DNA of 64,000 nt, taken from assembly GCA_036674765.1 (NCBI GenBank), contig JARVKI010000038.1, forward strand, positions 124,001-188,000, in the 5' to 3' direction. The stretch comes from Seiridium cupressi (taxonomy: Eukaryota > Ascomycota > Sordariomycetes > Amphisphaeriales > Sporocadaceae). How positions within the stretch are numbered: position 1 is the stretch's first letter; every line of letters begins with the position of its first letter. Shown one piece after another: positions 1 to 64,000 of this stretch. The notes below the pieces were generated by a model. It searched no databases and was not told the origin of the DNA. It worked only from the letters and a program-made list of their open reading frames with translations. The position numbers and the translations under genes were made by a program.

Positions 1-1020
1 ATGTTCGCAGTGATCGTTGTAGCGAGGGACAGCCGAGCAACCGTTGCATAGATTCAATAGGATTTCCCGTCGAAGGCTTAACGATACTAGGCGATATCAA
101 CGGCCAAGATGGCTCTCTGCAGACGATCTTCCCGCACGAAGGACAGGGACAAACAACATGGCCTATCAAGGAAAATTAGCAGATAGAATGGATACAGCTG
201 CATACATATTATCAGCCTACTGAGATGGCAGCCAGCAGAACTAAGCATTCGCAGCCGGCGCGGTGATCAGTTGACTTCAATAGGAATCAGAGAGCATTGC
301 TATTGCACGAGAGACAACCTGCCCGATGCCGTCGATCAAAGGGCAGTTGCCGCTTCAACACTGTATTCTCTAGGATATGCCCAACACCTGACGTTCCGAA
401 ATACCTGGTGTCATACCTTCTTCATTATACAACATCCGTTAACCAGTATGATAATATTCCCCAGCAGTGTTGCTATATTACCACAGCCGAATAGTACTGG
501 ATATCGACACGTCATCTATTGTAATGATGTACTCATGCCCATGCCCTTACTACGACTCGACAAAATATCTCGAAGATTCGTAAAACACTTCATAACTATT
601 GGTGATAGAATGTTGCAACTAGCGTAACTTGTGATAAATCTACGCAATGACCGAAAAACACGTGAGGAGCTGTTCAAGCATAGCACAAGCCATGGTATAG
701 GCCATGATTCAGAAATAAAACCGAAGATATCCAGCACAAGAACAGTGCATGGTCACAGATGATGACCAGTATCTAGCTCCCGCCAGGGTTCACCATCAAA
801 TCTGTGCCAACGACTCCAATACCCAGGTCGAACGACTTCTCCCAGTTAATTAGCATCTGCTCTCCCCCAGCAGCCCTGCCCCGTGTCCAAACTCTTTGCA
901 AGACACCAAATCATGAAGCCAGACCATATCTATTAGTGCCATGGTCTGCGGAATATACCTGCTGCCTTTCCCGTGCATATCTTGGTTTTAAAATTTGACG
1001 AGGACATACGGCCAGCCCGA
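1..1020. other. Intergenic, no gene seen
   Basis: Short open frames on both strands lack recognisable domains or a coherent splice pattern. Composition is mixed and no RNA gene or repeat stands out. Confidence 0.5.
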
Positions 1021-1613
1021 CTACAGCATTGATAGATGGCTTAAAAGCCTGAGACCACCAGTCTTCAATTGAGCCGTTGCAAGTGAGCCTACACTAGCCT
1101 TTCTCTTGCCGGCATTGGATACGAAAACACCGATACTAATCTGATGGATTTGACATCCTGCTGATTGGAACACATACTGACCGAGTCTGGCACATTGATT
1201 GTAGTCCCGGATGCCAAATATTGGATTTTGAAGAAATCTCCCGCATGCAACAAATTCCCCAATACCAGGGACCAAGTACATATAGAAAACTAGAAACGCT
1301 GATCCATCTCAGCACGTCAACGTGCCGCTTGTAAACTTGGAACGGGGTCCTATCGATTCTTCAAAGGTCGTTTACAGTGGCATATTTTCAAGAAAGTATA
1401 CAGCAAGAGAGACGGTGTCTTAGGTTCGTCAATGATCTCATTAGCAGGACGGGGCTGAAAGCCAGCGTATACTACATTTCTATTCGTGAACTCGGGTATA
1501 ATACACCGTAAAGGCATGCCACCAAACCAACGCTTCTCGACCCAACTAGTCGGTCCATGTCCGCAATAAAAGCAACGATATGCGCTATGTTTTCCTTTTT
1601 CTTCAAACGCCAT
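1021..1613 (-). CDS. Possible small two-exon orphan protein
   Basis: Exons would be 1376-1613 and 1021-1289, joined through an 86 nt intron with donor GTAAAC, a TTGAC/CTGAG branch region and acceptor TTTCTAG. The phases close to a 168-residue frame starting at an ATG at 1613. The N-terminal part holds a Cys-rich patch (CFYCGHG) near residues 15-21, and the second exon has three more Cys. I do not recognise the family and see no clear signal peptide. It lies just downstream of the kinase gene on the same strand. It could equally be chance open frames in the 3' flank. Confidence 0.25.
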
Positions 1614-1670
1614 ATTCCATTAGGACAGTTGCCTACATTAGATCGTCGCTCTGACCATAGCCCTTGGAGG

Positions 1671-3795
1671 CTACATAGAATGCTCCGAGGCGTCCTCTTC
1701 GTCTAGCGGCTCGACCCTGACGAGGATCTCTTCCAGCAGGCCCTCGAGGAAAGTGCCAACCTCACGGCCCATACCCACAGGTTCGCTCTTGTCCAGACGG
1801 TCAATCTCCTTACAGACGTTAGCTAGCTTATAGACGTTTTTGCGGATCTTGTCATGGGCTGCCTCGGCGCGTTGCCGTTGCGGCGTGACAACCTTCTCGT
1901 TGCGGTAGAGCTGTTGAAGCCTGATCTGCCGCCGCTTTAAGGCCTCTTCGAGCGCTGGGAAAATGACATCGTTCAGGGCATCAAGTTCGCCGTTGGGATT
2001 GGATGGGGCTGGGGTGGGGAAAGACTCGGGAGCAAGAGGAGTCTGCTTCGGCTGCGCCTTGGACGGAAAGGCTGCTTGTTGGTATGCTGGCTGTGGGTTC
2101 GTGGCTCTTGGCTGTAGTGGCTGAGGAGGAACACCTCGGAAAGGGGGGATCTCGGGAATTTCGAGAACGCCAGCCTTGGATGGGGTTCGCTGCTGCTGCA
2201 ACTGTGGCTGGGATCCTCTTGGGCTCAAAGGGGGTTGAGGGTAATTGAACTGGGGCTGTGCCATGGGTGCGATGTTCAGCTGGGCCATGTCCCGTTGAAG
2301 TTGCTCCTTCACTGCCCGATCAAAATCAGGCGATGCCAGGGTGGGTGGTGGGGGCATGTGCTTCGGTGGTCTGGGCGTGTTCGGATCCTCAAACTGCTTT
2401 GAGGGAGATGACGGCAAAGGCACCTTTGTGGGCGACGCGGGCGTGACGCCGGGGATGGGTTTTCGCTGCGGCGATGCTTGTCTTGCCGTCCCAATCGAAG
2501 GGGCATTAGTCGCTTTGACTGTGTTGGGCATGATCGGGTGCACGAGTTCCTGGTTCTTGGTCGGGGAGATGCTCCTTGGCCTTGGTCTCTCGCCAAAGTC
2601 GCCTTCCAGCGGCCGCAATGCTCGTGCGTTCCTTGAAGACTCATCCATCGGGTTCAGCCCGGGGCGGTTGAGGATCCCGCCCTTCTCGCTCACCAGGCGC
2701 ACAGTACCAAAGTCCCACATGTCCTCGTTCACGGGCGCCCGCTCATGTACATCACCGTCGACGTCAAGGGCGTCATCGTCTTCGGATTTGTGCGTAGCAC
2801 TCCACCGGCTGTGGCGCTCGATCAACTCGGTCAAATACGATGTCTTCTTGGCTTTTCGGATGAAAGGGTGCTTCAGCAGCTCTTTCGCCGAGGGTCGCTC
2901 CTTAGGATCCCGCTGTAGACATAGTTCGACAAAGTCCTTGAAGGCCTTGGTGAAGTTGCCCTCCAGCCTCGGCGGCGGGTTCTTGGGGATCAAGAACAAG
3001 ACTTTCATGGGATGGATGTCCGCATACGGGGGCTCGCCGTTGGCCAACTCCAGGGCGGTTATGCCAAGGGACCAGATGTCGGCCTTGTGATCATAACCCG
3101 ACTGCTTGATGACTTCGGGGGCCATCCAGAAAGGCGTGCCTACGAAGGTGTTCTTCTTGGTCATGGTGGCAGAGAGCTGACCGGAGACGCCAAAGTCGGC
3201 AAGCTTGACTTGTCCATTAGAGCCGAGGAGAACATTGGCCGCTACACAGGACGCCATCAGCACGGGAGTGGGACTCGGGGAGGGAGGTTAGTAGTGGTCA
3301 TGTATACCTTTCACATCTCGGTGCAGCTTCTTGTCGGAATGGAGGTATTCCAGGCCAAGCAGCAGCTCCCGCACGATGATGGCTATGTAGTCTTCCCCGA
3401 TATGGCCAGGCTTCATGAGGTCTGCACAGCTTCCGCCGGAGCAGAACTCCATGACTATCCATAGCTCGGCGCCCTTGGCGTAGGATCCGTAGTACTTGGT
3501 GACATAAGGCGACCGCAGCTCTGACAGAATGGCAATCTCCTGGATGATGTCCTCGACCTCGTCTTCAGCACTCTCTATGTCGATGATCTTGATGGCAACA
3601 GCCTGGCCGCTCTTCTTCTCGACTCTGGGAGGGGCTTGTCAGCATGCGAACCAAGCGTGAATGGAGGGGCTTCGGCGAGCGGTACCCCTTGTAGACCTTG
3701 CCAAAACTGCCGCCTCCTATGCAATATTCCTTTGTGTAGAGCAGCTCGGGATCCTTCAGCTCCTCGTTGCCATCGTCGTAATCGCGGTCGGCCAT
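1671..3795 (-). CDS. Ste20-like serine/threonine kinase, GCKIII group
   Basis: Germinal-centre kinase of the subgroup III type (Sordaria KIN3, Neurospora MST-1, animal MST3/4), which in fungi acts with STRIPAK and septation/polarity pathways. Exons are 3686-3795, 3308-3624 and 1671-3241; both introns (61 and 66 nt) keep phase and give 665 residues. Visible motifs are the Gly-rich loop GGGSFG (residues 27-32), the VAIK lysine K49, HRDVK with catalytic D140, DFG at 158-160 and the activation segment NTFVGTPFWMAPE, whose T174 is the expected activating threonine. The catalytic domain ends near residue 280. It is followed by a long Pro/Ser-rich tail of about 250 residues and a helical C-terminus, where GCKIII kinases bind CCM3/Mob-type partners. 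The 5' flank up to about 4.6 kb is probably leader and promoter. The family call is firm; the exact orthologue is inferred. Confidence 0.92.
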
Positions 3796-5193
3796 GATTT
3801 CGGTAGGTGTCGTGGCTGTTTCGTTGCGCGTTATTCGTTAATCGTGCTGTCGTCTCTTCGTTATCGCAGCGGGGTCGGTGTCGCTGACCAGGGTGTTGAA
3901 GTTGGGCTGGGGTGGGTATGAGAGGGCGAAGAAGACCTGGGGATTCCAGGTATCGGAATGTGATTGCTTCCTGTACAGATGCCCCGGCCAATGAAGACAG
4001 GTGCTCTCAGGATGGAGATTCGTGGACTCCCAGGCCAACAAGGCTAAGTACGGCTCAAGAGGCTCGACAATCCACAGCGGATCTGGTCAATGACATCAAT
4101 CGCGTGCGTCTATACACAATAGGGATTGCTCAAATGAAGTGTATGCCGGTCGCATCAGTCGTGTCCGTCAGGCAACTCGTCCTAGGGTGGGCAGGAAGAA
4201 TACAGAAGAAGCTGGAGTATAGAGTGTTGGGAACCTTGGCCGACAGGAAAGGCAACAAGAGTTTATGGAAACGGACCAGTGTCTACGCGCGACACACGGT
4301 AAGTGAAAGTTAGTGCACGAAGAGCAGCTAGTGAGCGAGCGGAACTTGTGAGGAGCGGGCCGGGGCAGGGAATGGACGGTGTGCAGCTGCAGCAGCAGTG
4401 CGCATTATTATTTGTGTTGTTGATGATCAAATCAACACGGGCCGGTCGCTGTTGCGCTGGGAACTGGTACATATGCAGCCCGCTACGTTCTGGTGTGTGT
4501 ACCGACATGCGCCGGCCCGTCGTGGGGTAGAGGTTGAAGTCGCCAAATGATTGGACGACACGCAGTGTAACCTTATGCAGCTCGATCGACCGAGAAACGA
4601 GCAAAGCTGAACGACACCATCTCATTTAGAATTGAGTTTGGAAATCAAAGCCTGGCGGCACCCAATCAAAGACGCGGCCCGTCGACCCCCCAGAGATCAT
4701 CACCCCAGCAGAACCTGGCAGAACCTGGAGCAGTACGTACCATGGTAATCGCGCTAGCATCACCCTTGGCTCCTGGCCGTCCGCTCCAGAGTAAAGCCCG
4801 CTGTTTCACCGCTGCGTGGGGTGACATGTCACCGTTGGATCGCAGATCGCGGCGTCTGGGACATGCCCGGCAGTTTCGATTGCTAGCGTATGATAGATAG
4901 TATAGCATTAAAGGGTCATGTGAACTCCCTGCTTCGTCCCGACTCTTCTCCATGGTTTTACCTGGGCAACGACAGTACGCAACTAGGTCAATCAAAGTAG
5001 AGCTAGCACTGGTAGACTGCTGCTCTCATTTTGTCAATACAATACTGCATACACTGTGAGCTTCATCATAGTACAGTATTGACGTGTCTCGTTACGTAAA
5101 ACAGAACTGCACCAGCTATGTACTATGTATATGCTATGCCCTATACAATACCGACTGCTGTCACTTGTGTACATGGTGCAAGTTGACTTGTTT
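3796..5193. promoter_or_regulatory. Kinase promoter/leader and methyltransferase 3' flank
   Basis: No supported coding region. The proximal part must hold the promoter and leader of the kinase starting at 3795, and the distal part the 3' UTR of the methyltransferase ending at 5194. Open frames here on both strands are short and low in protein-like character. Confidence 0.4.
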
Positions 5194-7101
5194 CTATTTG
5201 GTGTTTGCAACAGAATCGCTGGAGGGGCCCTTCGTGATCCCATGCGTATGTCCAGACGAGACCGTCTCGCTCGCAGGTTCCTCCTTCAGCTCCGGACGTG
5301 ACTCGCTGGTCGGCTCGGGCTGAAAGATCGTATCTGTCGTTGATGTATACTCCTCTTTCTTGGACTCGCCCGTCCCTTGTTGCGGGTTTTGATCATCCAG
5401 ATCTACTTGAGTTTCACTGCTCAGTTTGAGACCATCCGTCTTCCTCTCTAGCTCTGCGAGTTCTTTAAGCTCTTCGTGGTACTCATGTGTAGCATGATCC
5501 AGAGGCTGAGCTTCTTTAGACTCGGGAACGGGCTGGCTTTCTTGAATTGTACTAGTCTCCTGAATAGGCTCTATTATCGCGTCTTCAACGCGCGACGTCT
5601 CCACAGGCTCGGTCCTGACAACATCCCCCGTGCCTGAGACCGGAGCTATTCCCTGTAGCGGTTCCTTGGACAGACCTTCCAGGTCTACCTCTGGTGCGAC
5701 CAGAGGTGCGTTTGTCATAGGGGTGGATGCGGATGTGGGCTGCTCAGTATGTGCGGTCTGTTCTGGACTGGTTTTTGGTTCGGCATCAGTACTCTCTAGC
5801 GGTGCCGGTTCGGGTACGGCTCGCGCAGCTGTGACAGTCTCCCTCGAAGTGTCCCGTTCAGCCGGGCCCGTGGTCTCTGCCGTGACAACTGGCAAAGTCA
5901 TCTCGGGTGTAGGCCGAACATCAACGCCAGTCGTGATCTGAGGAGAAGACTCCGAGGGCGAAGCTTCAAGGCCCGCTGGCTTACCATCTTGTGGCGTTTC
6001 TCGTGGTGCCGACTCACTCGGGGCTGTCGTTTTCGCTGTAGCTGCATCTTGTGTTTGCGTCTTGGGTGGAAGCTCATCGTCCCTAGGTTTACGACCATAT
6101 ACGACGTACATCCTAGAATAGAGGTGAAGTTCTTTGCTCTGGAAGCATTCCCGGCAGCGAGCCACCAAATCGTCCACCTCCTCTAGAGACATGCCATCGG
6201 CCTGGAACAGCTTGGCACTCACGCTTCCGATCATCTCAAGACTATTGACCTGCATGTACTGCCCAATGCGTCGTTCCCTGGGGTCTTCGGGCCAGGGCTT
6301 GTTTGGGGCCAGGACTATCCTTTCCGTGACATCGACAAATCCAGTGTTGATGAGAAGTTGCTTGTATCGGCGCGCAATCATCATGTCACGACCGAAGCGC
6401 TTTGCGCCTTTGAAAACGCGCTGAGACCAGTCCCAGACGGGCGCAACAAGCAGGGCTTGTTGGTTCGCCTCATCCTTGCCGAAGACCTCTGGATCGTAGT
6501 CGTGATACTCGACCCAGCCGCCGGGTCGCAGATTATCATAGATCTTCTTGAGAACCCCGACGTGGTCGTTGAAACATGTCAGCATCGCCCGCAGGTGGAC
6601 GTAGTCAAATAGACGATCGAAAATCCACTCCTCCTCAATGTCGTCACGCTCAAAAACACAATTCGAAGGTATGCTCCCCTCGGGCGGCTGGATCAAGCTG
6701 ATGTCGGTTCCAATGACATGAGAAGCGGGATGCTGCTGGGCAAACTCAATCGCCCAGATCCCGGTGCCCGTGCCGATGTCGAGAACCTGCTTCGGTTCAT
6801 CCGGGAAAGGGACCCAGGACAGGTCGCCGAATAGGAGCAGGCGCCACATCTCGTGGGCCAGATCCAGGCGCTCCTGCTCCACAGCATCGTTGGGAAGCAG
6901 ATACTTGCCTTCCCGGTAGCCATTGAAGGTCCTCCCATGCTCCTCGACCGATACGGGATCGGGAATCGTAAAGCCGGAGCGTTTGCGATTGCTCCCCGAG
7001 CTCTGACTCGAGCCCGACTCCCGCGACTTGGCGGATACGGCCGAAGCTGCCTTAGCAGACTCTGCCGAGGCCGCCGACGGCTTGCGGTCCTGGGAAATCA
7101 T
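5194..7101 (-). CDS. LaeA-like SAM-dependent methyltransferase with long acidic tail
   Basis: Single-exon frame of 635 residues. The ATG at 7101 is taken as the start; the frame is open a little further upstream without an ATG, so a missed 5' exon is possible. The N-terminal 60 residues are Ser/Ala-rich. A class I methyltransferase domain follows (about residues 70-340): the fungal TAM/LaeA lead-in FNGYREGKYLLPND, SAM-binding motif I VLDIGTGTGIWAIEF, the acidic loop residue in IGTDIS, and the LRPGGWVEYHDYD strand. The last 290 residues are low-complexity, rich in Glu, Thr, Pro and Ser, with no domain. LaeA-type proteins are often nuclear regulators of secondary metabolism, but most family members have unknown substrates and no biosynthetic core gene is nearby. 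The tail is much longer than in typical members of 300-400 residues. Confidence 0.85.
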   Translation of the reverse strand: MISQDRKPSAASAESAKAASAVSAKSRESGSSQSSGSNRKRSGFTIPDPVSVEEHGRTFNGYREGKYLLPNDAVEQERLDLAHEMWRLLLFGDLSWVPFPDEPKQVLDIGTGTGIWAIEFAQQHPASHVIGTDISLIQPPEGSIPSNCVFERDDIEEEWIFDRLFDYVHLRAMLTCFNDHVGVLKKIYDNLRPGGWVEYHDYDPEVFGKDEANQQALLVAPVWDWSQRVFKGAKRFGRDMMIARRYKQLLINTGFVDVTERIVLAPNKPWPEDPRERRIGQYMQVNSLEMIGSVSAKLFQADGMSLEEVDDLVARCRECFQSKELHLYSRMYVVYGRKPRDDELPPKTQTQDAATAKTTAPSESAPRETPQDGKPAGLEASPSESSPQITTGVDVRPTPEMTLPVVTAETTGPAERDTSRETVTAARAVPEPAPLESTDAEPKTSPEQTAHTEQPTSASTPMTNAPLVAPEVDLEGLSKEPLQGIAPVSGTGDVVRTEPVETSRVEDAIIEPIQETSTIQESQPVPESKEAQPLDHATHEYHEELKELAELERKTDGLKLSSETQVDLDDQNPQQGTGESKKEEYTSTTDTIFQPEPTSESRPELKEEPASETVSSGHTHGITKGPSSDSVANTK

Positions 7102-8120
7102 CAATTTCCAAGTCTCCTCGACAAGGTTCCAGGGCGGCGGGAACTCACGTGGGCTTGCTGTTCCTGCATTGTGACGGGTGGGCGCCTACATCTGGCACGG
7201 CGCACTTGTACCAGCGTGTCCGCCACAGAGGAGGTTCCTGGTGATGGTAGGAAAAGCAAAGAACACCGTGTGTATGCGCAAGCGGGGTAGGGGCCATTGG
7301 GGGCTCTTATCCTCTTCTCCCTCCCCAAGCCTGTGCGGGCCGCACCAGGTGCTCGTTTGTGCTCGCTTGCGATATAGACGACCCAGGCGGTTCGGTGGGT
7401 ATGCCGTCAGATCATGCAGTCATCAACTTGTGTTTCACCTAATGCGGCAGGGGAAACTCAAATTGCGGCCTGCATCGTGCCACAGTTGATACGTCGCATT
7501 TCCATGTGTAAGTGTAGTTTCCCCTGTCGCTTCGGAAGAGTCGCTGGTAACCGCCGCACAGTATGTGAAGCTCTACATTAGTTGCATTGGTTAGCAGTTA
7601 GGTAGCGTCTTTCCGCGGGGATGTGCAAGCGCTAATTCGGGGGGGGGGGGGGGGGAAAGGCGCCCGAATCGCCTTTTACAGAAGCCAAGATCCTAACTGG
7701 GCCGTTGGAATTGCTATATCCACTGCCAGCGTACATTGCATACATTGTAAATCTGACAGATAAGGCGGATCTTTAGCGTGGCTGGTTTCATGATTTATTA
7801 GAAAAATAATAGAACAAAAACCACCGCCAATCGAATCAACAAATTGACGGAGCGGGAGCAGAAACTGGAACCGCCGGTATAGGCAGTAGCACTGTATAGC
7901 ATTGTCCCCTGGCGGAACAGCCAGCTGATAACAAACCTAGAAAATATATGCCGCAGTACTTGCCGCGCTCGTAAGAGTGAGTGGCTTTGCAGGATTCGTG
8001 AATTCGTATTTAGAAATGGCCATCAAAATTCTCGGACACAATGCAGAAACAGCTCGTGATAAATGATACTGGTTTTTTTCAATCTACTGGTTCCAGCTTA
8101 CACCAACCGAATCATATCGC
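7102..8120. other. Intergenic; methyltransferase promoter and esterase 3' flank
   Basis: No gene supported. Contains the presumed promoter of the methyltransferase, a 17-nt G homopolymer at 7639-7655 and AT-rich sequence around 7790-7830. Confidence 0.5.
7639..7655. repeat. Poly(G)17 tract
   Basis: Uninterrupted run of 17 G on the plus strand. Such runs are length-unstable, prone to sequencing error and able to form G-quadruplexes. Confidence 0.9.
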
Positions 8121-9319
8121 TCACATGAGATGTCTCCCCTTGTGCTTGCGCAAATGGGTCGTTCCGTTTGACGGCCCCCCAGTGCCCCATTGGAAGCAGT
8201 CTCCTGTCGTGCAAGTAAGATCGAACCAATCCATCACCACCGTTTCGTTGGTACTGATGTCGTGCGTCACATTGAGAGCACTGGTAGCCTCGAACCAGTC
8301 ATTCCCATACGTGTATTTGGTCCAGTTGGCTTTGGGCCAGTCGAGAGTCACGCTCGTAGGGACCTCGCTTAGTTCGAACACTGCAGTCCACTCTTTGATG
8401 GTTTCTCCGAAGTTGGTATAGTTGAGCACCTGGTCCGCCGTTCCGTGGAACAACTGCATCTTCGGCCTCCAACCATCATAACCTGGGTAGGCGGCTTGGA
8501 CAATAGCTGCCCACTCAGCAGGCGTGTGTGTGACCTTGCCAGTGGCGCAGTCATCACTCCAGACATCATAGCCGTCTCCTGCAAAGCAGCCGAATGGAAC
8601 ACCTGCCCATGCTGAACCAGCTGCGAAGACGTCGGGGTAGGCGCCAAGAAGGACATTCGTCATCATAGCCTGAGGCCCAAGTCAGCACAAAGGTTGAGGT
8701 TGGGGTGCATAATCTTCACAGCCATCCACTTACACCTGAAGATATACCAGTGACGAATACTCGACTTGCGTCTCCGTTATACTTGTCCAATGTCCACCTG
8801 GCGCGTGTTGTGTCAGCAGTTGCGGTAGCATGGCGTTCACGGGCATCGAGAACCCCAGAAGAACGACAGATAGCGGCCAGCTTAGAGGGAGATGCTTACC
8901 GAACCATACTGACAATACCCAAACTGTCACCACCGCCATCGCGGGTCAAGGTCTCATTTGACGAAACATCCCAGCACTTGTCCTCAAGATTTGGACTATC
9001 TGGATAAATTACGATGAAGCCGTATTCGTCGGCCAAGTTGGCATACTGCGAGCTGGTATAGGTATCGTTGGCCGCACCGTGACACCTAAATAGTCAAGTT
9101 AGCTGGATCATCGACCCTGTTCTGACCTATGCCATACCAATGTGGGTTGACTAATACCGGTGGGCTCGCAGCAAGCTCATCCGGCACATAGATATAGAAC
9201 CCAACTCCCCTTGGGTTCGGTCCAAAATCCTCGGTGACCAATGTAAAGTTTGCTGCAAGGCCGAGAGGCACTGCAGCAAGCAGCGACACCAAACCTGTTC
9301 TTAAGCCAAACTGCACCAT
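8121..9319 (-). CDS. Secreted CE1 esterase (acetylxylan/feruloyl esterase type)
   Basis: Exons 9138-9319, 8900-9085, 8734-8797 and 8121-8669 join in phase to 326 residues. Residues 1-22 form a signal peptide (hydrophobic core LVSLLAAVPLGLA). The alpha/beta-hydrolase shows the CHG oxyanion-loop motif at 62-64 and the nucleophile elbow GISSG with S142, the carbohydrate esterase family 1 arrangement found in acetylxylan esterases and PHB-depolymerase-like enzymes. The acidic residue is probably in the LFHGTADQVL loop. Several NxT/NxS sites fit an exported glycoprotein. No cellulose-binding module is attached. It would remove acetyl or feruloyl groups from xylan or related hemicellulose outside the cell. 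It faces the sugar-use genes at 12.6-21.5 kb, which supports a role in plant polysaccharide use. Confidence 0.9.
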
Positions 9320-10755
9320 TTTGAACGATTTCTAAGATTGATCCCAAGATTTGAAGCCGAAGTCAATGCCAACAGATTGGCTCTAGACGGAGCCATGGCT
9401 TTTATAAACGGTATTCCACCTCTTGGCCTTCCATGACGCGGTCTATCGATCTTTAACCGGTGATATAGCAGAGTGCTGGCGGGCCACGGAGGCACGAGGT
9501 CCGCAACCACGCCGGGTTAGATACAGGGCACTAGACCCGGGAGACCGGAAATGCTAGCAGAACCGCAATGCAAGGCTCGTCTATACAAATTGTCCCGCCA
9601 ATGGACGCCTCTAAGCGAGGTGTTTAAGAGAGCTGCGAACTTTTCAAGATCTGGCATCTTGTCATACTGCACAGAACCTGCCCGAGGCTCTAGGTGTCCA
9701 ATGAATCAGGAATTGCAGGCAACTAATAGCACTATATAATCAAGACCTGACTTGAAAACCCGTGGTTGGGTTGGAAAGCGAGCGTTTGTCCCTTATACCA
9801 CCGGCCTTAGATATTGCAAGCACAGGCTTCGAGTCTTGTAAGTTGTCCCTAGCCAACAATCAGGAATTACTGCAATACAGCCAAGTGGTTCATGTCAAAT
9901 GTTTTCACCAAAAACACTCGTCGTAGCAAGAATAATAACCTATGATGTTTTATAATTACATATTACCTTTTGCTATTTGACATGGTCTATAAAGTTGTAT
10001 AAGTCTATCCTACCCGGCAGCGTCAATGGGCTCGTTTCTAGGATTGCGATAATTATTGTGGCTAAGCTAAGCACCGATTGTCCGAATACCCATTCGCGAA
10101 GCATGGGGGCGCCCCGCCCCCTCTCGCACGCCCTCTTCCCCTTGTCGTGGCGATCGCCACAACAATATTGATTGTCTGCAGGAAACAGTGTCTATGATTG
10201 ATGCATATAGTGTAGTAGAGTCAATACTCTTTAGTTTGAGGTACGTTGTCTCCGTGTGATCGCCTACATCAGACTAAAAGACGATACGTTGACGATGACT
10301 TACACAGGGGGCTAGTACAACAATATGGTACATCACGTAGTGATAGATGCTGTATCTCGTCCTCCAGCGTCTGAAAAACTGAACCGTCGTTTTTCATCTG
10401 TCGTAAGATGAGGCCACGGCATGCGTGACTACTAGCTCAACCGGCTATAAGTGGTTAGTTAGATAGAGTCTCATGCGCAGCAAATACAGTGAAGAACTTT
10501 TGAGACATCAATATTGATAACTTTACAGTTGAATGCACCGTGTCGCATCGCATCTGTTAGTAAAACATGTGCCTGCCCTCGTTTCGGCTTCTGGCGCAAG
10601 GTATAATACATCAGTATACACATTACACCGCCAACCATAGATTCCGATATTTCGCGCTGGGCACCGATATTTAAGCCTGGTAAAGTGCTCAAAATAACCG
10701 GCCGACGGTAGCAATCCTCGTGTGGAGGGCAAAAAGCATACACGAACGCAAAAAA
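9320..10755. other. Intergenic; esterase promoter side
   Basis: No coding region supported. Holds the esterase promoter and a 14 bp perfect palindrome at 10147-10160. Confidence 0.5.
10147..10160. promoter_or_regulatory. Perfect 14 bp palindrome
   Basis: GTGGCGATCGCCAC is a perfect palindrome embedded in a longer near-palindrome (TTGT...ACAA flanks). It could be a dimeric factor site. No bound factor can be named and no gene start is closer than about 0.8 kb. Confidence 0.3.
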
Positions 10756-10891
10756 TGGAGCGGCAGGTGATCGAAACCTGGGCCTTTCGCATATTTGCGG
10801 AGAATGCAAAGCGAACGCTCTACCTGTGCGATTGTTAGAAGATATTCTATTGAAGCGGAAAGAGGAGCACTCGCCACTGAGCTACAGCCCC
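10756..10891 (-). tRNA. tRNA-Ala(UGC)-like gene, doubly interrupted
   Basis: Read on the minus strand, the 5' acceptor GGGGCTG pairs with CCGCTCC at the 3' end, with one mismatch and a G3:U70 pair, the known identity element of alanine tRNA. The D-stem halves GCTC and GAGC, the anticodon arm TTCGC-TTTGCAT-GCGAA with anticodon TGC, and the T-arm CAGGT-TTCGATC-ACCTG are all present. A 13 nt intron (10792-10804) sits directly after A37, the normal eukaryotic position. In addition about 49 nt (10825-10873) lie inside the D loop between GTGG and GTAGAGC. Removing both gives a normal length of 74 nt. The D-loop insertion is abnormal, so the gene may be a pseudogene or require unusual processing. 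Confidence 0.6.
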
Positions 10892-12653
10892 TTGTGCTGT
10901 TGAAATGAGCTGTCTTAAATAAAATTATAACCTAAGGTCAAAAGGGTAGTCCGAAGCCGAGGGTAGGCTTGGTGCTGTGTCATCGGCTGAGCCCACCCAG
11001 CCCCGCGGCACCAGGAGCCAATCGAGACGCTAGGATGGCTGGCTTTACGAGATAAGAGCTAATTATGCTTGTGGAAACTTGGAATCTTCTTCTTCTGCCT
11101 TAGTTACTATGTAAGTTGATTCGAGCACTCAGGCTTGAGGTGAAAAGTTCTCACTTCGATCTCCGATGTGGACACGCCTAACGCTACCTGCTCACCTCAG
11201 AAACAACGGACATGGGCTATCGTACACGGACCACTCTTAATCTGGTAAAGTTCGGCGAGTCCAAAACACGCGCAGGTTGAAGAAGCTGTGAACGAACGTG
11301 GCTCTACACAGTAGTGTTGATACGAGAAACGTAATAAACCACTGAGTATTAATTGACTAGGCTAATGTGGTTGGTCTGTATTCTATCTGTTGTTTCCTCG
11401 GGCAAGGAAATACCTCACTTGAACTCATTTCCCCCGGATTAGTTGGATCGTCATAGACTGACTCAAACACACGTATGTATGGTCGGATGTTAACACCTAA
11501 GGCAATCATTTATTCATCCAGCACAGCTTGACCAGAAATTCGCATTATATTGATTCTTATGTCCTAGTCTTTTTGCAACGCTTTCGGCACAATACAGGGC
11601 AGATAGGTCCAAGAATCTGGAGTGAAGTGTCGTCCCTCGATATGGACGTCCTTCCCATACCACCCTCGAGAGCTTGGTTGATAGCGCTGATCGTTTGCAA
11701 TATAAAAGCGTCTCTGTCTACTAAATGAAATCCTCGAGGAAATCTACGTCATTTTGGTGGATGGTCATCTGATTATAGCTAACCCCCCGCCTGTTCAGGG
11801 TCAACATTTAAGATCATGCAACCGGCTATGTGATGACCCACTTCACACCGGATACAGCTGTCAGCGGAGTACCCTGCCTGTATATGATATCTTCCGGTAG
11901 TTGTCATTATTGCTATGAGATCGCTTTCATCATTATATTCCGTATTATGAAAAAAATCCCGAAGAAGTCTGGGAGCAAGATAAATAACGAATAGTCGAAA
12001 GTCGCTCCATGGGCGGCTGACAGCCTCACTGCGGACATTCTATCTATGAGCCTAAAATCTCGTGACTAGCCCTTGCAGGAGTCGAACCGATATGGCGCAG
12101 GTTTATATATCAGGTGTTGGGCCTTCAGACGTGGCCACCGAGGCGCCACTATAGTAACTCCACCGGGCGCCCTTCGTGCGATCTTAGGAGTTAGTTTAAA
12201 CCATCTTCTTTCCTCATTTTCGAGCTTCGCAGCGTGACATCGGGAAATATAGCCTTCGCATCTGCCCCAAGAATTGGGTTTCTGTTCAACTATTCCATAT
12301 TATTATGTGTTATTCTATCTCTTAATCTATACTATTCTGTATTGTTCTATCATCTCTTATTCTATACTACGTTATTTTATTTTATATTTTTCTGTATTAT
12401 TTTATTTTCAACTATATATTGTTTTGATCGGATTAGTAGGTCGCCGGCTCACCCTGGTCAAGACTGACTCTATACGCTGCAACAACGTTCACGGGTGACT
12501 CCATCTATAGGTAAAGACGAACCTATCCCTTTTGGCTGTATCTCTCCAAACATTATTACGATAGTTTCATTCAAAAAAGCGACATATGACGTGTCATTGC
12601 TATAAAAAAAACTCTGATCATTTGATTTTGAAAAAAAGCGAGTTGCGCTAGAT
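10892..12653. other. Intergenic with T-rich low-complexity stretch
   Basis: No coding region supported. A decayed tRNA-like segment is noted near 12067-12155 but not called. Confidence 0.45.
12290..12425. repeat. T/A-rich degenerate pentanucleotide-like tract
   Basis: About 135 nt built from variants of TTCTA/TATTC with very low GC; it creates spurious hydrophobic open frames on the plus strand. Best explained as low-complexity or decayed satellite-like sequence. Confidence 0.6.
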
Positions 12654-14335
12654 TTATAGTTCCTCCTTGGACACACGATCAATGCTCTTGCCCTTGAACT
12701 TCTCTCCCGGCTTCGCAATTTTTCTAAGCCGGAAGACCCTTGCCGCATGGCTCTCGACTAGCGCCTCGAGAACACCACCAGCCTCAACCACTCCGATCTT
12801 CTCGCCAAAAAGCCTCGGGTCGTCGTTACGCAAACCCTCCTCGAATGGTGTCTCGGTAGCGTTGTACCAATTGACTTCTTGGAAAATGGCATTTCTCTCG
12901 TCATTAGTCTTGGCCGCTATCAAGGCTTCGGCTGTCTCCTCAGGCATGCGATGAGCCCATAGATCGTGGACGGACCAGTCGCTCTTGACGTGGGGAGCCG
13001 AGCCACCGGGTCCGAAGGCAGTGAAGATCTCGGCTAGCGAGATCCGCATTTCCATGTTCTCAACCCCCGCGTTGAGGAAGATGACAACCTCGTCACCGTT
13101 CTGAAGATAGCCGCTCCATACGTGGGTCTCACCCATGCCCCATTCATCCTTGGCGATCCCGTTCACATCGCGCCGTATACGGGTGATGGAACGTCCGTGT
13201 GGGTCTTGGCTGAGAGCTAGGATGGCGGGATTGTTGACGATGGTCAGGGCAGAGGCAGGTATATCACGGAGGTCATTACCCAAGAAGAGGGGTGACTTCA
13301 GGGCAGCCCAGAGTGCAAAATGGGCTTTGTATTCCTCATCTGTCATGCCGCCCTGGCCAACTTCGAGCATGTCCAGGTCGCTCCAGCCGCCAGGAATGCT
13401 CTTGTCCGCAAAGGCTGCGACTTTGTTGAGAATGAAGAGCACTGAGCAGTGCGTGCCCGGTGCAATGCAGAATGGATCGGATATGCTAGTATCGCACCCA
13501 CACAGGTCATCAGGCCGAGAGAAGGAATCATATATGTCCCCAGTCACTCTCCATGAGTTGGCTATAGACATGCCCCACTGCGGTTCTTGGCTTAGTTGAC
13601 TTCGAGGCCCACGAGAGTCAGACTTACAGTGTGCACGAAATCTTCTCCCCAGTTGCATATGTTCAGAAGAATGGGGCGGCCTGTAGCAATCAGGGCGTCT
13701 GACATGGTCTTGAACCGGTTAAAGGATATCTGGGCTGTCCCGATCCGGCCCATATGATAACAGCTGTCGTACTTTAGAAAGTCGATATCCCACGACGCGA
13801 AGCTCTGCGCATCCTCAACCTCATGGTCGAGTGAGCCTTCTGCGACGAGCTCTCAGTGATGCGCTCTAGTGTAGATGCTGGCCGACATGGTACTACTAAC
13901 CGAATCGCGCGCATGTCATTTCGCCTGCGCTCGAGTACATGCCAAACTTCAGTCCCAGGCTGTGCAAATGGCTTGAAATAAAGTTGAGACCGCGAGGAAA
14001 CTTGCTCGGCTCCGGCTGAAGCTTGCCATATGCATCACGTCCATTACTGTCCTGCCAGCAGTCGTCCAAAACGACGTAGTCATAGCCTAGGTCCTTGAGA
14101 CCTAAGCTCACCATTTTTTCGGCTGTGGTCAAAAGCAGATTCTCCGACACGTCGCAGCCGAAAGCATTCCAGTTGTTCTTGCAAGGTCAGCTATAAAATT
14201 CGCCACAACTCTATGCGGCATGTGCGGAAGTCATACCCATCCCATCGGAGGCGTCAATGCCAATCCATTATTGATTGCGCCGGCTCGCGCGATCAAGAGT
14301 CCTGCGACGAAGGAATAAATTTTTGCTGTAACCAT
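12654..14335 (-). CDS. Alpha-galactosidase, glycoside hydrolase family 27
   Basis: Exons 14237-14335, 13901-14177, 13628-13839 and 12654-13577 (introns 59, 61 and 50 nt) join in phase to 503 residues. Residues 1-20 are a signal peptide. The GH27 barrel starts with LALTPPMGWNNWNAFGC and continues through LGYDYVVLDDCW. The nucleophile is D150 in DFLKYDSC and the acid/base D263 in GGWSDLDML. The family usually has GWNDPDML there, so two neighbouring residues differ while the catalytic Asp remains. The enzyme removes terminal alpha-1,6-galactose from melibiose, raffinose or galactomannan side chains. The protein ends in KEEL, which fits the relaxed ER-retention pattern. It lies in tandem with the Zn2Cys6 regulator, its probable controller. 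Confidence 0.93.
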
Positions 14336-14853
14336 TTTTGAATAGTTGTCCGCCCGCTTTCGAATAGTATCGAACGGTTAGCGGACTATAAAGGCATTGA
14401 GATTATATCCGGATCGCCACTTTGGTGGGACGACCAGGGTGTAGTCTTAGAGTCCAGACTGTTGGCCACCCCAGACACTTCTACCGTGGGGGTAGTTCGG
14501 CGCCGTGTCCCGCGCAATCGCCGCCAAGTCTGCAGTCGACGGTTCAGCGACGGCGGTGAAAAAATCGTATAATAAGTGGGACTCGGCCAGGAAAACTGAC
14601 GTGAGTTTTCCGCCTGTGCCTTAGCAAGACACGTTATAAACAGATGCGTATATAGGCAGGGGGGCCCGACGTCTGCATAGCAGGATTTCTTTTGCAGCAG
14701 CGTCGTATGCCCGACTCATGGCCTATTAGAGTGCGTTTGCCACGCGCGAGGTCTCCGCAAACTTACACAATCTAGACGAAGTTGATGGTGAAAATATGCT
14801 TCAAGACCTGTCTGCCCGAAGCATCTCGTGGAGCAGCCGCTTCAGCCTCCTGG
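14336..14853. promoter_or_regulatory. Alpha-galactosidase promoter
   Basis: About 520 bp between the galactosidase start and the regulator stop. A TATA-like element on the minus strand lies near 14385-14391 (TTTATAG), about 50 bp upstream of the ATG, with GC-rich CGG-containing sequence further up (14500-14570). No specific operator can be proven. Confidence 0.4.
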
Positions 14854-16776
14854 TCACATGAACCCGCCGGCCTGAAGCTTGGCCAGCGCAGATGCTGGAG
14901 TCTGATACTGCTGTTCCTTGGAGAGCGACAACAGCGCTTCATAATCCGGATCGGTTTCTCGCGGCTCTGACTCCATGTACGGAGCAAACTCGACAAGGAA
15001 GCGCAAGAGCCATCTGTCCAAGACAAAGCTGGCCTTGTTCCTCCTGAGGCAGGCCTGATGAAAGGCTCGCAGTCGACTCATGGCACTATCCACGCTGGAC
15101 CAGTACGGTCTCAGATGCAACAGGATCTCAAAGTTGCGCTCCAGTCGCAGTCTCGACAGCCGAATCTGCATTTCGTCGCTCGAGAAGAGCAGAGTATGAA
15201 TCTGGACAGTTGACGCTATCACGAGAACGTGCGCAACGGCGGCATAGAGGACCTCACTGCCCGGTGCATCAAATGTTTGATAAACCATCTCACATAACTT
15301 TGCAGCATGGTCTTTACATCTGTCGGCATATATATGTGATGAGCTCATGGCGCTGGGGCCTCCAGCGCCGAGAAATTGATAGTACAGAAGCTGTCCATAG
15401 TGGTAATAACCTGTCATATCATGTTCAGCAATCGCTAATGGACGCGCCGAAGACGAGAAGAGAGCGAGCGAGGGAGGGAGAGGATACGAGAGCTTCGCAT
15501 ACGTACCCAGATAGACGGCAGCATAAACGCGTCCGAGGCCACGAGACGCAAACCATGCGAAGTTGTCTGGAGTGTCCCGCATGTTGTACGGTAGGCCAAC
15601 AAGCCAACGTTCCAGTTTAAGAGACAAGCGTTGGATGCCGGCTTCTAGCGCCCGACCATCGAGCGGCTCTTCGACGCATTTTCTGTTGAAATCGTTCACC
15701 TGCGCCAGAACTCTATTGAGCTTGATCATCTGCGAAAGCAGCGGAGATCCGAATGTAGGCAGATTGCCTGGTATTTCAGTGGCGTAGCCACCAGGCAATG
15801 ACAGGAAGGGTAGCTCGTCCATCGGAAGTGGGACGGAATGCAAGTTTGGCATTATCCTCGGCAGTTTCACTGCAGTCGAGGACCATACGTCGACCATGCA
15901 AATGGTCCACCATGCTAAATATACAGGTCAGTAAGTGATAATCAACAGAAGAGATGTCTTCCTTGTGGTACACAGGATTGACTGACTTCGTATGTTAATT
16001 TCTCTTTCGAGATCGCTTGATGCAGGTTTGTTTGGAAAGTCAAGCGTTAGAGCCATGCGGCCTGCTAGAGTATAGTAGAGGTTTTCGACATCGGTATCTC
16101 CGTGCCCAGCGGCATATCCGCCCAGAAGTATACATACTTGGCAAGTGCGTGTCGAGATGTCACGGACATTGAGAAGACTCTCACTAGCGACGCGGAACGG
16201 CTCGCCACGATCAACAGGATCGATCTCCGCAAACAGCGGATTTGACGAGAACCTAGCCGTCATTTAGCAAAACGACCATTGATGTCAGAATCCAGATCAT
16301 TCGGCGTCTCACCTTGCTGAGAGGGCGAATATGGCTAGGAGCATGACGGGAGCCACTCGGTCGTTCGCTACGTCATCCATAAAGCTCGGTCGGTGGAAGA
16401 GGGAGTGAAACTGGTCGTGGATATAGTCGAAATACAGGGCCGTAAGCTCAAGCCTCACAGGCATGGGAGGAAGCTCGACCTGTGGGCCAGTGAATAGCAA
16501 AGGAGCCACCGGATTCGCTGACTCTTGCTGCTCTCCATTACTGGACTCCTGAAGTCTTGCTTGGCGTCTGTGGTAATAGCCGCCTTCAGGTGGCTCCTGG
16601 ACACATCGCAAGCGGCGTGAAGTACAGTACTCGCAAGAAGTAGTTCCATGGTTGGCTGGCCAAGTACATCGTCGCCGGCGTGCTCTGCAAACTGGTCAGT
16701 CATTCGCCTCGATCATCGACGGTAGCAGGCAGACGACAGCTTACCGGCAGGCGCTACATGCCGATGGTTTGCGCAT
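14854..16776 (-). CDS. Zn2Cys6 transcription factor with fungal-specific TF domain
   Basis: Exons 16745-16776, 16313-16684, 15987-16252, 15507-15914 and 14854-15410 join in phase to 544 residues. The binuclear zinc cluster is split by the first intron and reads C7-x2-C10-x6-C17-x10-C28-x2-C31-x6-C38, with a basic RARRRR stretch inside. The middle homology region follows: LELTALYFDYIHDQFHSLFH, then DVENLYYTLAGRMALTLDF and TWWTICMVDVWSS. The last intron (15411-15506) is 96 nt, in frame and stop-free; I splice it because the join restores the family-like GYYHYGQLLYYQF block. It acts as a nuclear DNA-binding regulator. It is divergent from the sugar transporter and in tandem with the alpha-galactosidase, so these are likely targets. 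Confidence 0.88.
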
Positions 16777-17748
16777 TAGAACCAGACCAGAGGCCCACTC
16801 TAGTCCCGGGTCGTCGGGACCAGAGTCGCAACGTTTGGGTGAATTAAGCGTAGCCCAGAAGCTTGATTACGCTTCAAATCCCGAATCCGGGGATGATGGA
16901 AATGCGGAGAGACAGCGACACAGCGCTCTCATGCTAACCAGTGATTCGATTGGTAGATGACACATCGGGAAACTCGAGGAGTGTGCCATAGCTGCAGGTA
17001 AGGGGGTCGGAAAACTGACAGGATATAAGGGTCTTGGACACGAGTATCGACGTTCGGTACTGCGCACCCACTCGAATCGCCAGCTCGTGTATCTAAGCTC
17101 AACATGGAAACAACCCCGCTGCAGGCCCCGCCCCGGATGGTGGAAGTTTAAATCTCCCTCGCTATGCCGACTGTGGTTGTAGCGGCGGAATATGGCGGAA
17201 AAGTCGACCAAGTTGCCGTCTGGTGAATCCACTCATATGTAGCGGTTATCCCCATCAAGACAGTGCCGCATGGGACGTTTCTTGTTTTACAAGTCTGCGC
17301 ACAGCACGACAACCGTTGCGCTAATGCCAGATCGCATCGGATGGCTTCGCCTGGCTTGGATCTGAGCTGAAGACCGACCTCAGCTTCGGGATGCCACGAG
17401 TTAGCTCCCCACGGGGGCCTCACTCGTATGGGGCTTATGATGCTTTAGCGGCCCCCCGGCTGCCACGGAGGGACTTGCTCTTTCGCGGCTCTCTCCGTGG
17501 ATTTTTGTCGACTCATTTCAGAGCCTGGGATGATCACGGTCTACACTAGAGACCGGCCAACGGGGCTTTTGCAGATGGCCTGACGTGCGCCGCCGCTCCG
17601 TGCTCGTGCAGCGACATGACACGAGTAAGTCGACTTTATATAAGTCGTCGTCGCCCTGGAACGCTGCTCAGGTGGAGGGGCCTACGGGGTCTGAACGGTT
17701 GTACATACCACCAGAAATCTCCAAAGCAAAACGCATGCCACGGGTACG
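16777..17748. promoter_or_regulatory. Divergent promoter, regulator and sugar transporter
   Basis: A 972 bp intergenic region serving genes on opposite strands. It holds a perfect 8 bp inverted repeat, CCACGGAG at 17463-17470 and CTCCGTGG at 17493-17500, in a CGG/CCG-rich segment, and a TATATAAG element near 17637-17644 about 105 bp upstream of the transporter ATG. Confidence 0.5.
17463..17500. promoter_or_regulatory. CGGAG...CTCCG inverted repeat, candidate operator
   Basis: Two 8 bp arms separated by 22 nt. Zn2Cys6 factors bind CGG triplets in inverted, direct or everted pairs, so this is a reasonable candidate site for the adjacent regulator. The spacing is longer than in known Gal4-type sites, and a hairpin role is possible. 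Confidence 0.35.
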
Positions 17749-19581
17749 ATGTCCGGGGTCGATATCAACGTCTCCGGTCGACCGGCTGAAGCGGTCGCCT
17801 CGAGAGCCGGCGAGAAGCGCGCCGTCGTGGAAACGAATGCAGCCCTTGAAAATGAACGCAAGATGGGCGTGGTCGAGGGCCTCTTGTTCTGGAGGAAGGC
17901 TATTGCCTTTTCCTTCTTCATCTCGCTTGCCGTCGTCATGGAGGGATACGACACATCGCTCATGAACAATTTCTTCCCGTTTCCGGCTTTCAAAAACAAG
18001 TTCGGCGACGAGATCGATCCAGATGGCGGTAGGCTGGTCTCTTCCCGATGGCAGACCATTATTCTCAATGGCACCCAGGTCGGATGCATCATCGGACTGG
18101 TCATCAACGGATACGTATCTGAGTGGCTTGGGTACAGGAGGACCATGATGGCTGCCATGGTTGCTATGGTAGCTGCGGTATTCATCCCATTCTTCTCTAC
18201 AGGCCTGAATATGTACCTTGCTGGGGGTTTCATACAAGGTCTACCATGGGGAGTTTTCCAGACTCTTGCAGTCTCTTACGCAGCGTATAAACCCCTTTAC
18301 CATGACTAAGGATCACCGCAACTTCGCAGCTGACCATTCTTGTACAGGGATTTGTGCCCCACCCACCTTCGAGGTATTTGCCGCTTCTCCTTAGTTAGTC
18401 ATTCGGTGCCGTTCCACTAACAACAAAATAGCATACATGACCTCTTGGGTCAACCTGTGTTGGGTGATCGGTGGCCTGCTTTCCACTGGCATCCTACGCG
18501 GGTTACTCAATATCGATAGTGAATGGGGCTACCGAATTCCCTTTGCGTTGCAGTGGATATGGCCTATTCCCATTACTTTCGCAACATTCCTTTGCCCTGA
18601 ATCTCCGTAAGCCACACCAAGCCGGAAGATCATCCTTCTTGGGGTCTTGCTAATGTGGGACCTAGGTGGTGGCTTATACGAAAGGGCCGAATCGACGAGG
18701 CCAAAGATGCGATCCGCAAGCTGACCAGTCCCAAGGCTGGCGTGGATTTCAATGTTGATGCACACGTCGAGATGATGATAATAACTGACCGATTTGAGAA
18801 ACAAACACAGGCCGGAGCGAATTACTGGCACTGTTTTCGGGGGAGCGATTTGCGCCGGACCGAGATCTCGGCCATGGTATGCATTAGTCAGGCCTTTTGC
18901 GGTGTACCATTCATGGGTTATAGTATCCAATTCATGCAGAGGGCCGGTCTCGACACCAACGATGCGCTCAACTTGAATGTTGTGCAGAGTTGTGTTGGCT
19001 TCATTGGATGTATCATCGCTTGGTGGGTAATGACATACTTTGGTCGACGGTTCTTATACTTGTCTGGCTTGTCATCTATGTTCGTCATCGTGATGGTCAT
19101 CGGCTTCCTCGGCCTGGCTCCCGAGCACAACTCTGCGGCTAGTTGGGCTGTTGGTGCTCTCATCATTTTCATGCTCTTTCTCTTCCAACTTTCCCTGGGA
19201 CCGACTTGCTACACTATTTTTGCCGAAGTACCGAGCACCCGACTTAGGATCAAGACTGTCGTGATCGCTCGGGCCAGCTACAATAGCGCTGTGTTCATAA
19301 ATAACGCTATCATGCCCAAGATCGTGGGCAGGAATGATTGGAATTGGGGCGCAAAAGGCGGCTTCTTCTGGGCTGGTGTCGATTTCTTGTTCCTAGCTTG
19401 GACGTGGTTCCGGTTGCCGGAATCGAAGGGCTTGTCCTACGCCGAGTTGGACTTGTTGTTTGAGCACAAGGTCCCTACCCGCCAGTTCAGCGAGGAAAAA
19501 GCTGATACGCTTAAGCCAGCGTTGAATTATGTCATCGCTGAACATGAGAAAGAGTCAAGGGTCCGCCCTTATTGTGTCTAA
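17749..19581 (+). CDS. MFS sugar transporter, alpha-glucoside/hexose permease type
   Basis: Exons 17749-18284, 18348-18373, 18432-18606 and 18666-19581 join in phase to 550 residues; the second exon is only 26 nt. Twelve hydrophobic segments are expected. Family signatures are GYDTSLMNNFF after the first segment, the loop EWLGYRRTMM, the mid-loop PESPWWLIRKGR (spanning an intron), TYFGRRFLYLSG and the C-terminal PESKGLSYAELD, all typical of fungal maltose/alpha-glucoside proton symporters. The N-terminal 40 residues are cytosolic. It probably imports the di- or oligosaccharides handled by the neighbouring hydrolases at the plasma membrane. It shares its promoter region with the Zn2Cys6 regulator and ends 289 bp from the convergent oxidoreductase gene. 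Exact substrate is not readable from sequence. Confidence 0.92.
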
Positions 19582-19870
19582 AGTCTAAGTGACGCCGAGA
19601 CAGTTGCCTGAGTGAGAGTATCAAAGTGTTTCTCAATTTAACGAATCATGTTCAAAACGTGCTATGATTGTGTTGGATTAATTGATGTATTGCCGATGAT
19701 GGCATACCCCTTCCGCATGAGAATATGTGCTTTTGTTACCATATCACATAGATACCTTGAAACCCTGAAACCTTGAAGAATTCGGACACGTCATTAGTCG
19801 TAGCTTTGCTCATAATCATCGGAATGGGCGCGAGTTCAGAGCCGCACCTTGTCAGCTAGCCGCCGCTCAG

Positions 19871-21490
19871 TTATATTTGACCAACCTTGGCATCCCACCA
19901 TTCCTTCCACTCCACAACTTTCTTGTCAGTCCTTGCTTCCTCGGCGGCGAAAACCATGGCGTGGCTGCGAATAACTTCCTCGAGCGTACATCCAATATAC
20001 TCAGCTTGCGCCTTCTCTGCCGGCCACCCATGGTTCTTGACGCGGTCGACAGCCAGAATGAACTGTCTGGTCAACCCAACGTCACCACCGCCATGCCCAA
20101 GGCTTTCCAGTCTCGGCTTGAACGTCTTCGTTTCCCCTGTTTGGAAGTCCTCGATAGTAATCGTCTTCGAATCTGCGTAAATCTCGCCTTCCGTTCCATA
20201 TATGTACGAGTAGCGATCGCACTGTTTCTTTGTCTGAGCTATCATGTGGAAGGTCGCCTGTTTCGATCCCCGGCCCCCCACAGAATTGACATAGTGCGTA
20301 TTCGAGTCTAGAGGATCCTCATCCCATGTCATCGTAACCGTCTGCTCGTCGCAAACATCGTTGTCGGATTCGAATACACAGCGTCCGAACCAATTCCGCT
20401 TCTTAACCTCTGATTTCGGCGTCGACTCGTTGTAGTCCTCGGCCAAGGTAGACAGCAAGGCATCTTTGCGCTTACCCTTGTCGAAGCTCTCAATATCCGG
20501 CATCACGATACTAACCGGCCAGTGCGTGTTCCCAGTGTCTAGACCTTGGTGTTTCGAGCCCACATAGATCATCTTGCTCGAATACATGCAATCTTGTTTG
20601 ACGGGACAGCTTAGACAATTAGTGGCATCCCCAGCAGCTTTTGGCTTTCTGCTCTTCTTGTAGAACTGTAGAGAGCCAGAGGACGACACGGTTGAAGGTA
20701 GATGTGGAGGCTCGTCGGAGCCCGGTGCTGGGGAGCACATCAGCCACAGGATTATGTCAATGTCATGACAACTCTTTGTCAACAACGACGGAGCTGTGGT
20801 CGATTCCCTTCTCCAGTTGCCTCGGACGTAGCTGTGCGAGAAATGCCACCAGCCCACGGGCTCCGTATGCACCACACTCAAAACATCGCCGATGGCTCTG
20901 TCCTCCAGAAGCAACTTTCGCAGCATGATATTGTGGGGACTATACCGCAGCACATGCCCAATTGAGAATACCTTGTCCGTCTGGTGCGGTGCAAGCGCAC
21001 GATACATGTCGACACAATCCGTCAGTGTGGTCGCCAGGGGCTTCTCACACATGACGTGCAGGCCCAAAGGTGCCAGGCCTACGACCACCTCATGGTGCAT
21101 CTCATCGAGGACGCACACAAAGGCAGCATCGACTCCCTCGGGAACCGTAGCGCCAGCACTCTGCCGCTCCCTGCGCTTCGTCTCCCAATCAACAAAGTCC
21201 CGCCAATCGGCGAAGAGTGATCCGTCAGGTGCCTCGTCGATGCCGTGGATGAAGTTACGCCCAAACTGCTTGCGCTTGTACTCGTCGGGCTCTGCGACAG
21301 CAACAACCACGCCGTTGCTTGATGAGATGGTCGCTCTTGCGTAGGTACGCCCGCGCGAGCCGGCCCCAATGACTAGAATCCTCGGCGGCTTCGCTGACAT
21401 GGGCGGGGGAGGTGGCGAGAGTAGTGAACTGCTGTCAACATCCTGCGACAGATCTGTAGGTCCTTCGTCTACAATGTTGTGCGGCGCCAT
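19871..21490 (-). CDS. Gfo/Idh/MocA-type NAD(P)-dependent sugar oxidoreductase
   Basis: Single exon; the ATG at 21490 gives 539 residues, and the frame is open upstream to 21601 with another possible start. The Rossmann domain starts with ILVIGAGSRGR, followed by VVAVAEPDEYKRKQFG, and the family signature EKPLATT appears with the catalytic-site-like CEKP. The second domain is the alpha/beta dimer domain. Between them sit a C-x2-C-x5-C cluster (NCLSCPVKQDC) and SSKMIYVG, features I associate with a subset of these oxidoreductases acting on sugars or inositols. Substrate is unknown. Placement at the end of the sugar-use block suggests oxidation of an imported sugar or glycoside. No signal peptide, so cytosolic. 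Confidence 0.85.
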   Translation of the reverse strand: MAPHNIVDEGPTDLSQDVDSSSLLSPPPPPMSAKPPRILVIGAGSRGRTYARATISSSNGVVVAVAEPDEYKRKQFGRNFIHGIDEAPDGSLFADWRDFVDWETKRRERQSAGATVPEGVDAAFVCVLDEMHHEVVVGLAPLGLHVMCEKPLATTLTDCVDMYRALAPHQTDKVFSIGHVLRYSPHNIMLRKLLLEDRAIGDVLSVVHTEPVGWWHFSHSYVRGNWRRESTTAPSLLTKSCHDIDIILWLMCSPAPGSDEPPHLPSTVSSSGSLQFYKKSRKPKAAGDATNCLSCPVKQDCMYSSKMIYVGSKHQGLDTGNTHWPVSIVMPDIESFDKGKRKDALLSTLAEDYNESTPKSEVKKRNWFGRCVFESDNDVCDEQTVTMTWDEDPLDSNTHYVNSVGGRGSKQATFHMIAQTKKQCDRYSYIYGTEGEIYADSKTITIEDFQTGETKTFKPRLESLGHGGGDVGLTRQFILAVDRVKNHGWPAEKAQAEYIGCTLEEVIRSHAMVFAAEEARTDKKVVEWKEWWDAKVGQI

Positions 21491-22360
21491 GGTTTCGATA
21501 CGTGAGCTGCTGTCGCACTCTGCCTTCTGGTAGTTGCACTTGATTCTAGGTGGAAGAACACTCTCTGTACATCTGATATCTTGGTATGGAGATCGAAGCA
21601 CGCTGATCGACGCAGCTTGTTGTTCCGATGTTACGTAGCATGAGGTTCAGGACGGCGTATCGGTGGGTTGGTAATGGGGACTAGCGTAGACTTCATTGGT
21701 TGACTACTGTACTTAGTGCACCCAATCAACCAGATTAAATTGAGGGTCGAGAGATTCTAGCTACTGGGAGGATGTCGGGAGAAGCTTGATACAAGAGAGA
21801 GGGAATTTGCATTTATCATCTGGTCTGTCTTGCCTGGAGATTTTTATGTGTATCTACATAATACTCATCGGCAAGAGGAATATTTATAACAATAGTATGT
21901 CGCCGCCTGTCTAAAAGAGCCCAACAACCTCCTCTTGCGAGAAAGAAGGCGCAGCTGTCTAACCAAGCCATAACCTCAATTTGCCAAACACTGCCCAATC
22001 ATGCCTCTAGTAATCCTATAAACAAGCGTATACAATTCTTCAGGCTTATCTAACCCTTCGCTTGCGAATGAATTCCTCCTTTGCAACCTGGCCCTTGATT
22101 CACGTAGCCACCTCACAAGATACATATTTCATATAGTAACTGCCTCCTTTATTGAAACTAGTGCTATCGTGCTAATCGCTGATGTTCTGGTATTCCGCTT
22201 CTGCTTTTCACTGTCGTGCTGGCAGGACCGTAAGCCAAGGCAATAGATTCGGAGCTCTCGGCTACAGTGGTATGATGAGGCACTGTATCTTGGCTTGTCA
22301 TCGCGGAAATGACAGGCTCGGCACGCTTGAACATGTCCGTATGAAACGAGTTACCTTCGC
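21491..22360. other. Intergenic; oxidoreductase promoter
   Basis: No coding region supported. Presumed leader and promoter of the oxidoreductase, with a CCAAT pentamer near 21722; the remainder shows no recognisable feature. Confidence 0.45.
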
Positions 22361-23038
22361 TTAATGTCGCTCAAATGGCTGACTCGGCATACAGGGCGGC
22401 GGCATGAGAAGAAGGTGAGGGATTCTGGCCCCTCGGAGAACGCGGGCTGAAATGGCTCGGCAGAGGCGATCTCTCATTGCTGGCGTCTGCCGTATTCTGG
22501 ATACTTTCGTGGAGTTTCTCCTTTGGCTTGTGAAGAGATCATCTTGTCCACTTCGTGTTGTTCTGGCTCCAGAAATATCCGTCCCAGGACGCCACAATTG
22601 TTTGATTTTTGTGACTGCTTCGTGCTCGAGAATATCAATATCGAGTAGAGTTCTTATTGCAGCGTTATGGTTTGCCTTAGATCTTGGCGTGTTAGTGTCG
22701 GCATGCTGGATATGCCGAATTAAGAGGTCATTTCCTGTGGTTCGTAGGAGTCTGGAGACAAGCGCCTGCCGCCTCGGAAGTTCAACGGTGGCCTCCAAAA
22801 TTTCGTAGATTTCTTGTGCTGGTACTCCTCTAAGGGACTCGACAACAATTTCAACAACGGCCTTCGAAATATCAGCATTGTTAATCGCTAGGCTGGGGTG
22901 GATGTAATAAGCTTCGGTGCCAAATTACATCTACAGCGTAGGTGTAAATTGCCCAGGTTAAGGTGCATATAGTGATCTTCGGCATTAGGAATAAAACTAA
23001 CTTACTCTTTACACATTGTTGTAGGGCTTATCAGCCAT
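22361..23038 (-). CDS. Small orphan protein (two-exon model)
   Basis: The open frame at 22361-22892 has no start codon near its upstream end. Joining it to a 26 nt exon at 23013-23038 (ATG...AATGT) through a 120 nt intron with donor GTAAAG and acceptor CCCCAG restores phase and gives 185 residues. The N-terminal half looks like a soluble helical protein (ADISKAVVEIVVESL, AQEIYEILEATVEL), followed by a basic, Arg-rich C-terminal third. No domain, signal peptide or membrane segment is visible. It stands alone between the sugar block and an AT-rich, apparently repeat-derived stretch, a typical place for lineage-specific genes. The 3' end may hold an unrecognised intron. An overlapping plus-strand frame of 118 codons is less protein-like. 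Confidence 0.45.
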
Positions 23039-24600
23039 GACGATTCGCAGCAGTAGGATCGATTCAGTTTCGTTGGAGTAGAGTACCAGACAGCAGTGAG
23101 CTGTGTTGCAAGGAGAGGGAGGGTGAGAGAATTGCGGTAGTAGGACTGATTTTTGCGTTCATGGGATAACTGTACCATGAGCGGTCCGACATGAGGAAAA
23201 GGTAAAATTGAATATTAGGTCTCATTCTTTAAGATATAAACGTTCTTGTAACAACGTTGCCCTGTAATAGCTTTTAGCTGCTAATAAAAAGTATAGGGAT
23301 TGTAATATTAGCTGGAATAAATGGGGTTGTGGTAGCTGCCTTACCAGGAGTAGATAATAAACTCCTAGCTTTATATATTCTTTTATTAGTCTGACTGTTT
23401 GGTGGAGTAAAGCTTAAACCGTAACAATTTTCAGTTTGTTTCCGCTTTGTTAAATACTTGAACCTTTAGAATGTTTGTGCATTATATTTGTACAAACACG
23501 GTATCAAAGTACGTGGCTTAATCACGCTCGTCGGCCTTTGCTTTACGGTTATAATAAAAAGAAGCAGTAGAATGCCTAAGTTAAGGGCTGGAATGGCAGT
23601 TCCTTCGAGGAAGGAAAAAAAAAAAAAAAAAGAGGCCTGGTATAGATGGGTTTAATGTAGATGTTATGAGGTCAGCGTTGGGCGAAGGTGTTGGTTATAG
23701 GCTACGCATGCTTATTAAATTCCCTAATATAACCCCACTTAAAATGATTAGCAGTTTTCGTAGGCGCTATTATGGGTGACCATCAGTCACCTATCGGGCG
23801 ATCTTGGTCCCGCTCGGAATATATCTTCTTTCTCCGAATACGCTCAACATCGCGTGACATAGATGTTGTGTTTAGTCCTAACACTCAAGCGTTAACGGTT
23901 GCTAATAGATGGCACTAGCCAATCCGTTGGCAGCCGGATAGGTAATGCCACTTTTGTGGATTAGTAGATACGACTGGACCAGGTTCTTTTTACTACTGTC
24001 TTGCCTAGCAATATACTACTATAAAGACTTATAATAGAAGTACCCCCATTGGGCGGCTACTGCCTTGCCTTTACCCTTAAAGGGCCCGGCCGTCCCTCCA
24101 GCGACCTGGTTGTCCTCGGCAGTATCCTTTACCCTGTCTAAGGTACACTATTATAAATCAAGCTAGGCCTCCAACACGAACTTGTTAATATTGTGCGGAG
24201 CGCTATAGAATTGGGCAAAAGCTGTTGCACATGCGGTTTATTACTCCTTTCTCGTGCTTTATTTGTGACTGTTTCCAGTCGGACTGTCAATCTCCTATTT
24301 CAATATTCATGGTAAATATCTAGCGAATTCACTATCATCGGCGTTATAGCAAATTAGCATCCATCACCAAAGGTTTGGCCTAATTACGTATGGATGTATG
24401 TGGTCTCTTTAAAGCTATAAGCAAAGCTAATAACAACGTACAAACTAAGTTCTCGTGGTAGATATAGATATGGCTAAAATTCTTGTCATATTAGCCCATT
24501 TATTCTAGATTATTATGCAAATAATATAAAAATGTCTACTTGGATTCAACCAAGTTATAAAGAAAATATTAAAAGTAATAAAAGACTTTGGTTTAGCAGA
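23039..24600. mobile_element. AT-rich, probably RIP-degraded repeat relic
   Basis: About 1.5 kb of TA-rich DNA with islands of ordinary GC (for example 24050-24140), almost no open frame and many TpA steps, as expected when repeat-induced point mutation decays a transposon. Terminal repeats and target-site duplications cannot be defined by eye, so the element class is unknown. Confidence 0.35.
23615..23631. repeat. Poly(A)17 tract
   Basis: Run of 17 A within the AT-rich relic; may be the tail of a retroelement or simple slippage. Confidence 0.8.
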
Positions 24601-26028
24601 GACAAGACCACTGCATCAAGATCCTCGGTGGCTTCCGCGTGGTACTTCTACTCTGGCAGGTATAAATAAGAAGTACGCGGTTTTGGTCGCATATTCGCCA
24701 CGACAGCAGAACCCGGCGCGGGAGAAACGCACCAAGGCTTCCCTCAGCATGCCAACACCGGGCGACACTATATTCCAATGCTTGTCTTGGCCAGGGAAAC
24801 GAGATAGCTAAGTGGGCTGTGTACAGGATTGCATCAATGGTCACTGCCGCCCCGCATCAAACAACAATGGGGAGTATAGCAACTGCGGGGTAGATGTGCC
24901 TGCCTCATTGTCAATGCAACAGCAGGTCTATTGGAATTTCCAGCACGCATACTCACTGCGCGGAAGCTTGAGCAATTGAACTAATCCTGCCCCTGCTATA
25001 GGCACATCTTGTCATCTTGCCCTTTCAATCAGCTTTCGAGGGAAACACCAAACCCATCACCTGTTCCCACCGCTTCCCTGCCCCCCTGCCTACGTGCAGC
25101 TGGGTGTATGATCCAGTTCGTTATTAAGGCGAGCCAGCAATGACTGTATCTTGCACGAGTGAGAAAGCATACGAAGTCTCGGCTGGTCGCATATCAGTCC
25201 CAAGTTTCTCTGATTGACCGTGAGGCTGAGTCCGTCTAGAATGACTCCTTGGGTTGCGGTATGAGTCACAACGAATGGTCTCGTTAATATCTGCACCATA
25301 TACGCCTGCCTATGACCTTTGCAGACACTCCATCATCTTGTACGTCTTTGAAATACCTATACCACAGTTGTTTCAATATGATTTTTCACTAAGAAGCCCA
25401 TCTCAAGTATCCCCCATGCAATGATGGAGTGATAACACGATATAGAGGCACATTTAAGATATGCCTAGGTAGTTCATGCACGGCTATCTACTCTATTGTA
25501 TCATATTAATCACCTCCTGGAAGAATCAGCGGGAGTGTCGAAGGGTACGTATCTGCTATCACTGCCTGTCCCCTTTTCTGTGTCTGGCTGATGTGTCGTG
25601 TAGTTCACCCTGGTATTACTTGCCAGTAATCGCTTGCCCTTGTCGTTGTTCAAGGTCTGTTCTACAGGATCTAGACCGACTGCAGCAGGCAGCAGTAACT
25701 AATAAAGCCCAATCTCTCTGCAGCTGAACTGCAACTGCTTTCAATACCTTATCAGTGGACGATAAGTGGTTGCTGTTTGGGAATCAAACAAGAGCTTCCG
25801 CGTAGCTTCAACGCGCCACGCGCCTTGAGCTAGAGAGTTCTTCCACGCGCATCCTCGCCGCTTTTTTTGCATCCGTTTCTTCTTTCTCAGCGTCACACCT
25901 GCTTTGCGGAAAAGAGCACACACCTTCTTGCATTTGCAATCTTTGCAGCATTGCGGTCGGCGTTAGGGAGCATTTTGCTTTTGTTCTCTTTCTGTTTCTA
26001 TTCTCTTGTCCCTATCCGACCTCTAAAG

Positions 26029-26065
<37 letters not shown>

Positions 26066-26090
26066 GTCACCAATAAGATCCGCAAGCACA
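24601..26090. other. Intergenic; promoter and leader of the next gene
   Basis: No coding region supported. The last 200 bp are pyrimidine-rich on the plus strand, as is usual for fungal promoters, and end in an AC microsatellite just before the next start codon. Confidence 0.45.
26030..26065. repeat. (CA)n microsatellite in 5' leader
   Basis: About 18 uninterrupted CA units lie 25 bp upstream of the ATG at 26091, very probably inside the transcribed leader. Length changes could affect translation. Confidence 0.9.
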
Positions 26091-27655
26091 ATGGGCGGTC
26101 TTGCCTTCACTAAAGGGGATGATCCCCTCTATACCCCGCGCATGACGCCGGCTACCTATCAATTCGTCCGGGACTACTGCCATGCCCGCCTTCGCGAGCT
26201 GTTCGTCGTGGTCGCAAGTTCCATTGAGGGCCCTGGCAAGAGCGACTTTGGTGACATTGACGTCTTTGTCACAATGAAGAAGGAGGAGTACTTTGGTCCG
26301 TCGTTTGCTTCGCGCCTCCCCGGTGCTGAGGAGAACTTCCCTTTCGCGACCATCCAGATCTTGCTTGGCGCCAAGCGCAAGATCCAGGAGAGAGCCAATG
26401 TCGCCAGTGAGTATTTCCTTTTCGTCATGACCACCAATACTCCTTATCTAGCTATGGACAATCAGCCATTGCTGCCAATATCATGGAAAATCACTCAGAG
26501 ATATGAAAGTAACAGCTTGTTGCTTTTGGCATTGCTGTAACTTTTATGTGGAGAGTTCTGACCATCTTCTTAGTGCTCGCTATTCCCTGGCCCGAGAACC
26601 TACCCAAAAGTATCGAGGATAAAACTAATGTAGAAGGCGGCAAGCCTCGATTCATCCAGGTCGATGTGCACATCTGCTCCTCACTGGCTAACCTGGAGTG
26701 GTTCATGCTCAAGCACGCCCATGGCGACCTTTGGAACGTCCTAGGCAGCATCATCCGTCCCTCCGGTCTGACCGTCGACGAAGTCGGCCTGTATCTTCGC
26801 ATCCCCGAGATCGAGAAGCTTGACAAAAAGAAGGCCAAGGTCCTGCTGACTACAGACCCCGCCCAAGTCCTGAGCTTTCTCGGTCTGGAGTTCGGTGGGA
26901 AGGAGTGGGAAGAGCAGTTCCACAGTATGGAGGGCGTCTTTGAATATGCGGCCACCTCGCGTTTTTTCTGGGTCAAGCCGGCCGATGGTGACGAGACTGC
27001 CGATAGTGATGGCGATCGAGAAGTTGGTGGCGATTTCCGCAAGAAGAATCTCAAGTCGAACGACCGCAGACGTATGGGTCAACGGCCGCTGTTCCGCAAG
27101 TGGATCGAGGAGTTTCTGCCCAAGTGCCGAGAGGAAGGCCGTTTCATGATCCAAGCATTGCCCAGAGCCGAGACAGCAGAGGAGGCATTCCAGCGATTCG
27201 GCGTTCGCGAGACCTACAAGACACAACTTCTCGACTTCCAAAAGCAGCGCCAGAAGGACGTTCTTTGGAAGGATGTCATCAAGCCCGTCATCCCCACAGA
27301 TCTTGATCCTCGATTCCGAGGTTGCGCCGCGGGCGCACTCAAAAAGATCATCATGGAGGGTGATGCCAGTTTTGAGATTTTGCCTCGAAACTTGCTGAAG
27401 GATGAGAATGGCTTCTATTTGGAGGATGAGGTTCGTCGTTTTGTCCAAGACAATTGGAAAGCTGCTGGTGAGGCGGCTTGGGCCAAGAACCACACCCGGT
27501 TCCTTGAGAGCCAGGCTGCCAAAAGCACCAAGAGAACGGCATCTGGCAGGGAGAAGGAGAACCCGGACGCTGGTGCCAAAGAGCTGCGAGCTTGCCTTCC
27601 TGATAGAGTAGTAGATACAAGAGTTGAGCAAAACGAAGGGCAGGAAAAGTCATGA
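26091..27655 (+). CDS. Nucleotidyltransferase-fold protein, uncharacterised family
   Basis: Exons 26091-26406 and 26574-27655 with a 167 nt intron give 465 residues. The N-terminal region has the nucleotidyltransferase pattern: a Ser-Ser turn (S43-S44), then GKSDFGDIDVFV with the metal-binding pair D55 and D57, and a third acidic strand residue D136 in FIQVDVHI. This arrangement is seen in poly(A) polymerases, CCA-adding enzymes and minimal nucleotidyltransferases. The rest is helical and charged with no second domain I can name. There is no targeting signal. It is probably a soluble enzyme acting on RNA, protein or a small molecule, but the substrate cannot be inferred. Its stop lies 24 bp from the stop of the convergent TRAPPC12-like gene, so the 3' UTRs must overlap. 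Confidence 0.7.
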
Positions 27656-27679
27656 AAGACGAATGTTTCTTATTTATTT

Positions 27680-29366
27680 TTATAGCTTAAAGTCAGCATT
27701 AGTCTTCTCCCAACCGTGCGAGCTTGATTCGTTGTTAGCGACTTGCTCGGCGAGAGACATCTTCAGCTGCTTCGCCCTATCCGTGCATAGCTCGTACATC
27801 GTGCTCAAGTTGAATAACAGAGTATGTGATGCCTGGCCGTCTTTGACTAGTTCTTCAAGTACTCCACGTCCCTGACACATATTAGCATATTAGAACCCAA
27901 GCCGGATGACATCCACTTACCTCCTCCATTCTTCCTAGATAAAGCAGGCATACAGCCAGATTGACGCCCACCATTTCATCTTGGGAATCATTTTCATCTA
28001 AGTCCTCCTTCAGAGCCTTCCACTTCTCCAAAGCGGCCTCGTAGGACCCATCAGCCATATCCGCAAGCGCAGACACGACCTTTTCGCTGGTTTGATCTGC
28101 CTTCCCGTCCCTCACACACCATCTTGCTGCAGTTACATCACCCAGGTGTAGCCATAGCAGCGCCTTTGCCATAGCCAATCTGCCGCCATCCCCTAGCGAC
28201 GAAGACTCCTTCAGACTTGCCAAGTGACTCGCTGCACCCGCCAGATCATCCATCTCGATCAGAGCGCCTGCAACACGAATACCCAGCTCGGCAAGCCTCT
28301 GCTTCCACACCTCTTTGGCAGACTGATCATGCGACTTACCGGCCCTCGAGATCTCGTAGCGCGCCTCCCGGGCCAAATCATAGAAGCTCATGACTGCGCG
28401 CCTCGGGTCCCCGAAACCCAATGTCTGGAGTCGAATCGCCAGCACGCGGAGCTCCCAAGGCATGAGATGCGAGCCATCGACGGGGTCCAGATAGAAGCCC
28501 TGGTTGAGGTCCTGGAGGGCTTTCGCCTCTTGCGCAGCTAGTGGAACGGCATCGATCAAACACAGGCAGGCAAGGCGCGTGTAAAGCAACGAAAAGATGC
28601 GCGCATGATCGTGTGCTTCTACAGGTGGGTGAGCGGCGGCCTGCGTCGCGGATACTGGCGGGCTCGTCAGCGCCTGCACGCTCGCTATTGCGGCTGCACG
28701 AAAATGGCCCTGGGCCAAGAGGTCTGGAATGGGCGTCTCCGGGGACGGCTGCTTGCTAGGGCTGCGGAATGGTGGCGGCACGGAAATTGGGGTGAGCTGG
28801 TGAAAGATCTCTGGACGTAGGAGATGTGAGAAATCCCGTGATGCTAGCGGTATGACTGCAGGCGGTGCGGGCGACCGGGCGGGTGAACGGGTTAATGATG
28901 AGCTGGTCCGCGGACTGGCCTGCCGCGAGGCTACGAACCGTGCTGACGGCGCCTTCGGCGAGAGCGGCGAGAGTGGTGATGCCAATGGACCTCTTGAATT
29001 CCAGTCAATACTTTATCCCATGCTGGAATATGGAAGAACTCACTCATCTGCTTCAAGCGGGCCTTTAGTTGAGGTTCTTGGTCGAATGGCTAGAAAATTG
29101 AACATGTCAGCATTTTTTTATAGCATACGACAAACGACCAAATGTATGGAAACCCAGAGGTTGAAAATCAGGGGATTGCCCCTCGAATCAACATCCGCAT
29201 CAGACAGGCACATGCAAGGGGGAAGCACGTCCTGAGACGGAACCGCGATTGCCATCTACATTCCAGAGACTGTGACAGCGGCCAAAGGTTCGGCCTACTT
29301 ACGTCTGGCCCCCGACCTATTTCTTGAGTGTGCCTGATTGACTAAGCTCCGTTGCGACTGCTCCAT
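27680..29366 (-). CDS. TRAPPC12-like TPR protein (TRAPP complex)
   Basis: Exons 29303-29366, 29044-29089, 27921-28992 and 27680-27871 join in phase to 457 residues; the two 5' exons were found from splice sites and phase. Residues 1-100 are Ser/Pro-rich and disordered. The remainder is helical TPR-like, and the C-terminal blocks MVGVNLAVCLLYLGRMEE and LFNLSTMYELCTDRA match the conserved end of TRAPPC12/TTC15. That protein belongs to TRAPPIII-type tethering complexes that activate Ypt1/Rab1 in ER-Golgi traffic and autophagy. Animal TRAPPC12 is longer; fungal forms are often this size. The start at 29366 is supported by phase only. Confidence 0.78.
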
Positions 29367-30002
29367 CTTGCAGGTTGATAAATTGCGAAGGTATGAGTGC
29401 AGGCCATTTCATAAAGTATCTGGACGATGCTACCATGTATGAGATGACGTTGGGCTATTCGGGCAAACTTCGGCGGCAAGCTCGCCGCCTCAGTCCCTGA
29501 AATGTTATCAACTCACAGGGTCCTCAGATGGCAGCACAAATGGATGGTTATTTCAATTCTGCATTCGTAGTCTTGTGAGGACTGCGATATAGAGTCGCGT
29601 GATGATGGCCAAATGGTGCCTAGCGTACGTATATCACATATGCTACGGCTCAGAAGTTACCCATGATGAAACACCATACATGCACCACCACCTTGTAAGT
29701 GATCCTCTGCAGTTCGTTGATCAAGTACGTTGTATGTCAAAGTAATCATTGCATAAGATCTAGCTGCCTCACTTGTGGAAATACCGGCATGTCCCCAACA
29801 GATACGCTTTTGTGGCTCCTTTTCCGCAGTGATCTATGCTAGCTTCTCCATCTCGACTTTTCCCTCGAGCTCCTATGGTAAGGGCGCCAAGTGCCATATT
29901 GGATGACTATACCTGGCTGCTGATCTCTACCCGCTTCATTATATCATCATGTCTATTTACCAGTTTTCTCAATAGCGTGAACCAGTATTTCGCACATCAC
30001 GC
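29367..30002. other. Intergenic, no gene seen
   Basis: About 630 bp between the TRAPPC12-like start and the beta-COP stop; promoter of the former and 3' UTR of the latter. No further feature recognised. Confidence 0.5.
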
Positions 30003-33000
30003 TCAGGAAGAGCCAATTTTGTTTAGCCCCTTGAGGCTACCCAAGCTCAAGGCTAAGCCTTGCGATCTGCTTCTTATCCGGACGAAACCAGTGATGGGAC
30101 CGTCGTCACCTTCTTTCTCGATACTCAAGTTGGCTAGAGCATCCTCGCCTGTATGATTGTCAGCTACTAGATACCTAAAGTGGATATGTGGAAGGGAGAG
30201 CGACTTACCGAATACACTACGGGCATATAAGTTGGCACTGAGGAACTGGCAGTCACCCTTGAGACTAGCTTCGGGCGTAAGACAGTTCATGTTGGTGCAC
30301 TTCATCAACTCATCAAGGAATTCGCGCAGAGTCTTGGCCTTGGAGTTGATGTTGACCTTGTTCTCCCATTCGAACTCGGTCCACATTGTTCGGAATTGTG
30401 TTTCTGTGCAAGTGGCAGGCTGGATGTAATCCATAATGTCGACGTGCAGATCATTGAGAATAACGACATTGGTATCTGTACTATGAGCGCCGTCATATAC
30501 AACGTTGCCGAAGATGACTCCAGTATCCGTCGATGATACCTTGATGGTGCACTGCACATTGTGGAAGTCGTGAGGCCCGAGGTTTTGTGTTGTTGGCCGT
30601 TCTACCACCTTCAAGTCACCAAGTGTGGCAAACTCGACCGAGAGGTTCTGTAGCGTCTCGGTGGTCTGGTTGACCAACAGAACGTCGAGGACGATATCAA
30701 ATTGGTGGACCTTGACGTAGGCCTCTGCATAGACGGGATCCGAGAAACCAGTGAGCTGAACGACGCGGCTAAGCTTGGAGGAGAGATCCTCGGCCGGCGC
30801 ATCACCACCAGTGGCCTTCTCCAGGTCCAGCTCAATCTGATCAGCACCATCGCCTACGTTCTTTTTGGAAAGCTGGCGAATCTGCACGGCATCGTCAACT
30901 TGAATGGCTGCTTTAGCCTTCTCATATGCCTCCTTGGCGGCGCGCTTCTTTTCTTCGACCTGCACCATGGCACGGAAGGCTTTCCGTGTGTCCTCTAGAT
31001 AAACAGTCTCGAGCTCTTTCTTTTGCGCGAACTCGGCCAATGACCGTACGCAAGACATAATGCGGTCGACTGAGTCCTCATCGATGGGTGCCTTGACAAA
31101 CTGCGATTGACCGACACGAATGATGGAAATGCAGATCAACATCGCCTCGGCCTTCAATGCGTTGGAACGAGCAGCATCCTTGGAAACCTCGGAATGTCTC
31201 ATGACCAGCTTGGTGAGGGTAGCAGAAAGGACAGTAGCCAGGTAGTAGTCACCATCGAGAATAAGTTGTCGCAGAGGGGGCTTCTGAGCTGCCTTGACGG
31301 CCTCCAGCTTGGCCGCCGCTGCCGCAGAACTAGTGAGAGCAGTCTCTGTGGCATAAGTACCATCGGCCAAGACTCGTCGTGAGCCCGATGGCTGTGCAGG
31401 CTTGGAATGGCCATTGACTTGCTCCTCGTCCTTCTCCTCGTCACCAGCATCAAGCAGTCGCTGTTCGGAGGCCAAGATGGGGATCTCACCGAGACTGGCA
31501 CGGATGCCCTTCCAGGCATTTCTGATGTCCTTCTCCTCCAGCGAATATTCACCAATGATCCAAACGATGCCTCGGTAAACTTTGCCAGCACGTACCTCGC
31601 TGAGAGTTGCGACCAGTCGTTCGATGATGGTCTGCCGCAGCTTAGGGAACTTCTCAACGACCTCCTTTACAAAGTTGATGACATCAACAGCAGTCGTGTT
31701 GCTAAAGTCTGCGATGAAATCCATCAAGAGCTCTACAGCGGATGGTGCAACCTCGGAGAATTTGATGGCGCACTGGTGAATGGAGTGGATGAGCAATTGG
31801 CGATATTCGGCGTTCTTCTCATACGATTCGTCTACTGTCTTGGACAGTTCTTTCTTTAGAAGAAGCACGACTTCCTCGACGTTCTTGCTCGTGACCATGT
31901 CCAGAGCAAGCGCGAGGGCTTTCCTCCGCACGTCAATATCGGGACTGGACAGGACACGGAGGATTTCCATTGTCAAGTCATCCAGTATACCCTCGTTCTT
32001 CTGCCGCAACTGGTCGACACGGTCGAGCACGATGAGCTTGACATTGTTGTCTGCCTCCTTGATGCTCAACTCGATGAATTTGGCGGCGGCAGCTTTAACT
32101 GCTACTGGGTTCGACGTGAGGGCAGTCAGGGACGAGGCGGCCTCGTAAACCACGGTCGACGTGTTGGCCTCGAGAAGATCGAAGATGAGGCGCAAGTATC
32201 GTGCCTATGGCCGCATCAGTCACCTGTAACAAATGCAGCATCACGTATTGTCTTCATACCTTGTTCTGCGTGTTCTGAATAGCATCCTTGCGGATGAACT
32301 CCAGCTCAACTAGCTGCAGCAGTTCCTCCGAATTCGCAATTCCCTCGAAAACCTGGCTCAGGTAGGCCAATGCCTTGTCGTGGTCTATGCTCGTGAGAGC
32401 GGCGAAGGCGTTGCGCTTGCAAGTAGCATCACTCTCTCCCTCCAGGAAAGTGGCAATCAGCTCGGCGGCATCTGGGATAAGCGAGGGCGAGTGAATGTAG
32501 ATGGAGGAGATTGCATAGACAGCGTTCTTTCGCACGTAGGCGTGTCGGTGCTCAAGGCATGATCTTGCGGAGGAAAGGAGGGGCTCGATCAATTCGGGTT
32601 CTCGAAGCTTGCATAGGAATCTGAGCGTGTTTCCGCGGATGTATTCGTTGGGATGTTGTAGGTCGTTGCGGATACCGTTACACACCAAGATCATCTCCTG
32701 CTTGAGTTTTCCTTGGGCGTCCAGTTTGGGGCAGATCTCGTCTGGTATCACAGTCAGTGTCCACGTACAGCCAAGGGTATACCAGGGGCCATTACAATAG
32801 AAATACAGGAGCTTCTTGAGCGGCTTGTACTTGGACGGCATGACGAAGCGGATGATGTGCATGAGCCTGCATGGCATTAGTATCCACGATCGCGGCGCAT
32901 GAGAGGCTGCTGTATGAGACTCACACTCCCGGGAGTGAATCGCCGTTTAGCATTATTGTGAGAATGCGCTTCATGGTTTCGACCTTGCTCTCGTCGGTCC

Positions 33001-33153
33001 CACGTTCCTAAATACCCATCAGCATGATGTCGTGAAGGTATATGTGTGACATGAGCAGCGTACGAGCTGGTTCTTGAGATCCTGCTGGGACGGCACGTCC
33101 GCAGCATTGTCCTGGTGGACCAAGCTGTATGCATTTTCGAGAAATGTGGCCAT
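30003..33153 (-). CDS. SEC26: Coatomer subunit beta (beta-COP)
   Basis: Exons 33064-33153, 32925-33007, 32796-32866, 32260-32741, 30209-32204 and 30003-30148 give 955 residues, the usual length of beta-COP. The protein begins MATFLENAYSLVHQD, contains the conserved block EYIRGNTLRFLCKLREPELIEPLL, long adaptin-type HEAT repeats and the beta-COP appendage domain (block FGEDALANLSIEKEG formed across the last intron). It ends in LKGLNKIGSS. Beta-COP is a core subunit of the COPI coat that drives Golgi-to-ER and intra-Golgi transport. The last intron (60 nt) is in frame and stop-free, so retention would insert 20 residues in the appendage. It is divergent from Mago nashi across an 890 bp shared upstream region. 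Confidence 0.97.
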
Positions 33154-34042
33154 GGTGGTCAGGGGGCGGCGGCGGTACAGGACCGCAACGTCGGTGCTGG
33201 GAGTTCAACAGATGATGCTCGGGTTCGAGGACGTCGCCGGGGGCGTTGCGGGCTCAAAAGGGCGAGTCCCAATGCGCAGCTATTCGGGTCGAAGCTATGT
33301 GTCCACGTAGGCAGTAAGTAAGTAAATGGGGGATCGGTGAAATGCGCCAGGTATGGCACTAGCTCGATTCGTGGGAATTGTCCAAGGTCAAGAAGGTTCC
33401 CGGCTATGTGCAGAATGCAATGCGACTTTGCATTCCCCGTAGTGAGAGTCGTCGGCGCTGGGAACTGGCGTCGGTGGTGAGCAGAAGGGGTGGGCGTTGT
33501 GGTAAGTAAAGTCACCAAATGGCCAGCATCGAATTGACCACGACCAGCCTACAACTTTGGGGACATGCCACACATCAATATCAGATGTGGATGTGCTGTC
33601 CCTCCCTGAGCCAGGGTGCCACGGAAGCTGCTGAAGAGCGAGTTTCTCCGGTTCCGACTCCTGTACTGGAGCTTCTAGTTCGCGGGTGCATGTACATCGA
33701 CGTAGTGTAAGGACCCGCCCTGCAGCCAATGTACCTGTTGGCCAGACGTGCTAACTTACAGCGCCGCATCTCAGCCTCAGCAGCACCAGCAGCCAGCAGC
33801 CAGAATCCCTAACCCCTGTATTCGACATCCCGAAGGCCATTGGAGCTCTGACCGCTTTCCCGCAAGGCTAAGACTAATTTCTGCCCCGCCATTTCCACGG
33901 CCGATTTATGGATAGCACTCGATCGCTTTATCGAATACTGGACTGGATATAGCCTCTCCCGCCGCCGTCGCAAACATTATCCACCAAACACTCCAGAGAC
34001 TTCAATTCGAGCTCCCGTCACCTTCGCCACCTCTCCAGCAAG
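33154..34042. promoter_or_regulatory. Divergent promoter, beta-COP and Mago nashi
   Basis: 889 bp between two divergent housekeeping genes. No protein-like frame and no strong motif beyond general GC content and a CAG-rich stretch near 33775-33805. Confidence 0.5.
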
Positions 34043-34684
34043 ATGGCGAACTCATCAGGCGAGCCTTTCTATCTGCGCTACTAGTACGGCTTGCTTCAAT
34101 CCGCCCTTGCGCTACATTAGCGACCAAAGATCAAAGCTAACCCAAATCGTGCACAGCTCAGGACACAGCGGCCGTTTTGGGCACGAGTTCCTCGAGTTTG
34201 ACATCCGCGTAGTCGGAGACGGACGCTCGGCCGTCGCCCGGTACGCCAACAACAGTAACTACCGTAATGACAGTCTCATTCGGAAAGAGATGTGCGTCTC
34301 GAGCCTGGTTGTCGACGAGATCAGGCGCATCGTCAAGAGCTCCGAGATCATGAAGGAAGACGACGCGAAATGGCCACAGAAAAACAAGGACGGAAGGCAA
34401 GAGCTGGAAATTCGGTTGGGGAGCGAACACATCAGTTTCGAGGTACGTTCATCTCGCCCTCGGTCATGGCCAGCCGACAAGAAAGTGGCTAGGCAGTTGA
34501 AGCTGTCCCAAGGATCATGGCTAATATAGAGCTATGGCAGACGGCCAAGATCGGCTCTCTGATCGATGTTACCGAGTCGTCCGACCCCGAAGGTTTACGG
34601 GTGTTCTACTACCTTGTACAAGACCTCAAGGCTCTCGTCTTCAGTCTCACATCACTACACTTTAAGATCAAACCAATTTCATGA
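34043..34684 (+). CDS. mago: Mago nashi, exon junction complex subunit
   Basis: Exons 34043-34083, 34157-34442 and 34541-34684 give 156 residues. Nearly the whole chain matches the family: [45 protein letters not shown]-like [22 protein letters not shown] and the C-terminal [16 protein letters not shown]. Mago forms a heterodimer with Y14/RBM8A and locks eIF4A3 onto spliced mRNA, affecting splicing, export and mRNA decay. The beta-hairpin between LEF and RYANN is about five residues longer than in animals. The intron-rich neighbourhood agrees with an active exon junction complex in this fungus. Confidence 0.96.
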
Positions 34685-35290
34685 TCGCCCAAGTAGCATA
34701 TACAAGGAAAGGAGAATTCGACGAGAACAGGATATCGAGCCGAAAGCCTCACCAAGCCGAGATCTGGAGGATGAAAGGTTAGCTTAAGTTACGGGACTCG
34801 GGTCAAAGTCATAGATGTGGCAGGCAACGTGCAATAATGCACCCGAAAACGTGTGCTCATGAAATGATGTACATGAAGAGCAAATATGCTCAAATCCGCT
34901 TGGGACGATTTGCGCTAGGTACCATGCCAATAAGAAGGCAAAAAATATACCCTAGCAGCGCAATGCGACAGCGCCGCCGATGACCGAATTATGAAACTGA
35001 TCCTGAACACCTGCCATTTGGTGATATAAATCGTGTGATCAGATCTAGCTGTCCGATCCGCGCCAACACACGAGTTCTCCTGGTTGCCATGTGCATGTAT
35101 GAACGCCCCAACTGGTATCTTCCTCTTAACGATGTTTGCCGCTCATGTGTTAGAATAAAACGAATGCTCATAGCCATATGGTCTGATCCTCTGGACAACA
35201 GCCGTTTCCGCATATACACTCTTGATAATCGTTTGGAGTCTCCAATAATTTCCCTTTTCGTAGGCTCTGGACCCGCACTGTTGGACTGAT
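34685..35290. other. Intergenic between convergent genes
   Basis: 3' flanks of Mago nashi and the Gid4 gene; no coding region or RNA gene seen. Confidence 0.5.
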
Positions 35291-36633
35291 TCACCTAAAC
35301 TCCATAGCTCCAAAGCAACCCCTATCTTCAACATGCTTTAATTCCAACTGCTGGAACCTGAGATCTCGAGTCAGCGTTTTCAAAAGACTATACAGTTGTC
35401 CTCAGGAAACCAAGGTTGAACTTACTTTTCGCTCTTCGCATGGAAATAAATTCCGCTCACTGTCCCCGACTTCTGGTTGAAACAAATATAGTAGAACCCC
35501 TCGAAACTGGCGCCATTAATCGTCCTAACCCTATGGTCCGGCACGAGGAAACGTTCCTTCCACCTCATGAATATGTTCTCTTTTGAACCCAGGTGTGGAA
35601 TAGCAACATTGCCACCTTTCCGTACGGTCTTGGCGTACGGTCTAAAGGCAGTGAATTTGTTCCAATGTGAGACATCAATCTTGTCCGTGGCGCCCCAGTC
35701 TGGGTGGTTCGTGATAAATCCGTACTTGGAGCCGATGATCTCCCCTTCGAAGAAAGTTGTCAAAGTCGGGTTGTCTTCGGTGAGACCTAGAACCATGGAT
35801 ATTAGTCGGGTGTCACACTCACGGACCCAGACTGAGAGGTGTTGCGCAGCACAGAAATGCAAGGTTCCGATAGGATTGTAACTGACCTTGAATTCTCAGA
35901 TAGCCACACAAGGATGATTCCCTTAGATCAACATACTTGACCTCGACCTGTACATCGTAGATCTGCCTTTCTGACTGCTGCGTGCCGTGGAACTTGCTGC
36001 CCGGCCGTAGGTAGGATGACGAGGTGGTAGGTATTAACTGCGAGCTATAGATCAGTTATGTATTCTAACTGAGGATGCACCTCGCCGCCGGCTGGCGCTT
36101 ACCCTAACGTTGGAGTATTCGTAACCCATGGATGGCGTGGAGTAGTCATCTTGAAGCCTGCTATTTGATGATGCCATATCGTCTGTCTTATCGTTATCCG
36201 CGCTCACGGGGGAAATCATGTCGAAAGCCGAGCTGCCGCGATCCGACGCATTGCGCACCTTGGGCCTATCGTCGCCAGGTGTGACGGCATGGTCTGTTTC
36301 CATGGTTTTACTACTGGCTTGTGAGGGGCCGTCCACGTCGGGGTCCTCAGATATTGGTCTCGATGCATCACCGCTCCTAGAATCTGGACGAGGCGACTCG
36401 GTATTTGATCTCGAAACAGCATCGACATCGACATCCTCTGCCATGGCCGTCGATGACTCGGCTACTGCGCTGACAGGTTCTGGTGATGACGAGTCGCTGT
36501 CTACATGCATCTCCTCCAGTCCGTCATTGTCAGGCCGCCAGGAAGACGTCGATGCACGTAGTTCATCTGGGCACGAGGAGCTGTGCGATCGGGGCGGTAG
36601 TTCAGGCGGTGGATTGCTGGACGGGGTCGGCAT
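35291..36633 (-). CDS. GID4: GID/CTLH E3 ligase substrate receptor Gid4 (Vid24)
   Basis: Exons 36103-36633, 35887-36037, 35426-35786 and 35291-35357 join in phase to 369 residues. The first 180 residues are low-complexity, rich in Ser, Pro and Asp, with no domain. The Vid24 domain follows: LRPGSKFHGTQQSERQIYDV, LCGYLRIQGLTEDNPTL, TTFFEGEIIGSKYGF, HWNKFTAF, NIFMRWKERFLVPDH and ASFEGFYYICFNQ, ending KHVEDRGCFGAMEFR. Gid4 is the barrel-shaped receptor that binds N-terminal Pro degrons and hands gluconeogenic enzymes such as fructose-1,6-bisphosphatase to the GID ubiquitin ligase on glucose return. The long disordered N-terminus exceeds the yeast form and may carry regulatory phosphorylation sites. 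Start at the ATG 36633; a GTG-led upstream extension of the frame is ignored. Confidence 0.95.
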
Positions 36634-38349
36634 GGCTGCTATTAGTCGTAGGTGACGGTATAGTATCAGGTGCAGCTGCAGCGGCACGCGATAGGCGCGT
36701 AGGGCGTTGGAACCTTAACAACAATTACTGGCAAGGCAGATGACCGCCGGTCGGAAGCCACGAAAGATAATAACGACAAGGTAGAAGAAGATACAATTGG
36801 GGGGAGCAGCAGGTTCAGGTGAATTGACAAGCAGTTGCGATGACAGAAGCTGGGCCGATTGACGTTGGGTCTATGCGCACGGCTCTAGCTCTAGAGTCGG
36901 GTGGACGGGATGAGGTCGTGCTGTTGGTGACTTGGCTCGTTCAGGGTCGACAAGCGAACGAACGATGCAAGCGGGCCGCCTAATAACCCAGGAGTGGGAT
37001 GGAATGCAACTGATCGGCAGAGCTCAAGAGGCGGCAAGAACCCACAGCGCATCGTCTGTTTGTAGTGGACTTCCTTGGGCAGAGGGCGAGGAAGATGGCG
37101 AGATCGATGTTCTCCTCATGTGTACCTATTATAAGAGAACGAAGAGGATTGGCGAGATGGTTCGGGCGCATGGATGCGTTACAATAATTCCAGTAGTCGA
37201 GCTATCAGTCAATTTGTTAACCAAGATCACTGGAAGAACAGTGAGCCAGCTCCAGCTACGTTGGACCGGGGGGTGGGTGCGGTTTGCTGGAGGATCAAAG
37301 GGAGAATTGGAATGATTCAAGTAGCTGCAGGGTATGACGCCTGAATTTCATGGGGGAGAGGGGCCTGCAATGGCGCTTGCTAGGTCACGTCAACCGCTTC
37401 TGACGTTGCCGTCTCAGAGGCATGATTGGCTAACGCAACGGCGTCTACGTGCCCCTTCGACCTAGAAGAGCCTGGACATTCCATTCTGCAAATGCATGGC
37501 TTTCAGCCACAGAAGCTGGTCAGGATGCAATGCAACTTTATGCACTGAAATCTAATTCCCGCATGCACTTTCGACTGCTCCTTACACATGTCGAAGCAGG
37601 TGACAACTGTGTACTCGCATGCTGGGACAGGTTACACTATGCTGCCGTCAGTGAACCTTCCCAGTGGCATCTGAGTAAGCTTCTGCTGTGCCCACCTGAG
37701 TTGCAGTCTGCGCTAGGTACATTGATGTAAAGACACGAGGCCTCTGACACCCGGTGCTGGGGGCTGTTTCCTGTCTCTAGTACCGTCTCATACACTGAAC
37801 TTTGGCATCTACGAAAGATTCTAGATTCCATAGCATCGCGAACGTGCAGATTCTTGCTCCAGTTCTACAGATGTATTACTTACTCGCAAGTCGTGCTCAA
37901 AAGTCTGCGCCGTTTCAAACACAAGGCAACGTTCTCGAAGCCCCCAACGAAGGTACCGTAGACCCCCACAACGCAGTGTGGTACTTGAAGGTTAAGGTTC
38001 CGCATGGCTCGTCGTCATGGTTGAATTATCTGGCACGCGACAATAAAGCTTAACGACAGCATCCGGCATCTTGATGGACCCATCTGTTGACAAGGATTTG
38101 GCATCTTTCGTTGTACCAGTCATGGCACGGCATCATTTGGCAGCATCATCACAGCGATGCTACTGACCTCGAACAGCGTCCGTCAGTACCAGCGATCAGG
38201 CCGGCCCTGGTTTCACACAGGGTGTGACGCGCCCATCCGGAGGCTTCTTGTAACGGGAGAGCGTCGTCTCGTAATCGGGAGCAACGCCAAATTAAACATT
38301 GTCAGCCCATCAGAAGTCGAGGAACGCGTGAGGGATGCCGTTCAACGGA
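36634..38349. other. Intergenic; Gid4 promoter and Trm11 3' flank
   Basis: 1.7 kb with only short weak open frames on both strands. Poly-purine stretch near 36755-36810. No convincing gene found. Confidence 0.5.
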
Positions 38350-39808
38350 TCATTTTGAAGCTGCCTCAGGAGCAGCATCAACGGCAGCAGGCGTGCGGAA
38401 AGCATTGAAGTAGTGTCGCCTAAAATCGTTGAGCTCATCTGCCGTGACTCCGTTGGTTTGCACTCGTTCCTTCCTCTGTGCCAGGGCAGTAGCATCGACC
38501 TCTGAATCTGGCAGGCGACGGTAGGTTATAAGCCTCCGTGACCATTTGTTGAAGACTTGTACGCAGACAGACACGATCTCCATGCACGGATGGGTAGGTA
38601 CGCCGATGGCCTGGTCTGCATCGTTGGCAGTGGGCATCCAAAAGGCAAGCCGTCCGTTATCAACGAGTCTGTCTGTCGCGAACTGTAGGATGTTGTCAAG
38701 CATTGCATTGAAGCTATACGGCTTCTTTGGTGGTACGAAATCCTCGTTTCTACTCGCAGTCAATACCATATGACAGATCAACGTCCCCCAGACGACTTAC
38801 TTGTAGAATAGCTTTCCCTTTTCTATCACGTAGTTGTACTTCTCTGGGTCTCGGACACCGAGCACTTTGAGGCCTTCTCGTACTCCGTACGGCGGATCAC
38901 ATATGATTCCGTCCAAGATCCTGGCCTGTCGCAAAGGCGTGTGCGTCAAATCGCAAGCAAACATCTCTCCCATCAGATGCTCTAGTCCATACTGCTTGAA
39001 GTTGCCCTTGAGACTCTTTTTTTCGCTTTCGCCTCGGATGCTGCGCCCGTCAATATCGCTCCCCCATGCCAACGCGCCGAATTGCGCGCAAGCAATCGGA
39101 AAACTACCAGTCCCAACAAAAGGGTCATAAAAGAACTTTCCTGGTCCGGCCAGTGCCATGTTTGCCGAGACCAAAGCCAGCTCACTATCCATCGAGGTTG
39201 TCGATATATATCCCCTCTTTTTAAGATCAAAAGTCATTATCAAGTCTCGGACTGATTTTGTGATGAAGCGGCCAAAGTGCACCTTGAGAGGAGCAGGAAG
39301 ATTTCGGGTGACGGCCTGGAAATCCCATTGCTCGAAAAGCACAAAATCTTGCTCTGGGTCATGCATTTTGATCTCACCCTCAAAGGCCAGGTATGCAAAC
39401 GAGTTGATGAGCTCTAATCTCTTCTTGTTAGACCTGGTACCTTGATATGCGTCTATAGAGAACTTGAAGGTGCATTGTTTGTAATTTGGCCATATATGTG
39501 CGGTTCGTTGTTTGACGTCCTCATGGAGTTCCTCGAGAGTGTTCCCAGTGCCCCAATGCTCGTGTATACTCTGAGCTAGAATGGAGCGACTCATGAGGAA
39601 GCGTGCAGCCTCTTCTGAGGGTAGCTCGACGATGCAGTAGGGAGACTGGAATGCCATCAGTCCATGAAGACAATACGACTGCTAATTTGCGCACCTCTAA
39701 ATCGTAATGAATGACCTTCATCTCGAATTTGCCTAGCTCGGCAAGTGCCTGAATCTCGGGAAGCCGAAATGTCTCGTGAGACTGGCTGAAGCGAATTAGG
39801 TACTCCAT
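38350..39808 (-). CDS. TRM11: tRNA (guanine10-N2)-methyltransferase catalytic subunit Trm11
   Basis: Exons 39695-39808, 38801-39645 and 38350-38749 join in phase to 452 residues. An N-terminal THUMP-type region is followed by the methyltransferase fold: KKRGYISTTSMDSELALV, SAM-binding FYDPFVGTGSFPIACAQFG, DIDGRSIRG, and the catalytic N-methylating motif DPPYG in DGIICDPPYGVREG. With the adaptor Trm112 it makes m2G at position 10 of tRNAs. The C-terminal 40 residues are variable. The gene shares a 375 bp upstream region with the RNase P/MRP subunit gene on the other strand. Confidence 0.95.
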
Positions 39809-40183
39809 GTTGCGATTTCTCACAGGACCCAGCCCGTGTAGAGTCTCCAGGAAAACTGATCGCAACCTGGGTTGGCCGTGGGAAAATTTACATTCACAGA
39901 ACCGAGAACGAACATCCAAAGAATGTTAGAATCCCAGCGGAAGAAATATGATGCCTGTGCCTGTGACTGCCAATTTTCCCGAATTAGGTCGGACTTGCAG
40001 AGCGTTTTGCTGTGGGCCAATAAATGCCCATCTGCGATAGGTGCATCGCGCGCGTTTTAGTGCATAACTCGTCTCGATTCTTTCTCTCCAAGAAAATAGT
40101 AGTCCAACCTAGAACTGCTTTCGACATGCGCCCTTCGACAACTCAGAGACCGCTTCTGCTTGTTGTCTTCCCAGCGTTTCACG
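39809..40183. promoter_or_regulatory. Bidirectional promoter, Trm11 and Rpp40
   Basis: 375 bp between two divergent tRNA-maturation genes. Too short for two fully separate promoters, so shared control is likely. No named motif is obvious. Confidence 0.6.
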
Positions 40184-41463
40184 ATGCTGCCATTCCCGAC
40201 GCCGAGCGTCTACCAGTCCTCAAAATGCTTCGTTACCTACGGCACAATGGCTCACCCGGATCCGAAGCAACTCCCTTCCAAGGGGAAGCCGTGGAGTGCG
40301 CTACTTGGAAGTAATTTCATTCACAAGGTATGTGTGGCTTGTTTATTTCGGGCTACAGGATGATCCTGACATGGCGCAGGTGGACCTTATAATTCCACAA
40401 GAGTCGGTAGAAAGACTCAGGATGAAGCTTGCGCAAGATGCGTATGTTCCTACGTCCTATCGAGTCATCATGAAGCTCGGTGATATACTTGACGGTGAAT
40501 TTTTTACTCAGTATATTAAAGTGGGAAATATCATGATGCTCTCGGAAGGCAACATGGCTCAAGGCAATGTTTTCTCGCTGAAGGACGGTACGTCGTGTAG
40601 TCTGCATCTTTGAAACCGTTCTGACCTTGTATCTAGGTATACTTACAATGTTCCTGGAGAAGGAGATGTACGAGCGGGCAGGCCTTGTCGGTCAACCTCA
40701 CGGAGTGAAGGGAAAGCGTGGTCTCAAACCGAGGTGGGGTATGTTCAGATATCATTGACCAGCTGTGATGCTGCCACTTACACTAGTCCAGTTGTCCGGT
40801 ATGATTTACGAGCACCAGCAAGCTTTCCAGGGAAAAAGGGATATGACAGGTTATTACATGCGTGCAATAATGTCTTCAACAAGCCCGTCACATGGTTATT
40901 CCATCGACGATCTAGCAGTAAGTTGATATTCGTCCCCTCGATCGGCAACAGCTAATGTGAATGCAGCACCTGATCCGGATCCATTGCTCCAATACTTCCC
41001 AACCAAGTATACCTCGGCGCCTTTCTTCTCCGAGGAGATCCGTGTAGATACACCCTCTCTAGAACTCCCTGGAGAGGCACTTGCAAATGGCGGCAGACCA
41101 CAGCTCGAGGAGTTTGCAACAGACATTTACGAGTGGCTTTCGCTTGTAAGGCTCCAAAGTCCGAGAGTCGAGAGCGGCGACAGTATCGATTCATTCTTGT
41201 CGCGATATCTCGTCCCAGCCAACTCGGCAGGATTGCAACAAGCTACGCTGTGCAAGGTCAGTTGGCAAGGCTTCATCGCGCCGGGCTGGGCGAGACAGAC
41301 TTTGTCGGATATCATCCTTACCATCTCTTCTCGCTCCTGGTTCTCTCTAAGTGTCACATCCTTGAGTCAGGGTATAAAGGGTGACAGCTCTGATTGTACC
41401 ATACTCCGACCGCCTAATGCACCTGGGGAATACCTTCTCTGGGATGTACATGGACACGAGTGA
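40184..41463 (+). CDS. RNase P/MRP protein subunit Rpp40-like
   Basis: Exons 40184-40327, 40380-40587, 40637-40738, 40792-40917 and 40967-41463 join in phase to 358 residues. Conserved blocks are SVYQSSKCFVTYGTMAHPDP, KQLPSKGKPWSALL, YRVIMKLGDILDGEFF, GNIMMLSEGNMAQGNVFSL, EKEMYERAGLVGQPHGVKGK and KPVTWLF. These match the fungal branch of the Rpp40 family, a protein subunit of nuclear RNase P and RNase MRP involved in tRNA 5' processing and rRNA maturation. It has no catalytic role itself. The ATG at 40184 is chosen because the protein block starts there. Its stop is 31 bp from the stop of the convergent ankyrin gene. Confidence 0.88.
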
Positions 41464-41494
41464 GCGCGAAAGCTATGCGATTGGACCCGAGCTC

Positions 41495-42145
41495 TTAATT
41501 TTGTCTTTGGCGGACGTTGCGGTCATCTAAGTTCTCCCCCGACAATGCATCTTGAACGAGCTGCCGCAATTCGGCCTGGCCAGCTTCTGTGTGGAAATCA
41601 TCGCGCTCGGCCAGTTCCTCGATCCGCCTTCGGAACTCGGGGTCAATCTCGGCGTCGTTCTCCTCGGCTGGCGCAGCAGTGCTTAGAGATACAGCCATGC
41701 CCTCGGGCGGGGGTGGAAGGTCATCGGTGTGCCCGTTGATGCCGGAGCCGTTGAGCAGACTCCCGCTGCGACTACTCTCGACCTCCTTCAGATATGCGGC
41801 CACTTGAGGGAAATCCGCCTCCTCGATGATCTTGTCCAGGGCTGTCTGACCGTCGGCATTTTTGGCAGATTGGTCGATCTGCAGTTCTTCGACTAGAACC
41901 TTGGCAGCATCAACCGTCTCGACGACGAAGAGTGCAGTCTCTTCATCTTCATCGCGTAGATCGACGTCCACGCTAAACTCGCGGATTAGGGAGCGCAAGA
42001 GATCGAGATGGTTGTAGCTAGCAGCTGCATGAACGAGCGAGTAGCCGTGCTCGTCCTGTCCTGATGCCAAGGCAGGATTTCCGCGAAGGAGAGTGAGCAA
42101 AGCCTCGGGATTGTCGGCAGCGAGAAGATATGGGTTGTTTGCCAT
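41495..42145 (-). CDS. Ankyrin-repeat protein, Yar1-like
   Basis: Single exon of 216 residues from the ATG at 42145. Three to four ankyrin repeats fill residues 1-120 (NPEALLTLLRGNPALASG, DEHGYSLVHAAASYNHLDLL, DEDEETALFVVETVDAAKVL, NADGQTALDKIIEEADF). A linker with a Pro run and an acidic helical C-terminus follow. Size and layout resemble Yar1, the chaperone for ribosomal protein uS3 in yeast, but ankyrin proteins are hard to assign and this remains an inference. It is cytosolic or nuclear with no targeting signal. It is divergent from TRP4. Confidence 0.8.
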   Translation of the reverse strand: MANNPYLLAADNPEALLTLLRGNPALASGQDEHGYSLVHAAASYNHLDLLRSLIREFSVDVDLRDEDEETALFVVETVDAAKVLVEELQIDQSAKNADGQTALDKIIEEADFPQVAAYLKEVESSRSGSLLNGSGINGHTDDLPPPPEGMAVSLSTAAPAEENDAEIDPEFRRRIEELAERDDFHTEAGQAELRQLVQDALSGENLDDRNVRQRQN

Positions 42146-42766
42146 TTTGTGTATCGTGCTGGTGCTGCAGAGATGGAAATCGGGTGGTCGAGGGATCGTC
42201 GTCGAGCTGTAGCAACAAGAGAAAAAACTCCAAATGCCCCTCCAGATGACGCAGATGCTGGACATGCTGAACCACCCCGCTGAGCGGTCCCAATTCCGCA
42301 GCCTGAGATGCTGAAAATGCCACGCTTTACCGCCCCCGTGCGCTAGAACCCCGCGACCACGGCGGAGCCAATGACTCCCAGTCCGTGTGCGATTGAACCC
42401 TGAAGCGGCTCGGCGCCTTGTACCTGATGAGCCTAATGTAGTAATCTGGAGCTTACTACTCACTCACGTTTTCAGGCTCAAGTCTTACACCGATGCTGAA
42501 CGAGTAAATGCGCACAAGTTCATTTAGCATTACTATAATTCGTACACCACCCTGTGGATCATACTACATAACTCTCAATTCTCTTTGCTCAAACTCTTTC
42601 TGCTATACTTCTCATTCGTCTTGTGGCCCCAAAAGTAACTCATCGTCCCACCATATCCATCCCCAGGTTCATTGACTCCAAGATACAACACACCAATTGT
42701 GAGTTCAGTGTTGGTTCGTGATTGCCTCAGCTTTCGAACAGTCACGTCTCAGTCGCAAACGTCAAG
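42146..42766. promoter_or_regulatory. Divergent promoter, ankyrin gene and TRP4
   Basis: 621 bp. A TGACTC sequence at 42673-42678, about 90 bp upstream of the TRP4 ATG, matches six of seven bases of the Gcn4/CPC1 site TGACTCA used in general amino-acid control. Confidence 0.5.
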
Positions 42767-44075
42767 ATGGCTGGGACATTGCCTCAGCCAAATGCCATTT
42801 CAGCCCAGGACCAGCCAGCCATAGTGGATATTCGTCCCCTACTACAAAGACTATGGCCAGATCCGACCGCATCGCAGGTCACAGCGAAGGAGATCGCTGC
42901 CGCAATCGCATTGATCTTCACCAACAATCTCAGCCCTGTCCAGACTGGCTCTCTCCTCACAGCTCTACATTTCACCGGCTGGGATCGGAGGGCAGATGTC
43001 TTGGCCGAAGCTTCAGCCGCCATGCGCAACGCATCGGCCCCAATCGACTTCCAGACCTTGAACGAAGTTGTGCAAAGAAAGGCGAGGAAAGAGGGACGAT
43101 ACCATGGCGGGCTCGTAAGTTTGGGTGTGGCCTCGAAGACGCCGACTTACTAACATTGGGTTCTAGTGCGATATTGTAGGCACAGGAGGTGACTCACACA
43201 ACACCTTCAATATCTCTACGACCTCCTCGATTCTGGCTTCCACGCTCCTGCTGATGGGCAAGCATGGGAACCGTGCATCGACCTCCAAGTCGGGGTCAGC
43301 AGATTTGCTTATGTGCATGACGCCTCGGTCTGCGCCCCTGGCTCGAATCACTCCCAAAACCATTGCGCAAGTTTACGAGAAGACCAACTACGCCTTTCTC
43401 TTCGCCCCTGTGTTTCACCCTGGGATGAAGTATGTCGCACCTATTCGCAAGGAGCTGGGCTGGCGAACAATCTTCAATCTGCTTGGGCCTCTGAGTAATC
43501 CCCTTCATGACGCCATCGAAGTACGGATGCTGGGTGTCGCCCGTGACGATATGGGACCGGTGTTTGCAGAAGCGCTCCGCCTGACTGGCTGCAAGAAGGG
43601 TCTAATAGTCTGCGGCGTGGAGCAATTGGACGAGGTCTCCTGTGCCGGCGAGTCTCTTTGCTGGCAGTTGGTGGAGCGCGCTGATGGTGTGGTTGAGATC
43701 GAACATTTTAGACTATCGCCAGAAGACTTTGGGCTTTCTAGGCACCCTCTGAGTACTGTCTCGCCCGGCAAAGAGCCCCACCAGAACGCCGAGATTTTGC
43801 GCAAGATCTTAGCCAATGAATTGCCCGACGATGATCCCATTCTCGAGTTTGTCCTCATCAATGCGGCTGCACTGTTTGTTACAAGCGGTATCTGCGATGC
43901 TGATACAAGTGACATGGGCCTAGGTGATGATGGAAAGGTGGTTACTGAGCGTGGCCCCGGCGATGGTCGCTGGAAGGAGGGTGTCAGGCGGGCACGGTGG
44001 GCTATCAAGAGCGGCGAGGCCTGGAAGCAGTGGGAGAGCTTCGTGGATGTCACGAACAGTTTCACCACTTCATAA
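42767..44075 (+). CDS. TRP4: Anthranilate phosphoribosyltransferase
   Basis: Exons 42767-43114 and 43167-44075 (52 nt intron) give 418 residues. The enzyme joins anthranilate and PRPP in the second committed step of tryptophan synthesis. Signatures: the N-terminal helical domain with LSPVQTGSLLTALHFTG, the PRPP-binding loop GTGGDSHNTFNIST, the KHGNRASTSKSGSADLL block and ARxxR-type FAPVFHPGMKYVAPIRKELG, RTIFNLLGPLSNP, and the metal-site-type DEVS motif in EQLDEVSCAGES. The length is close to the fungal norm, slightly above bacterial TrpD. A TGACTC element in its promoter suggests cross-pathway (CPC1) control. Confidence 0.96.
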
Positions 44076-45167
44076 TCTTGAGGAAAGTTTAGTTTCTGGT
44101 GGTACTGTAATCTGTTTCATGGTATGGTGTTGGGTACAAAAACGTTCTTGGGTCCCGGGCAGCAGCGTGAAGCAAGAATCGCGAGTATTGAAGGATAAGG
44201 AGACGAAATAAATTTGTTTGGCGACTCCATGACTTGGTTTCGTCTCACGGATCACTTGGCTAATTGAGGTGCGTGATCATCTCGAATAACGTGCATCGTC
44301 TTTCTTCAGTGAGTGATAATAGGCGGTTATGATAATGACCTAACTCTCGAGGCGAGGATTGCACACGACAGGAAATGCGTCCCGATATTAGTCCAATTCT
44401 CTTGCGACCTTTTTTTTAGGATTATTATAGTGTTGTACGTCATCTACTGTGCTTGGAAATCTACCTCGCACCATGCAAGGCTGTATGTATGGCTCGTGGA
44501 CTGACCTATGCTATATCGTAGTATTACAAGAGGGCTTTTTCGGGAATATTGGGCCTCTCTCCTGAACCAAGACTGTAACAGGAAAGAGGGCGGGAAGCGA
44601 CAGACGTTGCGGTAGCCGAGACCTAAGTTTGGTCTTTATGTTTGTCCTGGTATTTGAGGTTAGGCGAATCCTCTAAGTTAGGGATATATCGGAAGGGCAT
44701 TGTTGTGTCATAGGTGGCTTGTCGACTGATGGGAAACGGAACCCAAAGAAACTCGAACATGCTGTGTTCACAAGAAGTCTTCATCCTTGAGTACCTCATC
44801 AACTTAAAACTTGCGCACTGTATTGATGTTCGTCCGTAACCTGAGATAACTGAACTGAACTACTGTGTCTCGGGTTTCAGGTATAAGGGTCGCCCGTTGG
44901 TCCTGGAGAGTCTTCTCACCTGAGTCGGGTCCGTTGCAGCCTTATGCTTCCGAAGAGTAAACCGATTCAGGATGCCATGTCCATCATTCCTCCACCTTTC
45001 CATCACCTAGCCTAACCAGTGCGTCGGCTAGTCGTAAAAAAGGCCAGGGATAGCATACTATTCTGAAAATCGCGTGTAGCAGAATATATAAGAACATCAC
45101 CCACGCATAAACGAACACTCGGTGTCGGCTGCATGAACATGTGATCGGGTAGATTCTTCAGCCTTCG
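44076..45167. other. Intergenic between convergent genes
   Basis: 1.1 kb, moderately AT-rich; no supported coding sequence, RNA gene or repeat. Confidence 0.5.
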
Positions 45168-46982
45168 TCATCGATCCTCCTCCTCAACCAGGAGCCCCTC
45201 TTCATCAGGGGGGAAATTGATCATGCTAGGATTAACGTACCCGAGACCAATAAAGTCTGTATGATCAGGAGTAGAGCCAGGCAACCCGCTCGTCGGTGGC
45301 AAGTATAGGTCGAATATCGGGTACAAGGAATCCCAAGTATTTGCAGCTGGTGTGTCATGTAGGTCAATCTCGTTCTCGCTGACATGATGTTCTGGAATGC
45401 CATTTGAGGTAGTAGCGTCCAGTCGACGTGCAGAAGGAGAGATATTTCCATACGAGGCTTTGTCCGCTGGACGCATGTAGGTTTGTACTTGAGAAGAAGA
45501 GCTCGAGAAATTGATGGGGGTGCCGTGGAACCCCCCCCATTTCGAGGCCGCTTCGACGGATGTGTAACTCGTTTCCACATAGGTCTCAGAGGTATCCCCC
45601 ATGCCAATCCCAGAGTCCACAGTTGGAGGTTTCCTGGAGATTGTGGCACTCAATGGCTTGTTACAGTACATAGAATCGGCGTGAGCATCAAGGTCTGATG
45701 ATTTGCTCGAAGACTCGTCCTGGCCCAACTTTGTCGAGCTCGATTCCTTGATAAGCTGGAGTTGCTTGAACCGATGGTCTAGTCGAGAGTCTAATGCAGA
45801 CGAGCAGTAGATCATTGAAGAATAATAGAAGCCCGGGGCATGGTCTTGGCTCGTTAGCACGATATAACTACAAGAGCAGAAATGATTGGCGGTGCGCTTA
45901 CACATTCCTGGGATCTGGGGATTGTGTGCTTCTCCCCACAAAGCCTCACATATCATATCCCAAGCCCTCTGGATAGAGACCTTAGAGTTGTTAAAGTTGA
46001 GTTTGAGGAACTGCTCGTGTTGGATTTGGCTCATCCACAAGGGCTCATCTGCTGTGGGGTTATTATTTTCCTGGCAGAGTTCCCTGTGAGTCTTGGCTTT
46101 CTCCTCGTTTTTGAGGCGTTGACGGCACTTGTGGCACCGGGAGTCAAGGCTATGATCATGCTTCAGATGCATCCTACCACACAGGTTAGGTCCCGGGCCA
46201 TAACAGAAGTGGGAGGTCTCGGATCTCAAGACAAGCCATCGCTATGGAGGCTGATGACATCAAGATCAGAGGCTTGAGGCCAGTGGTGATTACGGTGAAG
46301 TAAAAGATAATGCAATCCTTGACTTACTTCAATTTCCTCAAGTTCTCGAAGCCCCAGCCTTCCGTGCAGTGTCCCTTAATGAACTTGTGTCTTCCTGGTT
46401 CATATTTGGAAAACGGGCACGCGAAATAGGTGGAATAGTCTTTTGGGTACTCGTCCATAATATCCAATACGAATTGACAATGACTGCCCGCTCGAGATGG
46501 GCTCGGCGAAGTCGTCTTCTCTCGCGCTCGCTTGGACATCCTTGCTACCGATAGGCTTTCGAGCTTCCGAATGCAGATTGGTAACTTGCAACAGCAGACT
46601 GAGCTTTGTGTTTATGCCGCGATGGGTCGGAGCTGGAAGACCTAAAGAGTGGTTGTTCTATCCAGTTGATGATCGCTTTCCTGCCAGGATCGCCGTACGA
46701 GTTGTCTGGTGTCGGGCTTCGCTTGCCAGACCTCGAAGATGTGGCAGTCTTCGAATAGTGAGACGAACTACTCCTGCCGAGCTTGAAATCAGTACCAGTC
46801 AAGCCCAGGTACTAACAGTCGGGCCATTTGGCGGGCAGGGGATCAGAATGCTCGAGAAATGGGGAACAACAGAGCTCAGAGATTCGGGCGTGGTAGAACC
46901 TCGAGCCCGCAGCATTCGGCGGGCTAGGATCGTGGCAGACAGAGTCACAGAGAATGGGAACAATGTGGGCTACTCACGGCAT
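45168..46982 (-). CDS. C2H2-like zinc-finger protein
   Basis: Best model: exons 46978-46982, 46549-46773, 46328-46483, 45902-46173 and 45168-45844, phase-consistent, 444 residues. The first coding exon is only ATGCC before a GTGAGT donor; the second intron has a weak donor (GTAGCA). A shorter alternative starts at the ATG at 46539. The core resembles fungal C2H2-type proteins: YSTYFACPFSKYEPGRHKF, then GFENLRKLKMHLKHDH and a second Cys/His group CHKCRQRL...THRELC. Flanks are Ser-rich and disordered, with DSGIGMGDT in the C-terminal half, a feature of this family. It is likely nuclear, but DNA binding is unproven. The 57 nt intron at 45845-45901 is in frame and stop-free, so retention is possible. 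Confidence 0.7.
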
Positions 46983-47932
46983 TAGGAAATGCAACTGAAG
47001 ACGGCAACTTGCATGCAAGAGAATGGCAGTCATATAGGGAGGTCTCGGAGACGACAGGGTATTTCATACGCGGACGTGGTATCAGAGTCTCAAAAATGAT
47101 TCTGGAGAATTGTAGCTTGGAATTGAGGGATGATCTCAGCTCCCCCGTGCCGCAGCAGCTGAGCCGATTGGCGCACTGAACAGCTCACGCGAGCAACCCC
47201 TAACCCAGTTGAGCTGCTTCTCTACACCAGAGACGTCAGAAGGCGGTGCTGGCCTACGACTCTTCGGCCGACCGATTTCATGATAAGCCCCGCGCATTCA
47301 CATATTTGTTTCCCGCCATTGTCCGGTGCTGTTGTCGATGAACACAACATCACCAACTTGCCTTGGAGGACCAGAGCGACCCGCCAAGAAATCACCGTTA
47401 GTGAGCTCTCGTCATTACTGAATGATGTTACTGCTTATGAGATGCTATTTGATCAACCGACTCTTGGCAATGGAGGCTGTGATTTCCCCAGCCTACGCAC
47501 GCCCGCCCCACATACTCCTCATCATGATATGACTGAACCCGGACGCTGAGATTCCAACGGTCTACTCAGTCAACTGCCACCAACCCTTGGTCTCGCCAAT
47601 CACTAATCAGTACAGAACAACTGGGTTCCCTCTGCAGCCACGAGCGCCAGCCTTGCACCATCAATTATCTAATGGCAGTGGAGAAAACAAGGCTTGTTAC
47701 GCCGGACCCCGAAGTGCTTCAGCACGTACCTATTTCGACGTTCAAGTAAGCTTTTGACACAGTTGGGAGTAACAATAGACTCTCGTCCTAAGCTTTGCGG
47801 ATTGGTTGATGATTATGCTCCTCTCGGCTTAGCGTGGAACAAGTGCAACTACACATCCTCTAACCAGGGCTCAACGTTGCTCCCCTCCATCGTGGGTCAT
47901 CTAGAGGAGCCTCGACGCACCATAGCTATGAT
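46983..47932. other. Intergenic, no gene seen
   Basis: Promoter side of the C2H2-like gene and sequence up to the second stop of the tRNA ligase frame. Two short plus-strand frames lack domain character. Confidence 0.45.
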
Positions 47933-48187
47933 CTAGTACCAAAACAAAAACACGGCAATTCCGCGCCTACGCTCATACCCTTCGTTGGCCTTTGTCTGAT
48001 CAAGCTTCATAGCATTAGGCCGTACGCCACCTCGACCTCTTCCGCCGCCTCTTTTCCAGCGCGCATGACCACGTCCGCGGCCAGGACTACGATTCCCACC
48101 CTGGTGGGCATGACGGCTCTCCTTGTTGGATGAGATGGCCAGTTTATTTCCCTCCTCATCAGGCTCGTAGGTCTCCTCACGTCCGTC
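47933..48187 (-). other. In-frame RG-rich extension after the Trl1 stop codon
   Basis: Directly downstream of the TAG at 48188-48190 the same frame stays open for 84 codons to a second TAG at 47933-47935. The translation is strongly protein-like: acidic start (REETYEPDEEGNK), then GGNRSPGRGRGHARWK and RGGGRGRGGVRP, an RNA-binding-type RG/RGG run. It could be a readthrough extension, the remains of a longer ancestral protein after a nonsense change, or a base-call error. Confidence 0.55.
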
Positions 48188-50675
48188 CTAGCGCGCAAGG
48201 ACACCACGGACTGTTCCCTTTAGGACGGGTTTTGGCTCAAAACCACGCTCGCCGACGCCATTCCCTGTGCCCTCTTGTAGCCATCTAGCTATCAAGTCAT
48301 TGCTTTCTTTCGGTTTGACGCTCTGGTCACGGGTGCCGACCGTGATATGTGCTACCGGGTTGACGCTTGCCCATTGAGAATCGGGAATCCTAGCCACGAT
48401 TGTCATGACTCGATCATCGAAAATAACCTGGTAAGTGTAAGTCAACTAAGCCGACATAAAATTTTAATTTTAATTTATTTTTTTGCCTTGGGAATAGGGA
48501 GGGAACGTGATCGAAAACAGAACTTACTCTTTCAAGCTCGACATCACACTCGGCAATGCGGCCATCGTTGGGAGCACTTTCTTCCTCAAGTTTGAGAAAC
48601 TCAGCCCACCGTTCCGGGTGATCCTTGGAAACAGCACGATGCATCAACGTAACATGAAACTGAGGTTGGATGCGTCGAGTCTGCTGCAGCTGCTTGTAAA
48701 ATTTGGACGTTTGTGTGTCAACATCCTTGAAAGCCGTTTCTAGGATACTGTTCACATCCTTGGCAGGCATCGAAACCGCCATGTACTCCAGTGGCTTTTT
48801 CTTCTGAACCTTCGGCTGTTGCTGTCTCTGCCCACCATTCTGCTTATTTTTGCCTCCTCGATCGGGAATTGTATGTCGAAGATCAGGTTTGTAATTCTCG
48901 ATAGCACCCTTGATTGCCTCATCCAAGTCCTCTTTGCTTGGAGCCTCGGGAACTAGACGTGGATATTTGCGATGTAGCTCATTGATCATAGTCTCGAGAT
49001 TTTCGCGACTATCCTTGGAGGCATCAAGGTCAACGACCAAGTCGAAGCCAGCATCAGGCAGGTTGTCTGGATCGCATGGCTGGAAGCGGTGGATGAAGTT
49101 CTCCATAATACCAATTACCTTGGACTCATCGGACGCTGCCTGGATTGTCTGATGGTTGTCGCCTCGTGCAAGAACACGCTCGCGGGTGACGCGGCGTACC
49201 TGCTCCATGTCGCCATGTGAGAAGTTCATTGCGACAAGACGAGCCTGTGCATGTTGCAGCTTTATGTCCTTGATGATCTGCTCTCTCTCACGTCGCTCAG
49301 AGTTGTTACGATCAGAGATCACGACCGGATTGCCGTCGGAGAGCAGCTGCGTGACCTGCTTCACCATCTGAGCTGGGCGGCCCTTGCCTGTTATGTTGTC
49401 GTTCTGCACGTGTCCCCAGCCAAACAAATTGGTCAAGCCTACTGCAACTGTAGTCTTTCCACAACCAATTGTTGCGATGGGTACGATGACGACACCATCA
49501 GTAACCAAAGCCCCGTCTTCGTTGCCGTCATTCTCGATATTGGCTGCATCGGATCCCTTCATATTTTTGTAGGCGAGGAAATCATCTCGGAGCTTGATGA
49601 TGCCGTGATTCTGGTTGTATAGCTTTCCGAGCTGTGGGTCTTGGGCGAGACGCTTTCTGGCGTAGAGGAGGTATTCCTCGGTGATCTTGGCGTGCTTCTT
49701 GTACTTCGGCGGCCGGCCGGCAATAAGCGCCTTCGTGCACTCGCGCCACTGACGGTACATCAGGTATGGTTCATCAAACTTGTACTTCCAGAACCAGTCG
49801 TTGTAGGGCTTTTGCTTAGGATCATGGGACATTCGGCATCGAATGACGAAACCCTCGACATCCCGTCCCTCATGAGCTCCCGTCTCTGCGACACCTTCCA
49901 AGAAGGTTTGCACTGTATCCATGTCGTCAAAAACCTGCAATCCCACTTTTCGGAAGCCCCAGTCATCGGCGAACTTTTGAACGAGGTCGCTAGGATAGGT
50001 CATGAACTCCGGCACGTTGATATTGATACCGTGGAGGTAGAGACCTGCCTTCTCTGGTCCATAGGCTAGAATATGCTCCTCAAAGCCATCATCGCACAGC
50101 TCTGCGACAGCCGTGATATTCCTGCTTCTCAGTTCTCGTGCAAGGTCTGAGCGCGTCTTGCCAAGAGCCTGGAGCTGTTTGTCAACCCACTTCTCACCAG
50201 CCATGGAATGGCTCAATTCGACATCACTTCGAGCTCCAGTAGAGTGCTTGCTGCAGACCAGCAAGGTCTCGTCCTCCAGGCCACCAATGAAGATGATGCA
50301 GCCGTTCTCCTTGAGAGTGAGCTCATACGGACCCTGTGTTCTAGCACGAATGCTTGGCCACTTGGTGTCTGTTGTCTCGTTGACGTTGAAGAATTTGTCA
50401 TATCCTCGAATGGCAATCTCATGTTGACCACGGCTGTTCTTGGTGGTGAACAGACCGCGAGCATATGTGGGCAGATCGGGCTTTTTGTAGTCCCAGTCCT
50501 GAAATCGCCAGGAGTCTACCGTGATGCCATTCGGCGAGCCTTGGACACTGAAAGTGGTCTTCTTGGCTCTGAAGCCGTGCTTGCCCTTGCTAGTGGAACC
50601 ATTGAGCCCAGCCACGAGATTCTGGATCTCCTGGGGATCTTGATCGGCGTAGGGAACCGTGGTCCCGGACGCCAT
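48188..50675 (-). CDS. TRL1: Fungal tRNA ligase Trl1 (ligase-kinase-phosphodiesterase)
   Basis: Exons 48528-50675 and 48188-48427 (100 nt intron) give 795 residues. It seals tRNA exons after intron removal and, in fungi, HAC1-type mRNA. The N-terminal ligase domain has the adenylated lysine K122 in LKENG, the VEGFVIRC motif and WFWKYKF. The central kinase has a P-loop ATIGCGKTT (401-409). The C-terminal cyclic phosphodiesterase shows the two HxT motifs HVTLMH and HITVGT, the second in exon 2. The reading frame continues after the TAG for 84 codons of RG-rich sequence. The gene is divergent from mitochondrial uL10 across 1 kb. Start at MASGTTVP; the open upstream frame is probably leader. Confidence 0.96.
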
Positions 50676-51687
50676 GGTATGTTGGTGTGCAGAGTTGGGA
50701 TAGAGGTGAGTGGGGATGTTCTGGTGCACTTTTGTGAAGTGGGATTGATAGCGTTCCGTGCTGATGGAATGACTGCACCGAAGGTGTCGTAATACACTGC
50801 CGCGGTGAAGAAGGAGGTCTGAAAAGGGAGGGGCAGTGGCAGTCGTTGCCTGTTTGGTAATCTGCCGATGAAAACTGCCTAGTACTTGTCGACGGCAAGA
50901 ACGCATGCAGTACTCGATAATTGAGGTACTTGCTGCGTCTGGTGAGAATGCAGGTACTGTACCCCGCTGAACTGCAAAGTGAATGACAAAGGGTCGACAA
51001 ATATGAGGCTGAAGCTTCTCCTTCTTGGGTACAGTTGGCTGGAAGATTTATACAAACCTGCCGTGGGGTCTGCAGCCTCAGGCTGGACAATGTTCTGGAA
51101 CGTACAATGTAGATTGCAATGGATTAGTCCAGCTAAGCTAGGAATCGCACGGCATGAGTCACATGCAGGCTCGGCGGTTGAATCAGAATGATGGACTTCC
51201 GGCGAAGGCTTAGTAGGTCAGAAGTGGCTTGCCCTGCTGTAGTTTGGTATGGCAGATGCTGGCAAGTCTCGCAGCGTGCCTCGCAAATACGACAAAACGG
51301 GCAAAAACCAATATTAGTACTGGTCGACTGGCTTGCAGCTCTGCAAAAGACCCCGCCGTCTTTACTGGTGATTGTAGCCCTATGACAACTGACGTTGATG
51401 CCCTGCACCAGATTGGTGGGGTCGCGCCAGGCGCCTAGCTTCTATGTATAGCCGCCCACTGCCGCCACAACGCTGCCGCATAAGTACAAAATGCAAGTAG
51501 CACAACCGCCTATTTGTGGCGCAGTCATTTATGCACAATGCAACGCATCTCCTGCTGCACGGGCCGTCTCCAAAAATTCCAGAAGCTCTGGCTGAAGCTT
51601 TCGCGATCTTTCGAGACCTGGCCCCCGACGACGTTCGAACCGGTCCAACGATCTGACACCTCGAATCCCCGCCGGCAGACGCCCAAG
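50676..51687. promoter_or_regulatory. Divergent promoter, TRL1 and mitochondrial uL10
   Basis: 1 kb between two divergent genes. The uL10 frame is open upstream to 51514, with another in-frame ATG at 51538, so part may be coding. No distinct motif identified. Confidence 0.45.
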
Positions 51688-52725
51688 ATGCCTGCGAGAC
51701 TCAATTGCTCTTCAGCCCGAGCTGTGGGTCGTTCATTACGCCCGCAAGGCTCGATATCCCTCTCGAGAGCCGCGGCCGTGTTCCCGTGCACTCAGCAGAC
51801 CAGCGTTCCATCGAGGACCTACGCCGCTGCAGTCTCGCCCATTCCGTTAGGGAAGCTGCAGCTCCCAGAAGATTATATACCGCCCACGAAGCCCCCGTCA
51901 GCACGTCGAGCAGAGACCCGAAAGTCACAATTGCTCCGAACCTACACTGCACTCCTGCGCTCCACACCCCTGATACTCTTTTTCCAACACAACAACCTCA
52001 CGGCCGTGGAATGGTCAGCGGTTCGTCGCGAGCTGCGGAAAGTCCTCTCAGAGGTCCCTCCGCCCGTCGTCGGGCCGGACGGGACCTTGCCTGTCAACCC
52101 CGTAGACTCAATTGAGCTCAGTGTGCTACGGACACGCATTTTTGATGTTGCGTTCAAGGTTGTCGAGTTCTTCGATACCGAGGCGGCAGCTGTGAAGTCG
52201 AACGCATACACCCACGATCTGTCCAGCACGGCATACGAAAGTATCAAGAAGGCCAATTTGGAGGACCCCAACAGCACATACGCTCAAATCAGCCCTCTTC
52301 TCATTGGACCTGTGGCTGCCCTTACGATCCCAACTGTTAGCCCAGCGCATCTGGCGGCTGCTTTGAAGATTCTCGCGCCTAGTGCGCCCAACTTCCCTGC
52401 GCCAACGAGGAAGAAGAACCCGGGCTGGCATGATCCGATAGCTCAGGCTGGCTTCCAGAAGCTCATCCTGATTGGTGGACGCGTCGAGGGTAAGGCATTT
52501 GATCAAGACGGCGTCAAGTGGGTTGGTGGCATTGAGGGCGGCATCGACGGGCTGAGAAGCCAGTTGGTGTCCATGCTCCAGAGTGCTGGTTTGGGTCTTA
52601 CGACGGCTTTGGAGGGCCACAGCAAGAGCTTATGGCTGGCCCTTGAGAGCCGGAGGACACAATTGGACGAGGAGCAGAACCCCAAGACGACGGATGACGG
52701 AGAGGCGAAACCGGAAGGAAGCTGA
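51688..52725 (+). CDS. Mitochondrial large ribosomal subunit protein uL10m
   Basis: Single exon. The ATG at 51688 gives 345 residues beginning [19 protein letters not shown], a basic, Ser/Arg-rich stretch fit for mitochondrial import. An in-frame ATG at 51538 would add 50 residues. The uL10 core starts at [20 protein letters not shown] and [22 protein letters not shown], followed by [21 protein letters not shown] and [20 protein letters not shown], the order seen in yeast Mrpl11 and bacterial L10. It sits at the base of the ribosomal stalk that recruits translation factors. The C-terminal tail is charged. Confidence 0.85.
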
Positions 52726-53435
52726 AGAGGCTATATATGTACGATGCTGTAAATCTGGGTCCATGTGTAAACATCTGGCTGTATAATTACAATAACAAAG
52801 CTTCGCCCGTAGAAGGCATACTGCATCCCATTTCTTTCGAGCTACTGTTTTAGCATCTGGTCGTAGGGTTTTAGGATGCACCAGTTATTTGATTTGTACG
52901 TGTAATGCTGCTTTGGAAAAAGTTTGTGTTAACGTTGGACTATTTCTGTGGTATTCATCTAGGAATACTCGGTGAAAATCAGCATTGATACTATTCAAAT
53001 GCGACCACGTGGCTGTTGCCGCCGACAGATGTTTAGTGAGGCAGTATCTCAAGAAAATTGCGGCTCAGCTCTCTCCATCAATGATCGACACTGGCCGGCT
53101 CAGGGCTGCAAGGGCCGTGAACAGCCGCTAAAATAGGACCCTGCATTTCGGCTCGAGTGGTCCACGCCAGGGATGGGGGAAGCTGCGCGTCAGCTCGACG
53201 TGTCGTATGCCACCTTTTCTCTGCTCCTGCAGCGCATACTCCTAACAACGTCATCTTATCTAGAATTCGTCGCCATTTTCGAGCTCCTCGCTAGGCAGCC
53301 GCGCGATAGCTTCAACAGCCGTCATATCAACGCTCTTCATTCATGCCGACGTGACATTGCCGAGAAGTACACGGCACAGTCGACGATCCCCCCAAGGATA
53401 AGCTCCAACGAAACAAGCAGAGCCAACAGCCCACC
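52726..53435. other. Intergenic; promoter of the DUF4870 gene
   Basis: No supported coding region. Leader and promoter of the downstream gene; sequence at 53280-53430 may be transcribed leader. Confidence 0.45.
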
Positions 53436-54273
53436 ATGGACTTCGCACCTTATCAGTCCTCGCCGCCGGAGCACTCGCGCCCCTTCTCGCCAGCACAATC
53501 TCCCAGTCCTCGCGTATCGTACGAGCGCCAGCGATCCGCTCTGGCCTCCCCACCCCCGTTGCAGCATCCGCAACCGCAACGTCAGTGGGCGCCGACTCTG
53601 CCCGGAGGTTATTCACCAGTTGGCGGCGGAGCTGGTGGTGTAGGAGGTGGTCATGGGAACGAGGCCGGATACGGAGTGGATGCGTTCGACACAAGCTTGG
53701 GCGTCCGGCTGGACTATGAGGCTGCAGCGAGCTATCTGGCAATCCCGCCGCTGGGAGCCATTGTGCTGTTGATCTTGGAGAGAAAGAGTGATTATGTGAG
53801 GTAAGCGACTCGCGTGGGTGGTGTATTACAAAGATCTTGGAACATTGAAGGCGAGAGATGTCTATGGGCAAAGCCGTTATCGATCGACACGGTATGCCTG
53901 GAGAAACTATGGCATTGGGACGCTATGAACTGGCTTTGGCACTGGCTACGAGAAGCACATGTCCGCGCATTTTGGCGGATCAGAGCTAATCGTACCGTCA
54001 CAGATTCCACGCATGGCAATCGAGTTTATTGTTTACGGCAATATTCATTTTGCATCTGCTTTTCTCGTGGTCGACATTTTTCAGCTGGGTCATATTCCTT
54101 GGGGACCTTGCTCTCATGGCGTTCATGGCATTCAAGGCATATCGCGATGCGGACACACTAGATAGGTAGGTCCGAAGAGTACGTACCTATGGACTTGAGT
54201 ACTGATCCAGCTCTATAGACATGAGCTCCCGATATTTGGTCAACTGGCGAGCAAGTTCGTGGATGACGAGTAA
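53436..54273 (+). CDS. DUF4870/UPF0132-family small membrane protein
   Basis: Exons 53436-53800, 54004-54165 and 54219-54273 (introns 203 and 53 nt) give 193 residues. The first 85 residues are Pro/Gln/Gly-rich and disordered. Three transmembrane segments follow (YLAIPPLGAIVLLILE, LLFTAIFILHLLF, VIFLGDLALMAFMAF), with the family hallmark YVRFHAWQS linking the first two, formed across the first intron. DUF4870 proteins are common in bacteria and archaea and sporadic in fungi; function is unknown. The chain ends shortly after GQLASKFVDDE. It is probably in an internal or plasma membrane. Confidence 0.85.
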
Positions 54274-54673
54274 GAGGTGACAACATAGATTGGCGGAATC
54301 TGATCCCGAGGTGGTGGTGAAGTACTGAGTTCCAGCTTGCGGCTGTATGTATTTTACGTGTTCGATGCAATTATACCCCAAGTGCCGGACTGAGCACATA
54401 TCTAATGTCATATATAAAGCATTTGATTTGCCGTGGTGGCCTATCTGTCGTGATTAACTTTGATTCCTTCGCGTACAGAATTTTCACCCTCCCCCCCTTC
54501 TTTTGTGCCATCCTTTCCACCCTCATCTTCCCCAGAATCTGGGGCCGTTCAAAGCTCAGCGAGTCAGAGATGCTTGTCTTTCTGTCATTTGAGCCCATAA
54601 TTCCAATGCCAGCCCTGATGGGCGGACCTTTCAACAATCTGGCGCGACCATGGTTTCGAGAGTATATTGTGAA
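54274..54673. other. Intergenic between convergent genes
   Basis: 400 bp of 3' flank for the DUF4870 gene (plus) and the first coiled-coil gene (minus). No feature recognised. Confidence 0.5.
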
Positions 54674-55800
54674 TTATGCCATGCTCCGGTCCATGGAGGA
54701 TCCCTCATCTGGATTGCCATCTGGCTTCAGTCTCTTAGTAGCTCTTCCGCCGCCGTCGTCCGTTGCATCATCACACACTCTCTTGTTGTCTGGTTTCAAG
54801 AGCACATTCACTTGCTCGAAGGCCTTTGCTAGGTGTCGTGTCCTTGCATCCGTCTCAGCAAGCCGACCCTTCAACTCGATCTTTTCGCCTTCGAGCACTC
54901 TGACTTTGTCCTGTTTTGTCGTGAGAGCAGATCTCAGTTCCGCCTCCGCCTCGTACTGCGAGTTGTTTCTCTTGATAAGCACGGCCTTCTCCTTCTCCAG
55001 CTTCTTGACCATTTCCTTGTTGACAGAGGCACGGCCAAGCTCTACCTTGAGTGATTTGACCGAGTTTTCTAGAGATACATTCCTTGCTCTATTAGCCGCG
55101 AGCTCGCCCTCCAGAATCGCGCTCTTTCGTTTTTCAACTTCGAGGCTGCTTTCCTTGCGCTGAGCCTGGCGCGTCAAGGAGCTAGAACTTGAGCTGTCTG
55201 ACTGGTTCGGCTTGCGGCCAAGCCAAGCATTGACGGCGTCCACTGCCAATGAATGCTTCGTGGCTCCGATGGGTAGAACTATGACTTCGACAGCTTGCCG
55301 CTCGACCCAGTAGATGCTGTACTCCTCTAGAAACGGGCTTTGTTTCTGGCTTGTCAGGCCTCCCATTTGTGGCAGGCATTGTCTATTGAGATTTGGGGAA
55401 TCGTTGAAAACTATGAGCACATCATATCAGTTTAGACGTTACAACACAAGTCGAAATCTTTTGGATGCTTACCATAGGTGCGACGGATGTATCGGGCGTA
55501 GTAACTCGCAGCGAACTCGAGAGATACCGGTGCATGAACTGAAGCAAAGAATAAGACCCTCAAGATGTCCGTCTCCCAATTTCTCTCGACTTCTTGGAAA
55601 GCATTCGATACTGGCTGCCACCTGCGAACTTCATCAAAGGCATCCGCGATTGTAAGTGGTTGTTTACGCCAGGAGCTCAGGTTCTTCGGCACCTTTTCTT
55701 GAGCTTTTGGCGTGGGACGGTGCACCTTGAATATCACGATTCTACGCTCAGGTGGTCCGTGTTCGCCAGAATGAATTTCGTCGTTATGATCGAGCTCCAT
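54674..55800 (-). CDS. Orphan coiled-coil protein A
   Basis: Exons 55473-55800 and 54674-55410 (62 nt intron, CTCATAG acceptor) give 354 residues. No known domain. Residues 1-110 look globular (IVIFKVHRPTPKAQEK, HAPVSLEFAASYYARYIRR). A linker with YSIYWVERQAVEVIVLPIG follows, then a Ser run and about 130 residues of heptad-like coiled coil rich in Glu, Lys and Leu (SLEVEKRKSAILEGEL, MVKKLEKEKAVLIKR). The C-terminus is basic, with a likely nuclear signal TKRLKPD. It shares layout, intron position and short motifs (HAP...S, SYY/DYF, YWV-x-R) with protein B 2.3 kb away, so the two are probably diverged paralogues. No function can be assigned. Confidence 0.7.
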
Positions 55801-58142
55801 TGCGAAATGGTCAAACGTAAGAGGTGATGATGGATGCCAGTGAGTCGGTTCGAAACGGTGACTAAAGGCAAAATATCAGCCGTTAGAAAGTTGGTGTTAA
55901 TGCCGTTTTTTCCTCCTCCAGGTGCTAGATGAAATAAGGAAATTCCGAAATGGGAAGGAAACGGTGGTGCCGAAGTATCAGTTATCCAAATGACCGACCT
56001 ACTGGGAAGTTCCAACAACAATTGCCTCGCAGTCGTAGCGGCAAGCTTGAGATTCTTGTTTATCTTTGAGTTACCCAGATTTCGAGGGCTGCCTGGTTAC
56101 TTTTGACTGTGCTTTCGTGTGGATGCGCTAAACCATGTATAAAGTACAAGTTTATGGGGTGTAAAGTTGACTGTGCGCTGTAATGATGATAGGAACAATG
56201 ACGCAGGAGTGCCTTTTCAGACAATCGTTCAGTATCAAAGTTAAGAAAGTAAAAATTACGAGGCGACCTGGCCGAGCAACGGGTGGACTGTGAAGTGGCG
56301 TAGATGGTATCGGGGGCAGATTTGCTTGTGGTACTTTGAGCATACTTGTCTATGCTCGCAAGCTTGTCAAAATTAAACTCGGAGCAATATGGCACATCAG
56401 AACAGCACAACACGCTGAGAGCTACACAGTCTATGGAGCGCTCTCGTTAGAGGCAGATTCAGTAGCGTTCCAGTTGGCTACGTTCAATATTGTTAAAAAG
56501 ATACCGAAGACACAGTTGGGCTCTAGAATCCACCCTCGACGAGGTTGGCGGAGTAGATAAATAACTTGAACTTACTGCTAATTTACAAGTAACTGCGCAA
56601 TGTATCAACCTTATGCATATTACTACATTTGTCGGACATCACCCGCTCTTCATGAATAGCTTTCGCACCCTGTAACTGATTGATCTCCGCCGCCGCCCTA
56701 ATATCGATGTCCATCCAGCTGCATCTAGAACCAGGCGTATTGATGTTTCACCTTATGCACTGAGGTCCGGTATGCTTGTCTTTGATTCTTCCCGAAAACA
56801 GCGAAGCCATCTGCTGGCATTACAAGACCTCGGTTTTGCTGAACGTAGGACGGCCTATACGGCTCATGGCTATCCTTATTGCTCTTGTCCGCTAGGCAAG
56901 TATAGATCGTACTAACCTGTCTCAGGCCAAATCAAGAATCCGGGGAACAAGGACACCTTTGTAGGCTCTTGGTAGTGATTCGGCAATCATAGCGGTAAAC
57001 CAAGATGTCACAAGGCAGCTGGCCACTGCTAGCATGCGTGGTATGTGACTGGGTGTCAAGAGTGATGTACCGTTTTGGGAGGGTCTATTCTCGTGGAGTT
57101 AATGCCGTACCGCAAGCCGTCAAATCTTAATTGTAAATTAGCGACACTTCGAATATACCTTTGTTTGCTCTTGTAGTCGCCTGGGCGCAAAGGTCTGTGA
57201 GTGCTATCTCTAGCTGCGGCCGCCGATATCTCTAAGTACATTCTACACTATCTTCCTTCGGAGATAGAACTGTATCAGCCCCATAGACAAGCACCTGCTT
57301 GAGCATAACCCCCATTCCAGCTAGTTTATTGGTTAAAATATTCTATTCCGTGACAGGTTCTTGCATCACGGGCAAGTGTGTCGAAAGGGCTATCACCAAC
57401 CTTGCATGACGTTAAGATCTAACTTGTCTTGCTCTATAACATATCAGCCCAGTTATTAGTCACATATCGTATGCCAACGCATCTAAAGCCATACGCTAAC
57501 ATTTTAATAGCACGACGTTTGGTTAATAGAAGAGTCGACGCGGAGACTTGTGATCGAGCGGTCAGAGGTAAAATACTACCGCATCCTGTTGGGTCTATTT
57601 CTGTCTTCTGTGCTAAATCCGTAAAATGTTCCAGATCCTTTACGATGGTGATCCATGTGCAAAGTTTTGGTATCCAGGACGTCCTGGCCGGGAAGCCACA
57701 GCGATCTATGATAAACATGAGGAATATGAGAGCGACCACTCATCTCTAAGTTACGTAGGAGTGTGCCACTAGATCTCGCTGGAGGCCTATGGGATGAAAA
57801 TTAAGTTGGGATGGAAGGTGGTCCTCGAGGAAACCTTTGAAGCGGGCAGGGACGATCGTGCTGAAGGATTAAGTCAAGTTCTTTCTCGGCTGGTCCCCTA
57901 ACTTGTGCCGACTCTCCCATACCAGTCCCAGAAGAGACTTCAGCAGCCTTTTTCCGTTCGAGCACATAGTATAGTTAAAGACGAGTGTCGAGTGCTATAA
58001 CCATATCTTTGCCCTAGACTAGCACTTCTCTAGGACTTCAAGTGTGTTAAATCTGATATCGATGTACTAAAGCTACTGCATGTCGATAGCTACCCTGCGA
58101 ATGAAACTTAAGACGTGGTGCTTTCGCGGTCTTGTAAGCGAA
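55801..58142. other. Intergenic between the two coiled-coil genes
   Basis: 2.3 kb, partly AT-rich, no coding sequence I can support. At 57430-57750 both strands are open for about 100 codons. This may be a remnant of a mobile element or a pseudogene, but no domain is recognised. Confidence 0.4.
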
Positions 58143-59209
58143 TCAAGAGTCTTCCGCCGTCTTCTCCATCTCATCCACGTTGCGCTTCAGCGACTTGACG
58201 TTTTGGCGCAATGTATGATACTTGTTCTTCCATAGCGCAATTTCCTTGTCCCGGGCGGTAGTCAGAGCCTCTGATTCTTGGAGTTTATGGCGGAGGGCTT
58301 GGCACGTCTTTTCCGACTCAATTTTTGAGTCTTCCATCTCCTTTCTGTAACACTCCCTCATCTTGTGCGTCTCTGCCTCAAGCTCACGCACCCGCGATTC
58401 CGTGGTGTTCTTCTCCAATTGGAGATCCTCCTTATCCACCCTGGGTCTCCGATTCTCGTCGCTCATTATCTCATGCGAACTTACACATGTGGATTTAGCC
58501 TCATATGCGATGTTGAGCAAGCTTTGAGTGCGGGTTATTTTCTTCCTCAACGGAACCACCTCCTTCTCTAGCGACGAGACCTTGCCTCGCTGATACATGA
58601 CAGCTTCTGTCAGTGCCACGATCTCGTTATGTGGCCGATTCGATAGCTCGGGTTGCGAACACAAATTCGTAGCTTCGTTCCACATTGTCGCGCGACGATG
58701 GAATTTATCTTTACGTACGGGCGTCATTGACTCGATGCGATTGCCGCCCTCCAAGCCACGACGAGTCACCCAGTAATTGAAGTAGTCCTCACTGTTGATT
58801 TTATCCCATACGTCAGGGCTCTGGTCTCCATATGGGAAGTTTTTTAGTTTTTTTTTTGAACTTTGGTTTCTAATTGGCACATGAAACAAAACGAACGAGA
58901 ACTATGCAAAATGGAGAAGAGTTACAACGTACAACGTCCTTTCCATAGCCCCATGGCGATGAGCCAATCGAAATAGTCTGCCGAGATGGATGGTGCATGA
59001 CCTTCTTCGTAGAGTGAATTCAGCGCACAGATTTTCTCCCGGTAGAGGATCTCTTCCAGTGCCTTTGACACATCTGCACCTGAAAAATACTTGGTTCTCT
59101 TTTTGATCTTGATGAGGATCTTGTGGCAGAGACCGTCCGACCCAAGTGTTTTGAGGGAAGGGATTCGCCACTGATTGAGAATAACGCTGGCATGCTGTTC
59201 GGAAGCCAT
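58143..59209 (-). CDS. Orphan coiled-coil protein B
   Basis: Exons 58926-59209 and 58143-58869, joined by a 56 nt intron (donor GTAACT, acceptor AATTAG), phase-consistent, 336 residues. The N-terminal 95 residues are globular-looking, with EEGHAPSISADYFDWLIAMG; exon 2 opens with a Lys-rich patch and EDYFNYWVTRRGLEGG, echoing the first DYF-W motif. A coiled coil of about 160 residues follows (VSSLEKEVVPLRKKI, RVRELEAETHKM, LWKNKYHTLRQNVKSLK). No domain, signal peptide or membrane segment. The layout parallels protein A, so it is a likely paralogue. A Lys codon run (A10) begins exon 2 and could cause slippage. Confidence 0.68.
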
Positions 59210-60745
59210 GGCAGAATGTTGATTGCAGGCTTGACTGGGATTGGAGCTGTGTAACGGAAAGGTTACGACGACGGAGAAGCTTCCAGGCTGATGTGGGATG
59301 GCAACTTCACGATAATTTGAAATGATTTTGCACTAGTGGAACCGGTGTGATTGTTCAGCATTGACTTTGTTGTTAAACTTGCCAACTCCCCTGCCCAAAA
59401 CCTTTACCACAGCATTAGCTTATCGCTTGTGGCAGGAGAATTGACCATCTCAATGGTCTCGCCATATAAACTTGTCGTGTGCGTCAATGAAATAATATTC
59501 CCGGGCAGTAGATATTATTTTCTTGAACTATACCCAAAACGTGGGTCTGCTGTGGACTCTTAGGTCCGGCATTGAGGCTTCCGAATTCTGTTGCTTCAGG
59601 ATGAGCAGGTATCAGTTCACCTAAAGAGAAATGGAAGGAACAACGAGTGATTGACTAACGATCCTTTGGCAAGTCCGCCGCCGGCCTCACCTCTAGGCAT
59701 CTAGTAGACATCAGAGTCCATTGTCTCTCTTGATGTAGCCCTATGGTTGTCATCGTCTAACAACAGGTGAGAAGTTCTGCATTGTCGAGTTTTATCAACG
59801 GTGAATTACCGTACGTTATTGAGCAGGCAATTACCGAACACTTATTTGCGTCACCCTTTAAGCTGAAAAGCAATTTTAATATTTATACTTTCCTGATGGG
59901 TCATTCAATGCCCTTCTTAAACGGGACGCAGTGCCATCATCTTAAACTTGAAGTAACAGTGTGGGCTGAGTGATATGTTAGTAAAAAAGAGCCAAGTTCA
60001 AGGTCACCACAGTATTCGCATATAATTATTGCATTGATAGGAATTAACTAGGTAACTATTGGGTCGTATCGCTACTTGCTTCGATTGTTTAATTAGAGAC
60101 CGCAAATGAAAGAAATAATAATAATTTTTATAGAGCAGGACAAGACTGTAGGCAGACAAATGATCACTGAAAATGTTGGGCGTCTGACAGAGCTGTACCT
60201 CGTGCTCACCAGCATCAGTTGCGACCACGAATGAACAATTGAACCATGTACAAACGTTCGTCTGGCAACAACAGTAACCAGGATCTGCTAAATATTAGGG
60301 TTTGGGCTCCCAGCGGTATGTGATTGTTGTTTTTGTAACTTGACAGGTCAAGATGATGGTAATTGTGCGATCACAATCGTACTCTTTACACAACCCCAAA
60401 AGTCAGCCTGGCTTAGCAAGTCCTTGTCACCCGACGAAAATATAGTAAGCATCATCATGATTCCAGTAACATTCAAACTCCGGCAACGATGGACGGCATA
60501 ACAAAGTGCAATTCATCATGCACATGACCATCCATATACCGTGCTGTTGTGCTGTTACACCAATAATTTATAGTGTCGCAGGTGGTCATGTGATCCGGGT
60601 GGCGTATCGTCCCAGTTCAATGCCTTCCGATTTTAGGCTATTGGGATATACCTTCGTTCACCCACGCTCCCCGGACGCTCCTGTCACAAGAAATAAAATC
60701 CTCTGCCGAAGCTCTTACTAGGTCGTTCAGCAACACAACACTGAA
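59210..60745. other. Intergenic, no gene seen
   Basis: 1.5 kb upstream of both protein B (minus) and the monooxygenase (plus); AT-rich around 59860-60150. No RNA gene or repeat recognised. Confidence 0.5.
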
Positions 60746-62011
60746 ATGGAGGGAAACTTAGGCCATTTTCAGGTCGCCATTATTGGTGCTGGCATGGCTG
60801 GCCTTGGGGCAGCACTCGTACTCGCTAGGGCCGGCCACAAAGTCAACGTGTTTGAGGCAGACGAAGGGCTAAATGAGACAGGAGGAGGCCTACAGCTGTC
60901 ACCGAATTGTACCAGAATCTTGGACGATTATGGCGTCGCAGATGAACTGTCTCCCGATGCAATGCATCTTGATGCCATCAAGTTTCGACGCTACGCCACA
61001 GGCGAGATCATCGGACAAACCAACCTACGGCCGCAAATGGTCGAGAAGTATGGATTTCCTTACTGGCTGGTACGGCGTGCGGACTTGCAGCAAGTCCTGT
61101 ACGATGGGGCATTCTGTGCAGGGGCTGAGATCGACTTCAACCAGGTGATGTCCTCGATTGACGAAAAAGCAGGTCGACCAAGACTTGTCTTCACAGATGG
61201 GAAAACATTCGAAGCAGACATCATTATCGGCGCCGATGGGGTCAGAAGCAAGTGTCGAAAGTCAATATTCCCAGACTCCGTTCTGGACCCCATCCCTACG
61301 GACTCCTGCGCCTACCGAGCTGTAATTGATGCAGAAGAGGTTCGGAGAAACCCAAAAACAGGTCACTTATTGGCAACCACCGATAGCAATGCCTGGCTTG
61401 GACCGCGTCGACAGTTGCTTGGATATCCGATACGGGGTGGCAAAGACTTCAGCATTGTCGGCATCCACCTTGGGCGTGTAGCAGATCCAGGTAAATCAAG
61501 TGAGATGGTCGAGGACCTTGAAGGAATGCGTCGGGATTTTGACGACTTTGATCCTGTTGTGAGTCAGTTGCTGAACATGGTCAGCTCAGCCCAGCGGTGG
61601 CAACTTCAGAACGTGCCACCATTGAAGAAATGGACGTCCCAATCCGGCAGATGTGTCCTGATTGGTGATGCTGCTCATGCAATGGTCCCCTTTCTAGCAC
61701 AAGGCGCTTCTAGTGCTATTGAAGACGGCGCAGTGCTGGCAGCATGTCTTGATGTATGCACTTCGAGGAGTGATATCCCTACAGTGCTTCAACGTTTCGA
61801 GAGCATTCGCCAAGAGAGGATCGCCGAGCTGAGGAGGGGCGCATTATATAATGAGAGGATGCTCCACCTGCCGGACAGTGAAGAGCAAATGGAAAGAGAT
61901 CGGACAATGCAGTCAGTAGAGGGCCGATCATGTTCCAACCTATGGTCAAATCCTGCATTCTCGCAATGGCTCTTCGGGTACCGCACGAGTGAAGCAGTCA
62001 ACAATGGATAA
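60746..62011 (+). CDS. FAD-dependent monooxygenase, salicylate hydroxylase type
   Basis: Single exon of 421 residues. Group A flavoprotein hydroxylase with the three expected FAD/NAD(P)H motifs: dinucleotide-binding IIGAGMAGLGAALVLARAG (residues 12-30, GxGxxG), the DG motif in IIGADGVRSKCR, and the GD motif in CVLIGDAAHAMVP that contacts the FAD ribityl chain. Such enzymes hydroxylate aromatic rings such as salicylate or are tailoring steps in secondary metabolism. No biosynthetic partner is visible nearby, so catabolic use is as likely. No membrane anchor is obvious, though the protein ends in a hydrophobic/aromatic patch (FSQWLFGY). It stands alone between AT-rich spacers. Confidence 0.92.
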   Translation: MEGNLGHFQVAIIGAGMAGLGAALVLARAGHKVNVFEADEGLNETGGGLQLSPNCTRILDDYGVADELSPDAMHLDAIKFRRYATGEIIGQTNLRPQMVEKYGFPYWLVRRADLQQVLYDGAFCAGAEIDFNQVMSSIDEKAGRPRLVFTDGKTFEADIIIGADGVRSKCRKSIFPDSVLDPIPTDSCAYRAVIDAEEVRRNPKTGHLLATTDSNAWLGPRRQLLGYPIRGGKDFSIVGIHLGRVADPGKSSEMVEDLEGMRRDFDDFDPVVSQLLNMVSSAQRWQLQNVPPLKKWTSQSGRCVLIGDAAHAMVPFLAQGASSAIEDGAVLAACLDVCTSRSDIPTVLQRFESIRQERIAELRRGALYNERMLHLPDSEEQMERDRTMQSVEGRSCSNLWSNPAFSQWLFGYRTSEAVNNG

Positions 62012-62836
62012 GCGACATTCATCGACCAACTAGTGCACAAAGCAAGTACCGCGATTTGTCTTGCATCGACTACTTGACCAGACAGGATAGAGGCACTCAT
62101 TTGCTTTATCTGGGCCTGTCCGCTGCGCCACGGATGACATCTCCGGATGTATCATTTCTAATTGTCCCAACGGTCTGGTCAGCAGGTGTAACATCTGCCG
62201 TTGTCTGCCTATCACGTACAGGATTGCGCGACACATGATTGGCTGGCGGCGACTACGCGATCAGTTCAGGTTAGACCAGAAATCCTGCTGGCGACTGTGA
62301 TGCTAGGATTGATGAACTCGACGCAACGATTCGAGGAAGACTGGAGGCTAGATTTTCCCATCGTACCAAGATCGAGGGGCTCGATGAACTGAAAACGACG
62401 GGAAATTATGGGCATGCCGGGTCGATGTTCCCTCCTCTGCCGAGTCCCTGCCTTCTCCACGTTTCCCCCTTGTGAAACACTAGACCAACCCTTTTGACTA
62501 ACGGTCAACTTTCCACATTCTCTGGGCATCCATGATCCTGCAGGGGAGACACTCTAATTCAGAATTAAACTACCCGTGCAACACGAGAATTAGACTCATC
62601 ATACAGCGTGGGCACTGTAATTCAGACAGGAGCACAATGTTAGCGCCCACCTCGACCAGACACACTATCCGCACCCAAGGCGAGTTCCGATGCCTTATAA
62701 ATAAACTTAAACATTAAGATGCCCTTGACATGTAGATCTCTCGCTTTTGGATAATCATCCGTCTTTCTTTTCGCTCTTCGTTCCAATTCGTCAAGTTCTT
62801 GTGCGGGTCATAAGATCCGACGTCCTCTCTTTCAAT
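62012..62836. promoter_or_regulatory. Intergenic; promoter of secreted-protein gene
   Basis: 825 bp with no supported coding region. A clear TATA box lies at 62696-62703, 134 bp upstream of the next ATG, and the sequence after it is a pyrimidine-rich leader. Confidence 0.5.
62696..62703 (+). promoter_or_regulatory. TATA box
   Basis: TATAAATA followed by CT-rich leader, positioned well for the gene at 62837. Strong TATA boxes are typical of regulated, highly expressed fungal genes. Confidence 0.6.
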
Positions 62837-64000
62837 ATGCTGTTCCGCTCGATCGCAGCGCTTTCGTGCGCACTTGCAACTACATTCGCTCAGGGCCTCA
62901 GTGAGAGCTCTTTGGAAAAATTCACTGACTCCTTGACCTTGGACTATTCTTTCAGCCCCGTCAAGGAGTCTTACTGGACCGGCTTCCCTCACCATCGCCG
63001 AACCCCATTTGCCGTTTCGCCTGACGGCAAGTCGGCGTATCTTGCCTACCTCGACTCAAGCGAGACCGATGTTCATATCCAACAGGTCGACCCCTCGACC
63101 TTTGCCGCTGTCGGCACCGCCGTCACTGTGACCGGTGGTAAGGAGGCTGGAGGTCTCGTTGCTCACGATGATGGCTTCGCGCTTCTCACCAACGAGGCTC
63201 TGCCTTCTGGTACAACCGATGCGCCCGCTGATAGCACTCCGGTCCCTGTTTTATATCGGTTCACAAATGGCGAGCAAACTTTCAAGACCTTCCTTGGCGG
63301 TCCCGGTGTTGATACCGATTTTGGCCTCGCCGCTTCTCCTGACTTGAACGGTGATCTGGTATACTCCGAGGCGGCCGGCATGTATGGTGCCTACTTCGTC
63401 ATCACTGCGTAAGTTATCCATATATGACAACCCGAAGCCTTATCCTACTAATCAAATACATGTAGTTACACGGGCGATGCCTCTGGCCACTATGGCGACA
63501 GCGTCAAGTACGTCACCGATGATGGTACACTTACTACTATCTCCGGCGCGTCGAGCTCATGGGGCTGCTCGCACAACACTGGTATCGCCTTCGAGGCCGC
63601 TGATGCTGCACCTTTTGCCAGTGTCTGCGCCGAAGATCAGGGTGATATCTGGCTCAACACCGCCACGCAAGGCATGAGTGGTGTCAAGATCTCCAACGAG
63701 AATACCACGAATGGGGCCAGCGGCGAGTCCTTGGGCGGTATGAGTGGTTCCTACAGTGGATTGGCACGACTGGTAGATAGTGATGCCTACGTTTTCGCTT
63801 GGGTCTCCCGAGGTGCCGTCGACCTTGTCGAGAACGAGTGGATGGGCAGTGGCTATACCCAGTGCTCCAACCGCACCAATGGCCGCAACGTCGCTATCGC
63901 TCAATTCACCGACAAGAACACTCTGGTCGGCGACCAAGCATCATCCGTCGTTGGTGCTACTGATGGTGACTCTCAGGTTAACTGGATCACTTCGGGTACC
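62837..64000 (+). CDS. Secreted propeller-like protein, truncated by window end
   Basis: Exon 1 is 62837-63408; after a 57 nt intron exon 2 runs from 63466 past the window edge, so at least 368 residues are visible. The ATG at 62837 gives a signal peptide (MLFRSIAALSCALATTFAQ). The mature part has repeated beta-strand units such as PFAVSPDGKSAYLAYLDSS, VHIQQVDPSTF and YRFTNGEQTF, suggesting a beta-propeller, and C-terminal conserved-looking WGCSHNTGIAF and CAEDQGDIWL. I do not recognise a named family; similar fungal proteins are annotated as hypothetical secreted proteins. NxT sites support secretion. The strong TATA element upstream suggests high regulated expression. Confidence 0.8.

Follow-up and report, generated by a model that had tools for sequence, protein, structure and literature searches.

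Does the fungal tRNA ligase gene TRL1 always end at its stop codon, or is a longer protein sometimes made from it? The question is raised by the 3' end of TRL1 in the window, that is, the whole stretch of 64,000 nucleotides of Seiridium cupressi that was analysed, where the gene and all features of the locus given below lie on the minus strand. The stop codon TAG (48188-48190) is followed by 84 sense codons in the same frame (47936..48187), and the next in-frame stop, again TAG, is read from the sequence at 47933..47935. The peptide encoded in between is acidic first and RG-rich after, with a poorly coding-like end. An earlier note had drawn attention to this arrangement and had proposed three readings: stop readthrough giving a longer ligase, a nonsense mutation of recent origin, or an erroneous base. 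Its description was exact with respect to the position of the stop, the 84 open codons, the composition of the peptide and the bases GAC, in place of a UGA-CUA signal, after the TAG.

The gene itself is readily interpreted. Exon 1 (48528..50675), read from the conserved start ATG at 50673-50675, encodes the ligase and kinase domains and the greater part of the CPD domain, and exon 2 (48188..48427), the last exon, encodes the end of the CPD domain and carries the stop codon. The only intron (48428..48527; 100 nt, GTAAGT..CAG) lies between them; its splice sites were taken from the sequence and the spliced translation, of 795 residues, matches P0001, a protein of Seiridium cupressi, with 100% identity over the part before the stop (90% of the query). 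The Pfam domains are found in the expected order, namely ligase (PF09511), kinase (PF08303) and CPD (PF08302), all far above the cut-off. Since the full CPD profile is matched, up to residue 793 of 795, Trl1 is complete before the stop.

The end of the protein can also be judged from its relatives. A listing of 120 homologues, from 2319 found, gave 119 for comparison once P0001 was left out, all of them predicted proteins. The C-terminus falls at the same residue as in Trl1 in 110 of these; three Fusarium-type proteins (P0110, P0112 and P0113) are one residue longer, having F, F and W in the stop column, one homologue is three residues longer, and P0006, P0008, P0014, P0035 and P0048 end early or leave the alignment, four of them at the intron. 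The tail was absent from all 119 listed homologues, predicted proteins that end at a stop by definition. By this comparison TAG 48188-48190 is the normal, conserved and ancestral end of Trl1. The idea that a formerly longer ligase was recently truncated by a nonsense mutation, or that a base error has created the stop, could appeal to the partly coding-like tail. Against it stand the 110 shared C-termini, the three proteins ending one residue later and the tail being found in no homologue protein, and both variants were rejected on these C-termini as very improbable. The comparison with relatives proposed in the earlier note thus retrieved no RG tail among annotated proteins, which are uninformative on the DNA behind the stop because they end at the stop codon.

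Two explanations of nearly equal probability then have to be weighed. The first is an ordinary stop followed by an untranslated, stop-poor and G-rich 3' region, which would read as RG-rich by chance and in which a hairpin predicted around the stop would be a GC-rich by-product; its chances seem to us a little short of even, and the conserved end in 110 of 119 listed homologues and the complete CPD domain speak for it. The second, which we tentatively regard as the best explanation at a likelihood that also stays below one half, is stop-loss A-to-I editing of the TRL1 UAG, yielding a minority isoform with the tail.

The length of the open frame bears on both. The earlier note considered an open, coding-like 3' untranslated region to be rare, and this holds for the RG content discussed below but not for the openness, which is only mildly unusual: the stretch stays open in 1.9% of 20000 mononucleotide shuffles and in 111 of 5000 dinucleotide shuffles. 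Moreover, a second sense frame of the same stretch is open for 59 codons, so that the stretch is simply poor in stops. In 264 kb of the genome, at least 84 open codons follow the stop in two of 47 long ORFs, both resembling coding continuations, and they are found downstream of 23 of the 309 TAGs that have at least 80 open codons upstream. Because shuffled sequences, the second frame and other ORFs and TAGs of the genome behave likewise, the length of the frame is within chance, as would be expected of an ordinary stop.

The coding character of the frame is divided along its length. Among random chunks, some of them coding, 6.3% match the codon score of the tail, which among coding chunks stands at the 39th percentile; this position in the coding range counts against an ordinary stop. 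The synonymous part of the score alone is weaker and is reached by 14.9% of random chunks. In its last 18 codons the score falls to about zero, which is not coding-like, and the frame ends in the hydrophobic GIAVFLFWY; both features speak against a functional tail. A GTATGA..TAG stretch at the end of the frame could be an intron. The frame also encloses an AATAAA hexamer (48143..48148; L001 1708-1713), a possible poly(A) signal 40 nt past the stop, which favours an ordinary stop; if it were used, the mRNA would stop short of the RG part. Two such hexamers occur in 3252 bases, no more than chance would give (38 of 200 shuffles).

The RG content counts against an ordinary stop. RG and GR dipeptides number 11 in the tail frame and none in the other two sense frames, a count matched by none of 5000 dinucleotide shuffles and by one of 1273 other open 84-residue chunks in the 264 kb. 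This in-frame content is striking and far above that of the shuffles, and its rarity is overstated because the measure was picked after the tail sequence had been seen. RGG-box tails bind RNA, and the Trl1 tail is like them in its clustered RG/RGG and acidic neighbour; it differs from them in having no Pfam match and is known here as a predicted frame only. Searches of predicted proteins in which shared 5-residue words were required gave no homologue with the tail at E 10 or better, either among 118 or among 688 candidates. Exon 2 with the tail had no match among solved structures, and in the genome (45.4 Mb, 228 contigs) a second copy was absent, the tail matching only itself. Five loci on viral contigs and six on genome contigs were set aside as distant RNA-ligase-like matches (23-34% identity), and not fungal TRL1.

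How could an ancestral stop be passed? According to a 2024 review (PMC11156358), A-to-I editing of mRNA occurs in the sexual stage of Sordariomycetes through Tad2-Tad3 with Ame1, favours U at position -1 and hairpin loops, and frequently turns UAG into UGG at stops. The accessible part of PMC4817773 gives 323 genes with such stop-loss editing in F. graminearum, and that of PMC11087585 describes editing as a common feature of Sordariomycetes; in the latter paper, the Tad2-Tad3-Ame1 complex is also reported to be active on mRNA in yeast and E. coli. The UAG of TRL1 fits this signature because it has U at -1, five of six preferred neighbours and an A unpaired in a stable predicted hairpin loop. 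The candidate site, A 48189, is surrounded by C(-2), U(-1), G(+1), G(+2), A(+3) and C(+4); when set against the preferences at -2 to +4 in the portion of PMC9600606 at hand, the first five are preferred bases and the C at +4 is depleted. The U at -1 and the G at +1 come with any UAG, and at least five preferred neighbours are found at 1062 of the 5476 TAGs in the 264 kb.

By RNA folding, the UAG is predicted to lie in the apical loop of a hairpin (48166..48208). A 48189 was placed in the loop in seven of seven window sizes with a predicted unpaired probability of 0.999 or more, and the UAG with 30 nt on each side folds at an MFE of -23.5 with the A in the loop. A loop position is common, being predicted for 1681 of the 5476 TAGs; only 23 of them, counting the TRL1 stop, combine it with an MFE no higher than that of TRL1, and six of these 23, TRL1 again among them, also have at least five preferred bases. 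Among GC-matched TAGs the TRL1 stop is equalled in structure by six of 469 (1.3%). Moreover, of 667 windows spanning exon 2 and the tail, none has a lower energy than the one centred on the UAG, which ties for the minimum, and the place of the UAG at the tip of the most stable hairpin of this region speaks against an ordinary stop. In favour of the latter, 121 of 3000 random synonymous recodings (4.0%) equalled the original in both loop and MFE, and 234 of 3000 did so in MFE alone, so that the hairpin is in good part a consequence of the encoded peptide and of base composition. Longer stretches fold unremarkably (z of -2.04 at 51 nt, -1.22 at 91 and -0.61 at 141). From these predictions the TRL1 stop appears to be a good editing candidate by context, and the support for selection on the RNA structure itself is weak.

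The host is consistent with editing, its class being Sordariomycete by homology. DUF726, the domain of Ame1 in the available text of PMC11087585, has matches at three places in the genome, which are Ame1 candidates at the family level only, and nine deaminase-family matches were found, at most Tad2/Tad3 candidates at the same level. The presumed nucleophile motif is GFGAG in one DUF726 locus (C14; L015, L017) and GYSLG in the other two. Inspection of the MV500-501 residues by eye did not single out any of the loci as Ame1. The second DUF726 match on C18 (67475-68041, L014) is interrupted by a single TAG, which might be an intron or a recoded stop. TRL1 was not found as an editing target in the literature search, whose reach did not extend to supplementary gene lists that may include it, and no study of editing in Xylariales was found among the matches listed. 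In the available part of PMC5381528, a comparison with F. graminearum gives nine genes among the S. macrospora orthologues as edited in protoperithecia of S. macrospora, so that non-conservation alone would not exclude editing.

Editing of the TRL1 stop could proceed as follows. In sexual tissue, Tad2-Tad3 with the cofactor Ame1 would deaminate A 48189 in part of the TRL1 mRNAs, decoding of the edited UAG as UGG would insert Trp, and translation would go on to add 84 further residues. The product would be a minority Trl1 isoform with an acidic, RG-rich tail, the RG part of which would, one step further, be disordered, bind RNA and alter the encounter of the ligase with its substrate. The in-frame RG content, the host class and the presence of DUF726 genes were counted for editing; counted against it were the depleted base at +4, the AATAAA, the last 18 codons, the failure to find the tail protein in the searches described above and the frame length. 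TRL1 resembles known stop-loss editing in Sordariomycetes in its UAG stop, U at -1, preferred neighbours, loop A, host class and in-frame extension, and it differs in that it is known here from sequence and a predicted fold alone. A close parallel is white collar 1 of Sordaria macrospora, where, in the part of PMC6794485 available, a conserved protein of the same fungal class is extended past its normal UAG; there the extension, of 131 residues, is proven by peptides, and gene and tail are different from those of TRL1.

A longer ligase, as the earlier note suggested, keeps a real share of the probability, ribosomal readthrough being the less likely route to it given the context UAG-GAC. Readthrough of the unedited UAG would give the same extension from the same open RG-rich frame, and longer fungal enzymes made in this way are reported (PMC4207609). 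The metabolic enzymes described there are like TRL1 in carrying a C-terminal extension past the normal stop; their mechanism is translational and depends on a short UGA context, whereas TRL1 has UAG-GAC and so lacks a known leaky context such as UGA-CUA. We consider readthrough improbable. Alternative splicing could also remove the TAG, if a GTCCGT donor immediately ahead of it were joined to an acceptor CACCAG at about 48100; the frame would be kept, the phases being compatible when judged by eye. The donor consensus is GTAAGT, and GTCCGT is a poor donor; in addition, the conserved VRGVLAR end would be lost and such a form was seen in none of the 119 listed homologues, so that we find this explanation highly implausible.

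Going back to editing, a bolder version of it would be that, in the fruiting body, the deaminase of tRNA anticodons is co-opted as an mRNA editor and changes the stop of TRL1, so that a stage-specific, RGG-tailed Trl1 is made. We regard this as rather unlikely; if it were true, one tRNA-processing enzyme would recode another, possibly changing the ligation of tRNA or HAC1-type mRNA in sexual development. Hundreds of stop-loss editing events have been reported in Fusarium and Neurospora, in no case with a reported function according to PMC11156358, and TRL1 would be a good place to seek such a function, as a conserved single-function enzyme would gain a recognisable RNA-binding tail. If TRL1 is not edited, it would show that an open 3' frame rich in RG can readily mislead.

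At the other end of the gene, TRL1 has an upstream in-frame extension of 77 codons (50676-50906, minus strand) reaching to an ATG at 50904-50906. R, H, S and T abound in it, whose only acidic residues are a single D and a single E, and it resembles a mitochondrial presequence. Comparable N-terminal extensions are present in at least 12 relatives annotated at 859-903 residues, by a pattern that fitted only 36 of the 120 proteins. Such extensions in relatives, as judged from their sequences, suggest that Trl1 may be dually targeted by means of alternative starts.
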